A stretch of 64,000 bases of DNA from Gammaproteobacteria bacterium (GTDB lineage Bacteria; Pseudomonadota; Gammaproteobacteria; Ga0077536). The first letter of the stretch is position 1. Each line of letters opens with the position of its first letter. Shown one piece after another: positions 1 to 64,000 of this stretch. Under the pieces are notes generated by a model, which was not told the DNA's origin, made no database searches, and was given only the letters and a program-made list of their open reading frames with translations. The stretch covers positions 62,001-126,000 of the forward strand of contig JADLGE010000009.1 in assembly GCA_020849475.1 (NCBI GenBank), in the 5' to 3' direction. Made by a program: the position numbers and the translations under genes.

Positions 1-1076
1 GCGTTGTAATCGAAAACATCGCGACCCGCGCCGCCGCGCAGCTGGTCGCGGCCCTTGCCGCCGGTGAGGATGTCGTTGCCCGCACCGCCCAGCAGGTTGT
101 CGTTGCCGAGCACGCCGAGCAGTTTGTCATTGCCGTCGAGACCGCTCAGCTGATTGGCGCCACTGTTGCCGATCAGTGAGTTGGCGCTGCTGTTGCCGGT
201 GGCGTTGATATTGGCGATGCCGAGCAGAGTGGCGATGGTCGCGCCCGTGCCAAGCGTCACGCTGGAGGAGCACAGGATCTCGTTGCCATTGACCACATCG
301 ACCTTGACGTTGTCATTGGCGGTGACCGAGCAGTTGACGAGATGGGTGAGATCGCCGCCATGGAATTGCACCTGGAAGCTGCCGCTGGTGACGCCGATGC
401 TGTAGCCGCCGGCGGTGCCGGTGCTGTCGCTCGCCACCAGCGCGCCGTTCTGGCGCGCATCGATGACGACGCCGGCGCGCTGCTCGCCGATGTCGTAGAA
501 GTTGTCACCGTCCTTGTCGTTGATGGCGACGCCGGTGATGAACACCTTGCTGCCGGAGCGTGCGAAATTCTGGGTGGCGTCGACTGAATCGAACGGCACG
601 CTCTGATTCTCGAACAAGAACGCGCCGCGCTTGATGCCGATGCCCAGCTCGCGAAAGTGGGTGCTGAGAATGTTCAGGCGATGGGGCGCGCTTTCGAACA
701 GGCCTTGGTGGTTGGCGATGGTGAAGGCGGTTTCGTTGGCGGTGCCCGAGGTGCCGTTGATGGCGATGTTTTCACCCAGCGAGCCGCCATTGGGAAAGGT
801 GTAGCCGGCCGCCTGGATACGCGTGGTGGGGGTGCCGTCACCGATGCCTTCGTGCTCGAAGAGATCACGGTCGAGCATGAACTGGCTGTGGCCGCGGGCG
901 GCGTCGACCAGCTTGTCGTTGGGCGCCAGCGGCGCCTTGGCCGTGCCATTCAAGGTGCCCGGCGCAAGATTCTTGTTGAGGTCGATACCGAAACGCCGGG
1001 CTTCAGCGAGCGGGTCCAGCCGCGCGCGGTTGACGAGTTCGAGCATCAGTTGTTCGTTGAGAGAAAATTGCGCCAT
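1..1076 (-). CDS. Secreted CAP/SCP-domain protein with C-terminal RTX repeats (C-terminus beyond window)
   Basis: The frame is open from an ATG at 1076 to the window edge, giving about 358 visible residues; the C-terminus is missing. The N-terminal ~150 residues form a CAP (CRISP/antigen 5/PR-1) domain. It opens with a LNEQLMLELVNRARLDP helix, followed by the histidine segment GHSQFMLDHDLFEH, the LGENIA motif and the PHRLNIL motif. A bridge follows that resembles a carbohydrate-binding or SdrD-B-like fold (DKDGDNFYDIGEQ). From roughly residue 315 come glycine/aspartate nonapeptides (GNDKLLG, GNDNLLGGAG, GNDILTGGKG) typical of calcium-binding RTX proteins. There is no N-terminal signal peptide, which agrees with type I secretion through a C-terminal signal. 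CAP domains have varied and often unknown roles, so the substrate cannot be given. Confidence 0.85.
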   Translation of the reverse strand, partial: MAQFSLNEQLMLELVNRARLDPLAEARRFGIDLNKNLAPGTLNGTAKAPLAPNDKLVDAARGHSQFMLDRDLFEHEGIGDGTPTTRIQAAGYTFPNGGSLGENIAINGTSGTANETAFTIANHQGLFESAPHRLNILSTHFRELGIGIKRGAFLFENQSVPFDSVDATQNFARSGSKVFITGVAINDKDGDNFYDIGEQRAGVVIDARQNGALVASDSTGTAGGYSIGVTSGSFQVQFHGGDLTHLVNCSVTANDNVKVDVVNGNEILCSSSVTLGTGATIATLLGIANINATGNSSANSLIGNSGANQLSGLDGNDKLLGVLGNDNLLGGAGNDILTGGKGRDQLRGGAGRDVFDYN

Positions 1077-1328
1077 GGTTCTCACTTATTCTGTCGTACG
1101 CCGCGCACTGTCAAGGCTGCGGCGAGTCTAGGACGAGCTTGGTCGAGCGACGGTCAATTAATGTAATTTTCTGAACGGAGCGCACACATTCGACCGCGCG
1201 TGTTCGCCCGTGCCGGGTTAGCGGCCGCGGCCGGACATTTTGCCGGACGGCACTTTGACTGCCTGCGTGCTGTGGCGCGGTGCGCGGCGGGCTAGACTTG
1301 AGACTATGGCCTCGAGACGCAGGGCGAC

Positions 1329-1820
1329 ATGGGAAAACACGATAGTCACAGAAGCTTGATGACGGCCGCTGCCTTGCTGCTGCTGCTCGGCGCTCGCGCG
1401 AGTTTCGCGGTGACGGTTCACACCTGGGTGGACGCCGACGGCGTGCGTCATTTCGCCGATGCGCCGCCGAGCGACCAAAGCGCGGCGGCGAGCAGCGAAA
1501 TCACCATCGACGGTGGCGCCGCGGCGGTGGCCGAGGACGTCGACTATTACTCGATTTCCAATCAGTGGCAGCGACTGCGCCAGGAGCGTGACGCGCAAAA
1601 CGCCGTGGAACTCGAGCGCCAGCGCATTGAAGCGGCACAAGATGAATCGCCGCCGCCGCTGCCCGAAGAGCCGTCGCAGCCGGCCTACTATCCCAACTAC
1701 TACAACCTGCCGCCGCGTTTCGGACCGCTCTATCCACACGGCGAACCGGAACGCGGCCAGCCTTCGCCGCGCAACGCCAAGGTCAACACGCCGCCACCGG
1801 TGTGGCCGCGCGAACGGTGA
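1329..1820 (+). CDS. DUF4124-domain periplasmic protein
   Basis: The product is 163 aa. A hydrophobic signal peptide (TAAALLLLLGARASFA) ends near residue 27. It is followed directly by the DUF4124 signature VHTWVDADGVRHFADAPP, a short beta-rich module common at the N-terminus of exported gammaproteobacterial proteins. The rest is low-complexity: an acidic and glutamine-rich helix (residues about 70-105), then a proline/tyrosine-rich tail (PAYYPNYYNLPPRF). The family has no assigned biochemical function. The gene stands alone, converging on the TusA-like gene after it. I am confident of the domain but not of any role. Confidence 0.8.
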   Translation: MGKHDSHRSLMTAAALLLLLGARASFAVTVHTWVDADGVRHFADAPPSDQSAAASSEITIDGGAAAVAEDVDYYSISNQWQRLRQERDAQNAVELERQRIEAAQDESPPPLPEEPSQPAYYPNYYNLPPRFGPLYPHGEPERGQPSPRNAKVNTPPPVWPRER

Positions 1821-1833
1821 TGCGTGACGCGCG

Positions 1834-2061
1834 CTACCTGGCGCGCTGGATCACGAAGCGGTAGACGCCGTCGCTGACGCTGGCTTCCAGCAGCGGGTGA
1901 CCGCTGTTATGGCAGAAAGCGCGGAAATCAGTGTCGGAGGCGGGGTCGGTGGCCAGCACTTCCAGAGTCTCGCCGACCGCGATGTCGCGCAGGGTCTTCT
2001 TGGTTTTCAGTATTGGCAGCGGACAGTTGAGTCCGGTGGTGTCGAGTTGCAGGGTGGCCAT
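1834..2061 (-). CDS. TusA-family sulfur carrier protein
   Basis: The product is 75 aa, the usual TusA size, when started at the ATG at 2061. The longer upstream frame adds only low-complexity sequence. Cys13 sits in the family motif LNCPLPILKTKK, where the CPxP cysteine carries a persulfide. TusA-like proteins pass sulfane sulfur between cytoplasmic partners, either for tRNA thiolation or, in sulfur oxidisers, toward rDsr or sHdr. A YeeE/YedE transporter lies about 700 bp away on the other strand and a Sox operon 10 kb away. A role in sulfur oxidation or import is therefore plausible but not proven. The fold could equally be a YedF/YeeD-type paralogue. Confidence 0.85.
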   Translation of the reverse strand: MATLQLDTTGLNCPLPILKTKKTLRDIAVGETLEVLATDPASDTDFRAFCHNSGHPLLEASVSDGVYRFVIQRAR

Positions 2062-2217
2062 GGATGGGGCGTCTCGCAGCGATGATCGTCCTGTGAAGTA
2101 TGCGCGATTGCAGGGCTGATCGCCGTGCGCGGGCGGGCCTCTGGCGGGTGCGTGGCGAGGAGTTTCGGTTTTTAATGGGTGAAACAATTAGCATCGGCAA
2201 TGCCGACAAATATCGTT

Positions 2218-2246
2218 CGAATGTCAGACTGAAGTCTGACCCACAC
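2218..2246. repeat. Palindromic intergenic repeat, family A (single copy)
   Basis: The core GTCAGACTGAAGTCTGAC (2223-2240) has perfect 8-bp arms and is followed by CCACA. The same core with the same flank recurs as inverted pairs near 3887-3956 and 54647-54715. It sits in the gap between the divergent TusA-like and VOC genes. It is a REP-like element of unknown function. Confidence 0.75.
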
Positions 2247-2280
2247 GGGACCGCGCGCGGTCGCAAATAAGGGGGAGAGC

Positions 2281-2745
2281 ATGATTCACGGTATCAATCA
2301 CGTCGCCATTTCGACGCCGGATATTGAACGTTCGGCGGCGTTCTACATGAACCTCCTCGGCTTCGAGGAAGTGTTCCGGCTCAATTGGGACATCGGCCAC
2401 AAGGCCTTGGACGCCATCACCGGACTGCGCGATTCGTCGGCGCGCATCATCATGCTGAAGTGCGGCAATGCCTGCGTCGAGCTGTTCGAATACAGCACAC
2501 CGACGCCCAGGCCGGGCGAGGCGGCGCGGCCGGTGAACGATCACGGCATTACCCATCTGTGCGTGCAGGTCACCGACATCAATGCCGAATACGCGCGCCT
2601 GAAAGCGGCCGGCATGGTCTTTCACTGCGAACCCCAGACCGTCGGCGGCGACATCTGGGCGACCTATGGTCGCGATCCGGACGGCAACGTGGTGGAGCTT
2701 CTGGAAGCGCCGGCCAACAGTGCGCTGGCGGTGGTGGCGGCCTGA
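2281..2745 (+). CDS. VOC-family (glyoxalase/dioxygenase fold) protein
   Basis: The product is 154 aa and covers one vicinal-oxygen-chelate unit of two beta-alpha-beta-beta-beta modules. Likely metal ligands are in the opening strand (INHVAIST), in GITHLCVQVTD at the start of the second module, and the late glutamate in NVVELLEAP. An AGG-type ribosome site (gggggagagc) precedes the ATG. Relatives include lactoylglutathione lyases, methylmalonyl-CoA epimerases and ring-cleaving dioxygenases; the sequence does not decide which. It ends 6 bases before the YeeE-like gene and is probably co-transcribed with it. Confidence 0.85.
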   Translation: MIHGINHVAISTPDIERSAAFYMNLLGFEEVFRLNWDIGHKALDAITGLRDSSARIIMLKCGNACVELFEYSTPTPRPGEAARPVNDHGITHLCVQVTDINAEYARLKAAGMVFHCEPQTVGGDIWATYGRDPDGNVVELLEAPANSALAVVAA

Positions 2746-2751
2746 TTGTCC

Positions 2752-3834
2752 ATGGGCTTGCGCGAGAGCCTGCAGGCAACCGCGCCCTACGGCCTGGCGT
2801 GGGGCGGTCTGGCGCTGGGCGTGGTGTTCGGCGCGCTGGTCGAACACACACGCTTCTGCGCGATGGGCGCCGTGTCGGACTGGCACGGTTTCGGTGACGC
2901 GCGGCGGCTGCGCGCGTGGCTGCTGGCGACGGCCGTGGCGCTGCTCGGCGCGCAGGGTCTGGACGCCGCGGGCGTGGTCGATCTCAATCTCAGCATGTAT
3001 CTCGCCCCCCGCCTCAACTGGCTGGGCAATGTCCTCGGCGGTCTCCTGTTCGGCATCGGCATGGTGTTCGCCGGCGGTTGCGCGAGTCGTAACCTGGTGC
3101 GCCTCGGCGCTGGCGATCTGCGCGCGGCGGTGGTGCTGGTGACGATGGGCGTGTTTGCCTACATGAGTCTCGGCGGCCTGCTGGGGCCGCTGCGTTCCGG
3201 CCTGGAACAGGCCACGGCGCTGGACCTGCCGGGCGAAATGAATGCATCACTGGTTTCGCTGATCACGCTTGCCTTGCCGGCGCCGGCGGGCATGGTGCGT
3301 GTGGCGTTGATACTGCTGCTGGCCGGCGCGCTGCTGGTCTACTGCCTGTCCGATGCCGCGTTTCGTGCATCACCGCGTTTATGGGTGGGCGGCGTGGGCG
3401 TCGGGCTGTGCGTATGCGCGGCGTGGGCGCTGAGCGGGCTCGCCTACGACGAATTTGCCGATGTGCCACTGGCGCCGCAGGGCTTGTCGTTCGTGCGGCC
3501 GGTAGGCGACAGCCTGGAATACCTGCAGCGCTACACCGCCGCGCCCGTGCCGGATTTCGGCGTGGCCACGGTGCTCGGCACCGTACTGGGGGCGGGCCTC
3601 GCAGCGTGGCGCGCCCGGCGTTTCAAACTGGTGGGGTTCGCTGACAGTGGCGACACTCTGCGCAACCTCGCCGGCGCGGCGCTGATGGGTATCGGCGGCG
3701 TGGTGGCGATGGGCTGCAGTATCGGTCAGTCGGTGACGGGGGTGTCGACGCTCGCCGCCGGTTCATTGCTGGCGGCGGCGGCATTGTTCGCCGGAGGAGT
3801 ATTGGGACTGCGAATGCTGGAGAGAATGTTGTAG
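2752..3834 (+). CDS. YeeE/YedE-family (thiosulfate/sulfur transport) membrane protein
   Basis: The product is about 360 aa with around ten hydrophobic segments. It has the family's conserved cysteine motifs: RFCAMGAVSDW near the N-terminus, FAGGCASRNLVR after the third segment, and MGCSIGQSVTGVSTL near the C-terminus. In characterised members (YeeE/TsuA) such cysteines relay thiosulfate across the inner membrane. I chose the ATG at 2752; a TTG at 2746 is an alternative. The gene almost abuts the VOC gene upstream and ends in a gap holding a strong hairpin repeat. With the nearby TusA-like gene it suggests uptake and handling of reduced sulfur, although the usual YeeE-TusA operon arrangement is not present. 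Confidence 0.85.
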   Translation: MGLRESLQATAPYGLAWGGLALGVVFGALVEHTRFCAMGAVSDWHGFGDARRLRAWLLATAVALLGAQGLDAAGVVDLNLSMYLAPRLNWLGNVLGGLLFGIGMVFAGGCASRNLVRLGAGDLRAAVVLVTMGVFAYMSLGGLLGPLRSGLEQATALDLPGEMNASLVSLITLALPAPAGMVRVALILLLAGALLVYCLSDAAFRASPRLWVGGVGVGLCVCAAWALSGLAYDEFADVPLAPQGLSFVRPVGDSLEYLQRYTAAPVPDFGVATVLGTVLGAGLAAWRARRFKLVGFADSGDTLRNLAGAALMGIGGVVAMGCSIGQSVTGVSTLAAGSLLAAAALFAGGVLGLRMLERML

Positions 3835-3886
3835 GAGAGAATTCTTTTGCGCTCGCACCGTCAGCGAGCAGCTTGTGGCCGACTCT

Positions 3887-3956
3887 AATGCCAGACTGAA
3901 GACTGACCCACAATGGAAAGCTGTTTCCCCTGTGGGTCGGACTTCAGTCTGACATT
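3887..3956. repeat. Inverted pair of family A repeats forming a long hairpin
   Basis: Two family A copies face each other (3887-3913 and 3930-3956), separated by about 17 bases. They can form a roughly 26-bp stem with two or three mismatches. The hairpin lies between two converging genes (YeeE-like on + and APH-like on -), so it may act as a bidirectional terminator, although no clear U-tract follows. Confidence 0.8.
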
Positions 3957-4002
3957 CGACTGTCCGAACGAATTACCACGCTGCATAGCGTGATGCCCGG
4001 CC

Positions 4003-5007
4003 CTATAGCTTCGAAAGAAGCTCCTGCGCACGTGTGAACATCGGCATCACGCCCAGGCCAATCTTTTCCCAGGCCGGATCGTGGCGTTGGCCTCGGCGGT
4101 GCAGCTTGACGTTCAGGCAGCCAATACACGCCAGTCGATAGCCGGCCAAGGCCTGATACCACGGAATCTGCTCGTAACGCTTGCCCACGCCCTGTTCGAA
4201 CAGCGTGCGCAGCCGCGCGGGCGCGAGCGGATAAATCGGGTGATAGACGGGCGTCCAGTTGGACTGGTCGGCAATCATCATCAGCCAGCCGATGTCGAGC
4301 AGCTTTGCGCCTATGCCTGAAATTTCCCAGTCGATGATGCCGGTCATGCGGCCCTCGTGATAAAGCAGGTTGCCGGGCTGGTAATCGCCATGGAACAGTC
4401 CCACCGGCTCGCCGTCGGGCAAACTGGCGAGCAGGGCTTTTTCGGTGGCTTCCGCCGCCTTGCTCCATTCCGGTTCCGGGGCCTGCGCGTAGATGCGTTC
4501 CCAGCGCGTGATCTGATCGGTCAGGGTCTCGGGCTGTTCCCAGTCGGCGAGGTGGCTGCGCCAGTCAAACAGATGCAGCTTGGCCAGCACCGTCGCGCAC
4601 TGTTCCCACAGCGGTTCAGCGGCGGCGGCGGTGCGTTCGAACACCGCCGGTGGATCCCATACGAAGAACACCCGGCCCGGCAGGCGTTCCATGATGATGA
4701 ACGGCACCTCGAACCACGGGTTGTCGTCATGGGCCCATGGCACCTGCGGCACCGGCACGCCGGCCTTGTGCAGCGCGCGCAGCAAGGGCGCCTGGCGGTA
4801 CACATCGGTGTTGCCGTGGCGGCGCACGCCCTTGGGCGGCAGCTTGATCACATAGCCGGTGGCCGCGCCTTGCCCGTCGATGACTTCGAACAGAAACGTG
4901 AGGCCGGCATGGCCGTCGGACTCCTGCACGTTGACCACGCGTGCACTGCTGCCGAGCTCGGCGCTGAAGAATGCGGAAAGACCGGATTGAAGTTCTTCGA
5001 TGTCCAC
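4003..5007 (-). CDS. APH-fold phosphotransferase family protein
   Basis: The product is 334 aa with a protein-kinase-like (aminoglycoside phosphotransferase, Pfam APH) fold. The N-lobe carries a lysine strand (GYVIKLPP). The catalytic loop reads GLFHGDYQPGNLLY, with the Brenner motif HxDxxxxN, and the Mg-binding aspartate lies in TGIIDWEISG. Proteins of this subgroup in environmental proteobacteria commonly sit near acyl-CoA dehydrogenases (ACAD10/11-like) and act on small metabolites rather than antibiotics. No resistance function should be read from the fold alone. The neighbours give no pathway clue. The ATG at 5007 gives a full-length N-lobe. Confidence 0.85.
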   Translation of the reverse strand: MDIEELQSGLSAFFSAELGSSARVVNVQESDGHAGLTFLFEVIDGQGAATGYVIKLPPKGVRRHGNTDVYRQAPLLRALHKAGVPVPQVPWAHDDNPWFEVPFIIMERLPGRVFFVWDPPAVFERTAAAAEPLWEQCATVLAKLHLFDWRSHLADWEQPETLTDQITRWERIYAQAPEPEWSKAAEATEKALLASLPDGEPVGLFHGDYQPGNLLYHEGRMTGIIDWEISGIGAKLLDIGWLMMIADQSNWTPVYHPIYPLAPARLRTLFEQGVGKRYEQIPWYQALAGYRLACIGCLNVKLHRRGQRHDPAWEKIGLGVMPMFTRAQELLSKL

Positions 5008-5292
5008 GATGCGTTCCCATGCTGTTCCGAATGTGCGCCGGCATCATAGCCTAGTGACCCAAGGCCTCGCCGCAGTGCCTGCATTGCGCACGTAGGTGCT
5101 GGCCTACAGGCCTGCCGGGAATCCTCCTTCATTTGATTTTTCCTTTTTCAGATTAATCGCTTAGTCACTTCGGCCGGCCTAAAGAAGCGGCCAGTCGCGC
5201 CGTTAGTCTGGGCGAGCGTGATGTCCCCGCAGGCGCGCCGCTCATGGTTCTCCAATGGTTTGCGGGACAGAGGCCGACGCGTGCAGGCATCG

Positions 5293-5994
5293 ATGAGTTC
5301 GCAGCAAGTCCGATCACGGCGCATCGCAAGCCCGTTGCTGGCCTGCGCCATCGGCAGTCTTGTCGCCGCGTCGGCTGCCGCGGTGGACGTGACCGTCACG
5401 CTCCATGACGACACGGGCGCCGCTCCCCAACAGGCCATCGTTGCGTTCTATCCGCGCCATGCAGCCGCGCTTGCGCCAGCGCCGCTCGAACATCGCATGG
5501 ACCAGGTCGACAAGCAGTTCGTGCCGCGTCTGCTTGCCATCCATGTTGGCGACCGCGTCAATTTTCCCAATAGCGACAATATTCGCCATCACGTCTATTC
5601 GTTCTCGCCGGCGCACAAATTCGAGCTGCCGCTGTATCGCGGTATTCCCAGCGCGCCGGTGCAATTCGATACGGCCGGCAAAGTGGTGCTGGGCTGCAAT
5701 ATCCACGACCGTATGTCAGCGCACATCTACGTGCTGGACGCACCGCTGTTTGCGTTGGTCGAGGCCGGGCGGCACACGTTCACCGCGGTCGCGCCCGGCG
5801 ACTACGAGGTGGCGGTATTTCATCCGCGTCAGCCAGACAGTGCCGACGGCGCGCGACACGCGGTGACAATCGCCGCGCAAGCGACGCAGAGCGTCGACCT
5901 TGGCGTCGCACTTGCGCCCGTGGCGGCCGCTGACGACGCCGGACTTTCGCCCCTGGAACTCAAATTCAAGGCCCTGCGTCGTGGCACGCCGTAG
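5293..5994 (+). CDS. Exported cupredoxin-like (methylamine utilisation protein-like)
   Basis: The product is 233 aa from the ATG at 5293. That start places a basic n-region (VRSRRIA) directly before a hydrophobic signal segment ending near AAVDVTV. The frame extends 25 codons further upstream without improving the signal. The mature protein has a plastocyanin-like beta fold. Its copper-type ligands are spread as NIRHHVYSF and VVLGCNIHDRMSAHI, that is an upstream His, then Cys, His and Met in the C-terminal loop. The tail resembles a carboxypeptidase-regulatory-like domain. Its last codons overlap the EAL gene by 14 bases. It heads a four-gene cluster that also contains DUF3034 and an exported globin. 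The name follows family annotation only; no methylamine genes are present. Confidence 0.8.
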   Translation: MSSQQVRSRRIASPLLACAIGSLVAASAAAVDVTVTLHDDTGAAPQQAIVAFYPRHAAALAPAPLEHRMDQVDKQFVPRLLAIHVGDRVNFPNSDNIRHHVYSFSPAHKFELPLYRGIPSAPVQFDTAGKVVLGCNIHDRMSAHIYVLDAPLFALVEAGRHTFTAVAPGDYEVAVFHPRQPDSADGARHAVTIAAQATQSVDLGVALAPVAAADDAGLSPLELKFKALRRGTP

Positions 5995-8347
5995 CCTGCG
6001 GCAACGTCTCATCGTGCTGCTGGTGGCGGCCTTGGGCGCCGTGCAGATCCTGACGCTCAGCGCGGTGCTGCTCGCCACCCATCGCAATGTCCGATTCGAA
6101 CTGCACAACCGTCTGGGCGTGGCCGAGGACGTATTTGAGCGCCTCTACGAATCACGCTTCCGACAGTTGCTGGCATCGGTCGAAGTGCTGTCGTCCGATT
6201 TCGGCTTCAAACAGGCGGCCGCCAGCGCCGACCGTGCAACGATTGCGTCGGCGCTGGAAAATCATGGCGCGCGCGCCGGTGCCGATGTCGCGCTGCTGGT
6301 GGCGCTGGATGGGCAGATGGTCGCCAGCAACGACGCGCAGGCATCCCTGGCGGACAACCCGACCTGGCAGGCGCTGCTCGGGCAGCTGCGCCGCGATGAC
6401 ACGCTGCTCGCGACGGTGACGCTGGACCGCGCGGCCTACCAGCTGGTGGCCACGCCGGTGCGGGCGCCCGAGAAGATAGGCTGGTTACTGCTGGGTTTCG
6501 CCGTCAACGACACGCTGGCGGCCGAGTTGCGCCACCTGACCGGCCTCGAGGTGTCGTTCGTGACACGTTCGCCCAGGCCTCATCTGCTCGCATCGACCTT
6601 GAGCGATGTCGCGCGCGGCGCGCTGTTGGCGGCGTCGCCGGTCAGCACCGTCGCCGGAAAGTCACCGGTCGGCGAACTCAGCCTCAATGGCGAGCGATAC
6701 ATCGGTCGCACCCTGGCCCTGGCTTCCGCCGATCCGCATGTCGACGTGTTGTTGCAGCAATCACTGAGCGCGGCGCTGTTGCCCTATCACCGCCTGGCCT
6801 GGCGACTCGCGGCATTTTTCACCTTGGTGCTGGCGCTCGCGATTGCGGCGGGTGTCAGTGTCGCGCGCAGCGTGACCGCGCCGCTGCAACAACTGGCGGG
6901 GGCCGCCGCGCGCATCGGCGAGGGCCAATACGGCAGCGAAGTCGAAGTACAGTCCGATGACGAGATTGGCCAGCTCGCCGCCACCATCAACGGCATGCAG
7001 TTCGAGATCGCGGAGCGCGAGCATCGCATCGTGCACCAGGCCCATCACGATGACTTGACCGGCTTGCCCAACCGTTGGCTGGCCAATGATCGTTTGAACG
7101 GCGCCATCCACCGCGCGCAGCGCAGCGCGCGGCCTTTCAGCGTGGCGCTGCTGGACCTCTCGCGTTTCAAGCAGATCAACGACAGTCTCGGTCATCACGT
7201 TGGCGATGTGGTGCTGAAGGAAACCGCGCGGCGCATCGTTGCCCGTGCGCGCCGCGCCGATACTGTCGCGCGCCTTGGCGGCGATGATTTCCTGCTGGTG
7301 CTGGAGGGCGCCGACATCCAGCAGGCGCGCGCCATCCTGAGTGTCCTGCGCAGCAGCCTGACGCAGCCGATAGAGCTCGAAGGCATGAGTGTGTCGCTGG
7401 ATTTCCGCGCCGGCGTGGCCAGCTATCCCGAACACGGCGAAGACCCGTCGTCGCTCATGCGCCGCGCCGAGATTGCGATGTACGACGCCAAGGACTCGCA
7501 GGAGTGGCTGGTGCCCTATCGCGCCGGGCGTGATGAAGGTCATCTGCGTCAGCTCGCCATCGTCGCGACCTTGCCGGCGGCGCTGGCGCGCGATGAACTG
7601 ACCTTGCACTACCAGGCCAAGGCCGACATGGGCAGCGGCCTCATCGCGCAGGCCGAGGCGCTGGTGCGCTGGGTGCACCCACAGTTCGGCTTTCTACCGC
7701 CCGATGAATTCATCACTGTCATCGAGCAGTCCGGCAATATCGCGATGCTCACCGCGTGGATAATCGATCGCGCCGCGCGCCAGTGTCGCGAGTGGCTGTC
7801 GCAGGGCCTGGATATCAAAGTCAGCGTCAACCTGTCGGCGCTCGATCTCCTGAACGATGAACTGCCGGCGCTGCTCGAGCGCTGCCTGCACCAATACCAG
7901 TTGTCGCCACGCCAGCTGGGTCTCGAAGTGACCGAGTCGGCAGTGATGCGCGACCCTGCCAGTGCGCTGGCGGTGCTGGCGCGTCTGCGCGAGACGGGCT
8001 TTGGTCTGTCCATCGATGACTTCGGCACCGGCTATTCGTCGCTGGCGCAGTTGAAGCGCATGCCGGTAGATGAACTCAAGATAGACAAGTCCTTCGTGCT
8101 GCATCTGAACGAGTCGTCGGACGATCGCGTAATCGTCAAATCCACCATCGACCTTGCCCACACCCTCGGCCTCAAAGTGGTGGCGGAGGGCGTCGAGACG
8201 GTCGATGCCTGGCATTGTCTGCGTCAGCTCGGCTGCGACGTGGCCCAGGGCTATCTGATTGCAAAGCCACTGGCGCCGGCGGAATTCGAACGCTTTCTGC
8301 GCGCCAACGGCCAGTCCTGTGTGACTCTGACCGAGGCTGCGGCATGA
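5981..8347 (+). CDS. Membrane GGDEF-EAL c-di-GMP protein with extracytoplasmic sensor and HAMP
   Basis: The product is 788 aa from a GTG at 5981, chosen because it puts a basic start (ARRSLRQR) just before the first membrane helix; the open frame begins inside the upstream gene. Order: TM1 (residues about 9-31), a periplasmic sensing region of about 220 residues, TM2 (LAAFFTLVLALAIAAGVSVA), HAMP, GGDEF, EAL. The GGDEF motif is altered to GGDDF, but the RxxD inhibitory site (RRAD) is kept five residues upstream. The EAL domain keeps EALVRW, NLSAL, EVTESAV, DDFGTGYSSL, KIDKSFV and AEGVET. The sequence therefore predicts a c-di-GMP phosphodiesterase; cyclase activity is uncertain. It overlaps both neighbours, which points to one operon. 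Confidence 0.9.
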   Translation: MARRSLRQRLIVLLVAALGAVQILTLSAVLLATHRNVRFELHNRLGVAEDVFERLYESRFRQLLASVEVLSSDFGFKQAAASADRATIASALENHGARAGADVALLVALDGQMVASNDAQASLADNPTWQALLGQLRRDDTLLATVTLDRAAYQLVATPVRAPEKIGWLLLGFAVNDTLAAELRHLTGLEVSFVTRSPRPHLLASTLSDVARGALLAASPVSTVAGKSPVGELSLNGERYIGRTLALASADPHVDVLLQQSLSAALLPYHRLAWRLAAFFTLVLALAIAAGVSVARSVTAPLQQLAGAAARIGEGQYGSEVEVQSDDEIGQLAATINGMQFEIAEREHRIVHQAHHDDLTGLPNRWLANDRLNGAIHRAQRSARPFSVALLDLSRFKQINDSLGHHVGDVVLKETARRIVARARRADTVARLGGDDFLLVLEGADIQQARAILSVLRSSLTQPIELEGMSVSLDFRAGVASYPEHGEDPSSLMRRAEIAMYDAKDSQEWLVPYRAGRDEGHLRQLAIVATLPAALARDELTLHYQAKADMGSGLIAQAEALVRWVHPQFGFLPPDEFITVIEQSGNIAMLTAWIIDRAARQCREWLSQGLDIKVSVNLSALDLLNDELPALLERCLHQYQLSPRQLGLEVTESAVMRDPASALAVLARLRETGFGLSIDDFGTGYSSLAQLKRMPVDELKIDKSFVLHLNESSDDRVIVKSTIDLAHTLGLKVVAEGVETVDAWHCLRQLGCDVAQGYLIAKPLAPAEFERFLRANGQSCVTLTEAAA

Positions 8348-9237
8348 ATCGGCAAAAGATTGCGCATGTGCTGGTCGGGCTGTGGCTGGTGCTGCTCGCG
8401 CCCGGCGCCGCCGCCTGGAACGCGGCCGCACTGGTGCCGAACAACAGCCGCATTCTTGCCACCGGTGGCGCCACGCAGATTGAAGGCCAGGCCGGTGGCG
8501 GCATCGTGCCGTGGGCAGTGCTGGCGGGCTATGGATCGAGCGGCGAAGTCGGTGGCAGCGGTTTCTATACCCACGTCGAGCTCAAGGACTATTCGCTCGA
8601 GGCTTTCGGTGCGGCGGTGAGTTTTGATAACCGTATGGAACTGTCGCTGGCGCGTCAGGAATTCGATCTCGGCACCCTGGGCCGCGCGCTGGGTGTGCCG
8701 GACAAAGAACTGCGCCAGAACATTTTCGGACTGAAGCTGCGCCTGTATGGCGACCTGATCTATGGGGTGCTGCCGCAATTCGCTTTCGGTGTGCAATACA
8801 AGCACAACCTCGATTTCGGCATTCCTGCGGCGGTCGGCGCGCGCCATGACAGCGACGCGGACTTCTATCTCAGCGCCGCCAAGCTGTGGCTGGCGGGGCC
8901 GTTAGGCCGCAATGTCTTTGCCAACATCACTCTGCGTCACACCCGCGCCAACCAGGGCGGACTGCTCGGTTTCGGCGGCGATCGCGGTGACAGCCGCGAA
9001 GTCATGTTCGAGAGTGCGCTGGGCTTTTTCATCACACGCCACATCGCGGTCGGCGCCGAATATCGCCAGCAGCCGCACAAACTTGGCTTCTCGCCTCAAA
9101 GTGACTGGTTCGACGCTTTCGTTGGCCTGTTTCCAGGCAAGCATGTGGCGCTGGTTGCCGCCTATGCCGATCTGGGCACGGTGGCGACCTTGCCCGAGCA
9201 GCGCGGCTGGTATTTGTCGCTGCAAGTGGCGTTTTGA
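8344..9237 (+). CDS. DUF3034 family outer-membrane-type protein
   Basis: The product is 297 aa. Its ATG overlaps the stop of the EAL gene (ATGA at 8344-8347), which indicates translational coupling. A signal peptide (VGLWLVLLAPGAAA) precedes alternating amphipathic strands rich in aromatic and glycine residues. The chain ends in a C-terminal aromatic (WYLSLQVAF), as in outer-membrane beta-barrels. The sequence matches the family known as DUF3034, which has no assigned function. It lies between the c-di-GMP protein and an exported truncated globin, suggesting an envelope process controlled by c-di-GMP. Barrel topology is my inference from strand pattern and the terminal Phe. Confidence 0.85.
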   Translation: MNRQKIAHVLVGLWLVLLAPGAAAWNAAALVPNNSRILATGGATQIEGQAGGGIVPWAVLAGYGSSGEVGGSGFYTHVELKDYSLEAFGAAVSFDNRMELSLARQEFDLGTLGRALGVPDKELRQNIFGLKLRLYGDLIYGVLPQFAFGVQYKHNLDFGIPAAVGARHDSDADFYLSAAKLWLAGPLGRNVFANITLRHTRANQGGLLGFGGDRGDSREVMFESALGFFITRHIAVGAEYRQQPHKLGFSPQSDWFDAFVGLFPGKHVALVAAYADLGTVATLPEQRGWYLSLQVAF

Positions 9238-9249
9238 CGGAGGGCGGCG

Positions 9250-9690
9250 ATGTACAGGCAAGGCATGCAGCAAGTGGTCATGACATTGGCGCTGTTCTGC
9301 GCGGTGGTTGTCGCCGAGCCCGTCGTGGCGGCCACGCGACTCTATGACCAGCTCGGCGGCGAGGTTGGCGTGGTCGCCATCGTCGATCAATTTCTGTTCA
9401 AGCTCGCCGACGACAAGCGCATCAATCACTTCTTCGTCGACACCAACGTCAAGCGCTTTCGCGAAAAACTCATCGAACAATTCTGCGCGCTGAGCGGCGG
9501 GCCGTGCACCTACACGGGTGACAGCATGCAGCAGAGCCACGCCGGCATGGACATCAATCTCGCCGCCTTCAACGCGCTGGTCGAAGACCTCATCGAAGCG
9601 ATGGAACAATGCAAGGTGGCGACCGGTGCGCAGAACCGTCTGCTTGCGCTGCTCGCCCCCATGCACCAGGACATCATCGAGAAACCCTGA
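9250..9690 (+). CDS. Exported group 1 truncated hemoglobin
   Basis: The product is 146 aa with a hydrophobic signal segment ending near residue 28 (VVAEPVVAA), so the globin is predicted to act in the periplasm. The group 1 signature LYDQLGGEVGV is followed by helix E (KRINHFFVDTNVKRF) and by QSHAGMDI, whose His97 is the likely proximal haem ligand. The tail KPMHQDII-like segment matches the family's usual end. Truncated globins bind O2 or NO or transfer electrons. An exported form next to a cupredoxin is unusual and suggests a redox or gas-sensing pair. A GGAGG-like ribosome site lies just before the start. Confidence 0.9.
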   Translation: MYRQGMQQVVMTLALFCAVVVAEPVVAATRLYDQLGGEVGVVAIVDQFLFKLADDKRINHFFVDTNVKRFREKLIEQFCALSGGPCTYTGDSMQQSHAGMDINLAAFNALVEDLIEAMEQCKVATGAQNRLLALLAPMHQDIIEKP

Positions 9691-9738
9691 GCCGCGCCGC
9701 CGTCGCGCGCCGCGACTCAAACACCACTGACGCGAGCC

Positions 9739-10284
9739 TCATGCCTCCGGCGGCGGCGCCGGATACCATTCCTCGGGCGCCGGCATGGGTTTGTCGGTCG
9801 GAATGATGAAGAGCTCGGCGGTGGTGGTGGTGGCTTCTTCGGTGTCGAAGTAGGCATAGGGCACCGTGCCCTGCCAGGTGCCGGACTGGATCATCTTGAA
9901 ACCGCGCTTCTCGAACTCCGCGCAGCGCTCCGCCCAGGACATGTCGCCGCAATGGAACGCCGTGTGGTGAATGCCTTCGCCGTGGCGCTCGAGGAACTCG
10001 GTGTAGATGCTCGGTCCGAGCGTCGGCTGGATGATTTCCCACATCATGGTGCCGTTGAAGGCCAGGCACAGTTTCATGGCGTATTCGGCCGGCTTGCCGC
10101 GGAAGGTCATGTCGCTGACGGTGGTCTTGTCGAAGGTGTAGACCGCCCACGGGCCGATGCCGAGCTTGAGCATGCCGTCCATGGTGCGGTAGATGTCGCG
10201 GGTCACCACGCAGATCTGCATGGTGTCGCTCAGAAAGCTGTTGCTGAGCGTGTTGGCGCTGGTGGTGGTCGGCTTGCTGGCCAT
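9739..10284 (-). CDS. VOC-family protein (methylmalonyl-CoA epimerase-like fold)
   Basis: The product is 181 aa from the ATG at 10284. The much longer open frame to 11982 is antisense to the next gene and is not credible. A segment rich in Ser and Thr precedes MQICVVTRDIYRTMDGMLKLG, the first VOC strand and helix. The second module begins with GIHHTAFHCGDM, which carries a likely metal-binding His, and ends TTTAELFIIP with a candidate Glu. The pairing of two halves resembles epimerase-like VOC proteins. It is divergent from the Fe-S F420-dehydrogenase-like gene 117 bp away and may share its regulation. The substrate is unknown. Confidence 0.85.
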   Translation of the reverse strand: MASKPTTTSANTLSNSFLSDTMQICVVTRDIYRTMDGMLKLGIGPWAVYTFDKTTVSDMTFRGKPAEYAMKLCLAFNGTMMWEIIQPTLGPSIYTEFLERHGEGIHHTAFHCGDMSWAERCAEFEKRGFKMIQSGTWQGTVPYAYFDTEEATTTTAELFIIPTDKPMPAPEEWYPAPPPEA

Positions 10285-10401
10285 GGTCGAATCTCCCCCT
10301 TGATCTGGTGTTGTGTCCGCTCCGGAATCGGCGACAATACGGCGGCGTATAGCCACGGCCCGCACGCACCGGCCCCGATTCGAAGTCTCGAGGATACCTA
10401 A

Positions 10402-11832
10402 TTGAATCTCCTGCATAACAGCTTTAAGGACATGATGAACGACGTGGTCGACTACGGCAGCTGCTGCGAATGCGGCAGTTGCGTGGTGGTGTGTCCGCAC
10501 AACGTCATCGAATACGTGGACGGCAAACCCAAGCAGACCGCTAAGGAATCGGCGGCGTTCGACTTCTGCGGCGTCAGCGAAGGCGCGGGCTGCGATGTAT
10601 GCGCGACGGTGTGTCCGCGCCTGTGGCCGCGCGAATCGCACCTGAAAGACGCGGTGTTTGGCGAGGAGCGTGGGCTGGAAGACATCTTCGGCGTGTTCAA
10701 GCACATCTTCGTGGCGCGCGCCAAGCGCCCGGACATCTACGAAGTCGGTCAGGACGGCGGCATCGTCACGGCGCTTTTGGCCTGGGCGCGCGAAAGCGGC
10801 CGCATCGACGGTGCGGTGGTGTCGGCGGTCGGCGCCGAAGACAAGCCCTGCTTTCCGACCCCCAAGGTCGTCACCACCGACGCAGAGATCAAGGCCAGCG
10901 CCGGCAGCTGGTACACCTATTGCGCCAACAACCTCGCTTTGAACGAAGTCGAGGAGCGCGATCTGAAACAGGTGGCCTTCGTCGGCGTGCCCTGCCAGAT
11001 AACCCCGCTGCGCAAGATGGAGCATATGGACCCGAGCTTCCTCATCGGCGACAAGAAAAAACCCAAGATCATCGGTCGCCAGCGCGGTTTTCTGCGCGGC
11101 TACAGTGACCGTGTGGCGTTCAGCGTCGGCCTGTTCTGCACCGAAGTGTTCATGCCCGAACTCATGACCGATCGCATCGAGAAGCAGATGGGCATCCCGC
11201 TCACCGAGGTCAAGCAGTTCAACGTCAAGGGTGAAGTGCTCATCTACCAGAAGAACGGCGACATCGGCCGTATTCCGCTGGAAGAGGCGATGCACGAATA
11301 TCAGCGTCCGGAATGCCGCCACTGCGGCGACTTCTCGGCCGAGATGGCCGACATCGCCTGCGGCGGCGTCGGCACCGACCGCGCCACCATCGTGGTGCTG
11401 CGCACCCAGAAGGCGGTCGACGTATGGCGTGAATTCCAGGCCTCGGGCCAGGTGGAAGTCGAGCCCATCAAGGACAACAAGCGGGCCTGGAACATTCTCC
11501 TGCGCCTTGCGCGTCGCCAGCGCGAGCGTATTCCGGCCGGCCCCACGCGTGGTGGTTCGGCGGCCGGCATGCCGCAGTACAAGGCAGCCGAGGGCGCGGC
11601 GATTGCGTTGACCAAGTTGACGCCTGGGGCGCTGTCGGAAGACGAAGTGAAGGCCGGCCTGGCCGCGGCCTATGGCGACGAGGCGCGGCCGACCGAGACC
11701 GTGGCCTATATCGCCGGCAACCCGATACCGGGTGATCCGGGCGAAGGCACAGGCGAAAAGCGCAAGCTGCCGCCGCCGCTGGCGCCGGAAGCGGGCGGTG
11801 CGCCGCCGGACTGGGTGGCGCCTGCGGCGTGA
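10402..11832 (+). CDS. Fe-S protein, coenzyme F420 hydrogenase/dehydrogenase beta-subunit family
   Basis: The product is 476 aa from a TTG at 10402, preceded by a GAGGA-like site. The N-terminus holds a ferredoxin-type cluster motif (CCECGSCVVVCP) and a second cysteine group (CDVCATVCP). The middle carries FrhB-family signatures: GQDGGIVTALL and VAFVGVPCQITPLRKM, with further cysteines in FCTEVF and PECRHCGDFSAEMADIACGG. Family members (FrhB, FpoF, bacterial relatives) move electrons between flavin and F420, ferredoxin or other acceptors. The last ~100 residues are Pro/Ala-rich and unlike the core. Four luciferase-like enzymes elsewhere in the window could be F420 users, which would fit. No F420 biosynthesis gene is visible, so the electron partner is uncertain. 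Confidence 0.8.
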   Translation: MNLLHNSFKDMMNDVVDYGSCCECGSCVVVCPHNVIEYVDGKPKQTAKESAAFDFCGVSEGAGCDVCATVCPRLWPRESHLKDAVFGEERGLEDIFGVFKHIFVARAKRPDIYEVGQDGGIVTALLAWARESGRIDGAVVSAVGAEDKPCFPTPKVVTTDAEIKASAGSWYTYCANNLALNEVEERDLKQVAFVGVPCQITPLRKMEHMDPSFLIGDKKKPKIIGRQRGFLRGYSDRVAFSVGLFCTEVFMPELMTDRIEKQMGIPLTEVKQFNVKGEVLIYQKNGDIGRIPLEEAMHEYQRPECRHCGDFSAEMADIACGGVGTDRATIVVLRTQKAVDVWREFQASGQVEVEPIKDNKRAWNILLRLARRQRERIPAGPTRGGSAAGMPQYKAAEGAAIALTKLTPGALSEDEVKAGLAAAYGDEARPTETVAYIAGNPIPGDPGEGTGEKRKLPPPLAPEAGGAPPDWVAPAA

Positions 11833-11836
11833 GCCG

Positions 11837-11864
11837 TGCAGGTGCGAATGAATTCGCACCTGCA
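11837..11864. repeat. Palindromic intergenic repeat, family B
   Basis: Perfect 12-bp arms (TGCAGGTGCGAA and TTCGCACCTGCA) surround a 4-base loop. It begins 5 bases after the preceding stop codon, a terminator-like position. The inner GGTGCGAA...TTCGCACC core recurs at 41063-41084, with decayed copies near 54595 and 54751. Confidence 0.8.
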
Positions 11865-11973
11865 GCGCATAAGCAAATCGATAATTCTTCTGCGCGGCGC
11901 CTTGGCGCGCCGCGCATTCGCCGTTAGTCTGACCGCCTTGCAACGCTGCCGGTCGGAGTCTCTTCCCTTCACC

Positions 11974-12423
11974 GTGGTCCATTTCCCTCTACATCGAATG
12001 CTGTCGATAGCGACGCTGTGCCTCGTGACGCAGGGCGTGACGGCGGCGGACTACGTGGTCGAGAACTTCGGCATTGCCAAGCCGCTCACCAGCGAGCCCG
12101 GCGACCCGATACGCGGCGCCAAAGTCATGATTGAGCGCGAGCAGGGCAATTGCCTGGCCTGCCATGCGGCGTCGGTCGACGCGGAGTTCTTCGGCACCAC
12201 CGGCCCGTCGCTGGTCGGCGTCGGTGCGCGCTTGAGCGCGGCACAACTACGCCTGCGCGTGGTCGACCCGAAACGCATCAATCCCGCCACCATGATGCCG
12301 GCCTATTACCGCAGCGAGGGCCTCAACCGCGTATTGCCGGAATTCGCCGGCAAGACCATCTTGAGCGCGCAGCAGGTTGAAGACGTGGTGGCCTTCCTGG
12401 CCACGCAGAAAGCAGTGCCGTGA
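11974..12423 (+). CDS. soxX: SoxX, monohaem c-type cytochrome of thiosulfate oxidation
   Basis: The product is 149 aa from a GTG at 11974. That start gives a short basic n-region and signal peptide (LSIATLCLVTQGVTAA). An ATG at 11998 is also possible. The frame continues upstream through the palindromic repeat and cannot all be coding. The single haem motif CLACH is at residues 60-64 and the downstream Met of TMMPAYYRSEGL is the likely axial ligand. SoxX pairs with SoxA to attach thiosulfate to the SoxY cysteine in the periplasm. It is the first gene of soxXYZAB. Confidence 0.92.
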   Translation: MVHFPLHRMLSIATLCLVTQGVTAADYVVENFGIAKPLTSEPGDPIRGAKVMIEREQGNCLACHAASVDAEFFGTTGPSLVGVGARLSAAQLRLRVVDPKRINPATMMPAYYRSEGLNRVLPEFAGKTILSAQQVEDVVAFLATQKAVP

Positions 12424-12440
12424 TGGCGCGAGGACCGACC

Positions 12441-12917
12441 ATGAATTCCAAACCCCGGCACGTGCTGGAAAGTGCGTCGCGGCGCGCCCTGCTCGAGCGT
12501 GCGTTGCTGGCCGCCGGCCTGCTGCTGCCCCTCGCGGCGCTGGCGGCCGACGCCGACAATGGCGCGGCGGCGGCGGTCGCCAAGGTCTTGAACAAGCGGG
12601 CGCCGCTGACGAGCGGCCTCAAATTCACCACGCCGGCCATTGCCGAGAACGGCAACACGGTGCCGGTCAGCGTCGAAGTGGAAGGCGCCTTCAGCGCCGA
12701 GCACTATGTGAAAGCCATTCACCTGTTCGCCGAAGGCAATCCCGCGCCCGAAGTCATTTCGTTTCGCTTCACGCCCCGCAGTGGCCGCGCCAAGGTCGCG
12801 ACGCGTATTCGCCTGGCCAAAACCCAGCGCGTGGTGGCACTCGCCGAATGGTCTGACGGCCGCGTGCTCGAGGCCATCAACGAGGTCAAGGTGACGATTG
12901 GAGGTTGCGGTGGCTGA
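12441..12917 (+). CDS. soxY: SoxY, sulfur-carrier subunit
   Basis: The product is 158 aa from the ATG at 12441, which has an AGGA site six bases upstream; an earlier in-frame ATG (12423) overlaps the soxX stop. A twin-arginine-type signal (SRRALLERALLAAGLLLP, Arg14-Arg15) precedes the mature domain. The protein ends in the diagnostic carrier arm GGCGG, whose cysteine holds the sulfur substrate through the Sox cycle. The SoxYZ complex is exported as a unit through the Tat signal of SoxY. The 3' end overlaps soxZ. Confidence 0.95.
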   Translation: MNSKPRHVLESASRRALLERALLAAGLLLPLAALAADADNGAAAAVAKVLNKRAPLTSGLKFTTPAIAENGNTVPVSVEVEGAFSAEHYVKAIHLFAEGNPAPEVISFRFTPRSGRAKVATRIRLAKTQRVVALAEWSDGRVLEAINEVKVTIGGCGG

Positions 12918-13257
12918 GTCGGAAAAAGGCCTGGACAAGCCGCGCGTCAAGGTGCCGGTCAGCGTCACGCGCGGTGAGCCGTTCGAAGTCAAGGCCCTGG
13001 TCTCGCACAAAATGGAGTCCGGCCAGCGCAAGGATGAGAAGACCGGCGAAAAAATTCCGCGCCGTATTCTCAATCGTTTCGCCTGCACGCTCGATGGCGA
13101 GACCCTGCTCGAAGTGACCTTGCACCCGGCGGTGTCGGCCAATCCCTATCTTTCTTTCTACGCGAGCGCCGAGCGCAGCGGCGAGATGCGTTTCGTGTGG
13201 ACCGACGATGACGGCAGCACGCTCGAAGCGAGCGCGCATATCGAGGTCAAGCCTTGA
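12910..13257 (+). CDS. soxZ: SoxZ, SoxY partner subunit
   Basis: The product is 115 aa from a GTG at 12910. The GGAGG at 12900-12904 sits at ideal distance and decides the start; a TTG at 12898 would place that site inside the gene. The immunoglobulin-like fold shows the family segments FEVKALVSHKMESGQRKD, IPRRILNRFAC and ANPYLSFYA. SoxZ has no signal of its own and is exported with SoxY. It overlaps soxY by 8 bases and soxA by 4 bases. Confidence 0.95.
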   Translation: MAESEKGLDKPRVKVPVSVTRGEPFEVKALVSHKMESGQRKDEKTGEKIPRRILNRFACTLDGETLLEVTLHPAVSANPYLSFYASAERSGEMRFVWTDDDGSTLEASAHIEVKP

Positions 13258-14045
13258 ATTTGCGGCAGGCGTTCGCGTTGCTCGTGGCCTTGCTCGCGGC
13301 AGCCGCCGCGCTTGCCGACGACGGCGAGTGGGGCAAGTACGCGGTTGACGGTCGACGCAGCGGCTACACCTATGCCGCGCCTGAAACGCGCGCCATGCAG
13401 GACGATGAGTTCGACAACCCGGGCTCGATATGGGTGGCCAAGGGCGAAGAACTGTGGAGCACGGTCGACGGCGCCAACGGCAAGTCCTGTGCGAGTTGTC
13501 ACGCCGATGCCGCGCAGAGCATGCGCGGCGTGGGCGCGCGGTACCCGCTGGTCAGCAAGCGCGGGCAGCTCATCAATATCGAGCGGCGCATCAATCTGTG
13601 TCGCGTAGGAGCCCTCGGCGCGGCGCCATGGCCCGATGAATCGGAATCCTTGCTGGCCATGACCACCTACATCAAGCACCAGTCGCTGGGGTTGCCGGTC
13701 AGTCCGGTCATCGACGGCGCCGCCGCGCCGTTTTTCGCGCAGGGCAAAGAGATCTACGAAACCCGACGCGGCCAGCTTGACCTCGCCTGCGTGCATTGTC
13801 ATGAACAGAACCACGGCAACATGCTGCGCGCGCAACGCCTGAGCGAGGGCATGTCCAATGGTTTTCCTGCCTACCGCCTGAAGTGGCAGGGCGTGGCCTC
13901 ACTGCAGCGACGCATGAGCGGCTGCATGCGCGACATCCGCGCCGAGCCTTACCCCGACGGCGCCGATGAATACGTGGCCCTGGAACTCTATCTCGCCTGG
14001 CGCGCGCGCGGCCTGCCGGTAGAAACGCCGGCGGTGCGCAACTGA
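13254..14045 (+). CDS. soxA: SoxA, dihaem c-type cytochrome (L-cysteine S-thiosulfotransferase)
   Basis: The product is 263 aa from a TTG at 13254 overlapping the soxZ stop. The signal peptide ends near LADDGEW. Two CxxCH haem motifs are present, CASCH (79-83) and CVHCH (179-183), so this is the dihaem form. Cys224 in RMSGCMRDIRAEPY is the persulfidated active-site ligand of the family. With SoxX it oxidatively conjugates thiosulfate to SoxY. Confidence 0.95.
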   Translation: MNLRQAFALLVALLAAAAALADDGEWGKYAVDGRRSGYTYAAPETRAMQDDEFDNPGSIWVAKGEELWSTVDGANGKSCASCHADAAQSMRGVGARYPLVSKRGQLINIERRINLCRVGALGAAPWPDESESLLAMTTYIKHQSLGLPVSPVIDGAAAPFFAQGKEIYETRRGQLDLACVHCHEQNHGNMLRAQRLSEGMSNGFPAYRLKWQGVASLQRRMSGCMRDIRAEPYPDGADEYVALELYLAWRARGLPVETPAVRN

Positions 14046-14053
14046 CGTTTGCG

Positions 14054-15736
14054 GTGAATGATCGCCGCGCATTCCTGCAGGTGGCGCTGGCCCTGGGATG
14101 CGCGGGCCTGGGCGTTTCGAATGTCGCGCGCGCGCTCGCCACCCAGCGTCTGAATCAGCAGGATTTACTGCGCTTTGAACCCTTGGGCCAGGTCACGCTG
14201 CTGCATCTGACCGATATCCACGCGCAGCTCATGCCGGTTTATTACCGCGAGCCGGCGCTCAACGTCGGCGTCGGTGAAGCGTTTGCCCGTCCGCCCCATG
14301 TGAGCGGGCGCGCCTTCCTCGAACACTACGGTCTCAAGGCCGACGAAGCGCTGGCCTACATGCTGACCAGCGAAGATTTCACGGCGCTGGCGGCGGCCTA
14401 TGGCCGTGTTGGTGGACTCGACCGCATCGCGACCCTGGTCGAGGCCATTCGCGCCGAACGCCCGCGTGAGACCTTGCTGCTGGACGGCGGCGACACCTGG
14501 CAGGGCTCTTACTCCGCGCTCAAGAGTCGTGGCGCGGACATGGTCGAAGCCATGAACGCGCTGGGCGTCGACGCCATGACCGCTCACTGGGAATTCACCT
14601 ACGGCGCGGCGCGTTTCGAGCAATTGCGCACGGCGCTCAAATTCCCATTGCTGGCGGCCAATGTCTTCGATCAGCAATGGGATGAACCGGTATTCCCGGC
14701 ACTGGCGCGTTTTGAACGCGGTGGCGTGCCGATAGCCGTCATTGGTCAGGCGTTTCCCTATACGCCCATTGCCCATCCGCGCCACCTCATGGGTGACTGG
14801 TCTTTCGGCATCCACGAAGAGCGTCTGCAGGCCAAGGTCGATGCGGCGCGCGCCGACGGCGCGCGGCTGGTGGTGCTCTTGAGTCACAACGGCTTTGATG
14901 TCGACCACAAGCTCGCCACGCGCGTGCGCGGCATCGATGTGATCCTGAGCGGGCACACCCATGACGCCTTGCCGCGCGCGGTGGAAGTCGGCGCCACGCT
15001 GCTCATTGCTTCCGGCTCCCACGGCAAGTTTCTGTCGCGGCTCGACCTCGATGTCGGCGCCGCGGGCGTGCGCGCGTATCGCTACCAGTTGATTCCGGTG
15101 CTGGCCGACGCCATCACGCCGCAGCCCGCCATGGCTGAGTTGATTGAACGCTTGCGTACGCCCTTTGCGCAGGAGCTTGGCGAGGTGCTGGCCCACAGCG
15201 ACAGCCTCCTGTATCGGCGCGGTAATTTGAACGGCACTTTCGACGATGTGATCTGCCAGGCCTTGCAGCACACGCAGAACGCCGAGATTGCGCTGTCGCC
15301 AGGCTTTCGCTGGGGAAGCTGCGTGCTGCCGGGCCAGCCCATCACGCGCGAGGATGTCTACAACCAGACCGCCATCACCTATCCGGCGGTGACGCGCAGC
15401 GTCATGAGCGGCGCGCAGTTGAAGGACATTCTCGAAGACGTCGCCGACAACCTCTTCAACCCCGATCCCTATTACCAGCAGGGCGGCGACATGGTGCGGG
15501 TCGCGGGGCTCGGCTTCGAGCTCAAGGCGAATGCCGCCATGGGCTCGCGCATCACCAAGCTCGTGCATTGGCCAGACGGCGAGCCCATCGAGGCATCGCG
15601 ACGCTACAGCGTCGCCGGCTGGGCTTCGGTCAAAGAAAACATCCAGGGGCCCGCCATCTACGACGTGCTGGAAAAATTCCTGCGTGAGCAGGGCCACGTC
15701 AACATCGAGCCGAACACCGCCCTGCGACTCGTGTGA
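14054..15736 (+). CDS. soxB: SoxB, S-sulfosulfanyl-L-cysteine sulfohydrolase
   Basis: The product is 560 aa from a GTG at 14054. A Tat-type signal (NDRRAFLQVALALGCAG) leads into a 5'-nucleotidase-like dimanganese domain. Its metal motifs are HLTDIHAQ, LDGGDTWQGS, AHWEFTYG, LSHNGFDVD and ILSGHTHDALP. The C-terminal substrate-recognition domain includes YNQTAITYP. SoxB releases sulfate from SoxY-bound thiosulfate. It is the last gene of the operon; no soxCD follows, and the next gene is on the opposite strand 7 bases later. Confidence 0.95.
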   Translation: MNDRRAFLQVALALGCAGLGVSNVARALATQRLNQQDLLRFEPLGQVTLLHLTDIHAQLMPVYYREPALNVGVGEAFARPPHVSGRAFLEHYGLKADEALAYMLTSEDFTALAAAYGRVGGLDRIATLVEAIRAERPRETLLLDGGDTWQGSYSALKSRGADMVEAMNALGVDAMTAHWEFTYGAARFEQLRTALKFPLLAANVFDQQWDEPVFPALARFERGGVPIAVIGQAFPYTPIAHPRHLMGDWSFGIHEERLQAKVDAARADGARLVVLLSHNGFDVDHKLATRVRGIDVILSGHTHDALPRAVEVGATLLIASGSHGKFLSRLDLDVGAAGVRAYRYQLIPVLADAITPQPAMAELIERLRTPFAQELGEVLAHSDSLLYRRGNLNGTFDDVICQALQHTQNAEIALSPGFRWGSCVLPGQPITREDVYNQTAITYPAVTRSVMSGAQLKDILEDVADNLFNPDPYYQQGGDMVRVAGLGFELKANAAMGSRITKLVHWPDGEPIEASRRYSVAGWASVKENIQGPAIYDVLEKFLREQGHVNIEPNTALRLV

Positions 15737-15742
15737 TTGCGC

Positions 15743-16789
15743 TCAGCCGCGGCTGACGAAGCCGGTGAACGCAGCCGGCAAGCCTTGAATGGCGGCGATG
15801 ACGCTGGCCGGCATGTCGGACGGCTGCTCGGAACTGGCGCTGGCGTGCACGGTGTCAATCAAACCGCCAAAGCGCCTGGCGATGGCATCGGCAATCTGAT
15901 CATGACGACCGATGGCAGTGCAGGCTTCGAGCAGGCTGTCGGGGATCTCCTGCGCGAGTGCGTCCCAACGACCCTGCTTGGTCAATTCATTCAGGCGCGG
16001 CCCTAAGTCGCGCAAACCTTCCGCTTCCAGCACGGGCCAATAGGCCGGCGTCGAGCCATAGAAGGCGATGCGGTAACGCACCCAGTCGACCATTTTCTGG
16101 ACCGCGGCATCGTCGGCGCCGGTGGCGACGAAGCCGCCGCCGTTGATTTCGAAACTGGCGCGCGCACGGCCGACCTTGGCGAGGCCGCGTTCGATGGTGG
16201 GCGCCACGGTCTGTTCAAAATATCGGCGCGTGCAGAACGGATGCAGGCGCACGCCGTCGGCGACTTCCGCCGCCAGCTTGAGCATGGCCGGGCCGACCGC
16301 CGCCAGCGTGATGGGCGGCAGGGGCAGGGCGCTGCCTTCCGGCACGAAGTTGGGCGGCATGAGGGTGAAGCGATAATGTTCGCCTTCATGACGTAGCGGC
16401 GTGCCGTCGCGCCACGCCGTCCAGATCGCGCGCAGCGCCTGCACGAGTTCGCGCATGCGCGGCACCGGCGCCGTCCACGGCACGCTGTAACGTTTTTCGT
16501 TATGCGCTTTGATCTGTGGGCCGAGACCGAGCACGAAGCGGCCGTTCGAGGATTCCTTGAGATCCCAGGCGACATGGGCAAGCGCCATCGGCGAGCGCAC
16601 GAAGGCCAAGGCAATGCCGGTGGCAAGCTCCACCTTGTGAGTCGCCAGCGCCGCCACTGCCAGTGGCATGAAGGGCTCGTGGCGATTCTCCAGTGAGCAC
16701 AGGCCATCGAAACCGCGCGCTTCGATGTCGGCGGCGGCGCGGCTCGCCGCGCTCAAGGAATGTTGTGGAACGGTGGTGACGACGCGCAT
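15743..16789 (-). CDS. Luciferase-like (LLM class, F420-dependent type) oxidoreductase
   Basis: The product is 348 aa from the ATG at 16789 (MRVVTTVPQHSL); 18 further upstream codons are possible but unlikely. It shows the TIM-barrel features of bacterial luciferase-like monooxygenases: an early ARGFDGLCSLENRHEPF segment, ATGIALAFVRSPMALAHVAWDL, and NGRFVLGLGPQ. It resembles a subgroup annotated as F420-dependent (TIGR03617-like), but FMN use cannot be excluded from sequence. It is divergently placed to the DsbA-fold isomerase-like gene and converges on soxB. Confidence 0.8.
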   Translation of the reverse strand: MRVVTTVPQHSLSAASRAAADIEARGFDGLCSLENRHEPFMPLAVAALATHKVELATGIALAFVRSPMALAHVAWDLKESSNGRFVLGLGPQIKAHNEKRYSVPWTAPVPRMRELVQALRAIWTAWRDGTPLRHEGEHYRFTLMPPNFVPEGSALPLPPITLAAVGPAMLKLAAEVADGVRLHPFCTRRYFEQTVAPTIERGLAKVGRARASFEINGGGFVATGADDAAVQKMVDWVRYRIAFYGSTPAYWPVLEAEGLRDLGPRLNELTKQGRWDALAQEIPDSLLEACTAIGRHDQIADAIARRFGGLIDTVHASASSEQPSDMPASVIAAIQGLPAAFTGFVSRG

Positions 16790-16898
16790 GGTCTTGAGCT
16801 CCGGACGTTGGCGGCAAGTCGGTGTGAGGTGATTTTGCACCATCCACGCTGCGGCACATACTAAGAAGCCTATTCCTCATCCAGCCGCCAGGACCGCC

Positions 16899-17513
16899 AT
16901 GCGCACCGTCATCCATTACTTCGACTACAAGAGTCCCTACGCCTATCTCGCGCAGCAACCGACTTTCGAGCTTGCGCGCGACACCGGCGCACAGATTGAA
17001 TGGCGCCCATACACGCTCAAAATAGAAAAATATCTCGGTGAAGCGGAACTTGACGCCGACGGCCGCGACACGCGCGGCACGCGCAACGATCATCAGTGGC
17101 GACGGGTGCGCTATTCCTACATGGACTGTCGACGCGAGGCCAACCGCCGTGGGCTTGTGATTCGCGGGCCGCGCAAGATTTTTGACAGCTCGCCGGCGCA
17201 CATCGCGTTTCTGTACGTCAGTGAACGCGGCGACTTCAGCGCCTTTCACAACGCGGTGTTCGAACGCTTCTGGCGGCGTGAACTCGATATTGAAAGCTTG
17301 ACGGTGCTACGCGCACTGCTGAACGAATTCGGCTTCGACGGTGACGGCTTCGAGGCTTATCTGAATGGCGCGGGCCGCGCCCGTTACACGGCCATGCAGG
17401 CCGATGCCGAGGCCGCCGGCGTATTCGGCGTGCCGAGTTATCTCATCGATGGTGAGTTGTTCTGGGGACTGGAGCGGATCGAACGCGTGAGGGAGCGCCT
17501 CGAGCTTCGTTGA
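16899..17513 (+). CDS. DsbA-fold oxidoreductase, 2-hydroxychromene-2-carboxylate isomerase-like
   Basis: The product is 204 aa and a complete kappa-GST/DsbA-like domain. The N-terminal motif FDYKSPYAYLA, with Ser in place of the CxxC pair, is the hallmark of the HCCA isomerase group. The cis-Pro loop is AAGVFGVPSYLIDGELFWG. Such enzymes use glutathione to isomerise aromatic ring-cleavage products, for example in naphthalene degradation. No aromatic degradation genes lie nearby, so the substrate is open. It is flanked on both sides by luciferase-like oxidoreductases on the other strand. Confidence 0.85.
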   Translation: MRTVIHYFDYKSPYAYLAQQPTFELARDTGAQIEWRPYTLKIEKYLGEAELDADGRDTRGTRNDHQWRRVRYSYMDCRREANRRGLVIRGPRKIFDSSPAHIAFLYVSERGDFSAFHNAVFERFWRRELDIESLTVLRALLNEFGFDGDGFEAYLNGAGRARYTAMQADAEAAGVFGVPSYLIDGELFWGLERIERVRERLELR

Positions 17514-17576
17514 AGTGCTCGAGGCGAAGGCCACGCCAACGCCAGCGTGACCCCCGCCCGAGCGGGGAGATCGGTA

Positions 17577-18653
17577 TCAGGCGGCGCGCGGCAGGCTTGC
17601 CTTGCGTACCGCCGGAATGACATCGGTGCCAAGCAGTTCCATGGCTGACAGCACCTTGTCGTTTTCAAGTCCGCCGATGCGTGTCCAGCACAACAGTTCA
17701 TCGAAGCCGAAATCACGGCCCATGTTCACCAGCTTCTCAACGCAGTATTCGGTTTCGCCACACACCATCGACGTGCTGTCGACGATGTCCTTGAAGTCGA
17801 GGCTGGCGGCCAGATCGCGCGCCTGGCCATAGCCCTCATAACCCGCCACGTCGGCCTGGCCCTTGGGCGGTGCGATGTATTTGGCGATGGTGCTGTAGTA
17901 CCAGTTGACGCGCGGCCCGAAGGTGTTGCGCGCCTGTTCGCGGGTCTTGCCGGGATAGACCATCACCAGGCAGGCAATCTTGCCGCCCTTGGGATCGAGG
18001 CCCGCTTCCTGACGGCCACGGCGATAGTCAGCCAGACCCTGACGTGCGCCCTCGGCAGTCAGGCCGAAAACCGTCGACATCAATACGTCGTAGCCGAGTC
18101 GACCCGCGGTTTCAAACGTGCCGGGTGACAGGCAGGCCATGTAGATCGGCGGATGGGGCTGCTGCAGTGGCTTGGGGCGCACGCAGATGTCGTCGAACTG
18201 GTAGTAGCGCCCCTTGTGACTGAATCTGTCCAGCGTCCAGCATTTCTTGATGACCTCGAGGCTTTCGAGGAACATCTCGCGCGATTGACTCTGGTCGAGA
18301 CCGAAGCCGCGGTATTCCGTCGGCTGGTAACCGCGGCCGACGCCGAGATCGACGCGACCGTCGCTCATGAGATCGATGAAAGCAAAGTCTTCCGCCACGC
18401 GCACCGGATGATGAAAGGGCAGGATGACGACGCCGGTGCCAAGTCGAATTTTCGAAGTGCGCGCAGCGACCGCCGCCAATGACACCTGCGGCGAGGCGCA
18501 ATAACCGTATTCGGAAAAATGATGTTCGGCCGGCCACACGGAGTCATAGCCGAGACGCTCCGCTTCGACCATGAGTTCCAGCTGGTTCTTCACCACCTGA
18601 TGCTCGGTGTAGCCGATGGGATTTTCGAAAAGATGCAACATGCCCAGTTTCAT
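17577..18653 (-). CDS. Luciferase-like monooxygenase (LLM class flavin-dependent oxidoreductase)
   Basis: The product is 358 aa from an ATG at 18653. Family motifs include DSVWPAEHHFSEYGYC, IRLGTGVVILPFHHPVRVAEDFAFIDLMS and GRVDLGVGRGYQPTEY near residue 100. This is the alkanal-monooxygenase-like group that binds reduced FMN or F420. It is a different subgroup from the gene ending at 15743 and close in type to the one at 58724. The cofactor and substrate are not given by the sequence. Confidence 0.85.
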   Translation of the reverse strand: MKLGMLHLFENPIGYTEHQVVKNQLELMVEAERLGYDSVWPAEHHFSEYGYCASPQVSLAAVAARTSKIRLGTGVVILPFHHPVRVAEDFAFIDLMSDGRVDLGVGRGYQPTEYRGFGLDQSQSREMFLESLEVIKKCWTLDRFSHKGRYYQFDDICVRPKPLQQPHPPIYMACLSPGTFETAGRLGYDVLMSTVFGLTAEGARQGLADYRRGRQEAGLDPKGGKIACLVMVYPGKTREQARNTFGPRVNWYYSTIAKYIAPPKGQADVAGYEGYGQARDLAASLDFKDIVDSTSMVCGETEYCVEKLVNMGRDFGFDELLCWTRIGGLENDKVLSAMELLGTDVIPAVRKASLPRAA

Positions 18654-18841
18654 TCGCCGTCCCCTTGGCGCGCTTGGCGCCTTGTTCGAAAGCTGCGCGA
18701 TGGACCGACTTTGCTACAGGAGCGGTTGCGGGGATCTTGATCAGGATCATGTCCGACGGTCTCGCGGCGGAAGCATCGAACGCTGTGGTCAGGCATGACG
18801 ACGATTGCCGGCAGCGCTGCGCTGCCACTACACTCGCGCGC

Positions 18842-19531
18842 ATGAGCACCGCTATGACTGCCGACAGAAACGCCTGTCTCGCACCGACCACGATGGTCGA
18901 CAGTGAGCATCCGGCCATTCGTGATTACGCCCTCGCGCGCAGCGCCGGATGCGCTGACGACCGCGCGCGCGCCGTGGCGCTGTACTACGCGGTGCGTGAT
19001 GACATTCGTTACGACCCCTATGGGCTTGATCTCACCGAGAACGGTTTTCGCGCCAGCAACACGCTGGCTGCGGGGAGGGGCTGGTGCGTGCCGAAAGCGG
19101 TGCTGCTGGCGGCGGTGTGTCGCGCCATCGGCATTCCCGCCGCGCTCGGCTATGCCGACGTGCGCAACCATCTTTCCACCGAACGCATGCGCCAGTTCAT
19201 GCAGACCGACGTGTTCTACTGGCATGGCTATACCGCCATTCTGCTCGACGGTGTGTGGGTCAAGGCGACGCCGGCATTCAACATCGAGCTGTGCGAGAAA
19301 TTTCGCATTCGCGCCCTGGAGTTCGACGGCCGCGAGGATTCGATTTATCACCCGCTCGATCTCGATGGCCGCCAGCATATGGAATACCTCGCCTATCGCG
19401 GCGAGTTCGCCGATGTGCCTTTGGCCGAGATGGCGGCCGATTTCCGCAAATACTATCCGGGCGTGAGTGACAACCTCGCGCGCGCCGATTTCGATCGCGA
19501 CGTCAACGCCGAGACGCAAGCGTCAGCCTGA
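18842..19531 (+). CDS. Transglutaminase-like cysteine-protease-fold protein
   Basis: The product is 229 aa from an ATG at 18842; the frame is open 59 codons earlier without a sensible N-terminus. The transglutaminase-like core carries the probable catalytic cysteine Cys82 in GRGWCVPKAVLLAAVCRAIGIPA and His128 in FYWHGYTAILLDG. The third member of the usual Cys-His-Asp triad is not obvious in VWVKATPAFN. There is no signal peptide, so it is probably cytoplasmic. Many bacterial members are peptidases or amidases of unknown substrate. It is a stand-alone gene. Confidence 0.8.
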   Translation: MSTAMTADRNACLAPTTMVDSEHPAIRDYALARSAGCADDRARAVALYYAVRDDIRYDPYGLDLTENGFRASNTLAAGRGWCVPKAVLLAAVCRAIGIPAALGYADVRNHLSTERMRQFMQTDVFYWHGYTAILLDGVWVKATPAFNIELCEKFRIRALEFDGREDSIYHPLDLDGRQHMEYLAYRGEFADVPLAEMAADFRKYYPGVSDNLARADFDRDVNAETQASA

Positions 19532-19600
19532 GCATGCACGGCGGAGCGACGGTCGAGCGCGGAGCGCCGCGCTGAACGGTTCGCGTCGGCAGGTGAGGGC

Positions 19601-21475
19601 GTGCCTTTGAGCACCGCTCACCTGCGCCTGCTGGTGTTCGCGATGGTCGCGGTCTACACCAGTGGATTCCTGCTGTGGTACTCCGCCACGGCCCTCGGGC
19701 TCGCGCCCATGCTCGACGGCCGCGAGCAACTGGAGCTCGCTCTCCATCTCGCGCAGGGCAATCTGCCTCACGAGCCCTTCTATCGCGCGGCGCTGTTTCC
19801 ATCGCTGGTGGCATGGCTCGTCAAGGCCGGCGTGAGTGTGCAGCATCTGCCGTTCGCGGTGCGCATGATGAACGGTGGCCTGCATCTCGCCAGCACCATG
19901 CTGGTGTGGATGATTGCGGCGCGCGTGTGGCAATCGCCACGCGCGGCAGCGCTCGCGGCGCTGCTGTTCGGCATGAATCCGGTGGTGCTGCACTTCGCGG
20001 GCGATCCGCTCGACCTGACGCTGGCCATCACGCTCATGCTGGGCGGCGTGCTTTCGATGCTGTTGACGGTGCAGACCGCGTCTGGGGCGCGCTTTGCATT
20101 GAGCGCCGCGGGATTGCTGTTCGCCAGTGCCTGCCTCGCGCGTCCGCAGATGGTGGTGCTGTTGCCGCCGCTGTTGCTGGGGGTGGCGTGGTGCAAGTCA
20201 TCACGCCGCAATCTCGTCTGGGTCGCGGCGCCGATGCTGCTGGTGCTGACACTCATGGGTATGGCCAATCTCAAGCTAGGTGGCGCCTTTCAGATTCTGC
20301 CGTGGCAGGGGGCGTACAACCTGTGGGCGGCCAACGGCCCGACCGCCAATGGCCGTTACTTCGTCCAGCGCGAGCGCCAGACCGTCTACACCGAAGGCGG
20401 CAATCCCGCGCGTATCGAATCGGAAAGACTCTATCGTCGCGAGCAGCCGGGCGCGCCCGACGATTACGCCACCATGAGCCACTATTGGCGGCAACGCACG
20501 CTGGCCTACGTGCGCGCTGAGCCAGGGCGCTGGCTGCAACTGGTGGCAAGCAAGGTCTGGTATCTGCTCAACAACTTCGAACAGTACGACATCAAGACCT
20601 ATCACTTTCACAAGGCGCGCTCGCCGTGGCTGCGCTGGAATCCTTTGGCGTGGTCGTGGCTGCTGGCTGCGGCCTGCGCGGCCTTGGTCATGCATGGGCG
20701 CAACCCACGGGCATGGGCGGTGGCGGCATTCGCGCTGTGCTACGCGATGGGTTTGCTGCTGAGTTACGTCAGCGCGCGCTTTCGTCTGCCACTGGTGCCC
20801 TTGCTGGCGGTACTGGCGGGCGGGGTGATGTGTGGCACGTCGCGAGCGGTGTGGGCCCGCGCGCTGGTGGGGGCGGCGCTGGTTTTCATGTTGTCGCGCC
20901 TACCGCTGCCGCGTGGCGAAGCAGAGCGCACGGTGGTGCAGGACTACCTGCTCAATGCACGTGCCGCCGCCGAACTGGGATTCAGCGACGAAGCTTTGCG
21001 CGACGCGCGTGCTGCCTTGAGTCGGGCGCCGGATGACGCGGCGGCGCGCGAGCTCATGTGCGTGGCCGCGTTCAATGCCTGGTTGCGTGCCGGCGACTAT
21101 CGCGCCGCCGGGCCACAGCAGGCGTGTGCGGCGGCGGCCGATGATTCTCCCAGCGCGCGACGCGCCCTCGGTGTGCTGTATTGGCGTCAGGGACGCGGCG
21201 CCGAAGCGCGGGCCCTGTGGCAGGCGCTGGTCACGGCGTGCGGTGAGCAGCGCGATGCCGCGTTGGCGGCACTGGTGATGGTGGATGGCATCGCCGCTGC
21301 CGCGCTGCCCGACCCGCACTGCAGCGGGCCGCACAGCGATGAATTGTTGCTGGCCTTGGCGCTACGGGGTGACGGGGTCGCGCGCGGGCAACTGGCCGCG
21401 CGCATGTCGGCGGCGGAGCTGGCAAGGCAGACGGCGGCGCTCAGGAAATTTTTCGAGCCGCCATCTGCCCCTTGA
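19601..21475 (+). CDS. GT-C-type (family 39-like) membrane glycosyltransferase with C-terminal TPR region
   Basis: The product is 624 aa from a GTG at 19601. The N-terminal ~440 residues have about ten hydrophobic helices. The first periplasmic loop carries the acidic motif LDGREQLELALHLAQGN, which resembles the ArnT/PMT catalytic loop. After the last helix (ALVGAALVFMLSRL) come about 180 residues of helical repeats (ARAAAELGFSDEALRDARAALSRAPDD, ARRALGVLYWRQGRGAEA) typical of TPRs. GT-C enzymes move sugars from polyprenyl carriers onto lipids or proteins outside the membrane. The TPR tail may bind the acceptor. Neither donor nor acceptor can be named. Confidence 0.75.
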   Translation: MPLSTAHLRLLVFAMVAVYTSGFLLWYSATALGLAPMLDGREQLELALHLAQGNLPHEPFYRAALFPSLVAWLVKAGVSVQHLPFAVRMMNGGLHLASTMLVWMIAARVWQSPRAAALAALLFGMNPVVLHFAGDPLDLTLAITLMLGGVLSMLLTVQTASGARFALSAAGLLFASACLARPQMVVLLPPLLLGVAWCKSSRRNLVWVAAPMLLVLTLMGMANLKLGGAFQILPWQGAYNLWAANGPTANGRYFVQRERQTVYTEGGNPARIESERLYRREQPGAPDDYATMSHYWRQRTLAYVRAEPGRWLQLVASKVWYLLNNFEQYDIKTYHFHKARSPWLRWNPLAWSWLLAAACAALVMHGRNPRAWAVAAFALCYAMGLLLSYVSARFRLPLVPLLAVLAGGVMCGTSRAVWARALVGAALVFMLSRLPLPRGEAERTVVQDYLLNARAAAELGFSDEALRDARAALSRAPDDAAARELMCVAAFNAWLRAGDYRAAGPQQACAAAADDSPSARRALGVLYWRQGRGAEARALWQALVTACGEQRDAALAALVMVDGIAAAALPDPHCSGPHSDELLLALALRGDGVARGQLAARMSAAELARQTAALRKFFEPPSAP

Positions 21476-21482
21476 ACCGCGC

Positions 21483-21617
21483 TCAGCTCATGCCGAGCTG
21501 CCGCGGCTGTTCGACATAGCGCGCCGGGTGACCAATCACCTGGTCCAGCGCAACGTAGACGCCGGCCATGAACAGCACGAACACGGCGGCCGCCAAGATA
21601 TCGGATAACTTCTGCAT
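21483..21617 (-). CDS. Small single-span membrane protein (44 aa)
   Basis: The start is fixed by GGAGAAG seven bases before the ATG at 21617. The peptide opens MQKLSDIL, followed by one hydrophobic helix (AAAVFVLFMAGVYVALD) and a polar tail ending in GMS. It is the last of three short minus-strand membrane-protein genes that follow a palindromic operator. I do not recognise a family. Confidence 0.6.
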   Translation of the reverse strand: MQKLSDILAAAVFVLFMAGVYVALDQVIGHPARYVEQPRQLGMS

Positions 21618-21675
21618 GACTCTTCTCCTCGATTTGCGGCCGCGTCGGGGGAGTCGACGCGGCCGATGTTGACCC

Positions 21676-21879
21676 TCAGCCCGCCGCGTGGCGGGCCGCG
21701 GTGACAGGCCATTGCTGCGCCGCTACGCGCGAGTGGGCGTCGGCGGCCAGGCTGGCACTGAATTGAAGCCAGGCCAGCAACAGCGCCAGCGTGACGAGCA
21801 GGGCGCGGGCCAGCCGCGCCACGGGGACGCGTACTGCACGGACCTGCCTGCCGGTGGGCAAAGGTGATGGTGGGCACAT
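21676..21879 (-). CDS. Small single-span membrane protein (67 aa)
   Basis: A CGGAG site lies about ten bases before the ATG at 21879. The N-terminal 20 residues are basic and proline-rich; then comes one strong hydrophobic helix (LLVTLALLLAWLQFSASLAA) and a short polar tail. It could be a signal anchor or a cleavable signal peptide, since ASLAA resembles a cleavage site. It is the middle gene of the three-gene set. No family is recognised. Confidence 0.5.
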   Translation of the reverse strand: MCPPSPLPTGRQVRAVRVPVARLARALLVTLALLLAWLQFSASLAADAHSRVAAQQWPVTAARHAAG

Positions 21880-21908
21880 GTGGCAATGCTCCGTGGTGGC
21901 GCTCACGA

Positions 21909-22142
21909 TCAGCCGCCCTGTAAGGGGACGGGGGTCGCTACCGGCGCGTTGAAAAACCGACTGGTTGGTATGTCTTTGGGCACGTCGCAGACGGAATAAG
22001 ACCCGGTGCCCAGTTCCGCGCCGTGTGCTTCGCGCGCCTCGCCGCCGTTGACCACGAACCAGGTCAGGGCAAAGGCGACCAGGGCTGCGATGAGACCGCC
22101 CGGGAAGCCGGAGTCCGTCGATGGGGTGTTGTGCTGTTGCAT
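21909..22142 (-). CDS. Small membrane protein (77 aa), first gene of the TetR-linked set
   Basis: The ATG at 22142 has GGAGAAG upstream, which decides against an earlier in-frame start at 22175 that would run into the operator. One transmembrane helix (GGLIAALVAFALTWFVVNGG) sits in the N-terminal third. The outer or periplasmic tail has a single cysteine (YSVCDVPKDIPTSRFF). A palindrome matching the one at the tetR promoter lies 32-49 bases upstream of the start, so TetR control is likely. Family unknown. Confidence 0.65.
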   Translation of the reverse strand: MQQHNTPSTDSGFPGGLIAALVAFALTWFVVNGGEAREAHGAELGTGSYSVCDVPKDIPTSRFFNAPVATPVPLQGG

Positions 22143-22173
22143 GATGCTTCTCCTGACAGACCGTGGGGAATTC

Positions 22174-22191
22174 ACCGACCAAGTGGTCGGT
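22174..22191. promoter_or_regulatory. Candidate TetR operator upstream of the small membrane-protein genes
   Basis: ACCGACCAAGTGGTCGGT has perfect 8-bp arms and a 2-base centre. The half-site ACCGACC is identical to that of the second site at 22835-22852. It lies between the 3' end of tetR and the first small gene, 32 bases before that gene's ATG. Confidence 0.75.
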
Positions 22192-22213
22192 CACAGGCCA
22201 AATTTTTTTCGAC

Positions 22214-22822
22214 TCAAGCCCTCTTCAGACTTTTGAGATAACCGCTCAAGCCTTTGATGGATGTACGAAAGATGCCGCAATCCTGGGCGTTCTTGGCGAG
22301 TCCGATGGCGCCTTGAATCGAGGCGATGATGAAGTAAGCCACTTCACCCGCATCGAAATCGTCGCGCAGCACGCCGCGCTGCTGGGCGCCGGCCAAGGCG
22401 TTCTGAATGCGCCGCTGCCAAACCCGGTAAACCTTCTCGATGCGCTGCCTGAAACCTTCATCCAATGGCGACATTTCCTGCGCTAAATTATTGATAGGGC
22501 AGCCACAAGCCAGGCGCATCCCAGACATTACCTGAGCTTCGGACTCGAGCAGTTCGCACAGTCCTGTTATCGGATCGTCCTGGCTCAAGGCCGCGTCCCA
22601 GGCGCTGCCGATGCGGCCGAGCAGGATGTCGTCCAGCACCGCATAACCGAGCGCGAGCTTGCTCGGAAAGTGATGGTAGAGCGCACCTTTGGAGATGCCG
22701 AGCCTGGTCAGGATGTCGCACAGCGAGGCGGCCTGGAAGCCGACCCGGTAGATCTCATCGGCCGCCGCCTCGAGAATTTTCTCGCGGGTGATTTCGGCTT
22801 TGAGTTCGCGTTGCGTGACCAT
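22214..22822 (-). CDS. TetR/AcrR-family transcriptional regulator
   Basis: The product is 202 aa from the ATG at 22822, which leaves the operator outside the gene; 12 more upstream codons would cover it. The N-terminal helix-turn-helix reads REKILEAAADEIYRVGF then SLCDILTRLGISKGALYHHFPSKLALGYAV, standard for TetR. The C-terminal domain carries the AcrR/NemR-like segment CGCPINNLAQEMSPLDEGFRQ. Such proteins repress until a ligand binds; Cys-containing CGCP members often respond to electrophiles. Matching palindromes at its own promoter and at the small membrane genes indicate autoregulation and control of the next operon. Confidence 0.9.
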   Translation of the reverse strand: MVTQRELKAEITREKILEAAADEIYRVGFQAASLCDILTRLGISKGALYHHFPSKLALGYAVLDDILLGRIGSAWDAALSQDDPITGLCELLESEAQVMSGMRLACGCPINNLAQEMSPLDEGFRQRIEKVYRVWQRRIQNALAGAQQRGVLRDDFDAGEVAYFIIASIQGAIGLAKNAQDCGIFRTSIKGLSGYLKSLKRA

Positions 22823-22834
22823 GGCTTGAAGTGT

Positions 22835-22852
22835 ACCGACCGGTCGGTCGGT
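22835..22852. promoter_or_regulatory. Candidate TetR operator at the tetR promoter
   Basis: ACCGACCGGTCGGTCGGT has perfect 8-bp arms around a 2-base centre, the same layout and half-site as at 22174-22191. It ends 13 bases upstream of the tetR start codon, which fits autorepression. Confidence 0.75.
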
Positions 22853-22871
22853 ATTCAAGGTGAACCTGAAA

Positions 22872-23717
22872 TTATTTTCTCAGCGTGTCCGATGGGCTTT
22901 GCGCCGCGCCGGCGTTGGGATGAAACAGCACGCGACCGTGGGGTCGAAAATCAGCAATGGCCTGCTGCCCTGCCGGGCCGCGCAACCAATCGACCAAGCG
23001 CTGCGCTTCACGCCAGCGGGTCGCCGGGTGGCGGGCAGGATTGACGATGATGAGGCTGTATTGGTTGAGCAGCGCCGGGTCGTTCTCCAGCAGCAGCCGA
23101 TGTTGGCCGTGGCTGGGGGCGGTGTCCCAGGTGGCGCGGTCGATGAGGGTGTAGCCGCCAAGCTCCAGTGCCACGTTCAATGTTGGCAACATGGCGCTGC
23201 CGGTGTCCCTGTACCAGGCATCGCGCCCCGCATCGGGACGATAGCCCGCCGTCGCCCACAGCTCGCGTTCACGCGCATGGGTACCGCTGTCGTCACCGCG
23301 CGAGGCGAACAACGCCTGGCGACGCGCAATCCGCGCGAACGCCTGGGCAGCGCCGGTGCTGCCCGTCACCTCCGCTGGATCGTTCTCTGGCCCGACCAGT
23401 ACGAAGTCGTTGACCATGAGCGGCAGGCGGGCGAGCCCTTCGCCATCGGCGACGAACTGTTGTTCGAGCTGCGCGGCATGGACCAGCGCTACATCGCCAT
23501 TGCCCGCGCGGCAATTGGCCAGCGCCTGGCCGCTGCCAACGGCTATCACGCGCACTTCGATGCCCGACGCGGCGCTGAACTGCGGCAGCAGCGCGTCGAA
23601 CAGGCCGGAGCTCTGGGTGGAGGTCGTCGACTGCAGAACGAGATAGGGCGCTTTATCGGCGGCGGATGGCGCAGCCGCGCCCAACAGCAGGCACAGGCCG
23701 AATAGCGCGGCCTGCAT
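22872..23717 (-). CDS. tupA: Tungstate-binding ABC transporter periplasmic protein (TupA-like)
   Basis: The product is 281 aa from the ATG at 23717, which gives a normal signal peptide (LFGLCLLLGAAAPSAA). TupA hallmarks are all present: LQSTTSTQSSGLFDALLPQF with the TTS anion loop, VIAVGSGQALANCRAGNGDVALVHA, PLMVNDFVLVGPENDP and ASRGDDSGTHARE. These residues bind tungstate (sometimes molybdate) in characterised homologues. It is the last gene of a minus-strand operon with a TonB receptor. The permease TupB and ATPase TupC, normally adjacent, are absent from the window. Confidence 0.9.
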   Translation of the reverse strand: MQAALFGLCLLLGAAAPSAADKAPYLVLQSTTSTQSSGLFDALLPQFSAASGIEVRVIAVGSGQALANCRAGNGDVALVHAAQLEQQFVADGEGLARLPLMVNDFVLVGPENDPAEVTGSTGAAQAFARIARRQALFASRGDDSGTHARERELWATAGYRPDAGRDAWYRDTGSAMLPTLNVALELGGYTLIDRATWDTAPSHGQHRLLLENDPALLNQYSLIIVNPARHPATRWREAQRLVDWLRGPAGQQAIADFRPHGRVLFHPNAGAAQSPSDTLRK

Positions 23718-23757
23718 GCGCCGCGCGCCGTTCGCGGCGCGCCCGGCTGACGGACGC

Positions 23758-24333
23758 TTAAAGCGGGCGGCCGCGATGGACACTCGCGCCATGGGCCAGC
23801 GTGCCGATCACGGCGCCGACGGCGCCAAAGCAGAAGTGGGTGATGATGGGAAACACCGCGCCAAAGCGCAGCGTGCCAAGGTGCAGGTCGAGACCGTTGG
23901 CCAGCAGGTAGACCGTGATGGGTTTCAGCATGAAAGCCGCGCCGCCCAGCAGCGCGACCAGCGCCAGGCTGCGCATGCGCGCTGCGCCCAGCAGCCACGC
24001 GGCATCCACAACCAGCGCGCACAGTGCATACACCGGCGTCTGCATGAGGCCGGCGTGGGCGCCGTGGGTCAGCAGTGCTGTGCCGCCGATGTAACCGAAA
24101 ACAGTGCCGACCGCCGCCCAGCGGGCGGGCGACCAGTGGCGGGTCATCATCACGCCGGCCATCCACACCAGACCATAGTGGCCCGGCAGCTTGAGATGAA
24201 AATCCCAGGCCTGGTGTATCAGCGCCAACAGCGCGCCGACGCCGAACAGCGCCGCGGCATGCGCCAGCCCAACGCTAGGGACGGAAGGCTTTGATGCGCT
24301 GTTTGTCGGCGACGACGTAATCGACTGAGCCAT
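23758..24333 (-). CDS. Integral membrane protein of the tungstate cluster, unknown family
   Basis: The product is 191 aa from an ATG at 24333 that has GGAGAAG seven bases upstream, although this overlaps the preceding gene by 59 bases. About five hydrophobic helices are visible (ALFGVGALLALI, GLVWMAGVMM, VYALCALVVDAAWLLG, LALVALLGGAAFM, AVFPIITHFCFGAVGAVIG). A histidine-rich loop reads HQAWDFHLKLPGHYG. It resembles no transporter permease I know, and it lacks the EAA loop of ABC permeases. Its place between the TiaS-like and tupA genes suggests a part in oxyanion handling; this is inference. Confidence 0.65.
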   Translation of the reverse strand: MAQSITSSPTNSASKPSVPSVGLAHAAALFGVGALLALIHQAWDFHLKLPGHYGLVWMAGVMMTRHWSPARWAAVGTVFGYIGGTALLTHGAHAGLMQTPVYALCALVVDAAWLLGAARMRSLALVALLGGAAFMLKPITVYLLANGLDLHLGTLRFGAVFPIITHFCFGAVGAVIGTLAHGASVHRGRPL

Positions 24334-25060
24334 TTACTTGCTTCTCCACGAATAACGCTGACCGACCGGCGACGCGCACCGGGCGGGCCCAACCACCGAG
24401 GTCGATGACAGCCTCGGCGGGAGCGGCGGCGCCTTCGCGCTCGCCGTCGAATTCCAGAACGTCCTGCAGCCCGCTCGCATCACGCAGCGCGGACACCGTC
24501 AGGGTGCTGGTCGCCAGTTCGCGGATGCGCGGCAACCAGATATAGCGTCCGTCGTCGCCCTGCACATACAGCCCGACGCCGGCCAGGGAGCCGATGATAC
24601 CGCCATGCGTGCCCGTCAGTCCCTCCAGGAGAATGTCGGCTTCGGCGGCGGTGGCGCGCGCGATGTCGCGATTCAAGACTTCGACCTTGGCGCGCAGGCC
24701 GTAATCGATCACCCGTGCTGCGGCGGCGACGCTCGCGATGCACAGACCGATGTCCGCGCCGACCGCCGCCACCTCCAGCAGGAACTGCCGGCAGTAGGTG
24801 TGGATGTCGGCCAGCGGCGCGCGCGCGCTGACCTGCAGGCAGGCCGAGCTATTGTGCGAGGTGTAGGGAATGCGCGGGTCGACCAGCAGTTGGTGACGGG
24901 TGATGCCGAGGATGTCGGCCAGCTCGGCGTCCGCCAGTCCCTGCGCCAGCGTGCGTGCTCGATAGCCGGTGCCGCGCGTGTCGAGGTTGTCGGTGTCATC
25001 AATGCCGATCAGCATGTCGATGCGCGGATCCAGCGGCGGATGAGTAACGGTGGACAGCAT
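24275..25060 (-). CDS. TiaS-like (tRNAIle2-agmatinylcytidine synthetase N-domain-like) protein
   Basis: The product is about 261 aa from the ATG at 25060; an ATG at 25015, directly before LIGIDDTDNLDTRGTG, is an equally good start. The motif MLIGIDDTDN with a following GTG loop is the nucleotide- or metal-binding signature of the TiaS/DUF1743 N-terminal fold. The tRNA-binding and zinc domains of archaeal TiaS are absent, so tRNA modification is unlikely. It sits between a TonB receptor and a membrane protein in an operon ending with tupA. A role in metal-oxyanion handling is plausible but unproven. Confidence 0.7.
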   Translation of the reverse strand: MLSTVTHPPLDPRIDMLIGIDDTDNLDTRGTGYRARTLAQGLADAELADILGITRHQLLVDPRIPYTSHNSSACLQVSARAPLADIHTYCRQFLLEVAAVGADIGLCIASVAAAARVIDYGLRAKVEVLNRDIARATAAEADILLEGLTGTHGGIIGSLAGVGLYVQGDDGRYIWLPRIRELATSTLTVSALRDASGLQDVLEFDGEREGAAAPAEAVIDLGGWARPVRVAGRSALFVEKQVNGSVDYVVADKQRIKAFRP

Positions 25061-25128
25061 GGCGAGCCTTGAATACCTGAGCGTATTGTCGACGATTGTG
25101 CTGCGCGGTGAAATGCCCGACGGCCAAT

Positions 25129-27933
25129 TCACAGCAACTTGATATCGAAGCCCGCGTACAGCAGGCGCCCGGCCTGGGGCAGACCATAGGCCTCCTGGTA
25201 GTCGGCATCGAAAAGGTTGTCGGCGCCGACGAATACCTTGATGCGCGGCCCGAGCAACGGCCGTGATACACGCAGGTTGAACAAGGCGTAGGGATCGAGC
25301 ATGCGCGTCCGCGGCGCCCCCTGGCGCGAGAAATAGAATTCGCCGCCGACGAACTGCATGGTCGCACTGACTTCCGTCTGGTCGGCAAAACGCTCGCTCG
25401 CCATCACCGCCACCTTGTGCCGCGGGCGGTACTGCATTTCATCGCGGATGCTGCTGGCGGAAAGATCGCTCGCATCGAGGTAGGAGTAGGACGCTTCAAG
25501 GTGACTGCGCTCACCGAGCCGCGCGTTCGCGGTCAGCTCGGCGCCGTCGAAACGGATGCGCTGATTGTTGGCGAATTCCTCAGTGAGCGGGTCGCGATCG
25601 ATGAAATTCCTGACGTTGCTGCGGAACACCGTGAGACCGAGAGCGGCCCAGCGCCAGCCGTTGTAGTCGGCGCCTACTTCGTAGGTCATGGCGCGCTCCG
25701 GCGCCAGCGACGGGTCGCCCGAGATGCTGTCGTAGAGTTGCTGCACCGAAGGCATGCGAATCTTGCGCGCGGCGCCGGCGCGCAGCCGCCAGTCAGGCCC
25801 CAGCGCACGACTTAACCCGGCAGAGAAGCTGCCGTTGAAGCCGCTGCTGCCATCGTCGCGCTGCAACCAGTGCTCGGCGTAACCGAACACCACGTCAAAC
25901 GCTCCCCAGGTCTTGAAGCTGAGTTCGACCGCGCCGCTGGCAATGGTGAGGTCGCGTGATTGTTCGAACGGGCGCAAGCCGAAGGTCACGTTGTCGAAGC
26001 GTGTCGGCTGGCCGCCACCTGAGCCGTCACCGCCGCTGCCACAGGCGCTGCCGGCCTTGGGCGCGGTGATGGGCTTCACCGGATCGGGCGGCTTGGGACC
26101 GGTCAGGGCCGTGGCGCTGGTCGGTGCGACGAGGTACACCGCGAGTCCGCCCGGGCCGCCGGTGGGCGGTTCCGACGGGCCCCAGAAGCCGTTCGCATCC
26201 ACCTGCCGCAGTTCGAGCGCCGCATAGGCCGGCGGCCGTCCGCCGCTGCTGGTGGCGGAGAATTTCAAGAGTTCGGCCAGTCGTGCGTGGGAGTAGCTCC
26301 ACAGCGCGGTTTCACCGTCGAACAAGGGATCGGCCGCACCACCGGCGCCGCCCGGGCGCTGCCAACCCACCTGCGTGCGGAAGTGGTAATTGTTGATGAC
26401 GTCGCCGCCACCGGGCGGCGAAAAGCCGTTGGCGTTGGCGCCGTTCGAGCCCTGGCTGGCGGGATTGCGGATGAAACCCCAGTCGTGGATATCCAGATCC
26501 TCGTCGGGCAAAAGGTACAGGCGCGACACGTACATCTGTGCAATGGGTGGCCCCGAGCCGGTGCTGAAAAAGTTGCCGGCGGCGAGACTCTTGAGACTGA
26601 AATCGACACCACCCTGCGCATTGTTGGTCATGGTCAGGCGCGCAATGGACTGATTGTCGCCGGCGTTGTTGGTGGCGCCGTAGTTGTTGGTCGCGAGATA
26701 GTTGAAATCCAGCGTCGCGCTGGTGGCGTTGGTCAAGGGATCGGGCACGGGCGCCGGCGGCGGTGGTGGTGGCAGGTGCGGAATATCGCGCGTCATGCAG
26801 TTCTGCGTGATGTGCTCCTGGCGCGCTTCGAGCATGAGCTTGATGGCGCCGCCGTAATCGTGCTCGAAGCTCAATTCGTTATGTACGCCGAGCACCCGTG
26901 AGTCGGAGTTTTCATTGAAGGTGCCGCGCACATGCACGTCGTCGAGGGTCGGCGTGAACGGGTCGCTGTAGCGATTGGTGTTTTCGTCGAGCGTATTGAT
27001 ATAGGCCCAGGCGCGATCCGACAGGCGGCCGCCGGGCGTCCAGGCGAGACTGAGCTGGGCGGATATCGTTTCCTGGTCATCGACCCGCTGCCAGCGCGGA
27101 CGATTGGCGAAGGCATCGCCGACGTCGTCGACCACCGTGCCCGGCGCGCCATAGCCACCGCGCGCAAAGGTGAAGTTGCCGCCCAGTTCGAAGGCCGGGC
27201 TCAACGCGTGGTAGAAATTGAGATAGGCGTTGTTGCGTTCGCGATCGCTGTTGGCGCGCAGGCCGCCGTGTTCGAGCGAGGTCTTGTCGAAACCACCGGC
27301 CAGCGGAAAGCCGTCGCGCGCGCTGCGTCCGCCGGCGACGAACACGCCGCTGTCGCCATCGCCCCAGGCGTAGCTGCCGTGCACGCGATGAAAATCACCG
27401 CTGCCGTATTCGGCGTGCGTGGTCGCTGCCTGACCAAGCTCGGCCTGACGCGTGATGACGTTGATGACCGCCGCCACCGCGCCGTCGCCATACATGGTTG
27501 AACTTGCGCCGGTGGTGAGCTTGATGCGCGCGATGTTTTCGCTGGGGATGAGGGTCGGGTCGAATTGCCCGTCGAAGGTGTTGCCGAAAGGCACGCCGTT
27601 CAACAGCAGTTTGACGTGGCGGGTGCGAAAGCCGCGCACGTCGATGCGCGGACTGCCGTTGCCGCCGGTGCGCACATTGACACCGGGCAGCAACTCGAGG
27701 GCGTCGTCGAGCGCGCGCGCGCCACGTATCTCGATGTCCTCGGCATCGAGCTGATAGACCGTGCCGATCTGCTCGACGGCGGGCTTGCGCGCGCTCACCA
27801 CCACCTCGTTCAAGGCCCCACTGTCGGCGGCCATGACGCGGCTCATGACCGTCGCCAGCGCCACCCACAGCAGCAGCCACGGCGCGGCGCCGTAGGGGCC
27901 ATTACCAACGAATAGTGGTCGATGCCTGCACAT
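25129..27933 (-). CDS. TonB-dependent outer-membrane receptor with a large extracellular insertion
   Basis: The product is 934 aa with a signal peptide (LLLWVALATVMSRVMAA). The plug domain starts with a TonB-box-like NEVVVSARKP, followed by LELLPGVNVRTGGNGSPRIDVRGF and TTGASSTMYGDGAVAAVINVITR. The barrel ends in FDIKLL. A stretch of about 250 residues (roughly 390-640) interrupts the barrel. It opens with a proline run, contains Gly/Asn/Pro-rich segments and ends with a GSGGDGSGGG linker. Without it the protein would be about 690 aa, typical of BtuB/Cir-type receptors. It heads the operon that ends with tupA, suggesting tungstate (or a chelate) as cargo. A Fur-like palindrome upstream raises iron as an alternative. 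Confidence 0.85.
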   Translation of the reverse strand: MCRHRPLFVGNGPYGAAPWLLLWVALATVMSRVMAADSGALNEVVVSARKPAVEQIGTVYQLDAEDIEIRGARALDDALELLPGVNVRTGGNGSPRIDVRGFRTRHVKLLLNGVPFGNTFDGQFDPTLIPSENIARIKLTTGASSTMYGDGAVAAVINVITRQAELGQAATTHAEYGSGDFHRVHGSYAWGDGDSGVFVAGGRSARDGFPLAGGFDKTSLEHGGLRANSDRERNNAYLNFYHALSPAFELGGNFTFARGGYGAPGTVVDDVGDAFANRPRWQRVDDQETISAQLSLAWTPGGRLSDRAWAYINTLDENTNRYSDPFTPTLDDVHVRGTFNENSDSRVLGVHNELSFEHDYGGAIKLMLEARQEHITQNCMTRDIPHLPPPPPPAPVPDPLTNATSATLDFNYLATNNYGATNNAGDNQSIARLTMTNNAQGGVDFSLKSLAAGNFFSTGSGPPIAQMYVSRLYLLPDEDLDIHDWGFIRNPASQGSNGANANGFSPPGGGDVINNYHFRTQVGWQRPGGAGGAADPLFDGETALWSYSHARLAELLKFSATSSGGRPPAYAALELRQVDANGFWGPSEPPTGGPGGLAVYLVAPTSATALTGPKPPDPVKPITAPKAGSACGSGGDGSGGGQPTRFDNVTFGLRPFEQSRDLTIASGAVELSFKTWGAFDVVFGYAEHWLQRDDGSSGFNGSFSAGLSRALGPDWRLRAGAARKIRMPSVQQLYDSISGDPSLAPERAMTYEVGADYNGWRWAALGLTVFRSNVRNFIDRDPLTEEFANNQRIRFDGAELTANARLGERSHLEASYSYLDASDLSASSIRDEMQYRPRHKVAVMASERFADQTEVSATMQFVGGEFYFSRQGAPRTRMLDPYALFNLRVSRPLLGPRIKVFVGADNLFDADYQEAYGLPQAGRLLYAGFDIKLL

Positions 27934-27968
27934 GGAAGCTTCAGCGGGAGAGCGCTCGTTACCAGATT

Positions 27969-27990
27969 AAGCGTTTATTTGAACACGCTT
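27969..27990. promoter_or_regulatory. Inverted repeat in the divergent promoter region, candidate operator
   Basis: AAGCGT (27969-27974) and ACGCTT (27985-27990) are perfect inverted arms 10 bases apart. The site lies 36 bases before the TonB receptor start and opposite the regulator gene at 28175. It may be that regulator's site; assignment is by position only. Confidence 0.4.
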
Positions 27991-28021
27991 TTCTTGGCAG
28001 GCGTATTCGCTAGAATAAGCA

Positions 28022-28032
28022 ATGATAATCAT
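28022..28032. promoter_or_regulatory. Fur-box-like palindrome
   Basis: ATGATAATCAT is the perfect 11-base centre of the classical Fur consensus; the outer four bases on each side match poorly. It lies about 90 bases upstream of the TonB receptor and 142 bases upstream of the divergent regulator. It suggests, but does not prove, iron regulation. Confidence 0.45.
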
Positions 28033-28174
28033 ATTAGGCGACGCTGGCAGCGGCGATCGAAAACGCACGGCATGGCGGCCATGAGCGCGCGTTTCGAGCG
28101 CGCGGTGCTGGCCAACATGCTGGCGTCGCGGTTGGCGGGCGTCATCACGCACAGCGCGCACGGGATGGCGTGAC

Positions 28175-29233
28175 ATGAACATGAAAATTGGCCTCGGCCT
28201 GACCTGGCATATTGAACTCCACGGCCAGCGCTATGCCATCGAAGCTTTGCTGTTCGATTTGCTCGAGGCGGTGGAGCGGGGTGGCCATCTCAACTTTGCG
28301 GCCAGCGCCACCGGCGTGTCCTATCGTCACGCCTGGGGCCTCATGCGCACCTGGGAAGAGCGCCTCAAACTGCCCTTGCTCGACCTGCAACGCGGCCGCG
28401 GCGCGACCTTGACCGCCAGCGGTCGGGCCCTGTTGCTGGCCCTTTCGCAGGCCGCCGCCCAGACCCAGGGCGCCTTGAGCCAGGCCGCGGCGCAGGCCAC
28501 CGCCCTGTTGGCCCCGACCCTCGAGAGCAATCGCGCGCTGGTGCGCATCGCGTCCAGCAACAGCGAGTTGATCAACGGCCTGGTCGATGCCCTGTACGGC
28601 GCGCAATGGCAGGTGGTGCTGGACGTGCTGGGCAGCGAGGCGGCTCTGCATCGTTACCAGCGGGGTGACGTCGACGTGGTGGGCTTTCATCTGCCGCTGG
28701 GGGAACTCGGCCGCACCGTTGGCATGGCCTTGACCGCGCTGCTCGACGACGCGCGTGATCAAGTCTTTCTGCTTGAACTGCGCGCGCTCGGCTTGATGTC
28801 ACGACCTGAACGACCACTCAGCGAACTGGACGAACTCATCGGCGACGATGTGCGCTTCATCAACCGTCAGCCCGGTTCGGGCACGCGCCTGGTGTTCGAT
28901 GGCCTGCTCGGCACGCGCGGCATTGCGCCGGGCACGATTGCCGGTTATCGCAACGAGGAATACACCCACTCGGCGGTGGCGGCGATGGTCGCCAGTGGCA
29001 GCGCCGATGCTGGCTTTGGCACGGCCACCGCCGCGGCGCGCTTCAGGCTCGCGTTCAAGCCCTTCGTGCAGGAGCGGTTCTATCTATGCGTGCGGCGCAG
29101 CGCCGCGCGTGAACTGAGTGAGGCGGTCGCAGCCTATGTGCAGGCGACCCTGGCGAGCGGTGAACGCGCGCCAGCGGCGAGTGAGATTCAACCGAGCGTC
29201 GGTTTGTTGAGGCGCCTGCACAATCCCATGTAG
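28175..29233 (+). CDS. ModE-like HTH regulator fused to a periplasmic-binding-protein-like domain
   Basis: The product is 352 aa. Residues ~1-100 form a LysR/ModE-type winged helix (EALLFDLLEAVERGGHLNFAASATGVSYRHAWGLMRTWEE, then GRGATLTASGRALL). Residues ~120-320 are a PBP-like ligand domain with RYQRGDVDVVGFHLP, RFINRQPGSGTRLVFD and YTHSAVAAMVASGSADAGFG. This architecture occurs in proteobacterial molybdate/tungstate-responsive regulators, where the PBP part senses the anion directly. It is transcribed away from the TonB/TupA operon across a 241-bp region holding two candidate operators. I infer that it controls this operon. Confidence 0.85.
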   Translation: MNMKIGLGLTWHIELHGQRYAIEALLFDLLEAVERGGHLNFAASATGVSYRHAWGLMRTWEERLKLPLLDLQRGRGATLTASGRALLLALSQAAAQTQGALSQAAAQATALLAPTLESNRALVRIASSNSELINGLVDALYGAQWQVVLDVLGSEAALHRYQRGDVDVVGFHLPLGELGRTVGMALTALLDDARDQVFLLELRALGLMSRPERPLSELDELIGDDVRFINRQPGSGTRLVFDGLLGTRGIAPGTIAGYRNEEYTHSAVAAMVASGSADAGFGTATAAARFRLAFKPFVQERFYLCVRRSAARELSEAVAAYVQATLASGERAPAASEIQPSVGLLRRLHNPM

Positions 29234-29252
29234 GCGCCGCAACTTGCGCGGA

Positions 29253-30443
29253 TTACTTCAAGACTCTGGCGCAGGACTCGAGGAAGTATTCGAGGTTGGC
29301 ATTGTTGATGCCGGCCACATTGATGCGGCTCGAACCCACCATGTAGATGCCGCATTCCTTCTGCAGGCGCGTGACCTGCTCGGGCGAGATGCCCAAGAAC
29401 GAGAACATGCCACGCTGCTTCTGGATGAAGCTGAAGTCCTGACCAGTGGCGGCGGCGAGGCGCTCGGCCAGCACATCGCGCAGACCGTTGATGCGCTCGC
29501 GCATCTCGTCCAGCTCCTTGACCCACGCCACGTTCAAGGCTTCGTCGCCGAGAATAATCTCGACCAGCGCCGCGCCGTGCGCCGGCGGCATCGAGTAGCT
29601 GGTGCGCACCACCGAGTCTATCTGGCTCTGCACCTTGCTGACTTCAGCGCTAGTCTTGGTGACTATCTGCAGCGCGCCGACGCGTTCGCGATAGAGGCCG
29701 AAATTCTTCGAATAGGAACTCGCGACCAGCAGTTCCGGGCAGGCATCGGCCATGATGCGCAGGCCCATGGCGTCGTCGTCGAGACTGTCACCCAGGCCCT
29801 GGTAGGCAAGATCGATGTAGGGCGTCAAGCCACGCTCGCTGCAGATCTTCGCAATCTCCTGCCAGTCGGCCCGTTGCGGATCGACGCCCGACGGGTTGTG
29901 GCAGCAGCCGTGGAACAGCACCAGGTCGCCCGACGGCACCTTGGCCAGCGCCGCCAGCATGGCCTCGGTGTTGAGACCGCGGGTCTGCTTGTCGTAGTAG
30001 GGATAGGTTTCAATCTTGATGCCGGCGCTGCCGAGCAGCGGCACATGGTTGGCCCAGGTCGGGTCGCTGACCCAGATGGTGGCATCGGGGCGCGCGCGCT
30101 TGATGAGTTCGGCGCCCATGCGCAGCGCGCCGCAACCGCCGGGCGTCTGCACGCCGGCCACGCGCTTGTCTTTCAGCACCGCATGATTGCCGCCGAACAT
30201 GAGCTTGCGCACCAGCGCGTTGAAGCCGGGGGTGCCGGGCGGGCCGATGTAGGTCTTGGTGGTCTCCGTGGCGAAGCGGCGTTTCTCGGCCTCGGTCACG
30301 GTTTTCAGAATCGGGGTGTTGCCTTGCTCGTCGCGGTACACACCGACGCCCAGGTCGATCTTCTGCGCGCGCGGATCGTCGCGGAATGCGGCCGTCAGGC
30401 CGAGGATGGCGTCGGGGCTCAAGGCTTCCAGGGTTTCGAACAT
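29253..30443 (-). CDS. Class I aminotransferase (aspartate/aromatic amino-acid type)
   Basis: The product is 396 aa and a full fold-type I aminotransferase of the AspC/TyrB subgroup. It opens LEALSPDAILGLTAAFRDDPR, with KIDLGVGVYRDEQGNTPIL next. The PLP lysine is in VASSYSKNFGLYRERVGAL, the pyridine-nitrogen aspartate in YIDLAYQGLGD, the substrate-binding HNPSG in GCCHNPSGVDP, and the carboxylate-binding arginine in SSRINVAGIN. The enzyme exchanges amino groups between aspartate or aromatic amino acids and 2-oxoglutarate. Its start is 98 bp from the next gene end upstream and it appears monocistronic. Confidence 0.92.
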   Translation of the reverse strand: MFETLEALSPDAILGLTAAFRDDPRAQKIDLGVGVYRDEQGNTPILKTVTEAEKRRFATETTKTYIGPPGTPGFNALVRKLMFGGNHAVLKDKRVAGVQTPGGCGALRMGAELIKRARPDATIWVSDPTWANHVPLLGSAGIKIETYPYYDKQTRGLNTEAMLAALAKVPSGDLVLFHGCCHNPSGVDPQRADWQEIAKICSERGLTPYIDLAYQGLGDSLDDDAMGLRIMADACPELLVASSYSKNFGLYRERVGALQIVTKTSAEVSKVQSQIDSVVRTSYSMPPAHGAALVEIILGDEALNVAWVKELDEMRERINGLRDVLAERLAAATGQDFSFIQKQRGMFSFLGISPEQVTRLQKECGIYMVGSSRINVAGINNANLEYFLESCARVLK

Positions 30444-30541
30444 GGCTTTACTGAGACTCCAGGGTCATGGCTCAAGGGGGGATGAGGCGCGCGAATATAC
30501 CACGGCGTATTGCAGCCGGCGCAGGGCGGGAAGCGGGTGGA

Positions 30542-30997
30542 TCAGTGTTCGAAGCAGCGCAGCGCGGCCGACGCGGCGCGCAACGCGTCGATGTCGGCCT
30601 GCACTTGCGGACGCTTCTGCTGAGCGCGGAATTGCTGCACGGTGCGGAACGGCAGATAGGCGAACGCCGGCATCCATACCGTGCCCAACAGGGCGCTGGT
30701 ACGCACGCGCGGATCGCCCATGAAGTCGGTTGGATTCTGATCGACCTGGCCGCGCATCAAGGCCACGCGGCGGTTGTAGAGCGTGGCGCAATCGAGATTG
30801 GTCGGCATCACCACCTGCGGCGCGGGGTTGCCGAGGGCGAGATCGTGGGCGTCTTGCGCGCGTTCCTTGACGAACTGTTTGACCTGCACCGGCTCGATGG
30901 CGTCGAGCGTCGATACCGGCGGCTCAGCGTCGAGCGCATGGGCGACGGGCATGATGAGACTCATGCCGATGATGATGGACAACACGCGTAAGCACAT
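30542..30997 (-). CDS. Exported protein of unknown function (151 aa)
   Basis: A signal peptide (LSIIIGMSLIMPVAHALDA) ends near residue 22. The mature part is mostly helical, with two cysteines: NLDCATLYNRRVALMRGQVD and ALRCFEH at the very C-terminus, which could form a disulfide. The segment GDPRVRTSALLGTVWMPAFAYLPFRTV may be a membrane-associated hairpin. I do not recognise a family. It ends within 100 bp of the aminotransferase and lies in the same direction as the DUF992 gene. Confidence 0.65.
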   Translation of the reverse strand: MCLRVLSIIIGMSLIMPVAHALDAEPPVSTLDAIEPVQVKQFVKERAQDAHDLALGNPAPQVVMPTNLDCATLYNRRVALMRGQVDQNPTDFMGDPRVRTSALLGTVWMPAFAYLPFRTVQQFRAQQKRPQVQADIDALRAASAALRCFEH

Positions 30998-31057
30998 GGC
31001 TGGACCCCTCCACTGATCAGGAGGTGGCGGCCGCCAGCCGCGAATCTTGAGGGTGCG

Positions 31058-31561
31058 TTACGGGCGCGGGGCGGGTGCGGGTTCGATGTAGAGAAATGAC
31101 AGGCCGCCCGAGGCGCCGAGGCCGCGGCTCGACTCGAGCGCCACCGGCTGCAGGCCGACATTCTTCGCGCCACCGCCGAACAGCGCCTTGGCGCCGAGGC
31201 CGAGACCGGCGACCGCCGATACTTCGCCGCCCACATACTTGCCGGCCAGTGCGTTGGAACCGGGCGCGATGTCCTGCGAAGCCGACAGCACCGTGAAGGC
31301 CATGCGCTCGTTGCGGCGAAAACTCAAATCGACACCGAGAGCGATGCCGGTCTCGCCGACATAGTGCTCGGCCGCGCCGCCCTTGGTGTAGTCGCAGGTG
31401 ACATCGGCGGTTGAACGCACCACCAGGTTGACGCGGCTGCCGGGCACCACGGTGCAGGTCAAAAGGCCCACCTCGAGGCCGGGCGCCTGGGCCCGCGAGG
31501 TCGGACACATCAACAGGCCGCCGAGCAGCACGGGCAGGGCGAGGAACGGCGCTCGATTCAT
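31058..31561 (-). CDS. DUF992 family exported protein
   Basis: The product is 167 aa from the ATG at 31561, which gives a clean signal peptide (FLALPVLLGGLLMCPTSRAQA). The family pattern is clear: GLLTCTVVPGSRVNLVVRS, VTCDYTKGGAAEHYVGETG and IALGVDLSF. The rest is glycine-rich beta sequence (GEVSAVAGLGLGAKALFGGG). DUF992 proteins are exported and of unknown role. Its upstream region is where the transposable element begins; the LexA half-site lies 106 bp before its start codon. Confidence 0.8.
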   Translation of the reverse strand: MNRAPFLALPVLLGGLLMCPTSRAQAPGLEVGLLTCTVVPGSRVNLVVRSTADVTCDYTKGGAAEHYVGETGIALGVDLSFRRNERMAFTVLSASQDIAPGSNALAGKYVGGEVSAVAGLGLGAKALFGGGAKNVGLQPVALESSRGLGASGGLSFLYIEPAPAPRP

Positions 31562-31666
31562 GATTGGCTCCGGGGTTGCGCGGTCTCGATTCTCGCAACC
31601 GTGCTTCACGCTTGTCCATCGCCAATGGCCGCCATCAACGGCCGTGACACGGCTGGTTTTTCGTAA

Positions 31667-31678
31667 CTGTTTTTATAT
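31667..31678. promoter_or_regulatory. Left half of a LexA (SOS) box split by the transposon, including the left target duplication
   Basis: CTGT (31667-31670) is followed by the target duplication TTTTATAT (31671-31678), after which the transposon begins. The matching right half is at 35003-35014. Joined across one duplication copy they read CTGTTTTTATATACAG, which fits the CTGT-N8-ACAG LexA box of gammaproteobacteria. Confidence 0.8.
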
Positions 31679-31701
31679 GGTGCTGTCTCAGTTTGAAATC
31701 C
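31679..31701 (+). repeat. Left terminal inverted repeat of the element
   Basis: This 23-bp end is identical, in inverted orientation, to 34980-35002. It starts GGTGCTGTCTCAG and ends GAAATCC. Confidence 0.95.
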
Positions 31702-31793
31702 CGATCGCCACAGCCCTTTTCGCAAATACTACTGTATGAACGTCCAGTAGTAAAATGCTTGACCGGATAAGAATCCCTGCCCATCCTTAGGGG

Positions 31794-32060
31794 ATGAAAA
31801 AAGCCAAACCGAAACGAGACCTAAACCAGCTCGCCAAGCTCATCGTTGATATAGCTACGGGCGAAGAAGACGCCGAAAAAGAGAAAGCCGAGAAAAAGAA
31901 AGGGGCGGAGGAAGAGGATGGCAAGAACCCTGCCGCCGTCGCCCTGGGCCGCTTGGGCGGCCTGAAGGGCGGGAAGGCTAGAGCCGCAGCCTTATCGCCG
32001 AAGAAAAGATCGGCGATAGCGAAGAAAGCGGCTGCGGCTAGGTGGAAGAAGGATCATTAA
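31794..32060 (+). CDS. Small basic KGG-motif protein (passenger gene)
   Basis: The product is 88 aa. The N-terminal half is a highly charged Lys/Glu helix (EEDAEKEKAEKKKGAEEED). The C-terminal half carries GRLGGLKGGKARAAALSP followed by KKRSAIAKKAAAARWKK. A closely matching motif is found at the N-terminus of the neighbouring P63C protein. The highly basic tail suggests nucleic-acid binding, similar to small accessory proteins of plasmids and phages; this is inference. An AGGGG run directly abuts the ATG. Its 3' end overlaps the converging P63C gene by 23 bases. Confidence 0.75.
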   Translation: MKKAKPKRDLNQLAKLIVDIATGEEDAEKEKAEKKKGAEEEDGKNPAAVALGRLGGLKGGKARAAALSPKKRSAIAKKAAAARWKKDH

Positions 32061-33105
32061 GCGGCAATTCAAGCGTTGCGCCTTTTTTCGGCAGCACTTG
32101 ATCCACCATCTGCACAAACCGGGCCCACCCATATCCGTTCTTTATGGCTAGGCGCTGAAACATCACCAGAGTATATAAGTGCTGCGCAAGCATTGGATCG
32201 CCTATGTCCTCAGTTAGCCACTGATGCAGTTTGTTTTGACGCTGGCCCCGTCCATCTTTCGGGCTTTTTTTCTCCAGCTCTTCTAAAACTCCAGGGGCGA
32301 GACGCTCATAAACAAGGTCGCGGATGTATTTCCCGACAATAGAGTACCTATTGGTTTTCATCCCTGGCCACGCCCACCCACGCAGCTTGTAGATGTTCTC
32401 AAAAAATTCGTCAGGGAATTTTTTCACCCATGCCGCCAACTGCTCACGAATAACGTGCCTTAAGTATTCCTGAAGCGCGTTTTGTGGCCGGACTTTCTCA
32501 TAGCCGGTCGTTTCATCGACCAAGGCGACGATGCCCGTCTCGGCGAGCGCCCGCGCCAACAGTTCGGCGTTTTGTGCCTTTGGCAACTGCTGGATCTGAA
32601 GCGCCCCGGCTGCTCGCGCCTCAAGCCACAGATTGCATGCAGCGGGAAGGATCGCGGCGTCATACCCGCGAATTACCTTATCCCCATCCAAGTAATCGAC
32701 TGGCTTTAAGGGCCCATCCTCTAAGTCTTTGGTTATAAAAGGGTGAAGCTGTCTAGGGGCTAGAAAAAGAGGCAAAGGGGCCCCTTGTTCTTCAAGTGAC
32801 TTTTTAAGCCTTTTGGATGCTCCACTACGAGAGCCAAGCAACGCGAGTGTTATTCCGTTTTCGGTCAAGACGCGCTGAACGCCATTGGGGCCCTCGATTA
32901 CCGCGCATGGGATCTTCGCTCCAGCCAAATCAAGAGTCCCGCTAAAACCTTCCAGAACCCTCGGCAATCCCTCAACATCGCGACCACGCTTGGCAGCCCA
33001 TCGCGCCTTCGCTGCATTCGATGCGATTTCCGATTTTTTCTCAGACGAGAGACTTTCGGCGCGCGCATGTCCGCCCTTCGCCTTGTTCGATTCGTTATCC
33101 TTCAT
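32038..33105 (-). CDS. P63C-domain protein with N-terminal KGG-type motif (passenger gene)
   Basis: The product is 355 aa from the ATG at 33105, which has ACAGGA at good spacing; an ATG nine bases earlier lacks room for a ribosome site. Residues ~9-38 (KGGHARAESLSSEKKSEIAS then NAAKARW) repeat the motif of the convergent small protein. Residues ~215-285 match the P63C domain: LAAWVKKFPDEFFENIYKLRGWAW, IVGKYIRDLVYERLAPGVLEEL. P63C domains occur in phage, plasmid and transposon proteins and have no established biochemistry. The promoter region holds a cluster of ATGCTTGC repeats, one of which covers the start. The A+T-rich codon use differs from the host genes. Confidence 0.85.
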   Translation of the reverse strand: MKDNESNKAKGGHARAESLSSEKKSEIASNAAKARWAAKRGRDVEGLPRVLEGFSGTLDLAGAKIPCAVIEGPNGVQRVLTENGITLALLGSRSGASKRLKKSLEEQGAPLPLFLAPRQLHPFITKDLEDGPLKPVDYLDGDKVIRGYDAAILPAACNLWLEARAAGALQIQQLPKAQNAELLARALAETGIVALVDETTGYEKVRPQNALQEYLRHVIREQLAAWVKKFPDEFFENIYKLRGWAWPGMKTNRYSIVGKYIRDLVYERLAPGVLEELEKKSPKDGRGQRQNKLHQWLTEDIGDPMLAQHLYTLVMFQRLAIKNGYGWARFVQMVDQVLPKKGATLELPLNDPSST

Positions 33106-33106
33106 G

Positions 33107-33205
33107 GCAAGCATCCTGTGTCTGATGCTTGCATCATCGCCCCATGACAAACAGAATGCAAGCATTAGTAAATTTATGCTTGCGATTAATTAAGCGCTCA
33201 AGCAT
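33107..33205. repeat. Iteron-like cluster of ATGCTTGC / GCAAGCAT repeats
   Basis: Core copies are at 33107-33114, 33125-33132, 33158-33165, 33176-33183 and, with one change (TCAAGCAT), 33198-33205. Several form palindromes, for example GATGCTTGCATC (33124-33135) and AATGCAAGCATT (33155-33166). Related cores occur before the KGG gene (31755-31762) and in the start of the transposase gene (33293, 33326). The cluster fills the gap between the divergent P63C and transposase genes. It looks like a binding array for a regulator or a transposition accessory protein. Confidence 0.7.
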
Positions 33206-33235
33206 AATTGATCACACTGAAATTGAGGCCGCATC

Positions 33236-34078
33236 ATGAACCGCCTGAGCATCGAAGAGCGAGCAAAGATCCTTAACCTCCTTGTCGAAGGCTCAAGCAT
33301 GCGAGCGGTATCCCGTATCACCGGCGCAAGCATCAACACCGTCACCAAGTTGCTTGTTGATACTGGCCGCGCGTGTGCTGAATTTCAGGATGGCGCATTG
33401 CGCAATCTTCCCTGCAAGCGCGTGCAGGCCGACGAAATCCACTCGTTTGTGTTTGCGAAATCAAAAAATGCAGATCAGGACATGAAGGCAGCCGGGACGG
33501 CTGGCGACGTATGGACCTGGACCGCTATTTGCGCAGATACCAAGCTCGCGGTGTCGTGGATGGTAGGTCGCCGCGACATTGCCGCCGCCACGGTCTTTAT
33601 CGATGATGTGGCATCTCGGCTGGCTGGGCGCATCCAGCTTTCCACAGATGGCCACAAACCCTATCTGAACGCGATTGCCGGGGCTTTTGGCCGTGACATC
33701 GACTACGGCCGCCTGATCAAGTACTACAAGCCCAACGGCGATTTCATGAAGTCAGAGCGCATGCCTACGGTGGGCTGCCCGGACTATGACCACATCTCCA
33801 CCAGCTTCGTCGAGCGCCAGAATTTGACCATGCGCATGAGCATCAAGCGCTTTGCTCGTGCTACCAACGCCCACAGCAAGAAAGTCGAGAACCACGCCCA
33901 CGCCATTGCGCTGCACTTCATGTTCTACAACTTCGGGCGCGTCCATAAGACGCTCAAGATGACTCCGGCCATGGCGGCGGGCATCGCAAGTCACGTCTGG
34001 AGCTTGGAAGAGATTGCGGGGCTAGTTAAGGATGAGGCCCCGAAGGTTCGCGGACCTTATAGGAAGCGGGCCGCGTAA
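33236..34078 (+). CDS. DDE transposase of the element (IS1-family-like, single ORF)
   Basis: The product is 280 aa. An N-terminal helix-turn-helix (ERAKILNLLVEGSSMRAVSRITGASINTVTKLL) is followed by an RNase H-like DDE core. The catalytic residues are in VQADEIHSFVF (Asp), LSTDGHKPY (Asp) and SFVERQNLTMRM (Glu), in the usual order and spacing. It is commonly annotated as IS1 family, but unlike classical IS1 there is no frameshift. The tail is basic (RGPYRKRAA). The gene is intact. It is transcribed divergently from the P63C gene. Confidence 0.88.
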   Translation: MNRLSIEERAKILNLLVEGSSMRAVSRITGASINTVTKLLVDTGRACAEFQDGALRNLPCKRVQADEIHSFVFAKSKNADQDMKAAGTAGDVWTWTAICADTKLAVSWMVGRRDIAAATVFIDDVASRLAGRIQLSTDGHKPYLNAIAGAFGRDIDYGRLIKYYKPNGDFMKSERMPTVGCPDYDHISTSFVERQNLTMRMSIKRFARATNAHSKKVENHAHAIALHFMFYNFGRVHKTLKMTPAMAAGIASHVWSLEEIAGLVKDEAPKVRGPYRKRAA

Positions 34079-34090
34079 TTTATTTATTGA

Positions 34091-34513
34091 TTACTTTCTA
34101 CGCTTCCGCTTGGCGGCGGGAGTAGGCGGCTTATCTGGCGACTGCCGCTTGACTAGCACGGCAACGATTGTGGCTAAAGTTGCGCCTCCTATAGTCATCG
34201 CAGCGTAATCATGGCCTCGAATCGCAACATACGCGGCGATTCCCAAGCCGAAAAGAGCGATGATCGCGCCGGCAAAAATTCCAGCCAATCTCTCCGAGAA
34301 TATGAACGTATTAGTGCGCCGAACTTCGGCCCGCCGAAAATCCGCTTCGATCTGCGTCTGCTCAACAACCCAATTAACAAGCTTAGGGTCTAACTCTGCG
34401 AGTCGGTGTAACGCCTCGACGGGTAAAATCGGGCTATCAGTCGTCGTTGACGTGAACTGAAGCTGTCGCCCGTCTTGATCCCTTGCTTGCAGGTTTGTGT
34501 GTTGGTTCGACAC
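34091..34513 (-). CDS. DUF2335-like membrane protein (passenger gene)
   Basis: The product is 140 aa from a GTG at 34513 (purine-rich GCGGAAG upstream). The soluble N-terminal part includes LAELDPKLVNWVVEQTQIEADFRRAEVRR. Two transmembrane helices follow (LAGIFAGAIIALFGLGIAAYVAI and MTIGGATLATIVAVLV), and the chain ends with a basic tail. This resembles DUF2335, a family of predicted membrane proteins found in accessory DNA. The function is unknown. Its first 77 bases overlap the preceding small gene in another frame. Confidence 0.7.
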   Translation of the reverse strand: MSNQHTNLQARDQDGRQLQFTSTTTDSPILPVEALHRLAELDPKLVNWVVEQTQIEADFRRAEVRRTNTFIFSERLAGIFAGAIIALFGLGIAAYVAIRGHDYAAMTIGGATLATIVAVLVKRQSPDKPPTPAAKRKRRK

Positions 34514-34688
34514 GCTTCCGCTCTATAACTTTCCGCATATCCGAACCGACTTTGCGCAGATCACCGGCTAAACGCTCCTGATCAGAGGCAAAGCCGCCCT
34601 TGGTCGGCACCACGTAATCGCGAGGCTTAATATATGATTCCGCGATCCAAAATAGACCATCGGAAATAATTTTAATTGCTTTCCCCAT
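34437..34688 (-). CDS. Small unknown protein of the element (83 aa)
   Basis: GCAGGAG seven bases before the ATG at 34688 decides the start. The sequence is amphipathic at the N-terminus (IKIISDGLFWIAESYI) and then charged (ERLAGDLRKVGSDMRKVIERKR). It has no recognised domain. It overlaps the DUF2335-like gene by 77 bases, so the two are probably translated together. Confidence 0.6.
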   Translation of the reverse strand: MGKAIKIISDGLFWIAESYIKPRDYVVPTKGGFASDQERLAGDLRKVGSDMRKVIERKRVEPTHKPASKGSRRATASVHVNDD

Positions 34689-34979
34689 GGTTAAACTCCT
34701 GCCCGATTTACTGCGCATCTCTGCGGATTTAGCGGGATATGCGCCCCATCCTTGAGACTCCGCCTTTCGATATTTCATGGGTAGTGGACAGAGTATAGGC
34801 CTGAGAGTTTAGCGATTGCTATCAGTGACGCTGTTACAGGATGTGCCGCCATCTCTCAATTTTGCTACAGAGCGACCCTTGCGGCAGTTGGCAAACCCAC
34901 CTCGTCATACAGCCTGGACGTTTATCCAGTAGTCCGCCTAGAATTCTCTGTATAGACCGTAATTGGTGGCGAAGTTCTC
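34689..34979. other. Right arm of the transposable element without a gene
   Basis: This stretch of 291 bases lies between the last passenger gene and the right inverted repeat. I see no coding frame with a ribosome site in it. It is A+T-rich compared with the host. Confidence 0.6.
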
Positions 34980-35002
34980 GGATTTCAAACTGAGACAGCA
35001 CC
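34980..35002 (-). repeat. Right terminal inverted repeat of the element
   Basis: This is the exact inverse of 31679-31701. It is followed directly by the second TTTTATAT target copy (35003-35010). Confidence 0.95.
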
Positions 35003-35014
35003 TTTTATATACAG
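35003..35014. promoter_or_regulatory. Right half of the split LexA box, including the right target duplication
   Basis: TTTTATAT (35003-35010) is followed by ACAG (35011-35014). In the occupied state the position of CTGT is taken by CACC from the transposon end, so the SOS box beside dnaE2 is no longer intact. The half-site ends 33 bases before the dnaE2 ATG. Confidence 0.8.
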
Positions 35015-35047
35015 TATCTGTCCCATGAGTCATGACCGTGCCGTCCC

Positions 35048-38000
35048 ATGTCCAGCGCGTCCCTGCCTGCCTATGCCGAGTTGCATGCCGTCAGCAATTT
35101 CACTTTCCTGCGCGGCGCTTCCCATCCCGAGGAACTGGTGCGCGAAGCCCATCGACTCGGCTATTGCGCGCTGGCCCTGACCGACGAATGTTCGCTGGCG
35201 GGCGTGGTGCGCGCCCATGTGGTGGCGCGTGAGCTCGACTTCAAACTGCTGGTCGGCACCGAGGTGTTTTTGAGCGATGGCCTGCATCTGTTATTGCTGG
35301 CCGACAGCCTGCGCGCCTACCAGCGCATCGCAACCCTCGTCACGCGCGGCCGGCGTCGCCAACGCAAGGGCGCCTACGAGCTCCATCGCGATGATCTGGG
35401 CTTATTGAACGACGCCGGCCTGGTGGTGTTCCTGCCGCGCCTCGGCGACGACGATGAAGCTGCGCTGGCGTGGCTGGCGCAGCGCTTCGATGGACGACTG
35501 TGGGTGGGCGTGGGCCTGTTTTACAGCGGCTACGATCATGTGCTGCTGGCCCACGCCGAGACTCTGGCGGCGCGCCATGGCCTGGCGGTGGTGGCGACCG
35601 GCAACGTGCACATGCATGTGCATGCACGCAAACCCCTGCAGGACACCCTGACCGCCATTCGCCATGGCACCACCGTCATGAGCGCCGGCCATCTGCTGTT
35701 TCCCAATGGTGAACGCTATCTCAGGCCGCGCGAGCGCCTGGCGCGCATCTATCCGCCGGCGCTGCTGGCGGCCACGGTGGCACTCGCCGCGCGCTGTGAC
35801 TTCACGCTGGCCGAATTGCGTTATCGCTACCCGGCCGAACTGGTGCCGGCGGGCATGACGGCGAGCGCCCATCTGCGCGCCCTGACCGAGGCCGGCATGC
35901 GCCGACGCTGGCCGCAGGGCGTGGCGGCCAAGGTGCGCAGCCAGGTTGAACATGAACTCACCCTCATCGCCGAACTCGGCTACGAGGCATTTTTTCTGAC
36001 CGTGCACGACATCGTGATGTTCGCGCGCAGTCGCCACATCCTGTGCCAGGGCCGCGGCTCGGCGGCCAATTCGGCGGTGTGTTTCTGTCTCGGCATCACC
36101 GAGGTCGATCCGGCGCGCATGGAAATGCTGTTCGAGCGGTTCATTTCCAAGGAGCGCAATGAGCCGCCGGACATCGACGTCGATTTCGAACACGAGCGGC
36201 GCGAGGAAGTGCTGCAATACATCTACGCCAAGTACGGCCGCGAGCGCGCGGCGCTGGCCGCGACCGTCATCACCTATCGCCTGCGCAGCGCGGTGCGCGA
36301 TGTCGGCAAGGCGCTCGGCATGAGCGTCGAACAGGTCGAACGCCTGTCGGGCAATCTCTATTGGTGGGACCGCGGCAACGACATGTCGGCGCGCCTGCGT
36401 GAAGTGGGTTTCGATCCCGACAACCCGATCATCCGTCGCGTGGTGATGCTGGTCGGAGAGATTCTGGGATTTCCCCGGCACCTGTCCCAGCATGTCGGCG
36501 GCTTCGTGATCTCGGACCAGCCGCTGTCGGAACTGGTGCCGATAGAAAACGCGGCGATGGCCGAGCGCACCGTCATCCAATGGGACAAGGACGACCTGGA
36601 CGCCTTGGGTCTTCTGAAAGTCGACTGCCTGTGTCTCGGCATGCTGAGCGCGATTCGGCGCAGCTTCGATCTCATCCAGGACTTCGATGGTCGACGCCTG
36701 ACCATGGCGGGCATTCCCGCCGAGGATCCGAAGACCTATGAAATGATCCAGCACGCCGACACCGTCGGCGTGTTCCAGATTGAATCGCGCGCGCAGATGG
36801 CGATGCTGCCGCGTTTGAAGCCCAGGTGTTACTACGACCTCGTGATCGAAATCGCCATCATCCGCCCGGGCCCGATACAGGGCGAGATGGTGCATCCCTA
36901 CCTGCGTCGGCGTAATGGCGAAGAAGCGGTCGAGTATCCGAGCGAGGAGGTGCGCGGCGTGCTGGAACGCACGCTCGGCGTGCCCTTGTTCCAGGAGCAG
37001 GTCATCAAGCTCGCGATGGTGGCGGCCGGCTTCACGCCCGGTGAAGCCGATCATCTGCGTCGTTCGATGGCGGCCTGGAAGCGCAGCGGCGGGCTCGAGC
37101 ATTTCCGTCAGCGCCTGTTGGACGGCATGCGCGCGCGCGGCTACCAGGAAGCGTTTGCCGAGCGCATCTTTCACCAGATTGAAGGCTTTGGTGAATACGG
37201 CTTTCCAGAATCCCATTCGGCGAGCTTCGCCCTCCTGGCCTATGTCTCGGCGTGGCTGAAACGCCACGAGCCGGCGGCCTTCGTGTGCGCGCTGTTGAAC
37301 AGCCAGCCGATGGGTTTCTATGCGCCCGCGCAGTTGATCCAGGACGCCGTGCGCCATGGTGTCGAGGTGCGCGCCGTCGATGTGCTGGTGAGCGAGTGGG
37401 AGTCGACGCTGGAAGACCGCGCACCCGGCGCGCGCCAGGCAGTGGTGCGCTTGGGTCTCGGGCGCATCAAGGGGCTGAAACAAGAGGCGGCGGCGCGCAT
37501 CGTCGCCGCACGCGGACAGGGGGCCTTCACCGATGTCACCGACCTCGCGCGCCGCGCCGGCCTCGACCGCGGCACTGTGCGGGTGCTGTCCCAGGGGGGC
37601 GCGCTCGCGACCCTGGTCGGCAATCGCCACCATGCATCGTGGGCGGCGCTCGGCATCGAGACGCCGCTCGAGGTATTGCCCGAAGCGCGCATCCGCGAGG
37701 CAGCGCCCTTGCTGCGCACCCCCGGCGAAGGCGAGGACATCGTCGCAGACTACGCCAAGCTCGGCTTCACCCTGGGCCGTCACCCGCTGGCCTTGCTGCG
37801 CGAGCACTTGCACCGTCGCCGCTGCCTCACCGCGGCCGACATCGCCAGCGCGGAACCCGGTCAGCGCATCCGCACCGCCGGCCTCGTCATCAGCCGTCAA
37901 CGGCCGGGCACCGCCACCGGCGTGGTGTTCGTGACCCTCGAGGACGAGACCGGCATCATCAATCTCATCGTGTGGGCCAATCTCGTCGAAGCCCAGCGCC

Positions 38001-38143
38001 GCGAGCTGCTGCATGCGCAACTGCTGGGCGTGGTGGGTGAAGTCCAAAGGGATGGCGAGGTCGTACATGTCATCGCGCAACGCCTGTCGGACCATTCACC
38101 CCTGCTCGGGCGGCTCAAGGCCGCCTCGCGGGATTTCCACTGA
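35048..38143 (+). CDS. dnaE2: Error-prone DNA polymerase DnaE2 (ImuC)
   Basis: The product is 1031 aa, the usual DnaE2 length. It begins with the PHP domain ([23 protein letters not shown]), then the polymerase core with [24 protein letters not shown], the catalytic [16 protein letters not shown] and SQHVGGFVI. After the fingers ([20 protein letters not shown]) come a helix-hairpin-helix and a C-terminal OB domain ([18 protein letters not shown] then [11 protein letters not shown]). DnaE2 performs SOS-induced translesion synthesis with ImuA and ImuB, but neither gene is adjacent. Its LexA box has been split by the transposon, so its SOS control is probably altered. It is complete with no frameshift. 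Confidence 0.95.
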
Positions 38144-38252
38144 AAGCTTGCCGTGGCGCAATTCCCCGGCCGGCCGCCAGCCTTACATCGTGGGCGGATT
38201 CCAGTACAATCGCGGCCCCTTATTGCGCTGCCGCAAATGCATGAGAAGAGAG

Positions 38253-39416
38253 ATGCAGAAACCAGCAATCAAACCCGCCAATCCCTGTTTTTCCTCCGGA
38301 CCCTGCCCCAAACGGCCGGGCTGGGAACCCGCCGTACTGGCCAAGGCCCTGGTCGGCCGTTCCCACCGTTCCAAGCCTGGCGCCGCGCGCCTCAAGGCCG
38401 CCATCGATGAGACCCGCGCCGTGCTCGGCGTGCCGGCCGACTATCGCATCGGCATCGTCGCTGGCTCCGATACCGGCGCCGTCGAGATGGCGCTGTGGAG
38501 CCTGCTCGGCGCCCGCGGAGTCGATGTGCTGGCCTGGGAGAGCTTCGGCTCGGAGTGGGTGACCGACATCCTCGACGTCCTGAAAGTCCCCAACGCGCGC
38601 AAGATGGTCAGCGCCTACGGCGAACTGCCGGATCTGACCCAGGTCGATTTCAACAACGACGTGGTGTTCGTGTGGAACGGCACCACCTCGGGCGTCAAGC
38701 TGCCCAACGGTGACTGGATCCCGGACGACCGCGCGGGCCTCACCATCTGCGACGCCACCTCGGCCGCGTTCGCCATGCCGTTGCCGTGGTCCAAGCTCGA
38801 CGTCACCACGTTCTCCTGGCAGAAGGTGCTGGGCGGCGAAGGCGCCCATGGTGTGATCATCCTCTCGCCACGCGCCGCCGAGCGCCTCGTCACCTACACG
38901 CCGCCGTGGCCCATGCCGAAGCTGTTCCGCCTCGCCAAGAAGGGCAAGCTCGACGAAGCGGTGTTCGAAGGCGCGACCATCAACACGCCGTCCATGCTGT
39001 GCGTGGAAGACTATCTCGACGCGCTGCGCTGGGCCGCCGGCCTCGGCGGACTCGATGCACTGTGCAAACGTTCGCAAGCCAATCTCGCGGTGCTCGATGC
39101 GTGGGTCGCCAAGACCCCGTGGGTCGAGTTCCTGGCCGCCAAGCCGGCCGAGCGCTCCAACACGTCCATCTGCCTGAAGGTCGTTGCCGACTGGTTCCTC
39201 GCGCTCTCGGAAGACGCGCAGGCCGACTTCACCAAGAAGCTCTCGGCGCTGCTCGAAGCGGAAGGCGTGGCCTATGACATCAACGGCTATCGCAACGCGC
39301 CGCCGGGCCTGCGCATCTGGGGCGGGGCGACGGTTGAAGCGAGCGATCTCGCGGCGCTGACGCCGTGGCTGGACTGGGCCTACGCAGAACTCGCCGCCAA
39401 GCACACCGGCGCCTGA
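38253..39416 (+). CDS. serC: Phosphoserine aminotransferase
   Basis: The product is 387 aa from an ATG at 38253 with a purine-rich AGAGAG upstream; the open frame overlaps dnaE2 by chance. It opens [17 protein letters not shown] and carries the PLP-lysine region [19 protein letters not shown] and the phosphate-binding HRSKPG. This is the short SerC type first described in Methanosarcina and alphaproteobacteria (TIGR01365-like) rather than the E. coli type. It converts 3-phosphohydroxypyruvate and glutamate to phosphoserine. It lies 23 bases before serA, which makes its substrate. Confidence 0.92.
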
Positions 39417-39439
39417 AACGCGCCCACGGAGTAATACCC

Positions 39440-41026
39440 ATGTACAAGGTTTTTGTCGCCGACAAGCTGTCGGCCGAGGGCATCGCCGCCCTCAAGCAGT
39501 ATCCCGAAATCGAGATTGATTTCGCCGCTGGCCTGTCGGTCGCCGACGCCATTCCGCACGCCGCCGCGGCCGATGCCATCATCGTGCGCAGCGCCACCAA
39601 GATCAAAGGCGAACTGCTGGCCGCCGCGACCAAGGTCAAGGTCATTGGTCGCGCCGGCATCGGTGTCGACAACGTCGATCTCGACGCCTGCACCGAGCGT
39701 GGCATCGTGGTGCTGAACACCCCGGATGCCAACGCCACCACCACCGCCGAACTCGCCATCGCGCACCTGTTCTCGCTGTGCCGCAGCTTGCCCGCCGCCG
39801 ACGCCTCGGTGCGCGCCGGCAAGTGGGAGCGCAACAGCATGGTCGGCACCGAAGTGTCGGGCAAGACCATCGGCATCGTCGGTTTTGGCACCATTGGCCG
39901 TCTGTTCGCCGAACGTGCGCGCGGCCTGAAGATGCGCGTCATCGGTTTCGATCCCTTCGTCACCGAGGCCACCTTCGCTGAACACGGCGTCGAGAAGGTC
40001 GACCTCGACACGCTGGTCACCACCTCGGATTTCATCACCCTGCATTGCCCGGTCACCAAGGACACCCGCGGGCTCCTGAGCCGCGAGCGTCTTCAGTCGA
40101 TGAAGAAGGGCGCGCGTCTTATCAACTGCGCGCGCGGTGGTCTGGTCGATGAAGCGGCGCTGATTGAACTGGTGGCTTCCGGTCATCTCGCCGGCGCGGC
40201 GCTCGACGTGTTCGAGGAAGAGCCGCCGCCGGCCGATTCGCCGCTGTTCAAACAGGCTGGCATTCAGTTCACGCCTCACCTGGGCGCATCGACCGAAGAA
40301 GCGCAGATCGCGGTTGGTATCGAAATCGCGCACCAGATTGCGGCCTTCCTCATTCGCGGCGAAGTCATCAACTCGGTCAACGTGCCGAGCATGGCGCCGG
40401 ACAAGCTCGCCAAGCTCTCGCCCTACATGGATTTGGCACGCAAGCTCGGGCGCCTGGTGTGCCGCATGTCGGAAGAGCCGTTGAGCTCGGTGGAAGTCGG
40501 CGTGTTCGGCGCCGCCGCCAATATGAGCGCCCATCCGATTGCGAGCGCGGCCATGGTCGGCATGCTGTGTGAGCACCATGCGGTGCCGGTCAACCAGATC
40601 AACGCCATTCACCTCGCGCGTCGCCAGGGCATCACCGTCACCGAGGTGAGTTCGGCCGATTCGCGCGATTACGTGTCGCTGGTGCGCATCACCGCCAAGA
40701 ACGCCAAGCAGACCATTTGCCTGGAAGGCACGCTGTTCGACGAACGCCATCCGCGCCTGGTGCGTGTGAATGACTACGAAGTCGAGTCGGCGCTGGAAGG
40801 GCAGCTGCTGTTCACCCGTCACGCCGACAAGCCGGGCGTGATCGGTGCGCTGGGCGAGATCCTCGGTCGCGCCGGCATCAACATCTCGCGCATGCAGGTG
40901 GGTGTGGCCAGGGGCAGCGACCGCGCGATTGCGGTGGTTGGTGTTTCGCAGCCGCTCGAACAGGGCGCGCTCGATCAGCTGACAGCCATTGCGGCCGTCG
41001 ACAAGGTCATGCAGGTCGGTTTCTAA
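39440..41026 (+). CDS. serA: D-3-phosphoglycerate dehydrogenase (long form with ACT domain)
   Basis: The product is 528 aa from an ATG at 39440. The D-2-hydroxyacid dehydrogenase core shows VIGRAGIGVDNVD, the NAD-binding loop GKTIGIVGFGTIGRLFAERA, the substrate arginine in INCARGGLVDE and the catalytic His in FTPHLGASTEEAQ. An intervening (ASB) domain and a C-terminal ACT domain (GVIGALGEILGRAGINISRMQVG) complete the long form, which in many bacteria is inhibited by serine. It forms the serine-synthesis pair with serC. A palindromic repeat just downstream may act as the terminator. Confidence 0.95.
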   Translation: MYKVFVADKLSAEGIAALKQYPEIEIDFAAGLSVADAIPHAAAADAIIVRSATKIKGELLAAATKVKVIGRAGIGVDNVDLDACTERGIVVLNTPDANATTTAELAIAHLFSLCRSLPAADASVRAGKWERNSMVGTEVSGKTIGIVGFGTIGRLFAERARGLKMRVIGFDPFVTEATFAEHGVEKVDLDTLVTTSDFITLHCPVTKDTRGLLSRERLQSMKKGARLINCARGGLVDEAALIELVASGHLAGAALDVFEEEPPPADSPLFKQAGIQFTPHLGASTEEAQIAVGIEIAHQIAAFLIRGEVINSVNVPSMAPDKLAKLSPYMDLARKLGRLVCRMSEEPLSSVEVGVFGAAANMSAHPIASAAMVGMLCEHHAVPVNQINAIHLARRQGITVTEVSSADSRDYVSLVRITAKNAKQTICLEGTLFDERHPRLVRVNDYEVESALEGQLLFTRHADKPGVIGALGEILGRAGINISRMQVGVARGSDRAIAVVGVSQPLEQGALDQLTAIAAVDKVMQVGF

Positions 41027-41062
41027 GAACGGGGGCGGCGCGCAATGCGCCGCCTTAGCTGT

Positions 41063-41084
41063 AGGTGCGAATTCATTCGCACCT
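41063..41084. repeat. Palindromic intergenic repeat, family B
   Basis: AGGTGCGAA and TTCGCACCT are perfect inverted arms around TTCA. It shares its core with the repeat at 11837-11864 and likewise sits just after a gene (serA), so it may end transcription. No U-tract follows. Confidence 0.75.
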
Positions 41085-41115
41085 TGAAGGCGCGGCGAGT
41101 GAATCGAATCGCCGC

Positions 41116-41385
41116 TTACGCCGCCAACTCGTCCTCTTCATCTTCTTCTTCTTCTTCGAGATCGAGACCCAGCGAGGCATCGACCGCAAAATTCGCGGCC
41201 GGCAGCTTGGCGACGAGGGTCTTCAATTGGGTTACCGCGCCTTGCCAATCGACGGCATTCTCACCGGCGCGCTGCGCGGAACAGGCATGGATGGCTGCGA
41301 GTGCTTCAGCGGTTGCACCGCCATTGCAGGCCATCTTGAGTAGCATCATCGCTTGCGTTTTAGCGTTTGCGTTCAATCCGTTCAT
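41116..41385 (-). CDS. Small acidic-tailed protein of unknown function (89 aa)
   Basis: AAGGAG seven bases before the ATG at 41385 supports translation. The body is helical (AKTQAMMLLKMACNGGATAEALAAIHACS), with two cysteines, and the C-terminus is an acidic run (EEEEEDEEDELAA). No family is recognised. It is preceded by a 296-bp leader region with several hairpins. The acidic tail might mimic nucleic acid or bind a basic partner; this is speculation. Confidence 0.6.
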   Translation of the reverse strand: MNGLNANAKTQAMMLLKMACNGGATAEALAAIHACSAQRAGENAVDWQGAVTQLKTLVAKLPAANFAVDASLGLDLEEEEEDEEDELAA

Positions 41386-41681
41386 GGTCGCTCCTTGTCG
41401 TGATCCCGCTACGGCCGCGTGGGTTGGGCGGACGCGCTGAATTCTCCGTTCGCTAAGCTGGCGGCAACGCGAAGTCGCCGCGGCTGAAGGTCAGCCGGCA
41501 AGCCACGAGCATCATGCTCGAGAGGCCTTGCGCGGGCCGGCGAGAATGGCTTTCGCCAATCGCTATACCTATGAGTATGTTACGAACCCCGCCCCATGGG
41601 CGGCAAGCTGGTCGTCGCCGCAAATGGGGGAAGTGTGTAAAGAATGATGTCGGCGACGGCGCCTCGCGCCTCGCGCCTCGC
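41386..41681. other. Intergenic region with three consecutive hairpins
   Basis: No gene is visible in these 296 bases. At 41460-41520 three inverted repeats follow one another: 41460-41479 (6-bp arms with one G-U pair on the + strand), 41481-41497 (CGGCTGA/TCAGCCG) and 41506-41520 (CGAGCAT/ATGCTCG). This could be a structured RNA or leader of the small gene starting at 41385. It matches no riboswitch I know. Confidence 0.4.
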
Positions 41682-43289
41682 TCAGAAGCGGAAGATACCG
41701 TAACCCTGCTGACCGAGCGGCGCGTTCAGCGCGGCGCTGATCGACATGCCCAGCGCATTGCGCGTATCCACCGGATCGACGATACCGTCGTCCCACAGTT
41801 CCGAGGTTGCGTAATACGCCGACATCTGGTGCTGATAGGCTTCGAGGGTTTCGCGGTACACGCGATCGAGCTCGCTCTGTTCGACCTTTTCGCCACGGCG
41901 TTCCAACTGCCGAAGCTTCACTTCCGAGAGGGTCTTGGCGGCCTGTTCACCGCCCATGATGCCGATGTTGTGGTTGGGCCACGAGAACAGCATGCGCGAA
42001 TCGTAGGCGCGGCCGCACATGCCGTCGTTGCCGGCGCCGAACGAGCCGTGACACATGACAGTGAACTTCGGCACATGGGAGCCGACCTGCGCCATGATCA
42101 TCTTGGCGCCGTCCTTGGAAATGCCGCGCGCCTCGTACTCGCGGCCAACCATGTAGCCGGTGATGTTCTGCAGGAACACGATGGGCGTGTTGTTCTGGTT
42201 GCAGAGCTCGATGAAGTGCGCGCCCTTCAGTGCGCTGTCGTTGAACAGCACGCCGTTGTTGGCGAGGATGCCGACCTTGAAGCCCCAGATGTTGGCGTAG
42301 CCACACACCAGGGTGGTGCCATAGGCCGGCTGGTATTCGTGGAAGCGGCTGCCGTCGACAATGCGCGCGATCACTTCACGCATCTCGAACGAACGCTTGA
42401 TGTCGTTGGGGATGATGCCGTAGAGCTCATCGGGATCGTAGTAGGGCGGCTCGACGGCGTCGCGCTGCAGATTCCACTTCGGCGTGTGTTCCCACTGCGC
42501 GACTATTTCGCGGCCGATGGCAATCGCTTCTTCTTCGGTCGAGGCCGGGTAATCGCAGGTGCCGCTGATCTGGGTATGCAGGTCGCAGCCGCCCAACTGA
42601 TCGGCCGTGACGATTTCACCGGTCGCGGCCTTCACCAACGGCGGACCGGCGAGGAACACCGCGCCTGTGCCGCGTACGATCACTGAATAATCCGACAGCG
42701 CAGGAATATAGGCGCCGCCCGCCGTGCAATGACAGAAAACCAGCGCCAGCTGCTTGACGTTCATCTTCGACAGCACGCTTTGATTGCGGAACATGCGGCC
42801 GGCCATGTACTTGTCCGGGAACAGTTCCGACTGCAGCGGCAGGAAGCCGCCGGCGCTGTCACACAGGTGGATGACCGGCAGGCGATTTTCAATCGCCATA
42901 TCGAGCACGCGCACTATCTTCTTGACCGTCAGCGGGTACCAGGCGCCGCCTTTGATGCTGGAGTCATTGGCGTTGATGATGACCTCGCGGCCTTGCACCA
43001 TGCCGATGCCGGTCACCACGCTGGCGCTCGGCGCTTCGCCGTCGTAGGCCATGTTGGCCGCCAGGGTCGAGAATTCCAGGAACGGCGTGCCCGGGTCGAG
43101 CAGCTTTTCGATGCGCTCACGCGGCATCATCTTGCCGTGGTTGGCGAGGCGCTCGATATCTTTCTGTGGACGGTCGAAGCGCGCGGCGCGCTGCTTCTCG
43201 TGCAGTTCGCGAGCGAGGCCGCGGTTGTGTGCGTAGTAACGGCGGAATTCCGCCGAGCCGGTTTGAATGGTGGATTGGATGCGTGGCAT
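41682..43289 (-). CDS. Acyl-CoA carboxylase, carboxyltransferase (beta) subunit
   Basis: The product is 535 aa from the ATG at 43289. Both crotonase-like halves are present: an N-terminal half with ANMAYDGEAPSASVVTGIGMVQGREVIINAND and HLCDSAGGFLPLQ, and a C-terminal half with NNGVLFNDSALKGAHFIELCNQNNTPIVFLQNI and GSFGAGNDGMCGRAYDSRMLFSWPN. The pattern places it with methylcrotonyl-/geranyl-CoA-type enzymes more than with propionyl-CoA carboxylase; the exact substrate needs phylogeny. It is the last gene of the operon and sits one base after the biotin-carrier gene. Confidence 0.9.
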   Translation of the reverse strand: MPRIQSTIQTGSAEFRRYYAHNRGLARELHEKQRAARFDRPQKDIERLANHGKMMPRERIEKLLDPGTPFLEFSTLAANMAYDGEAPSASVVTGIGMVQGREVIINANDSSIKGGAWYPLTVKKIVRVLDMAIENRLPVIHLCDSAGGFLPLQSELFPDKYMAGRMFRNQSVLSKMNVKQLALVFCHCTAGGAYIPALSDYSVIVRGTGAVFLAGPPLVKAATGEIVTADQLGGCDLHTQISGTCDYPASTEEEAIAIGREIVAQWEHTPKWNLQRDAVEPPYYDPDELYGIIPNDIKRSFEMREVIARIVDGSRFHEYQPAYGTTLVCGYANIWGFKVGILANNGVLFNDSALKGAHFIELCNQNNTPIVFLQNITGYMVGREYEARGISKDGAKMIMAQVGSHVPKFTVMCHGSFGAGNDGMCGRAYDSRMLFSWPNHNIGIMGGEQAAKTLSEVKLRQLERRGEKVEQSELDRVYRETLEAYQHQMSAYYATSELWDDGIVDPVDTRNALGMSISAALNAPLGQQGYGIFRF

Positions 43290-43290
43290 C

Positions 43291-43791
43291 TCAGGACTCC
43301 GCGTGCAAGGAAATGAGTTGAGCGCCCTTGTCGAAGGTCTGGTTGACCTCGACAAACACCGCTTCGACCACGCCGTCGCGCGGGGCAACGATGTTGATCT
43401 GCATCTTCATCGACTCGATGACGATCAAGACGTCGCCGAGTGTCACATGGGCGCCGACGCTGGCGTTGACCGCCACCACCACGCCCGGCATGTCGGCGCG
43501 CAGAGTGTCATCGCCGCCGGCATGGTGCTGGGCGGCCGTGATGGCGTCTTCGTAACCGACCGAGAAACTGCGGTTGCCAATGCGCAGATGAATGCGGTTG
43601 CCTTCCCAGGTGCGCCACACCTGGTAGCTGCGGCCGTCGACCGTCAACAGCGCGCATTCTTCATTGAGCGCGCCTGACTCGCTGACCGTATGGGCGATGC
43701 CGTCGACCGTCAACTTGAGTTCCGGGTTGCGCGCGGCGATGCTGACACCGTGTTCGGTGCCGTCGAAATTGAAGCTGTATTCGAGTGCCAT
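43291..43791 (-). CDS. Biotin carboxyl-carrier subunit of acyl-CoA carboxylase
   Basis: The product is 166 aa. The C-terminal ~70 residues are a biotinyl domain, with the biotin-accepting Lys129 in VIESMKMQINIVAP. The first ~90 residues form a separate beta-rich docking module (VDGRSYQVWRTWEGNRIHLRI) similar to the BT-domain region of larger alpha subunits. In most methylcrotonyl- or propionyl-CoA carboxylases this domain is fused to the biotin carboxylase; here it is a separate gene. It is tightly packed between the two catalytic subunit genes. Confidence 0.9.
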   Translation of the reverse strand: MALEYSFNFDGTEHGVSIAARNPELKLTVDGIAHTVSESGALNEECALLTVDGRSYQVWRTWEGNRIHLRIGNRSFSVGYEDAITAAQHHAGGDDTLRADMPGVVVAVNASVGAHVTLGDVLIVIESMKMQINIVAPRDGVVEAVFVEVNQTFDKGAQLISLHAES

Positions 43792-43793
43792 GA

Positions 43794-45266
43794 CTAGTTC
43801 CGCCAGCCGCCGATGGTGGCGTAGGGTTCAGGGGTTTCATAAACCAGGCGCCGGAAATCGCTGACGCCGAGGGCGGCGGCGATCAAGAGCGCGGCGCGGT
43901 CAGTATCGTCGAGCGGCGCGGGCGCCAGATCCGCTGCATGCTCGGTGATGAAGCCGGTGTGCAGCTGACCGGCACGGAACGCCGCATGTCGCAGCACCGT
44001 GCCGAGGTAGTCGATATTGTTGCTGACGCCGAGCAGCACGAAGTCGTCGAGCGCCTTGACGATGCCATCGGCGGCCGCCTCGCGCGTTGCGCCATGGCAG
44101 ATGAGTTTGCCGATCATCGAATCGAATGCCGCGGTGATGGCCTGGCCCTGGCGCACGCCGCCGTCGAAGCGCACACCCTCACCCTCGGGCACGCGCAACA
44201 ACTGCGCTACGCCGGTGGCCGGGCGGAAATCGTGTTCGGGCTCTTCGCAGCAGATGCGGCACTCGATGGCGTGGCCGTTCTGCTTGATATCGCTTTGTTT
44301 GAAGGGCAGGCCCAAACCGGCCGCGACCCGCAGCTGCGCTTCGACCAGGTCGACCCCGCACACCATCTCGGTGACCGGATGTTCGACCTGCAGGCGCGTG
44401 TTCATTTCAAGGAAGTAGAACTCGCCATCGGGCGCGAGGATGAATTCGACGGTGCCGGCATTGCGGTACTTGGCGCTGGCCGCCAGTTCGACCGCGGCCT
44501 TGCAGATCTTGTCGCGCAGGCCGGCCGGCATGTTGGGCGCCGGCGATTCCTCGATGATTTTCTGGAAGCGGCGCTGCACCGAGCATTCGCGTTCGAACAG
44601 ATGCACCACGTTGCCTGCGCCGTCGCCCATCACCTGCACTTCGATGTGGCGCGGGCGCTCGATGTAGCGCTCGGCGTAGACCCGTCCATCGGCGAAGTAA
44701 CGCTCTGCTTCGCCCATCGCGGTGCGCGCCTTGGCGGCCAGTTCGCCGCTGCTGCGCACGATGCTCATGCCCTTGCCACCGCCACCGGCGGCGGCCTTGA
44801 TCAAGAGCGGAAAGCCAATCTTCGAAGCCTGTTCGACGAAGCTGTCCAAGTCGCCTTCCTGCTTGACGCTGGGTGACACCGGTACGCCGGCCTTCACCGC
44901 GAATTCGCGCGAGTGAATCTTGTCGCCCATGAGACGGATGACTTCCGACTGCGGGCCGACGAAGGCGAGGCCGGCGTTCTCCACCGCTTCGGCGAACTTC
45001 GCGTTCTCCGACAGGAAGCCATAGCCCGGGTGTATGCACTGCGCGCCCTGGGCCTTGGCTATCTCCAGCAATTGCGGGATGTCGAGGTAACCGGCGGTCG
45101 GCACATCGGCCACCAGTTCCACGGCGACATCGGCCAGCTGCACGTGCGGTGCATGGCGGTCTTCGTGGTGGTAGACGGCGATGGTGCGCAGGCCGAGACG
45201 GCGCGCGGTACGAATCACGCGGCAGGCGATTTCACCGCGATTGGCGACGAGGATGTTGTCAAACAT
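43794..45266 (-). CDS. Acyl-CoA carboxylase biotin carboxylase subunit
   Basis: The product is 490 aa. It opens MFDNILVANRGEIACRVIRTARRLG and has the ATP-grasp glycine loop IKAAAGGGGKGM. The Mg/ATP glutamates and catalytic Arg lie in FLEMNTRLQVEHPVTEMV, and the C-terminal lid is complete. It lacks the biotinyl domain, which is encoded by the next gene. The enzyme carboxylates biotin using ATP and bicarbonate for the partner carboxyltransferase. A 54-base gap separates it from the AtuA-like gene upstream. Confidence 0.93.
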   Translation of the reverse strand: MFDNILVANRGEIACRVIRTARRLGLRTIAVYHHEDRHAPHVQLADVAVELVADVPTAGYLDIPQLLEIAKAQGAQCIHPGYGFLSENAKFAEAVENAGLAFVGPQSEVIRLMGDKIHSREFAVKAGVPVSPSVKQEGDLDSFVEQASKIGFPLLIKAAAGGGGKGMSIVRSSGELAAKARTAMGEAERYFADGRVYAERYIERPRHIEVQVMGDGAGNVVHLFERECSVQRRFQKIIEESPAPNMPAGLRDKICKAAVELAASAKYRNAGTVEFILAPDGEFYFLEMNTRLQVEHPVTEMVCGVDLVEAQLRVAAGLGLPFKQSDIKQNGHAIECRICCEEPEHDFRPATGVAQLLRVPEGEGVRFDGGVRQGQAITAAFDSMIGKLICHGATREAAADGIVKALDDFVLLGVSNNIDYLGTVLRHAAFRAGQLHTGFITEHAADLAPAPLDDTDRAALLIAAALGVSDFRRLVYETPEPYATIGGWRN

Positions 45267-45320
45267 GGATGAGTCTGTCGTTGATGTTGGCGGTCAGCGC
45301 GGCGTGGTTCCGCGCTGCAT

Positions 45321-47126
45321 TTAGCGCGCGAGTATACCGTCTTTGGCCAGCCATTCGGCAGGTACCACGATGGGGATATCGAGCAGCATCTGGGCATAGG
45401 CCTTGCCCTGCGGATCGTGGCGCAAGGAGGCCACGCCGCCGCCGCCGAGCGCGTGTTCCAGCACGAAGTTGAAGCCGTCCAGGCCGGGCCATGGATAGCG
45501 CGTCACTGGCCCGCCGACGAGATGGGCGAACCATGCGCCGACCGCGGCACTGCTCAGTTGCGCGGCCAGCAGCGGCACGAAGACCGGATGGCGGGCGAGC
45601 ACGCCGATATTGGCGCGGTCGCCCTTGTCGCCGGAGCGGCCGTGGGCGAGGGTGCGCAGCGGCACGCTATGGCCTTCTACGGACGTCGCCGGGCCCGCTT
45701 CCTGTGCCTGGACCTCGATGTGACGATGGTCGCCGTCCGGCGTCGCCACCGGCAGCCGCGTGTCGCCGAGCAGCACCTCGATGGCGATGTGCGATTTCGG
45801 CACCAGGCACGAGTAGAGGCGTATGACCGGTTGCACGTTGGGACGGCCACCGGCGAAGCCGGTCAGGCCCTGCGCCATGGCGGTGGCGGCGGGAAAGATC
45901 TCGCGCGCAAAAATCTCGAGCGCCTTTTTATCCGCATGGGCGACGCCTATCTTGACCACCACTTCGCGGGTCGCGCCGCCGCGCGCGTGGGGTCCATAAG
46001 TGCTTTCAGCGCCGAGCAACTCCACCGACACCTCGCGGTAGTCGGCAAGACCGCGCTCGCCAAACATGCGGCGTGTGCGGGTGAGGATGGCATCGGCCAC
46101 GCGCTGGCCTTTGCGCGCGGCGTCCGCACCGCCAATCATCATGGTGGCGGTGGCGCGATAGCCGTCCGCATAGGTCGCCGAGACCTTGTAGCTGTCGCTC
46201 GGTGCATGACCGCGCGCGCCGCGTACTTCAACCCGATCACGGGCGACTTCGCAGACTTCGATGTGGGAAAAATCGCAGCACACGTCCGGCAGCATGTAAT
46301 GGGCCGGGTCGCCGATTTCGTAAATGATCTGCTCGGCGATGGTGGCGCGGTTGATGAGACCGCCGGTGCCCTCGGGCTTGCTGACGACGAAGCTGCCGTC
46401 GGCACGGCACTCGGCGATGGGGAAACCCATGTCGTCCCAGCCCGGCACCTGCTCCCAGTCGGTGAACAGGCCGCCCGTGCACTGCGTGCCGCATTCGATG
46501 ATGTGCCCGGCCAGCGAGCCGGCCGCGAGCAGGTCGTAATCATGCGCCTGCCAGCCGAATTCATGCATGAGCGGCCCCAGCACCAGCGCGCTGTCGACAC
46601 AGCGGCCGGTGATGACGACATCGGCGCCGGCCGCCAGCGCGGCGGCGATGGGCGTCGCGCCGAGATAGGCATTGATGCTGGCAAGCTTTGCCGGCAAGGG
46701 CGCGCCGCTGTCCATTTCGACTATGCCCGCCGCGCGCAGCGCATCGAGGTCGGCGGCGAGGTCGTCGCCGAGCACCGCCGCAACGCGGAGCTTGATGCCG
46801 GCGTCCGCCGCCACTTTTTCCAACGCCGCCTTGCACGCGAGCGGATTGACGCCGCCCGCATTGGTCACGACCTTCATGCCTTGCCGCGCGATGTCGGCCA
46901 GCAAGGGTTTCATCACCGCCGACACGAAGTCCGTCGCATAGCCGGCGTCGGCGTCGCCGGCCTTCATTCGCGCCAGGATCGACATCGTGATCTCGGCCAG
47001 ATAGTCCATGACGAGGTAATCGAGCGCGCCGTGGCGCACCAGTTGCGCCGGGCCGGCCGCGCTGTCGCCCCAGAAGCCCGCGCCGCAGCCGACGCGCACC
47101 ACTGGCTTGGTGCTTACGCCGCTCAC
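45321..47126 (-). CDS. AtuA-family (DUF1446, acyclic terpene utilisation-type) protein
   Basis: The product is 601 aa from a GTG at 47126 that overlaps the stop of the enoyl-CoA hydratase gene (GTGA). It opens VVRVGCGAGFWGDSAAGPAQLV and carries YLVMDYLAEITMSILARMKA, VTNAGGVNPLACKAAL and VITGRCVDSALVLGPLMHEFGW, all conserved in the AtuA/DUF1446 family. The C-terminal ~110 residues match the small AtuA-C domain (VPLRTLAHGRSGDKGDRANIGV), fused here. AtuA is needed for growth on geraniol or citronellol in Pseudomonas, but its chemistry is not known. Here it accompanies a carboxylase and a hydratase, as in terpene or branched-chain routes. Confidence 0.9.
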   Translation of the reverse strand: MSGVSTKPVVRVGCGAGFWGDSAAGPAQLVRHGALDYLVMDYLAEITMSILARMKAGDADAGYATDFVSAVMKPLLADIARQGMKVVTNAGGVNPLACKAALEKVAADAGIKLRVAAVLGDDLAADLDALRAAGIVEMDSGAPLPAKLASINAYLGATPIAAALAAGADVVITGRCVDSALVLGPLMHEFGWQAHDYDLLAAGSLAGHIIECGTQCTGGLFTDWEQVPGWDDMGFPIAECRADGSFVVSKPEGTGGLINRATIAEQIIYEIGDPAHYMLPDVCCDFSHIEVCEVARDRVEVRGARGHAPSDSYKVSATYADGYRATATMMIGGADAARKGQRVADAILTRTRRMFGERGLADYREVSVELLGAESTYGPHARGGATREVVVKIGVAHADKKALEIFAREIFPAATAMAQGLTGFAGGRPNVQPVIRLYSCLVPKSHIAIEVLLGDTRLPVATPDGDHRHIEVQAQEAGPATSVEGHSVPLRTLAHGRSGDKGDRANIGVLARHPVFVPLLAAQLSSAAVGAWFAHLVGGPVTRYPWPGLDGFNFVLEHALGGGGVASLRHDPQGKAYAQMLLDIPIVVPAEWLAKDGILAR

Positions 47127-47905
47127 TTGCCCGGCCACTGCGGTGCACGCTTTTCGTTGAAGGCGGCGAAGCCTTCCTTGGCGTCTTCGGTCATGGCCAT
47201 GATCGGCAGCATCAGCTGGGTGTATTCGAACGCCTTGTCGAGCGGCATGTCTTCGATGGCGCGGAACGCCTGCTTGCCGAGCTTGATGGCGGTCGGGGAT
47301 TTGTCGGCGATGCGCGCAATCAGCCAGTCGAGCTTGTTGTCGAGCTCGGCGGCCGGCACCACGTAGTTGACGATGTCCATGGCCAGTGCCTCGGCGGCCG
47401 GGAACGACTCGCCGGTGGTGGCAATCTCGTAAAGCTTGCGGCGCGGGATGATGCGCATCATGTAGGACAGAATCATCATCGGGAACAGGCCGAGCCGTGA
47501 TTCCGGCACGCCGAACTGCGCGGTATCGGTGCTGACCGCCATGTCGCAGGCGCACACCAGGCCGAGACCGCCGGCCAGGGCATGGCCATTGACCCGCGCG
47601 ATCACCGGCAGGCCGCAGCGCTCCAGGCGCCGGAACAGTTGAATGACGTAGTGGCGCGGATTGGCCGGGTCGATGACAAACGGCGTGCCGTCGGCGCCGG
47701 GCTTCAAGTCACCGCCGGCGCAGAACACCTTGTCGCCGCTGCCGGTCAGCACCACCACCCGCACGCCCGCTGTCGCCTCGGCCTCGTCGATGGCTGCCGC
47801 GATGCCGGCGCATACCTCTTCGTTCAAGGCGTTACGCCGTTCCGGTCGATTGATGGTGATGCGCAGCACCGCGCCATCGCGGTCGCTCGTAACCACGTCG
47901 TTCAT
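47123..47905 (-). CDS. Enoyl-CoA hydratase/isomerase family protein
   Basis: The product is 260 aa from the ATG at 47905 with GGGGAGA upstream. It shows the crotonase fold: ITINRPERRNALNEEV, the oxyanion-hole segment DKVFCAGGDLKPG and GHALAGGLGLVCACDMAVSTDTAQFGVPESRLGLFP. The second catalytic acid position (PESRLG) is present, so hydratase activity is reasonable. It is the first gene of the operon with the AtuA-family protein and the three carboxylase subunits. That order fits a pathway that carboxylates an enoyl-CoA and hydrates the product. Confidence 0.92.
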   Translation of the reverse strand: MNDVVTSDRDGAVLRITINRPERRNALNEEVCAGIAAAIDEAEATAGVRVVVLTGSGDKVFCAGGDLKPGADGTPFVIDPANPRHYVIQLFRRLERCGLPVIARVNGHALAGGLGLVCACDMAVSTDTAQFGVPESRLGLFPMMILSYMMRIIPRRKLYEIATTGESFPAAEALAMDIVNYVVPAAELDNKLDWLIARIADKSPTAIKLGKQAFRAIEDMPLDKAFEYTQLMLPIMAMTEDAKEGFAAFNEKRAPQWPGK

Positions 47906-48028
47906 GTGAAATCTCCCCAACAAAATGCGCAGGGCGGGCGGCCGCGCCGCGTGGCCCGCCCCGCAGGTGGCGCTCCGCCGCTCGTGTACTAGAGTTGATG
48001 ATACCAAGCACCCATCAAACGCGGGGAG

Positions 48029-48472
48029 ATGACTATGCTGACGGTTAGCCAGTTGTTGGATGGCAAGGGGCGGCAGGTGTGGTCGGTGCAGGTCGACTCG
48101 ACGGTGTTCGAGGCGCTGCGCATGATGGCGCACAAGGACATCGGCGCATTGCTGATACTCGACGGCGAGTCGGTGGTCGGCATCCTGAGCGAGCGCGACT
48201 ACGCGCGCAAGATTGCGCTCGAAGGGCGGGCTTCGCGCTACACGCCGGTGACCGACATCATGTCGCGCCAGGTGCTCTCGGTGTCACCCCGTCACACGGT
48301 GCATGAATGCATGGCGCTCATGACGGCGCACAAGGTGCGTCATCTGCCGGTGCTTGAACACGGCCAGGTGCTGGGCATCATCTCGATAGGCGACCTGGTC
48401 AAATCGATCATTGCCGAGCAGGAATTCGTCATCGAACAGATGACGCACTACATCGCCGGCACCATGGCCTGA
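48029..48472 (+). CDS. Two-CBS-domain protein
   Basis: The product is 147 aa and consists of a Bateman module of two CBS domains: VQVDSTVFEALRMMAHKDIGALLILDGESVVGILSERDYARK and VSPRHTVHECMALMTAHKVRHLPVLEHGQVLGIISIGDLVK. CBS pairs bind adenosine nucleotides and usually regulate a partner. This protein has no catalytic domain. It is a common stand-alone stress protein in proteobacteria. It converges on the PAS gene across 19 bases. Confidence 0.88.
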   Translation: MTMLTVSQLLDGKGRQVWSVQVDSTVFEALRMMAHKDIGALLILDGESVVGILSERDYARKIALEGRASRYTPVTDIMSRQVLSVSPRHTVHECMALMTAHKVRHLPVLEHGQVLGIISIGDLVKSIIAEQEFVIEQMTHYIAGTMA

Positions 48473-48491
48473 GCAGCGCGACGCGTCGGCA

Positions 48492-51212
48492 TCACGAGGA
48501 CGCGTCGAGTTCCTGGAACGCGACCAAGAGGCCGAGCACGCGGCCGTCGGCGTCGTGATAGCGCATCTTGTGCGACCGCACCTGGGCACGACGTCCATCG
48601 GCGAGTGGCAGGTCGTGGATCATGTTGAGCATCGGTATGCCGCTGCGGAGCACCTCGTCGTCGGTGCGGCGGTAGTCGATTCCCTGGCCAAGCACCAACT
48701 CGCTAACGTCACACCCGACCAGATCGGCCTGCGGCACGCGAAAGAATTCCGCGGCGAATCGGTTGGCGCGCAGGATGCGATTGTCGCAGTCTTTGAAGAT
48801 CACGCAGATTGGCAGGCTGTCAAACAGCGTGTCGAGTTCGTGTTCATGATGTCGCGCCTGTGACAAGGCCGCTTCCAGCGCCTGCTGGGCATCGATGTCG
48901 GCGCTGATGTCGTCGGCAATCACGACCACCCCCACCGCCTGGCCGCTGCTGTCGAAGTAGGGCACCTTGTGATAGCGCAGCCAGCGCGGCGCGGCGCCGG
49001 CCAGCCCTATCTGGCATTTCAGGTCGAAGCGCGGCCGCCGGCTGCGCATCACGTTGAGGTCTTCCTGCCAGAAGCGCCCTTCCGGGTCGGGAAACAAGTC
49101 CTCTGACGGCGAGCCTATCAAGTCCTCGACGCGTCGCCCGAAACGCTCGGCCACGGCGCGATTGACGCGCATCAGATTGTTCTCGGCATCCTTGACGATG
49201 ATCATGCTCGGCACATGGTCAAGGATGATGGTCATCTCTTCCTTCTGGCGACGCAGGGCATCTTCAATCAGCTTCTGCTCGGTCATGTCGTGGCTCATGG
49301 CCATCACGCCGGCCGCGATACCGCGCTCGTCGTAGAACGGCACGATCTCCGAATGCCAGTAGGAGTTGTCGGCCAGGTGCGAGTACTGCACATTCCATTT
49401 GCGCAGTGAACGGCCGCTGCGCATCACTTCGCGACCTTCGGCTATCCATTCCTCGGCGGCGTCACCGAACAGTTCGCGCAGATTGCGCCCCACCAGCTCG
49501 GACTCCGGCCGACCCATGCGTTCGGCGCAGGCGCGGTTGACGCGCAAGATGTTGCCGTCCCCATCACGCGTCACGATCGCGGCCGGTGAGTGATCGAGGA
49601 TCAACTGCAGTTCGGTGCGCTGGCGACGCAGCTCTTCCTCGGCCTGCTTCTCGGCGGTGATGTCGTGCGACAGCACGATGATGCCGTTGACTTCGCCATC
49701 GGCGTCGAACAGCGGAAATTTCTCGGTGCGCACCCAATGCTCGCGGCCCATGAATACATGCCGCTCAAGCAGGTTGTAGAGCGGTTGGCGCGTGCGGATG
49801 ACCGTCAGGTCGTCGGCATGGAACGACGCGGCGAGCTCGCCGTAGACGTCCTTGAGATCCTTGCCTTCAAATTCGTCGAGCGTCAGGCCGAGCATCTCGG
49901 CTGCGAAGCGGCTGGCGCGCAGCACGCGGTTGTGGGTGTCCTTGTAGACGATGCGGGCCGGCACGTGGTCGAGAATCAAGTGTTGCTCGGCATTGCGCTT
50001 TTCGAGCTCGGCCACCAGCGCTTCGGCCTGCTGCACGCGTCGCTGCTGTTCGTCCTCGAGCTCGCGGGCCTGGGTGATGTCTTCGCCGACCACCATGATG
50101 CGCGTCAGCGCGCCGGTTGCATCGAAGCACGGCAGATGGTGCAAACGCAGCCAGCGCTGTTCGCCGCGCCGCGTGGTGACGGCTTCGACGACGTTGGTGA
50201 GCGCCTGGTGCGAGCGCAGCACATCGAGGTCGTGCAGATACAGGGCCGCGGCTTCCGCGGGCAAGATCATGCTCACGTGGCGGCCTTCGATTTCCGCCTG
50301 GGTGCTGCCGAGGAGTTCCGCGGCGTAGCGATTGCAGCGCAGGATGCGGTTGTCGGTGTCCTTGTACAGGATCACGACCGGGATATTGTCGAGAATGAGA
50401 TTCTGCTCGTACTCGCGTTGACGCAGCACGCGCACCAGCGCGTCACCGTCTTCGAGCTGTTCACGCAACCGCCCTTCGAGCATCTTGGTGTCGCTGATCT
50501 CGACCCCCAGCACCAGGCACAGGCTTGCGCCGTCGCTGCCGCGCGTGAAAGGCACTTTGTCCATGCGGTGCCAGCGGCTGCGGCCCTGCACGTTCAGTTC
50601 TTCCACCAGCCCCAGCATGGGCTCGCCGCTCGCCAGCACCTCGCGGTCCTGGCGGTGCCAGGCTTGCGCCACTTCCGCCGGAAACAATGCGTAGGTGTTG
50701 TGGCCTTCCATGCTCGACTCCGAGCCACGGAAATAGGTATTGGCGCGGCGGTTACAGCGCAGCACGTTGTTGTCGGCGTCCTTGACCACGATGAAGGCGG
50801 GGATCTGGTCGAATATCTGGCGCTGCAGCGCCAGCTCGTGGCCGGCCTGCTGCTCAGCCTCGATGAGATCGGTGACATCAGTCGCGCACAAGGTCAGGCA
50901 CGCGTGCTCGGCATTGCTGACATTGACGCGCAGCCAGCGGAATTCGCCGTCGGCGTGGCGCATGCGTAAATCGACGGCGGCGCCGGTATGACAAGCTTCG
51001 CGCACGCGCGCCAGCCACTGGTCGCGCTCCTCGGGATGCAGTGCCGCGTGCCAGCCATGATCCAGGAGGTGGCTGGCTTCGCGGCCGGTGAACAGCACGA
51101 CCGCGAGATTGAATTCGACGCCGCGGCCATCGGCATGCACTTGCCAGGCGGGTATCGGCAAGGCGTCCAGCGAGGTGCGCGGGGCGCGCAGTCGCGACGC
51201 GGGATTGCTCAT
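48492..51212 (-). CDS. Multi-PAS sensor protein without an output domain
   Basis: The product is 906 aa from an ATG at 51212 that overlaps the stop of the diguanylate cyclase gene (ATGA), so the two are translationally coupled. It contains seven PAS/PAC units. Six are marked by the repeated entry pattern FDQIPAF, LDNIPVV, LDHVPAR, LDHSPAA, LDHVPSM and FDSLPIC, plus a more divergent first unit. There is no kinase, GGDEF, EAL, HTH or membrane helix; the protein ends with the last PAC. It presumably acts as a large ligand- or redox-sensing partner, most simply of the coupled cyclase. Confidence 0.85.
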   Translation of the reverse strand: MSNPASRLRAPRTSLDALPIPAWQVHADGRGVEFNLAVVLFTGREASHLLDHGWHAALHPEERDQWLARVREACHTGAAVDLRMRHADGEFRWLRVNVSNAEHACLTLCATDVTDLIEAEQQAGHELALQRQIFDQIPAFIVVKDADNNVLRCNRRANTYFRGSESSMEGHNTYALFPAEVAQAWHRQDREVLASGEPMLGLVEELNVQGRSRWHRMDKVPFTRGSDGASLCLVLGVEISDTKMLEGRLREQLEDGDALVRVLRQREYEQNLILDNIPVVILYKDTDNRILRCNRYAAELLGSTQAEIEGRHVSMILPAEAAALYLHDLDVLRSHQALTNVVEAVTTRRGEQRWLRLHHLPCFDATGALTRIMVVGEDITQARELEDEQQRRVQQAEALVAELEKRNAEQHLILDHVPARIVYKDTHNRVLRASRFAAEMLGLTLDEFEGKDLKDVYGELAASFHADDLTVIRTRQPLYNLLERHVFMGREHWVRTEKFPLFDADGEVNGIIVLSHDITAEKQAEEELRRQRTELQLILDHSPAAIVTRDGDGNILRVNRACAERMGRPESELVGRNLRELFGDAAEEWIAEGREVMRSGRSLRKWNVQYSHLADNSYWHSEIVPFYDERGIAAGVMAMSHDMTEQKLIEDALRRQKEEMTIILDHVPSMIIVKDAENNLMRVNRAVAERFGRRVEDLIGSPSEDLFPDPEGRFWQEDLNVMRSRRPRFDLKCQIGLAGAAPRWLRYHKVPYFDSSGQAVGVVVIADDISADIDAQQALEAALSQARHHEHELDTLFDSLPICVIFKDCDNRILRANRFAAEFFRVPQADLVGCDVSELVLGQGIDYRRTDDEVLRSGIPMLNMIHDLPLADGRRAQVRSHKMRYHDADGRVLGLLVAFQELDASS

Positions 51213-52825
51213 CCCGCCGATACCTCGCAACGGTTGCGGCCGTTGTTCTTGGCGGCGTAGAGGCAGGTGTCGGCCCGCTCAAAGGCGTGCATGGGCGTTT
51301 CCTTGGGCGTGAATTCGGCGACACCGCAGGAGATAGTGACCGCCACCGGCTGATCCTTGAACTTGAAGCGACAGGATTCGATGTGGCGCCTCAAGCTGTC
51401 CGCCAGTTTGAGCGCGCCGGCGCGGTTGGTGTCGGGCAGGATGAGCACGAACTCCTCGCCGCCGAAGCGTCCGAAGAAATCCTGCGCGCGAATCTGGCTG
51501 GACAGTTCGCGGGCGAGGTATTTCAGCACGCGGTCACCGGCCTGGTGGCCGAAAGTGTCGTTGATGGACTTGAAGCGATCGATGTCCAGCACCACCAGCG
51601 ACAGGTGCTGGCCACTGCGTTCCCAGCGCGCGTGCTCCATGTGCATGCGCTCGTTGTAGGCGAGGCGATTGGGCAGCCCGGTGAGCGTGTCGTGCAGCGC
51701 CTGGTCCTGGGCTTCGACGAGCTGCTTGCGCAGCCTGTCGGTCTCGCGATTGAGCTCTTCGAGCTGCTTGGCCAGCACGCCATGCTGTTCGTCGACGCGT
51801 TCGGAACGCGCGCCCTCGGACTTCATGAAGGCATTGAGATTACCGTCGATGATGCCGATCTGGCGCTGGATGTCGTCCTTCAACTGCTTCAGATCGTCAG
51901 TGGTGTTGACGCGGCCGCGTATGGTGTCGAGGCTGAGCTGCATGGACTTGTTCAGATCGTCGCGCGCGCTGCTCGCGACCTTGCGCTCGGTCTTTTCCAG
52001 ATCGACAAATCCGGACACTTCGCCAAGGCGCGCTTTGATCACCACCAGGAAGCTGTTGAGGCCCGACACTTCGGTGTGCAGCCCGGCGACGTAGTCGACG
52101 ACGAAATCGGCAAGATCCTTGGCGATGGCCTTGACCGCCGCCGAATCGGTGGCGTTCTGCAATTGCGGAGTAATGGCGCCGAGGCGCGCCTGCGCGGCGC
52201 TGGGCAGCGACAGATGATCGATCAGGGCCTGCAGCACGTCACGTGCGGCAAGCGTGCGGTCTTCGCCGGCTTCGCCGAGGATGACCGACAGTTGTTCGGC
52301 AATGGCGCCGATCAAGGGCAGGTCGGCATTGGCGCTCGCGCCCAGCCGCCGCGTGAGATCCTCGATGACCGGGCGCAGCCGGTTCGGTACTTTGAGCAGG
52401 CCGACCAGTTCGCGCAGCGGCGCGACGCTGTCCTGCGCCAAAGGTACTGGCACGGCCGTCGCTGCCGGCCTGGTGGCGGACGCGGTGCTGTCGCGCGCCA
52501 CCGGCGGCGCCATGCGCGCGAGGCTCACGACCAGGCTGCGCAGGCGTGACTGCTGCGCGTCTTCGGCCAGTTTTTCGCCTTTCTGCAGTTGCTCCAGGTC
52601 TTTGTCGAAGCCCGCATCGCTGCCGCGGAAGTGCTGCAGCACCGCCAGCAGGTCGCGGCTCACGCGCGTGACCTTCTCGGCGCGCAGGCGCTCCTGGTCA
52701 TCGAGCTCGTTGAGCGCTTTGAAGTACTTGTCTTTCCAGTCCTCGGACCGGTTCTTGGCGGCTGTCTCCATATGACGGGGCATATCGGCCACTGTTTGAA
52801 ACAGCTTTAAGGAAGCTCTCATCAT
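51209..52825 (-). CDS. Diguanylate cyclase with long N-terminal helical region
   Basis: The product is 538 aa. The first ~370 residues are helical and coiled-coil (DDQERLRAEKVTRVSRDLLAVLQHF, RVDEQHGVLAKQLEELNRETDRLRKQ), with no membrane segment. A complete GGDEF domain follows: DTLTGLPNRLAYNERM, VVLDIDRFKSINDTFGHQAGD and RFGGEEFVLILP. The intact GGEEF predicts c-di-GMP synthesis. The helical region resembles the N-terminus of Pseudomonas-type cytoplasmic cyclases that act in complexes. It is coupled to the PAS-only gene downstream. The start could also be an internal ATG about 14 codons later. Confidence 0.9.
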   Translation of the reverse strand: MMRASLKLFQTVADMPRHMETAAKNRSEDWKDKYFKALNELDDQERLRAEKVTRVSRDLLAVLQHFRGSDAGFDKDLEQLQKGEKLAEDAQQSRLRSLVVSLARMAPPVARDSTASATRPAATAVPVPLAQDSVAPLRELVGLLKVPNRLRPVIEDLTRRLGASANADLPLIGAIAEQLSVILGEAGEDRTLAARDVLQALIDHLSLPSAAQARLGAITPQLQNATDSAAVKAIAKDLADFVVDYVAGLHTEVSGLNSFLVVIKARLGEVSGFVDLEKTERKVASSARDDLNKSMQLSLDTIRGRVNTTDDLKQLKDDIQRQIGIIDGNLNAFMKSEGARSERVDEQHGVLAKQLEELNRETDRLRKQLVEAQDQALHDTLTGLPNRLAYNERMHMEHARWERSGQHLSLVVLDIDRFKSINDTFGHQAGDRVLKYLARELSSQIRAQDFFGRFGGEEFVLILPDTNRAGALKLADSLRRHIESCRFKFKDQPVAVTISCGVAEFTPKETPMHAFERADTCLYAAKNNGRNRCEVSAG

Positions 52826-52990
52826 GCGACTGCGCTGCTCGGGCGCGGCGTCGCGCGCTCGCTATGCTTAATCGGAGCTTCTTTATCAGCGCCGACGCCG
52901 GCGTCGGCTTGACAGTCACTGGGGTGCTCCCTAGTCTCGAAGCACCGTGCGGCGCCGCCGTGACGGCATAAGGACCGTTAGCAGACCGCC

Positions 52991-53875
52991 ATGCGTATCG
53001 CCACCTATCGCACGCTGCAACGCATCGAAATCGGTGTGTTGTCCCAGGACGGTTCGTCCATCACGCCCTTCGATTTGCCGCCGGCGCGGGCTGAAAAAGG
53101 CCTGCTCGCGGTGCTTGAAGCAGATCAGGCTCTGCTGCCGCTGCGCTCGGTCGACCATCCCCATCGCATCGGCTCGGTCGAACTCTTGGCGCCGATACCG
53201 CGGCCCCGGCGCAACATCATCTGCATCGGCAAGAACTACCACGAGCACGTCAAGGAGATCGCCGCGCAGGGCTTCGATACCACCGGTGGCGGCGCCACAC
53301 CGCCCGACGCGCCCATCGTGTTTTCCAAGTTCCCGGACTGCGTGGTCGGGCCGGGCGCCTCCATCCTGCACGACAAGCGCATTACCCAGCAGCTCGATTA
53401 CGAAGCGGAACTCGCCGTCATCATCGGCCGCAAAGGGCGCGCCATAAGCGTCGGCGACGCCATGGACCACGTGTGGGGCTACACCATCATCAACGATGTC
53501 ACCGCGCGCGACGTGCAGAAGGCGCACAAGCAGTGGCTGCTCGGCAAGTCGCAGGACAGCTTCTGTCCGATGGGGCCGATAGCCGTCACGCGCGACCTGC
53601 TGAATCTCGCTGACACGCCCATCCGCCTGTGGGTCAATGATGAACTGCGCCAGGACGGCAACACCCATCTCATGATGTTCTCGGTGCCGGAACTCATCGC
53701 CACCATCTCGGCCGGCATCACGCTTTACCCGGGGGATGTGATCGCCACCGGCACGCCGGCTGGCGTCGGCGCCGGTTTTGATCCGCCGCGCTTTCTGAAA
53801 GCAGGTGACAAAGTGCGTATCGAGATCCCGCCCATCGGTGTGCTCGAGAACACGGTCGAAAACTGGCGCCGCTAG
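52991..53875 (+). CDS. Fumarylacetoacetate hydrolase (FAH) family protein
   Basis: The product is 294 aa: an N-terminal small domain and a C-terminal FAH fold. The metal-binding acids are in DYEAELAVIIG (Glu-x-Glu) and NDVTARDVQ, with KSQDSFCPMGP and GTPAGVGAGFDPPRFLKAGD completing the active site. Family members include 2-hydroxyhepta-2,4-diene isomerases, acylpyruvases and oxaloacetate decarboxylases. The sequence does not fix the substrate. It converges on the Dph6-like gene 13 bases away. Confidence 0.88.
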   Translation: MRIATYRTLQRIEIGVLSQDGSSITPFDLPPARAEKGLLAVLEADQALLPLRSVDHPHRIGSVELLAPIPRPRRNIICIGKNYHEHVKEIAAQGFDTTGGGATPPDAPIVFSKFPDCVVGPGASILHDKRITQQLDYEAELAVIIGRKGRAISVGDAMDHVWGYTIINDVTARDVQKAHKQWLLGKSQDSFCPMGPIAVTRDLLNLADTPIRLWVNDELRQDGNTHLMMFSVPELIATISAGITLYPGDVIATGTPAGVGAGFDPPRFLKAGDKVRIEIPPIGVLENTVENWRR

Positions 53876-53888
53876 GCGCCGCCAGCGC

Positions 53889-54560
53889 TCAGCGCGGCAT
53901 CACATCGGTAAAGCAGAAGCCGTCGCGTTCAAGACTTGCGCCGACCGCGATGGCGATGGGCTGGCTGAACATCGGGCCGGCATGGCAGAAAGTATGAAAC
54001 TCGCCGTTCTCGCCGCAGGGATCGACGTCGGTGGGCAACTCGTCGAGCAGGCGCGCGTCGTACTCGCGGCCGCAGAATGGCGCCGGCAGTTGCGCCGGGT
54101 CGACGCAGGTCAGCACCGCCCGCACACCGCCCGCCAGCATCTCGCGGGCCAGCGCCGGCGTATCCTCACGGCGGCCCCACAAGGGAAACAGCGGCGTGAT
54201 GCCGGTGCCGGCGAGCTGCGTTTCGCGATAGGCGCGAATGTCTTCGAGAAACAGGTCGCCGAAAGCCATGTGCGTGATGCCGGCGGCCTGTGCGGTGGCG
54301 ACGAGCTCGGCCATGATGGCGGCGTATTGCTCGTTGCTGCACGGCCACGGCAGGGCCACCGGCCACAGCGGCACGCCGACGGCCGCGGCCTGCGCTTCGA
54401 CGAGTACCTGTCGCACGGCATGCATGGCCACACGTTCGGCGGCCTGGTTGAAGGTGGTGAGCAGGCCCACCACTTCGACATCGGCGTGCTGGAGCAGGCG
54501 ATGGAGGGCCCAGGCACTGTCCTTGCCGGAGCTCCAGGACAGCAGTACACGTTGGGTCAT
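53889..54560 (-). CDS. Adenine-nucleotide alpha-hydrolase, Dph6-like ATP pyrophosphatase
   Basis: The product is 223 aa. It carries the PP-loop SWSSGKDSAWALHRLL at the N-terminus and the family segments AERVAMHAVR, FGDLFLEDIRAYRE and PLFPLWGRREDT. These match the diphthine-ammonia-ligase (Dph6)-like group of N-type ATP pyrophosphatases. Bacteria do not make diphthamide, so the role is different and unknown. It may act in amidation of a small molecule. It is divergent from slyX across a region of repeats. Confidence 0.85.
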   Translation of the reverse strand: MTQRVLLSWSSGKDSAWALHRLLQHADVEVVGLLTTFNQAAERVAMHAVRQVLVEAQAAAVGVPLWPVALPWPCSNEQYAAIMAELVATAQAAGITHMAFGDLFLEDIRAYRETQLAGTGITPLFPLWGRREDTPALAREMLAGGVRAVLTCVDPAQLPAPFCGREYDARLLDELPTDVDPCGENGEFHTFCHAGPMFSQPIAIAVGASLERDGFCFTDVMPR

Positions 54561-54646
54561 CGCAAATCTCTCTGCATCATATTGTCCTCACGGGTGCGCA
54601 TTCATTAGTACGAGGATAAGGACGGCGCGCCTTGAACGCCTGGCCG

Positions 54647-54715
54647 AATGTCAGCCTGAAGGCTGACCCACAATGAAGAGCTCTCTGCTGTGGGTCAGAC
54701 TTCAGTCTCACATTG
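54647..54715. repeat. Inverted pair of family A repeats
   Basis: Copies at 54647-54674 and 54689-54715 face each other and can form a long imperfect stem around about 14 bases. The first copy has GTCAGCCTGAAGGCTGAC in place of the usual core, with compensating changes on both arms. It is in the 285-bp gap before slyX. Decayed family B repeats lie on either side (near 54595 and 54751). Confidence 0.8.
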
Positions 54716-54845
54716 GAGCCAGCATTGGACACGTTTCGTGCGCTTCCAACGGGCGAATAAGTTCGCACTTGCCATGCGAACGCGGAACCCGAAACGCTTC
54801 CTTGTCAGCGTTACACTTTAACTGAGACCACCGCGAGTAAAACCC

Positions 54846-55055
54846 ATGAGCGACAACGCGCTCGAACGCATCGAACTCAAGATTGCCTATCTTGAAAACG
54901 CCAATCAGGAATTGAGCGATATCGTCTATCGCCAGCAGCGCGACATCGAGCAACTGCGGGCGCAGCTGTCGGTGTATCAGCGCCAGCTCGAAGCGTGGCG
55001 CTCGGAGCAGCAGGACAGCGTCAATCCCCTTGACGAACGCCCGCCGCACTATTGA
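54846..55055 (+). CDS. slyX: SlyX family protein
   Basis: The product is 69 aa with the SlyX pattern: an N-terminal coiled coil (ERIELKIAYLENANQELSDIVYRQQRDIEQLRAQL) and the conserved end ERPPHY. The family is widespread in gammaproteobacteria but has no settled function. It stands alone and converges on the NorD-like gene 6 bases away. Confidence 0.93.
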   Translation: MSDNALERIELKIAYLENANQELSDIVYRQQRDIEQLRAQLSVYQRQLEAWRSEQQDSVNPLDERPPHY

Positions 55056-55061
55056 GCGCCA

Positions 55062-57203
55062 TCAGGTCGTCAGCCGCCGATAGATATCCGCGACCTTGTA
55101 CGGCAGCTTCTGCACTTCATCGATGACCGCGTAGTTGGCCGGGCCGTACATGTGCGGCAGGTATTCCTGCGCCTCATTGTCGATGGTGATGCAGAACGAA
55201 TGGATGCCACCCTGGCGCGTTTCGAGCAGCGCGTGGCGGGTGTCTTCGATGCCGTACTTGCCTTTGTAGCCGCCGTAGTCTTCCGGACGGCCGTCGGACA
55301 AGGTGATCAGAAGCTTGGTGCGCGCGCGCGTCTCGTGCAGCAGATGGCCGAGGTGGCGGATGGCGACGCCCATGCGGGTATAGGCCTTGGGCCGGATGCC
55401 GCTGATGCGCTGGCGCACTTCGAGATTGTAGGATTCGTCGAATTCCTTGATCTTGTACACCTCACAGCGCTTGTTGGTGCGCCCCGAGAAACCGTAGATG
55501 GCATAGCGGTCGCCGAGCAGTTCGAGCGCCTCGCACAGCAGCACCAGTGATTCGCGCTCGGCGTCGTTCACCCAGCCCAGGGTCGAGCCGCTCATGTCGA
55601 CCATGAACATCACGGCGATATTGCGTTCCTGGTTGCGATAGCGGGTATAGAGGTACTCGCTCATCTCGCGACCGTTGGCGACGTCGGCGTAGGCTTCGAT
55701 GACGGCATCGAGATCGATGTCATCACCGTCGGACTGGCGGCGCTGCAATTTCGATTCGCCGAGCACCGCTTCGAAGGTCTTCTTGATCGATTTCATCAAG
55801 CCACGGTGTTTTTCCAGCGTCTCCTCGACGAAGCGCTCATCGCCCGGCGGCACGGTCAATTCGCGCAGCGTGCAAAAGCCCTCACGGAAGCGGTTGCGTA
55901 CGCAGTCCCACTCGCGATAGCTGAACGAGCCTTCGGCCGACAGATCCGCATTGCCGTCGGCGTCGTTGTCGCCGTTCTGCGGCAGCAGGTCGTCGCTGTA
56001 TTCGCCGAGATCCATGCGTTCCATGTGTTCGTCGGGGATCTCGCCGAAGTCCTGCAGGATGGAACCGACCAGGTCTTTCAGATGCTCAGGCAGTTGCTGC
56101 AGCTTGCCGTCCATGCTGACCTGCATGCTCAAGTTCGCTTCCGAGCCGTCCTCGTTGTCGGTCGGCTGCATGTCGACCATCTGCTTCTGCGCGGCATCGG
56201 CGCCGGCGCCTTCCGGTCCGTCGCCTTCGTTGCGCATGTCTTCCATGGCGCGCTGGAAGGCCGACTTCTCACGCTCGATGCGCGCGAACATCGCCTGGCG
56301 CACCTTGCCGGCGAACATCTCGCCCTGGTAGAGCTTGAGCGGCGGCAGCGGCGAGCCGAGCAGGGCCGGAATCAGGGCCAGCGAATCTTCGGCGGTGGCG
56401 GCGGCGCTCGCCAGCATCGGCGCGGCCTCGCGCCACTGTGCCCACAGCTGCTCTTCTTCTTCGTCATGACAGCCGAACACCGCCATCTCGCGCGCCACGC
56501 CCGGCAGCTCGCGCGCCAGGCAGGCATCGAGGCGTATGCATTCCAGGCGATTGAAAATCGGCAGCACCTTGTCGGTGTCGAAATGTCGCATGAGCTTTTC
56601 CAGCACCTGGTAACGCCAGGTGCCGTACCAGGTCTGCGCCCACAGGTGCACGGCGGTCAGCTTGTAGAGCGTGAAATTCTGCTCGGCATCGGGAAACACA
56701 TTGAAGCTCGCCGGCAGGTACAGGCCTTCGGTGTCGGTATAGGTGTCTTCATCGGTGGCGATGCGCAGTTCACGTCCGCCCAAGCCGCGCACGAAGTGGC
56801 GCAGGAACACGCTGGCCTGGTCGAACATGCACTGCGCATGGCGGCCGGCGTAGGCTTCGGCGAAGGAATCGATGTCTTCCAGAAAGTCGACCGCGAAGCC
56901 CAGGCCGCGGTGGTCGAAGACCTGGATGGCGCCGTCCAGCCATTCCTGCACGCCGTCGCCGCCCATGGCGTGAAACGCGGCGGGCGCCTTGGCGATGAAC
57001 TGCGCGGCGAGTTCGTTGTTGGTGCGCGCCACCAGTTCTGCGCTGCGGTAGATCTGGTCCTGTTCGTCGCGCTCCAGCGCGGCGATGGCGGCAATCAATT
57101 CCTCGAGATTGGGATGACGGGCAAGCGCGCCTGCGGTGAATTTTTCCAGGTCTTTCTGGATCCGCAGGCGGTTGAGAATGTTCTGGCGCGATTCGTCACT
57201 CAT
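55062..57203 (-). CDS. NorD/CbbO-type VWA-domain protein
   Basis: The product is 713 aa. The N-terminal two thirds are helical. The C-terminal ~220 residues are a von Willebrand A domain with a MIDAS motif (FMVDMSGSTLG), a second metal-binding Thr in KAYTRMGVAIRH and the Asp in LLITLSDGRPEDYGG. Acidic linkers (DNEDGSEAN, NGDNDADGNAD) separate the parts. Such proteins pair with a MoxR-type AAA+ ATPase to insert or reactivate a metal enzyme, for example NO reductase (NorQD) or Rubisco (CbbQO). The CbbQ-like partner is the gene just upstream. No Rubisco or NorCB gene lies nearby, so the client is unknown. Confidence 0.88.
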   Translation of the reverse strand: MSDESRQNILNRLRIQKDLEKFTAGALARHPNLEELIAAIAALERDEQDQIYRSAELVARTNNELAAQFIAKAPAAFHAMGGDGVQEWLDGAIQVFDHRGLGFAVDFLEDIDSFAEAYAGRHAQCMFDQASVFLRHFVRGLGGRELRIATDEDTYTDTEGLYLPASFNVFPDAEQNFTLYKLTAVHLWAQTWYGTWRYQVLEKLMRHFDTDKVLPIFNRLECIRLDACLARELPGVAREMAVFGCHDEEEEQLWAQWREAAPMLASAAATAEDSLALIPALLGSPLPPLKLYQGEMFAGKVRQAMFARIEREKSAFQRAMEDMRNEGDGPEGAGADAAQKQMVDMQPTDNEDGSEANLSMQVSMDGKLQQLPEHLKDLVGSILQDFGEIPDEHMERMDLGEYSDDLLPQNGDNDADGNADLSAEGSFSYREWDCVRNRFREGFCTLRELTVPPGDERFVEETLEKHRGLMKSIKKTFEAVLGESKLQRRQSDGDDIDLDAVIEAYADVANGREMSEYLYTRYRNQERNIAVMFMVDMSGSTLGWVNDAERESLVLLCEALELLGDRYAIYGFSGRTNKRCEVYKIKEFDESYNLEVRQRISGIRPKAYTRMGVAIRHLGHLLHETRARTKLLITLSDGRPEDYGGYKGKYGIEDTRHALLETRQGGIHSFCITIDNEAQEYLPHMYGPANYAVIDEVQKLPYKVADIYRRLTT

Positions 57204-57213
57204 GAGTGACAGA

Positions 57214-58026
57214 TCAGAAAATCGAACGGCTGAGTTCGTGTATCGCCTTCAACATGTCATCGTCGTCGGTGAGGGCCTGGGCGATGGCGGCGTCGGTCGC
57301 CACCACCGGCGACACGTCGCTGGCCATGAGCTTGCCGGCGTTGACCAGCAGGCGCGTGCTGGCGCCTTCGTCGAGACCGCTGCCCTTCAAGTTGCGCGTC
57401 ATGTGACCGAATTTCACCAACTGGCGAGCGATGGCGGCATCCACGCCTGATTCCTTCTCGATGATGGTCTGTTCGAGTTCGGCGTTCGGATAGTTGAATT
57501 CCAGCGCCACGAAGCGCTGGCGGGTGCTCTGCTTGAGGTCCTTCAACACGCTCTGGTAGCCCGGGTTGTAGGAAATGGCCAGACAGAATTCCGGCGGCGC
57601 GGTCAGCACCTCGCCGAGCTTCTCTATCGGCAGCAGGCGACGGTCGTCGCACAGCGGATGGATGACCACCGAGGTGTCCTTGCGTGCTTCCACTACTTCG
57701 TCGAGATAGCAGATGCTGCCGTGGCGCACGGCGCCGGTCAGCGGCCCGTCGACCCACACCGTCTCGCCGCCTTTGACGAGGTAACGCCCGATGAGATCGG
57801 ACGCGGTCAAATCGTCATGACAGGCGACCGTCACCATCGGCCGCTTGAGATACCAGGCCATGTATTCGATGAAGCGCGTCTTGCCGCAGCCGGTAGGGCC
57901 CTTGAGCAGCACCGGCAACTGGTTGTGATAGGCCGCCGCGAATACTGCAATCTCGTTGCCCACGGGTTGGTAATAGGGTTCACGCGTCACGAGGTTGTGC
58001 GCGGTGCGTATGGCTGTGGTCGACAT
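57214..58026 (-). CDS. CbbQ/NirQ/NorQ-family MoxR AAA+ ATPase
   Basis: The product is 270 aa from the ATG at 58026; a 14-codon upstream extension is less likely. The Walker A motif is [13 protein letters not shown], Walker B is [13 protein letters not shown] and sensor 1 is [12 protein letters not shown]. The late arginine [13 protein letters not shown] is the family's sensor or finger region. The ATPase forms hexamers that act with the VWA partner encoded 10 bases downstream. The pair is complete, but the client enzyme is not visible. Confidence 0.9.
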
Positions 58027-58180
58027 GTTGGATTGCGCTGTTGCTGGATTCGCCGACACTATAACCAACTGCCCGAGTGCTCACTAGAAGGTCGCGAGGC
58101 GGGGGCATTACGCAAAAGTGTGGGCGGTGCGCGCGCGGCGTGAACACCGCTGGTTCCTGGTCGTCCGAGGAGAGTCTGTC

Positions 58181-58573
58181 ATGTTGGAAAAATTCAATCC
58201 GCCCGGCATCGTCACGCCATTCAACAACGCCTATCACCACGCGGTGGTGATCCCACCCAACGCGCGCATCCTCTATATTGCCGGCCAGGTCGGCATACGC
58301 CAGGACGGCAGCCTGCCGGACACGCTGGAAGGCCAGGCCGAGCAGGCCTGGGCGAATGTCATGGCGTGTGTGCAAGGGGCCGGCATGAGCGCGCAAAACA
58401 TCGTCAAAATAACCGCTTACCTGGTCGACGCCGACGACTACGGGGCGTTCGCGGCCGCCCGTGCACGGCATCTTGGCGAGGCGCGGCCAGCCTCCACCGC
58501 GATCCTCATCAAGGGCCTGCTGAAGCCCGAATGGCGCTATGAAATCGAGGCCATCGCGGCCGCCCCGGCGTGA
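58181..58573 (+). CDS. RidA/YjgF/Rid family protein
   Basis: The product is 130 aa from an ATG at 58181 with GAGGAGAG upstream. The family features are YIAGQVGIRQDGSLP, QAEQAWANVMACVQGAGMSAQNIVKITAYLVD and RPASTAILIKGL. RidA proteins deaminate reactive enamines and imines, protecting PLP enzymes. The arginine typical of active RidA falls in GEARPAST. Other Rid subfamilies have different substrates, so activity is inferred. It is an isolated gene. Confidence 0.88.
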   Translation: MLEKFNPPGIVTPFNNAYHHAVVIPPNARILYIAGQVGIRQDGSLPDTLEGQAEQAWANVMACVQGAGMSAQNIVKITAYLVDADDYGAFAAARARHLGEARPASTAILIKGLLKPEWRYEIEAIAAAPA

Positions 58574-58723
58574 GCCGCGGCGCACGCTAGCGCACTGATT
58601 GCAGGCGAGGTTGGGCGGTGGACGCCTCGCCGCCACGCGTAGTAACCTGCCCGACATCCGCGCCCGCGCCCAACGCCAATGGCGCCGCGGTCATCGTGCT
58701 CTTTTTACGTGGGGAGAAATTTT

Positions 58724-59953
58724 ATGGAAGTAGGTGCATTTTACCTGCCGTCGGTCGGGCGTATTGCGGACATCAAGCAGGGCATGGCCGGCAAGCGCAC
58801 CGACCTGTACCAGATGATGCTGAAGGAAATCACGGACCATGTTCAATACATGGACCAGCATGGCTACTACGGCACCGGCTTCACGGAACATCATTTCCAT
58901 ATCGAAGGCGAAGAGGTCTCGACCAACCCGGTCATCCTCGATCTCTACTTCGGCATGCAGACGCGCAACATGAAATTCGGCCAGCTCGGCAACGTGCTGC
59001 CGTCGCAGAACCCGATCAATCTCGCTGAAAACATCGCGATGGTGTCGCAGATGTTGAACGGCCGCGTGTTCGCCGGCTTTGCCCGTGGCTACCAGCCGCG
59101 CTGGGTGAACGTGCTCGGCCAGCAGGTCGGCCTCTCGGAGCCCGCCGGCGGCGAAGACTACGAAGAACTCAAGCGTTCGCTGTTCGAAGAAAACTTCGAC
59201 CTCATCATGAAGGCCTGGCAGAACGACACCTTCAGCTTCCAGGGCAAGCACTGGCAGGTGCCGACCAAGGACATCAAGTGGGCCGCGGCGGAAGTCGCGT
59301 GGAACTACGGCGCCGGCTGCAACAAGGACGGCTACATTGAAGAGATTGGCATCGCGCCGCCGACCTACAACAAGCAGATCCCGGACTTGTTCATGCCGTT
59401 CGCGACCTCCGAGCGCTCGATTCGCTGGGGCATGGAGCGCGGCATCGTGCCGGTCACCATCATGACCCACATGGACGTCGTCAAAGAGCATTTCCGCGCC
59501 GGCATGGAAGCGGCCAACGCAGCGGGCAAGAACTACAAGTTCGGCCAGGGCATGGCCATGAGTCGCGAGATCATCGTCGCCGATACCGACGCTGAAGCCG
59601 AGGCGATTGCACGCGAGGCCGGCAGCTTCATCTGGAACAACTTTTTCGTGCCTTTCGGCTTCAATGCCGCCATCGCCGGTCCCGGCGAAGGGCCGTTCGA
59701 TCTGCCGGCGACCTTCGAATCACTGTCGGATCGCGGTCTTGTCATCTGGGGCAGCCCGGACACCGTCAACCGCAAGCTCGAAGTGCTCTTGAAGGCGTTG
59801 CCGGTCGATTACTTCTGGATGTTCATCTACAACCACATGCCGCATAACCAGTGCATGCGCAGTCTCGAGTTGCTGACGGAAAAGGTGTGGCCGAACTTCA
59901 CTGACAAAATCAAGCCGTCCAACCTGTCGCGGGTGGCGGCCAACGCCGGCTGA
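58724..59953 (+). CDS. Luciferase-like monooxygenase (LLM class flavin-dependent oxidoreductase)
   Basis: The product is 409 aa from an ATG at 58724 with GGGGAGA upstream. The barrel shows DQHGYYGTGFTEHHFHIEG, LGNVLPSQNPINLAENIAMVSQMLNGRVFAGFARGYQPRW and a long insertion (NYGAGCNKDGYIEEIG) between the family blocks. The C-terminal half carries DTDAEAEAIAREAGSF. It is of the alkanal monooxygenase type, probably FMN-dependent. A rho-independent terminator follows, so it is transcribed alone. Confidence 0.88.
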   Translation: MEVGAFYLPSVGRIADIKQGMAGKRTDLYQMMLKEITDHVQYMDQHGYYGTGFTEHHFHIEGEEVSTNPVILDLYFGMQTRNMKFGQLGNVLPSQNPINLAENIAMVSQMLNGRVFAGFARGYQPRWVNVLGQQVGLSEPAGGEDYEELKRSLFEENFDLIMKAWQNDTFSFQGKHWQVPTKDIKWAAAEVAWNYGAGCNKDGYIEEIGIAPPTYNKQIPDLFMPFATSERSIRWGMERGIVPVTIMTHMDVVKEHFRAGMEAANAAGKNYKFGQGMAMSREIIVADTDAEAEAIAREAGSFIWNNFFVPFGFNAAIAGPGEGPFDLPATFESLSDRGLVIWGSPDTVNRKLEVLLKALPVDYFWMFIYNHMPHNQCMRSLELLTEKVWPNFTDKIKPSNLSRVAANAG

Positions 59954-59974
59954 GGCCGTCGCGTTTACCTTCCG

Positions 59975-60010
59975 ACCCGGCGCGGGCGATGAGCCCTCGC
60001 CGGGTTTTTT
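59975..60010 (+). terminator. Rho-independent terminator after the luciferase-like gene
   Basis: A perfect 8-bp stem (ACCCGGCG at 59975-59982 and CGCCGGGT at 59998-60005) is followed by a run of T to 60010. It lies 22 bases after the stop codon. Confidence 0.85.
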
Positions 60011-60057
60011 ATGTCCGCGATTTGATTCAACAGCATCCAGATTGAGTACCGAGGTCC

Positions 60058-60942
60058 ATGCAATACGCCGTCTACGCGCCGACCTTCAACGACTACGGGG
60101 AGCCCGCAAGGCTGGTCGAGCTCGCGGTCGCCGCCGAACGCGCCGGCTATGACGGCTTCTTCATCTGGGACCACCTCGCGCTTGAGCCCGAAGGCCGCAT
60201 CGAAATCGTCGATGCAACGGTGATGCTGGGGGCCCTGGCGCAGGCCACGACGCGTCTGCGACTCGGCGCCATGATCACGCCGCTGGCGAGACGGCGGCCG
60301 TGGAAGGTCGCCAAGGAAATGGCGACCCTCGACCGTTTGAGCGGTGGACGCATGACCTTTGGCGTCGGTCTCGGCGAACCGGCAGGGGTGGAATTCGAAG
60401 CCTTTGGCGAGGACGGCAGCGCACGCACGCGCGCTGCGCGACTCGATGAAGGCCTCGCACTGTTCGACGCACTGGTGCGCGGCGAGCGCGTCAATCACCG
60501 TGGCCCGCATTATCACTTGCAGGACGCGCAGCTCGCGCCGCGCGCGACCCAGCAGCCGCGCATGCCGATATGGGTGGCGGCGTCCTTGCCGGCGCGCGCT
60601 GGCGTGCGCCGCGCGGCGCGCTGGGACGGCATCTTCCCGGTGTGCGTGCCGCAAAGCATACTCGACGGCGCGCCGGTGACGGCGCTGGACTGGCGCGAGT
60701 GGTGGCTGTCGCCCGCCGACATCGGCGCACTCACGACAGAAATCCAGGCCTTGCGCAGCAGCGAGACAGTGTTCGATGTCGCGGCCAGTGGTCGCGTATG
60801 CGGGCTGCCGGCGGCGCAGGCGCACGCCGTGACCGCGGCCTTCGCGGCGGCCGGCGCCACGTGGTTCTGTGACTGGGTGGATGAGGCGCCGGGGACGTTC
60901 GCGGCCACGCTCGCCGCCATCGAGCGCGGCCCGCCACGGTGA
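60058..60942 (+). CDS. Luciferase-like (LLM class) oxidoreductase
   Basis: The product is 294 aa from an ATG at 60058. It shows the compact family form: ERAGYDGFFIWDHLALEP, TTRLRLGAMITPLARRRPWKVAKEMATLDRLSGGRMTFGVGLGEP and MPIWVAASLPARAGVRRAARWDG. It is shorter than the two large luciferase-like proteins in the window and belongs to a different subgroup, commonly annotated as F420-dependent. It overlaps the AEC transporter gene by 4 bases (GTGA), so the two are coupled. Confidence 0.85.
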   Translation: MQYAVYAPTFNDYGEPARLVELAVAAERAGYDGFFIWDHLALEPEGRIEIVDATVMLGALAQATTRLRLGAMITPLARRRPWKVAKEMATLDRLSGGRMTFGVGLGEPAGVEFEAFGEDGSARTRAARLDEGLALFDALVRGERVNHRGPHYHLQDAQLAPRATQQPRMPIWVAASLPARAGVRRAARWDGIFPVCVPQSILDGAPVTALDWREWWLSPADIGALTTEIQALRSSETVFDVAASGRVCGLPAAQAHAVTAAFAAAGATWFCDWVDEAPGTFAATLAAIERGPPR

Positions 60943-61871
60943 ACGCGGTGGCGGCGGTGGTGGTGCCGGTGTTCGGCACGGTCGCGCTCGGCTTCGGCAT
61001 GGCGCGCGCCGGCATCTTCAATCGCGACACCGGCGCCGCTCTTACGCGCTTCATGTTTCACCTCGCCATTCCCGCCATGCTGTTTCGCGGCCTGGCCTCC
61101 GCGGAACTGCCGAGCGCAGTGCCGTGGGACTATCTCGCGGCGTTTTACCTGCCGTCGTTCGCGGTGTTCTGGCTGGCCTGGCGTGTCTCACAGTCCGCCC
61201 TCGGTTGGGGGCGGCGTGAAGCGGGCATGGCCGGCATGAGCGCCTGCTACGCCAATATCGTGCTGCTCGGCTTTCCGCTCATGCACGCGGCGTTTGGCGA
61301 ACGCGGCCACCTGCCGCTGTTCATCCTGATGGCGACGCAGAGTACGCTGCTGTTCCCACTCGCGACCTATGCCCTCGAGATCTACGGTCACGAACGCGCC
61401 GGGCAACCGATGTTTTACCTGCGCGCCGCCGGGCGCCTGGCATTGAACCCCGTGATCGTGGCGCTGGCGCTGGGCTTCGTGGTCAATCGTGCGCAGCTCA
61501 CGGTGCCGCCGGTTGCCGCACGCATGCTGGAACTGCTCGGTGCGGCGGGACCGGGCTGTGCACTGGTGGCGCTCGGCGTGAGCCTTGCCCAATATCACCT
61601 CGGCGGCGGCTGGCGTGACGCGCTGGTGCTGGTGGCCATGAAGAATGTGCTCAGCCCGCTGCTGGTGTGGGGGCTCGGCACGGCGCTCGGCATCGAGCCA
61701 CTGTGGCTCGCGACCGCGGTGCTGATGGCGGCCATGCCGGCCGGCATCAACACCTTCATCTTCGCCAGCCAGTACGACATCCGCCAGGACACGGTCGCCA
61801 AGACCATTGTGGTCTCAACCCTCACAGCGACCGTCATCGCCACCGCGCTGCTGGCGCGTTTCATCGCGTGA
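60939..61871 (+). CDS. AEC (auxin efflux carrier) family transporter
   Basis: The product is 310 aa with about ten transmembrane helices. Motifs are GFGMARAGIFNRDTGAALTRFMFHLAIPAMLFRGLA, ACYANIVLLGFPLMHAAFG and LATAVLMAAMPAGINTFIFASQYD. The AEC family in bacteria exports or imports organic acids such as malonate and malate. Coupling to a luciferase-like enzyme suggests transport of that enzyme's substrate or product; neither is known. Confidence 0.88.
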   Translation: MNAVAAVVVPVFGTVALGFGMARAGIFNRDTGAALTRFMFHLAIPAMLFRGLASAELPSAVPWDYLAAFYLPSFAVFWLAWRVSQSALGWGRREAGMAGMSACYANIVLLGFPLMHAAFGERGHLPLFILMATQSTLLFPLATYALEIYGHERAGQPMFYLRAAGRLALNPVIVALALGFVVNRAQLTVPPVAARMLELLGAAGPGCALVALGVSLAQYHLGGGWRDALVLVAMKNVLSPLLVWGLGTALGIEPLWLATAVLMAAMPAGINTFIFASQYDIRQDTVAKTIVVSTLTATVIATALLARFIA

Positions 61872-61945
61872 GCGTGCGTTGGCGCGCACGTGGTCGCGGT
61901 GTATAAGGGCTGAGCGTCGCGCGCTCAACCCAGAGATCCCATCCG

Positions 61946-62641
61946 GTGAACAATCCCATCAACGCCGCCATCCTGCTGGTCGAAGATCATCGCGATATCG
62001 CCGAGATGGTGTTCGACTACCTGGAAGCGCGTGGCTGCAGCGTCGATTACGCGGTCGATGGCCGCGACGGTTTGCGCCTCGGCCTGGAAAACCGCTACGA
62101 CGTGGTCGTGCTGGACATCATGCTGCCGGGCATGGACGGCCTCGAGCTGTGTCGCCGACTGCGCGACGAGGCGCGTCTCGCCGCACCGGTGCTGATGCTG
62201 ACGGCGCGCGACACGCTGGCTGACAAACTCGCCGGCTTCGACAGCGGCGCCGACGATTACCTGATCAAGCCCTTCGACCTCGCGGAGCTCGAAGCGCGGC
62301 TGCGTTCGCTGCTCAGGCGCAGCCGCGGTGGCGCGCAGGGCGACGTACTGTCGATTGCCGATCTGACCTATGACACGCGCAGCATGAAGGTCAGCCGTGG
62401 TGGCCAGGACCTGGTGCTGACGCCCATCGGCCTCAAGATTCTGAAGTTGCTCATGCAGGAGTCGCCGGCGGTGGTCGACCGGCGCGCCATCGAACGCGCC
62501 ATCTGGGGCGACCTGCCGCCCGACAGCGACGCCTTGCGCAGCCACATGTACAACCTGCGCAAAGTCGTCGACAAACCCTTTCCGCGGGCCTTGATTCATA
62601 CCTTGCACAGCGCCGGCTTCCGCCTTGCCGCCGATGATTGA
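61946..62641 (+). CDS. OmpR-family response regulator
   Basis: The product is 231 aa from a GTG at 61946. The receiver domain has ILLVEDHRDIAEMV, the phospho-acceptor Asp57 in VVVLDIMLPGMDG, and LMLTARD and DDYLIKPFD at the usual spacing. The C-terminal winged helix (LVLTPIGLKILKLLMQE, SDALRSHMYNLRKVVDKP) binds DNA. It overlaps the histidine kinase gene by 8 bases and forms a two-component system with it. Confidence 0.93.
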   Translation: MNNPINAAILLVEDHRDIAEMVFDYLEARGCSVDYAVDGRDGLRLGLENRYDVVVLDIMLPGMDGLELCRRLRDEARLAAPVLMLTARDTLADKLAGFDSGADDYLIKPFDLAELEARLRSLLRRSRGGAQGDVLSIADLTYDTRSMKVSRGGQDLVLTPIGLKILKLLMQESPAVVDRRAIERAIWGDLPPDSDALRSHMYNLRKVVDKPFPRALIHTLHSAGFRLAADD

Positions 62642-63956
62642 ACGGCGACTGCGCCTGAACGCGCGTCTGCTGCGCGCGTTCCTGTTGCAGATAGCGCTGA
62701 TCAGCGCGACCGCGGTGGCGGGTGTGTATCTCGCCGAATTCGCCATTCGCGAAATGCTCATCGTCTCGGCGCTGGAGCGCGAGGCCGATTATTTCTGGTC
62801 GCGCTACAACATCACCGCCGACACGCCGGCGCCCAACACCAATTCGCTGATCGGCTATCTGTTCAACACCGACGCCGCCGAAATACCCGCCGAGTTCAGC
62901 AATCTGACGCTTGGCATTCACGACCTCAAGACACCGGTGGGCGATGCGGTGGTGCATGTCAGCGAACTCGACGGCAAGCGCCTGTACCTGGTGTTCGATG
63001 CCAACAATATCCAGCAGCTGGCGACTTACTTTGGCGTTGCGCCGCTGGCGCTGATGCTGGTGGTGCTCTATTCATCGGCGTGGGTGGCTTACGGTCTCGC
63101 GCGCAAGGCGGTGTCGCCGGTGGTGCGCCTCGCGCGCCTGGTGCGCGACATCAATGTCGAGACGCCGGATCTCGCCGCATTTGAAACCACCCAACTGACG
63201 AGCGGCGCCGACACCGAGATTGAGACCTTGTCCCACGCGCTTACCCATCTCATGGGGCGGGTCGATCAATTGATCGAGCGCGAGCGTAATTTCACCCGCG
63301 AGGCGAGCCACGAATTGCGTAGTCCGCTGACCGTGATCCTGATGGCCTCGGATAATCTCCTGGTCCGCCCGTTGGACGACGCCGCGCGCGCCATGGTCGA
63401 GAAGATTCGCGGGGCCGCGCAGGACATGGTTGAACTGACCGAAGCCTTGCTGCTGCTGGCGCGCGACCATGAGGGGCAGCTTGCGACGGAAGTGGTCAGC
63501 GTCAACCAGGTGCTGCAGCAGGAATTGGCGCGCTGTCGCATGATCTACGAAGCCAAGCAGTTCGATTTCCGTTTCAATGAAAACGCTGAGCTCGAACTCG
63601 ATGCCGCGCCGCGCCTGCTCGCCATCGTGCTCGGCAACCTGCTGCGCAATGCCTGCGCCTATACCGATGCCGGCCAGATCATCATCGCCGTCGATGCCCA
63701 TCGCGTGACCATACGCGACAGTGGCATAGGCATGAGCAAGGAAAATCTCGGGCGGGTCTTCACGCCTTACTTCCGCGTGTCGCAGGCGCGCGGCAGTGGC
63801 CACGGCATCGGCCTGACGCTGGTCAAGCGCATCAGCGACCGCTGCGGCTGGCAGGTCGATATCGCCAGTGAACCCGAGCGCGGCACGGTGGTCGAGGTAA
63901 GACTGCCGGCGGCGCGGGTGGTCAAGGCGCCGCAGCAACGCGCGGCGGACGCTTGA
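62634..63956 (+). CDS. HAMP-containing sensor histidine kinase
   Basis: The product is 440 aa from an ATG at 62634 overlapping the regulator's stop. The first TM helix (FLLQIALISATAVAGVYLAEF) and second (VAPLALMLVVLYSSAWVAYG) enclose a periplasmic sensor region of about 110 residues. HAMP and dimerisation parts follow, with the phospho-acceptor His in REASHELRSPLTVILMASDN. The HATPase domain has GNLLRNACAYTDAG, IRDSGIGMSKENLGRVF and GSGHGIGLTLVKRISD. The ligand is unknown. It resembles a PhoR/QseC-type sensor. The remaining 44 bases of the window hold no gene. Confidence 0.92.
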   Translation: MIERRLRLNARLLRAFLLQIALISATAVAGVYLAEFAIREMLIVSALEREADYFWSRYNITADTPAPNTNSLIGYLFNTDAAEIPAEFSNLTLGIHDLKTPVGDAVVHVSELDGKRLYLVFDANNIQQLATYFGVAPLALMLVVLYSSAWVAYGLARKAVSPVVRLARLVRDINVETPDLAAFETTQLTSGADTEIETLSHALTHLMGRVDQLIERERNFTREASHELRSPLTVILMASDNLLVRPLDDAARAMVEKIRGAAQDMVELTEALLLLARDHEGQLATEVVSVNQVLQQELARCRMIYEAKQFDFRFNENAELELDAAPRLLAIVLGNLLRNACAYTDAGQIIIAVDAHRVTIRDSGIGMSKENLGRVFTPYFRVSQARGSGHGIGLTLVKRISDRCGWQVDIASEPERGTVVEVRLPAARVVKAPQQRAADA

Positions 63957-64000
63957 ATTTCGCGCGCGAGCCCCCACTTCCCATTGAGTTTCTGTTTGCA

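Follow-up and report, generated by a model that had tools for sequence, protein, structure and literature searches.

The 64,000-nucleotide stretch of DNA analysed here (the window) carries an operon that we interpret, with a probability of about 0.55, as a system for tungsten acquisition, in which a TonB-dependent receptor (TBDT) and the S component of an ECF transporter would import a tungsten carrier or a tungsten-linked organic compound, a TiaS-like enzyme would process it, and TupA/TupBC would take up tungstate. There is good support both for what the parts are and for their link to tungsten homeostasis; the grounds are sequence analysis and structure prediction, namely the assignment of the parts, their co-conservation, an operator found in relatives and the genomic link to TupA, and from these we infer the cargo, the reaction of the TiaS-like enzyme and the ligand of the regulator. 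The whole looks like a gene set conserved in scattered bacteria, located beside a known tungstate importer and controlled together with it. Its features in the window are:

22872 to 23792, minus strand: TupA, periplasmic tungstate-binding protein (NCBIfam TupA; structure 5my5)
23758 to 24333, minus strand: predicted ECF-transporter S component, 191 aa, six TM helices (operons of relatives and AlphaFold model)
24275 to 25132, minus strand: TiaS-like ATP-binding enzyme, TCKD domain and small C-terminal domain (profiles, predicted structure)
25129 to 27933, minus strand: TBDT, 934 aa (Plug and barrel profile matches)
26014 to 26766, minus strand: TBDT insert, approximate, receptor residues ~390–640, at a hypervariable extracellular-loop position (alignment to relatives)
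27934 to 28174, no strand assigned: divergent promoter region (Fur-box-like core and inverted repeat)
28175 to 29233, plus strand: divergent regulator, ModE/LysR-type HTH and cytoplasmic PBP_like sensor (ModE_repress and PBP_like matches)

The genes for the TBDT, the TiaS-like protein, the membrane protein and TupA all lie on the minus strand and overlap their neighbours by 4, 59 and 35 bp, so that they very likely form one transcription unit. A first, sequence-only reading of this DNA had described these four genes as co-directional with the regulator divergent from them, and our gene-by-gene profiles and coordinates agree. A TetR gene downstream of the operon is outside the conserved set. 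The arrangement is not a product of chance, since other families among the relatives' loci that we inspected show this set of genes too. Elsewhere in the window (43794–47555) there are genes for acyclic terpene utilisation (AtuA, biotin carboxylase).

The window TupA matches the NCBIfam TupA model with an E-value of 6e-54 and 183 bits, below the 400-bit equivalog cut-off; the TupA matches in 129 Shewanella-type genomes all stay below it as well ("Shewanella-type" is a label that we gave to the family of genome G590 from its gene content). It also matches the structure of TupA from D. alaskensis (5my5, E 2e-62), in which tungstate-binding residues have been demonstrated or proposed (PMC5517513). 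These oxyanion-binding residues (TTTS, R118, T124 and D170 of DaG20 TupA) are kept in the 5my5 alignment as STTS, SRGD, SGTH and DR, the first Thr of TTTS being Ser in the window protein. The operon had been read as lacking TupBC, which is right for the neighbourhood and wrong for the genome (G000): tupB and tupC are found on contig C105 (L025 7340–8041 and 8038–8754), in the order moaA-tupB-tupC-mobA-mobB-moeA, with no tupA. A second tupA beside tupBC would have spoken against the proposed uptake route; we looked for one in the genome and found none, the window tupA being the only copy. Since tupBC lies in a molybdenum cofactor (Moco) cluster without tupA, the window TupA most likely feeds this distant TupBC. 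The comparable cluster of G639 runs tupA-tupB-tupC-mobA-mobB/moeA-moaA, and that of M. extorquens runs moeA1-mobB-tupBCA (PMC13197769); both hold tupA together with tupBC and C105 does not, and thus tupA of the window genome is placed in the TBDT operon instead. The system therefore resembles the TupABC tungstate ABC transporter in having a homologous TupA with its binding residues and a TupBC encoded elsewhere in the genome, but departs from it in that tupA is separated from tupBC and belongs instead to the operon of the outer-membrane receptor, the ECF S component and the TiaS-like enzyme.

Profiling of co-occurrence, which the sequence-only reading had proposed as a check, ties the set to TupA and to tungsten enzymes. 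TBDT, S component and TiaS-like genes occur together in G000, G120, G133, G342, G661 and G590. TiaS-like genes are rare in the class (4/369 genomes), and in the G590 family 89 of the 146 genomes have one. TupA is present in all 89 of these and in 40 of the 57 Shewanella-type genomes that lack the gene (P 2e-8, ignoring phylogeny, as these counts are not independent observations); put the other way, all 17 TupA-less genomes of the family are devoid of the TiaS-like gene. In 54 of the 89 positives the TiaS-like gene lies within 20 kb of tupA. Other gammaproteobacteria show the same association, with a TupA match (one of them weak) in 5/5 TiaS-like-positive versus 19/75 negative genomes (P 0.002). 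Homologues of the tungsten aldehyde oxidoreductase family (AFOR) number five in the window genome (contigs C10, C11, C21, C23 and C103), and AFOR is found in four of the five TiaS-like-positive gammaproteobacterial genomes outside the Shewanella-type family; among the genomes of the G590 family tested, it is present in 5/11 positives versus 0/18 negatives. G661 counts against the link, as its TupA is weak and AFOR is absent. In G342, tupABC, the genes for a Mop protein and FdhD, a fragment of formate dehydrogenase and a regulator of the window type lie near the set. Genes for arsenic resistance (ACR3-like, ArsC-like and ArsR-like, recognized by eye) were seen beside the S-TBDT-TiaS-like operon of G661 (L016 14419–16463).

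The membrane protein gave no sequence match in Pfam, NCBIfam or PDB, and had originally been regarded as a new kind of part. This is not borne out: its AlphaFold model (pLDDT 81.5) has six helices and the 6-TM fold of ECF S components, with 5edl as the best structural match (Z 15.3, 166 residues, 3.4 Å), followed, among unrelated helical proteins, by chains of RibU, BioY, ThiT, FolT, PanT and a metal transporter (4m58). In G590 and the Shewanella-type bacteria the operon order is TBDT – fused EcfA1A2 – EcfT (CbiQ family) – S – TiaS-like, and the S gene is operonic with EcfAA and EcfT in the 26 Shewanella-type loci inspected as well as in G590 and G639. Homologues of the S gene adjoin TBDT and TiaS-like genes in G133, G342 and G661, and the actinobacterial record pC-N39 (Pimelobacter) has one together with a TiaS-like gene and no TBDT. 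Because of this operon context in relatives and the structural match of the model, we predict that the window protein is an ECF-transporter S component. The only genes on a 3.8-kb Pimelobacter "plasmid" (L014, NZ_CP097987.1) are those for an S component, a TiaS-like protein and a Gly-rich protein; this record may represent a fragment of an assembly. We found no match to EcfT (PF02361) in the window genome, and the S component would thus be solitary there and act alone, by analogy to BioY, which is known to work as a solitary S component. To our knowledge, the established cargoes of ECF S components are vitamins and Ni/Co and do not include oxyanions. The likeness to ECF transporters thus lies in the 6-TM fold and in the complete EcfAA-EcfT-S operon of the Shewanella-type relatives, whereas the predicted link to tungsten, the coupling to a TBDT and the solitary state in the window genome set it apart.

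The TBDT was identified by its Plug (E 1e-22) and barrel (E 5e-28) domains. Its nearest solved structure is BtuB, and its profile scores include siderophore receptors. In each of seven genomes, the window TBDT has its best match in the receptor encoded in the operon or linked to the S gene, and the receptors of G342 and G120 are 41% identical to the window receptor over the full length. The sequence-only reading would have been weakened if the receptor had clustered with siderophore or cobalamin receptors and separated from tupA; the nearest solved relative is indeed BtuB, yet best hits place the operon receptors in a putative family of their own, which travels with the S component and the TiaS-like gene. 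The receptors of the window organism and G342 contain an insert of ~250 residues at one extracellular-loop position, and that of G120 belongs to the same length class. The window insert has Pro-rich and Gly-rich linkers, and a whole-protein Pfam search matched no family to it. Most relatives have at this position a length-variable Gly/Ser/Thr-rich repeat of up to ~95 residues in the aligned segment. A length-variable Gly/Ser repeat in one extracellular loop was seen in nearly all members among the TBDT genes of L079–L098 (e.g. L081 6806–9016). The receptor thus shares the plug and barrel of the TBDT superfamily with BtuB, but differs from BtuB-type receptors by a score far below the NCBIfam BtuB cut-off (157 of 600 bits, cut-off not reached), by the lack of a cobalamin riboswitch, and by the Gly/Ser-rich loop or ~250-aa insert of its family.

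The TiaS-like protein is related to NCBIfam TiaS (E 1e-4), methanogenesis marker 11 (E 6e-9) and Pfam TiaS_TCKD (E 0.003). Its true start is likely the ATG at 25015, because residues 1–31 have low confidence in the model and the conserved part begins there. The family profile matches TiaS structures (E 3e-6), the predicted structure matches the TiaS-ATP complex, and the ATP-site motifs IDDTD, iPYxxxN, DxG and GxIGalaxxG are kept, so that profile, model and motifs agree on a TCKD ATP-binding domain. The score against NCBIfam TiaS is 21 of 600 bits, short of the equivalog cut-off, and only residues 40–188 match TiaS positions 3–152 of 422, in place of the full-length tRNA-binding architecture. 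Since most of TiaS is lacking, including the tRNA-binding parts, an ATP-dependent reaction on a substrate other than tRNA seems likelier, and a tRNA enzyme is not favoured, given the partial architecture and the transport context. ECF importers often work with kinases that trap the compound once it is inside. The TCKD ATP domain and its motifs are thus common to this protein and TiaS (tRNA-Ile2 agmatidine synthetase), whereas the match to the first ~150 positions only, the bacterial origin and the genetic tie to transport genes are not. In L013 (6818–10735) a haloarchaeal TiaS-like gene is divergent from a MolA/FhuD-type ABC importer, which hints at a related archaeal class of cargo; the best PDB match of its binding protein is an "iron(III)" protein, so that the hint is a tentative one.

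As an alternative, the TiaS-like enzyme could be a salvage kinase, and the TBDT, S component and TiaS-like set could retrieve an organic piece of the cofactor of W/Mo enzymes, such as a molybdopterin-type pterin or another vitamin. Vitamins are the usual cargo of ECF S components, the best match of the S fold is a vitamin-type component, BtuB is the nearest solved TBDT, and below TiaS the matches of the TiaS-like model are HPPK pterin pyrophosphokinases, albeit weak (E about 0.006, TM 0.24). We nevertheless regard salvage as unlikely: fold resemblance alone shows no substrate, and moaA, mobA, mobB and moeA are encoded in the window genome and in G639, so the cofactor can be made. Moreover, Rfam revealed no Moco or cobalamin riboswitch at the gathering score in 14 loci, nor in the window region with E-values allowed up to 1, and riboswitch control was rejected.

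The regulator combines a ModE_repress match (E 1.5e-7) with a PBP_like domain (E 4e-41). It is not an orthodox ModE with HTH and MOP/TOBE molybdate domains, as only the HTH is present (31 of 98.5 bits) and the sensor is PBP_like. In L002 a homologue is divergent from the TiaS-like gene, and in L008 one lies beside tupA. The ModE-like HTH, together with the PBP_like domain, which is common to molybdopterin-biosynthesis proteins, could mean that molybdate and not tungstate is the relevant metal; this appears quite improbable, as the linked binding protein is TupA, not ModA, and AFOR is enriched in TiaS-like-positive genomes.

In the Shewanella-type family, a palindrome GACA-N3-TGTC, mostly GGACAWWWTGTCY, precedes the TBDT gene by ~150 bp in 22 of 25 loci and tupA by ~185 bp in 18 of 18, and is also found before EcfAA in two loci without a TBDT; there are 45 sites in 498 kb of Shewanella-type loci versus 5 in shuffles. 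Through this putative common operator, one regulator in that family links the control of the transport operon with that of the tungstate transporter. It is absent from the non-Shewanella loci and from the window promoter (no better than chance), and the window regulator differs from the Shewanella-type one. In L017 (15676–19254) and L091 (2051–5605), genes for a kinase and a response regulator of the NtrC type lie divergent from the Shewanella-type tupA, whose promoter contains, by eye, a sigma54-like element TTGGCAC-N4-TTGCT. The divergent promoter of the window has an inverted repeat AAGCGT-N10-ACGCTT (27969–27990) and a Fur-box-like core AATGATAATCAT (28021–28032), which may place the operon of this organism under the control of iron.

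The absence of the operator from the window promoter and the non-Shewanella loci and the lack of S components known for oxyanions count against the tungsten reading, as does the Fur-like core, which would fit a siderophore receptor. That the operon serves iron or siderophores in general, with TupA and the regulator captured by chance, is nonetheless very unlikely, even though siderophore-receptor HMMs also score on the TBDT: relatives do not repeat the Fur-like core in front of their TBDT genes, TupA co-occurs with the set and shares its operator in the Shewanella-type family, and we know of no siderophore system that employs a TiaS-like enzyme together with an ECF S component.

Free tungstate presumably crosses the outer membrane via porins, so that a TBDT is not strictly needed for it; a carrier is thus the simplest reason for the receptor, and we put the odds that the TBDT and the S component carry a tungsten chelate at roughly even. 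In the proposed acquisition of tungsten, the TBDT would actively bring in a tungsten chelate of low abundance, or else an organic compound on which the use of tungsten depends. The S component would pass the same cargo through the inner membrane, with EcfAAT in Shewanella-type bacteria and alone in the window organism, and once the cargo is in the cytoplasm, the TiaS-like enzyme would spend ATP on trapping, modifying or opening it. TupA would bind tungstate that is free in the periplasm or has been released into it, and hand this tungstate to TupBC from the distant molybdopterin cluster, and the ModE-HTH/PBP regulator would sense cytoplasmic tungstate or molybdate and control the operon. More tentatively, the TonB receptor and the ECF system could make up a two-membrane route for a carrier of a group-6 metal, a "tungstophore", which the TiaS-like enzyme releases or modifies, in analogy to siderophore uptake. 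Of the active outer-membrane uptake of tungstate originally proposed, the outer-membrane step and the tungstate/molybdate link (tupA in the operon, co-occurrence, operator in relatives) have thus stood up, and the novelty of the membrane protein has not.

Known prokaryotic Mo/W import relies on three types of inner-membrane ABC transporters, ModABC, WtpABC and TupABC, and the main text of the survey that describes them mentions neither TonB nor ECF systems (PMC6147048). The open-access literature that we searched yielded no papers on TonB or ECF uptake of tungstate or molybdate and no description of the TBDT/S/TiaS-like operon; PMC13119186 concerns a cobalt ECF transporter, not tungstate or molybdate. 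If our reading is true, tungsten would be scarce enough to these bacteria to need active capture at the outer membrane, probably on an organic carrier, and the TiaS/methanogenesis-marker-11-like family, so far without a function, would gain one that can be tested.

Follow-up and report, generated by a model that had tools for sequence, protein, structure and literature searches.

The window, a 64-kb stretch of DNA, contains dnaE2, which encodes a full-length error-prone DNA polymerase of 1031 amino acids (35048–38143, plus strand; PRK05672, 1483 bits), and, upstream of it, an IS1-related transposon of 3324 bp (31679–35002), delimited from the sequence and a repeat search. DnaE2 scores 1483 bits against the curated error-prone polymerase model NF004225 (cut-off 939), and the dN/dS of the gene against the congener G001 is 0.079. 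The transposon is bounded by perfect terminal inverted repeats (left, 31679–31701, plus strand; right, 34980–35002, minus strand) that are identical at 23 of 23 bases (GGTGCTGTCTCAGTTTGAAATCC). Between them lie an 88-amino acid ORF with partial similarity to the family of P63C protein (31794–32060, plus strand), a cargo gene for a 375-amino acid P63C-domain protein (32038–33165, minus strand; PF10546, 106 bits), the gene for an IS1-related DDE transposase of 280 amino acids (33236–34078, plus strand), a 140-amino acid ORF assigned to the PHROG membrane-protein family phrog_3996 (34091–34513, minus strand), and a 113-amino acid ORF for which searches found no family (34437–34778, minus strand). 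The divergent P63C and transposase genes are separated by five CAAGCAT/ATGCTTG copies (33108–33205). The P63C frame as listed may start upstream of the true start. Toxin–antitoxin or defence-like cargo is found in the element's family. Subterminal repeats were considered as transposase sites of the family and rejected (mean shared length 7.07 versus 6.80 in shuffles).

The transposase is the sole copy found in the genome. Three acidic residues (Asp-66, Asp-138, and Glu-193) are conserved in four sequences and are probably catalytic. The protein narrowly passes the Pfam model DDE_Tnp_IS1 (24.8 bits; cut-off 24.1) and stays well below the cut-off of the NCBIfam IS1 model (56.2 bits; cut-off 100). 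Members of the IS1 family generate target duplications of 8–9 bp, and canonical IS1 has two overlapping frames, InsA and InsB′, that are joined by a frameshift. The element shares with this family the narrow DDE_Tnp_IS1 match, ends that begin with GGT, 8-bp duplications, and plasmid relatives of its transposase that are annotated as “IS1 family transposase,” but differs in its low score on the NCBIfam IS1 model, in its length of 3.3 kb with cargo, and in its single 280-amino acid ORF. Because the InsA/InsB′ frames are lacking, we refer to the element as IS1-related and not as IS1.

The transposon is flanked on the left (31667–31678, plus strand) by CTGT, the left LexA half-site (31667–31670), and a first copy of TTTTATAT (31671–31678), and on the right (35003–35014, plus strand) by a second copy of TTTTATAT (35003–35010) and ACAG, the right half-site (35011–35014). 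The 8-bp target duplication is the exact N8 of CTGT-N8-ACAG, and 33 bases separate the end of ACAG from the dnaE2 ATG at 35048. An independent search for terminal-repeat/duplication pairs ranked 31679–35002 first. Removal of one duplication copy rebuilds an empty site with the 16-mer CTGTTTTTATATACAG. The initial annotation had proposed that the duplication is the spacer of an SOS box 33 bp before dnaE2, that the empty site was a LexA box, and that the element broke it. Coordinates and letters confirm the first point; the rebuilt 16-mer fits CTGT-N8-ACAG and equals the lexA operator of this genome, as expected for a LexA box; and the junction letters leave one half-site on each side. The LexA operator of dnaE2 is split by the element.

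The bare motif CTGT-N8-ACAG occurs at 21 places genome-wide and its reversed-pattern control at 40, so the motif is not enriched and is insufficient on its own. However, an all-A/T spacer is present at only one of these 21 places, CTGTTTTTATATACAG, directly before lexA. The rebuilt dnaE2 site is identical to this operator at 16 of 16 positions, and the same letters form the lexA operators of the congeners G001 and G002. When the DNA-binding domain of LexA was aligned to a solved LexA, the residues of the recognition helix were near-identical (GFRSANAAEEHLRALARKG versus GFKSPNAAEEHLKALARKG). The LexA of this genome is predicted to recognize CTGT-N8-ACAG; that it uses another motif, which would have spoken against the proposal, appears not to be the case given the shared 16-mer and this helix. 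With a LexA profile built from 23 boxes scoring 18.4–30.5, the rebuilt box reaches 29.2 bits, a value that is partly circular because an identical sequence is part of the profile, and each junction drops to 9.15. According to PMC13393415, changing one terminal triplet of CTGT-N8-ACAG abolishes binding of E. coli LexA in vitro. The region upstream of recA in this genome has no good LexA box, the nearest showing two mismatches. A second LexA-like protein is also encoded in this genome.

The empty site was compared with two congeners, G001 and G002 (completeness 92% and 99%), neither of which has a match to the transposase; no same-species empty site was seen. G001 aligns with the window on both flanks of the element (28088–31551 and from 35003 on). 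As the initial annotation had anticipated for relatives without the element, both genomes have a LexA-like box upstream of dnaE2 at the corresponding position (CTGATTTTATATACAG in G001 and CTGTTGTTATATACAG in G002). The CTGT of the G001 box has one mismatch, and LexA control of dnaE2 may thus have weakened before the insertion. Among 29 related dnaE2 loci, 19 have an exact upstream box and three an A+T-rich box with one mismatch. The other seven have no convincing box (five have none at up to one mismatch and two only G+C-rich one-mismatch matches), so LexA control does not extend to the whole group.

Overall, it is likely that a transposon jump into a working LexA operator took dnaE2 out of the SOS regulon. 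Judging from the sequence, the bacterium probably lost damage control of its DnaE2 polymerase. On entering the dnaE2 operator, the 3.3-kb IS1-related transposon would have copied the 8-bp A+T spacer, so that 3.3 kb of foreign DNA now separates the two LexA half-sites. Because LexA binds both half-sites as a dimer, its repression of dnaE2 from this position should be lost, and the split would uncouple the gene from the SOS response. A half-site alone may still bind LexA weakly.

For the three outcomes named in the initial annotation, a constitutive, silent, or element-driven dnaE2, promoter searches gave no call above chance. We lean toward weak LexA-independent transcription of dnaE2, because the copy of TATATACAG next to dnaE2 may still supply a −10-like sequence; silence is the less probable outcome, yet a serious one. 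It would follow if the insertion took away the promoter together with the operator, an alternative that we consider possible. In its favor, all sequence upstream of the spacer now lies 3.3 kb away, and both cargo genes at the right end are oriented away from dnaE2. A hybrid promoter at the element–dnaE2 junction, scored with hexamer frequencies, was not significant (11% of shuffles score as well), and a promoter tool gave three promoter-like matches in the region versus 2.2 expected. Against silence, the −10-like TATATACAG has stayed with dnaE2, and the terminal repeat contains a TTCAAA placed 16 bases upstream of TATATA. Moreover, no clear −35 was found in the native dnaE2 site either, so the loss of promoter sequence may be small.

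The element itself contains two LexA-like palindromes, CTGTATGAACGTCCAG (31732–31747, plus strand) and CTGGATAAACGTCCAG (34914–34929, minus strand), which could restore some LexA control. Within the window, these two score highest against the LexA profile (10.6 and 9.6 bits); they outscore the junction halves (9.15) and share a 9-mer in mirrored places. The right palindrome overlaps the first hexamer of the single promoter-like match that points outward near this end (34915–34944). It is nevertheless very unlikely that this promoter drives dnaE2 under LexA, since both palindromes score far below the weakest box of the profile (18.4) and other elements lack the palindrome at their ends. An excess of LexA boxes inside the elements of the family was likewise rejected, the best internal score being 5.30 versus 5.24 in shuffles (58 elements).

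The exact coincidence of the duplication with the box spacer might suggest that this element, or its family, transposes preferentially into LexA boxes or into DNA bound by LexA, and the initial annotation had raised a target preference for the A+T spacer of SOS boxes. Of 80 transposase relatives on genome contigs, 56 had a terminal-repeat/duplication pair and 24 had none; two pairs (L082 and L086) were dropped as spurious, and the remaining pairs, L070, L071, L072, and the window element form a set of 58. The 57 other elements have an 8-bp duplication (three with one mismatch), and the transposases of the nearest copies examined are only ∼63% identical; no copies with a transposase above 90% identity turned up. 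None of these 57 has CTGT-N8-ACAG at its target (best, 5 of 8 defined bases), and the window element alone scores 8 of 8 among the 58. The same holds for all 21 elements in clearly beta/gammaproteobacterial or same-class hosts, although the power of this test is modest because clear beta/gammaproteobacterial hosts account for just 21 of the 57. On viral contigs, 80 transposase relatives yielded 44 elements with ends (42 distinct sites), none of them in such a box (best, 6 of 8 defined bases). GTTC-N7-GTTC, GAAC-N4-GTTC, and TTAG-N6-TACTA, the motifs of other LexA groups, are absent from all 58 rebuilt sites. A pattern search gave 67 other element ends, two of which start CTGT at −12, neither with a second end. 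A preference for A+T-rich targets was rejected (G+C of 0.517 in the duplication versus 0.555 in the flanks, p 0.34), as were perfect dyad targets. The symmetric bias of the 58 sites is no more than weak (C at −10 in 50% and G at +17 in 53%); it would suit LexA boxes insofar as these are symmetric too. The survey of other copies does not bear out the proposed preference. We regard targeting of LexA boxes as highly improbable, and the insertion at this site is best explained by chance, with no or only weak selection behind it.

An error of assembly, or a variant carried by a minority of a mixed population, is also very improbable; the genome is in 137 contigs, but the duplication and repeats are perfect, the element is intact, synteny with G001 is continuous on both sides, and the contig measures 234 kb.

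An IS-type element in a regulatory site can release or silence the downstream gene. The element described here also interrupts a regulatory site, with the difference that the duplicated bases are precisely those between the two LexA half-sites; the full-text literature, as far as its searchable parts extend, gave no account of a dnaE2 LexA box interrupted by an insertion. SOS-regulated ISCR elements likewise combine a mobile element with a CTGT-N8-ACAG box. According to PMC13393415, however, that box belongs to the ISCR element and controls its transposase, whereas here a host box was the target.

The lexA-imuA-imuB genes sit elsewhere in the genome, apart from dnaE2, and keep two LexA boxes. 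LexA exceeds its NCBIfam cut-off, and ImuA scores 197.8 bits against NF033429 (cut-off 150). ImuB was assigned from a Pfam IMS match (32 bits; cut-off 23.2) and its position after imuA, and a search of ImuB-specific models and solved relatives gave no match to the imuB product. All parts of the LexA-controlled imuA-imuB-dnaE2 cassette and lexA are present, with two boxes at lexA-imuA-imuB and formerly one at dnaE2; what differs is that dnaE2 is separate and its operator split. In PMC3323433, this cassette, whenever present, is stated to be persistently LexA-regulated. The parts of the mycobacterial mutasome are individually required, according to PMC10421592. Because lexA-imuA-imuB keeps its two boxes and mycobacterial DnaE2 mutagenesis requires ImuA/ImuB, mutagenesis should stay SOS-gated.

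The locus probably represents a natural break in a LexA link described as persistent (PMC3323433), by a mechanism, insertion in an operator, that is ordinary. Only the polymerase gene has lost its operator; lexA-imuA-imuB retains both boxes. If this loss is real in the cell, control of DnaE2 would be separated from that of ImuA/ImuB, and it would become testable whether the mutation rate is set by DnaE2 or by ImuA/ImuB. A more speculative and rather unlikely reading is that the lineage keeps DnaE2 outside the SOS regulon as useful or harmless while ImuA/ImuB stay LexA-controlled or, more boldly, that the palindromes of the element re-impose partial control. If true, the lineage would amount to a natural experiment on which subunit of the mutasome needs control.

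The element occupies positions 31679-35002 (3324 bp) and, in a terminal-repeat and duplication search of the window sequence, is bounded by 23-bp terminal repeats that are identical at 23/23 positions. An 8-bp duplication, TTTTATAT, flanks it at either end, with CTGT adjoining the outer side of the left copy and ACAG that of the right copy, which confirms the initial annotation of a transposon exactly within the dnaE2 LexA box. With one duplication copy taken out, the rebuilt site reads CTGTTTTTATATACAG and ends 33 bases before the dnaE2 ATG (35048), in agreement with the CTGT-N8-ACAG match proposed there. The dnaE2 gene is full length (1031 aa), and its product exceeds the cut-off of the curated error-prone polymerase model. 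Its divergence from the congener G001 (pS 0.47, pN 0.056, dN/dS 0.079) mostly reflects time before the insertion and thus indicates a maintained gene rather than its fate afterward.

That the rebuilt dnaE2 site was a LexA box is well supported by four lines of evidence. Two tandem boxes precede lexA in this genome (C69), and the gene-proximal one, the same 16-mer as the rebuilt site on the opposite strand, is the sole genomic occurrence of CTGT and ACAG separated by eight A/T. The bare CTGT-N8-ACAG motif is not enriched genome-wide (21 places versus 40 for the reversed control), so the weight rests on the A+T spacer and the position. The rebuilt 16-mer also precedes lexA in G001 and in a second congener, G002. 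A DNA polymerase match of some kind was found in 55/58 genomes, and 29 dnaE2 upstream regions were surveyed (30 fetched, the window's own excluded). An exact CTGT-N8-ACAG lies within 300 bp upstream of dnaE2 at 19/29 of these loci, and an A+T-rich one-mismatch box at three more (G001, G009, and G033); two loci have G+C-rich one-mismatch matches alone, which were not counted as boxes, and five have no box at ≤1 mismatch. LexA itself scores 246 bits against a curated-model cut-off of 110.95, and its DNA-binding domain aligns with solved LexA proteins, with nearly identical residues in the recognition region. As to which motif the host LexA uses, the identical 16-mer in the lexA operator predicts recognition of CTGT-N8-ACAG.

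The alignment of G001 with the window covers 28088-31551 and resumes at 35003, so that the two flanks of the element are adjacent in this congener. The corresponding site reads CTGATTTTATATACAG in G001 and CTGTTGTTATATACAG in G002; the suggested alignment to element-free relatives therefore finds a LexA-like box at the same place in both. The transposase match is absent from both congeners, is single copy in the window's genome, and is represented in 36 genomes of the host family by that copy and one 31-residue fragment. In the dnaE2 box of G001, the nearest relative (L040, reverse strand near 7726), the left half-site is CTGA instead of CTGT, and the lexA operator is intact. LexA control of dnaE2 may have been weakening before the insertion.

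The transposase scores narrowly above the Pfam IS1 cut-off and below the NCBIfam IS1 cut-off, its relatives are annotated as IS1 family, and by these matches it is IS1-related. Genome contigs contain at least 80 relatives; 56/80 of those listed have terminal repeats and duplications, and discarding two and adding three more and the window's own gave 58 elements. These IS1-related transposons, about 2 to 4.3 kb long (for example L073-L151 and the window's element), form a widespread family with ends of the form GGTRSTGNNTCAGTTTGA and cargo. Full-text searches of mainly open-access papers found no description of this family, nor of any transposon insertion at a dnaE2 LexA box. Among the 111 cargo ORFs, out of 149 listed, that were scanned for domains, P63C (14), HTH (14), and IrrE-like peptidase M78 (12) lead, with single or few NYN, Panacea, HicB, Fic, GmrSD, and AbiEii-type domains; PADLOC matches include RmrA (up to 10), PD-Lambda-2_B (up to 9), and capP (up to 7). 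By these predicted domains, the cargo is rich in toxin–antitoxin and defence-like proteins, including HTH plus IrrE-like M78.

The P63C gene and the transposase gene of the window's element are divergently oriented, and the interval that separates them contains five CAAGCAT/ATGCTTG copies (33108-33205). Repeats of TGCTTG/CAAGCA, often ATGCTTGCAT-like, also precede the transposase in the related elements L073, L075, L078, L081, L089, L090, and L122. Among the elements listed, three or more such repeats in the 150 bp before the transposase occur in 8/15 with a P63C relative versus 2/43 without (Fisher p 1.2e-4). This enrichment suggests a candidate operator for a cargo-encoded regulator, which possibly acts on the transposase.

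A target preference for the A+T spacer of SOS boxes, as raised in the initial annotation, finds no further example. Only the window's element lies in a LexA box among the 58 listed, the next best site matching 5/8 defined bases; the power of the 0/57 count for the others is limited, as 21/57 are in clear beta-/gammaproteobacterial or same-class hosts and some of these may use other LexA motifs. Motifs of other LexA groups match 0/58 of the rebuilt sites listed. In viral contigs, ends were located at 44/80 loci (42 distinct sites), 0/44 in a box (best 6/8). A pattern search, blind to ends with G at -12, recovered 26 ends from a set of 369 genomes and 46 from a set of 398 (72 in all, 3 shared); besides the window's own, two carry CTGT at -12, and a second end was found for neither. 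The duplications are not A+T-richer than their flanks (p 0.34; elements listed). The 58 listed sites exhibit a weak symmetric bias around the 8-bp duplication: C at -10 is mirrored by G at +17, each in about half of the sites, and A at -9/-8 by T at +15/+16. The window's site fits this bias on the right side only. LexA-box targeting is thus not supported. With a single box insertion among the sites surveyed, the landing is best read as a chance event, noticed for being striking.

A LexA profile built from 23 boxes, whose own members score 18.4 to 30.5 bits, gives 29.2 bits for the rebuilt site and 9.15 for either junction; the former score is partly circular because the profile includes the identical sequence, whereas the junction scores are free of this. 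In Escherichia coli, LexA did not bind ISCR promoters once one terminal triplet of CTGT-N8-ACAG was altered (PMC13393415). LexA repression of dnaE2 from the split site has likely been lost. Two LexA-like palindromes within the element (31732-31747 and 34914-34929) are the window's top two profile matches, scoring above the junction halves and far below the profile boxes. They occupy mirrored positions near the ends, have the 9-mer AACGTCCAG in common, and are not a feature of the element family. On the boldest reading, they would re-impose partial LexA control.

A -10-like TATATACAG remains beside dnaE2. The terminal repeat contributes TTCAAA, located 16 bases upstream of TATATA. The best scores for a candidate element–dnaE2 promoter are within the shuffle range (11% equal or better, scored by hexamer frequencies), and a consensus promoter scan found 3 promoter-like sites versus 2.2 expected. 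We lean toward dnaE2 being weakly expressed independent of LexA rather than silent.

Two LexA boxes are retained at the lexA-imuA-imuB operon, in which the putative ImuB is assigned by a Pfam IMS match and operon position and gave no match to an ImuB-specific model. No box at ≤1 mismatch occurs in the 400 bp that precede the domain start of recA (L175, C55), and the nearest candidate, CTGTGCAATAATCCGG, has two mismatches. A second LexA-like protein (L007, C21) has a weaker DNA-binding-domain match, and the 300 bp upstream of its gene are without a box at ≤1 mismatch. The LexA regulon in this genus may be nearly limited to mutasome genes. In mycobacteria, ImuA′, ImuB, and DnaE2 are each individually required for mutasome function (PMC10421592). 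Because the lexA-imuA-imuB boxes are kept, mutagenesis should still be under SOS control through ImuA/ImuB, whether dnaE2 is expressed or silent.
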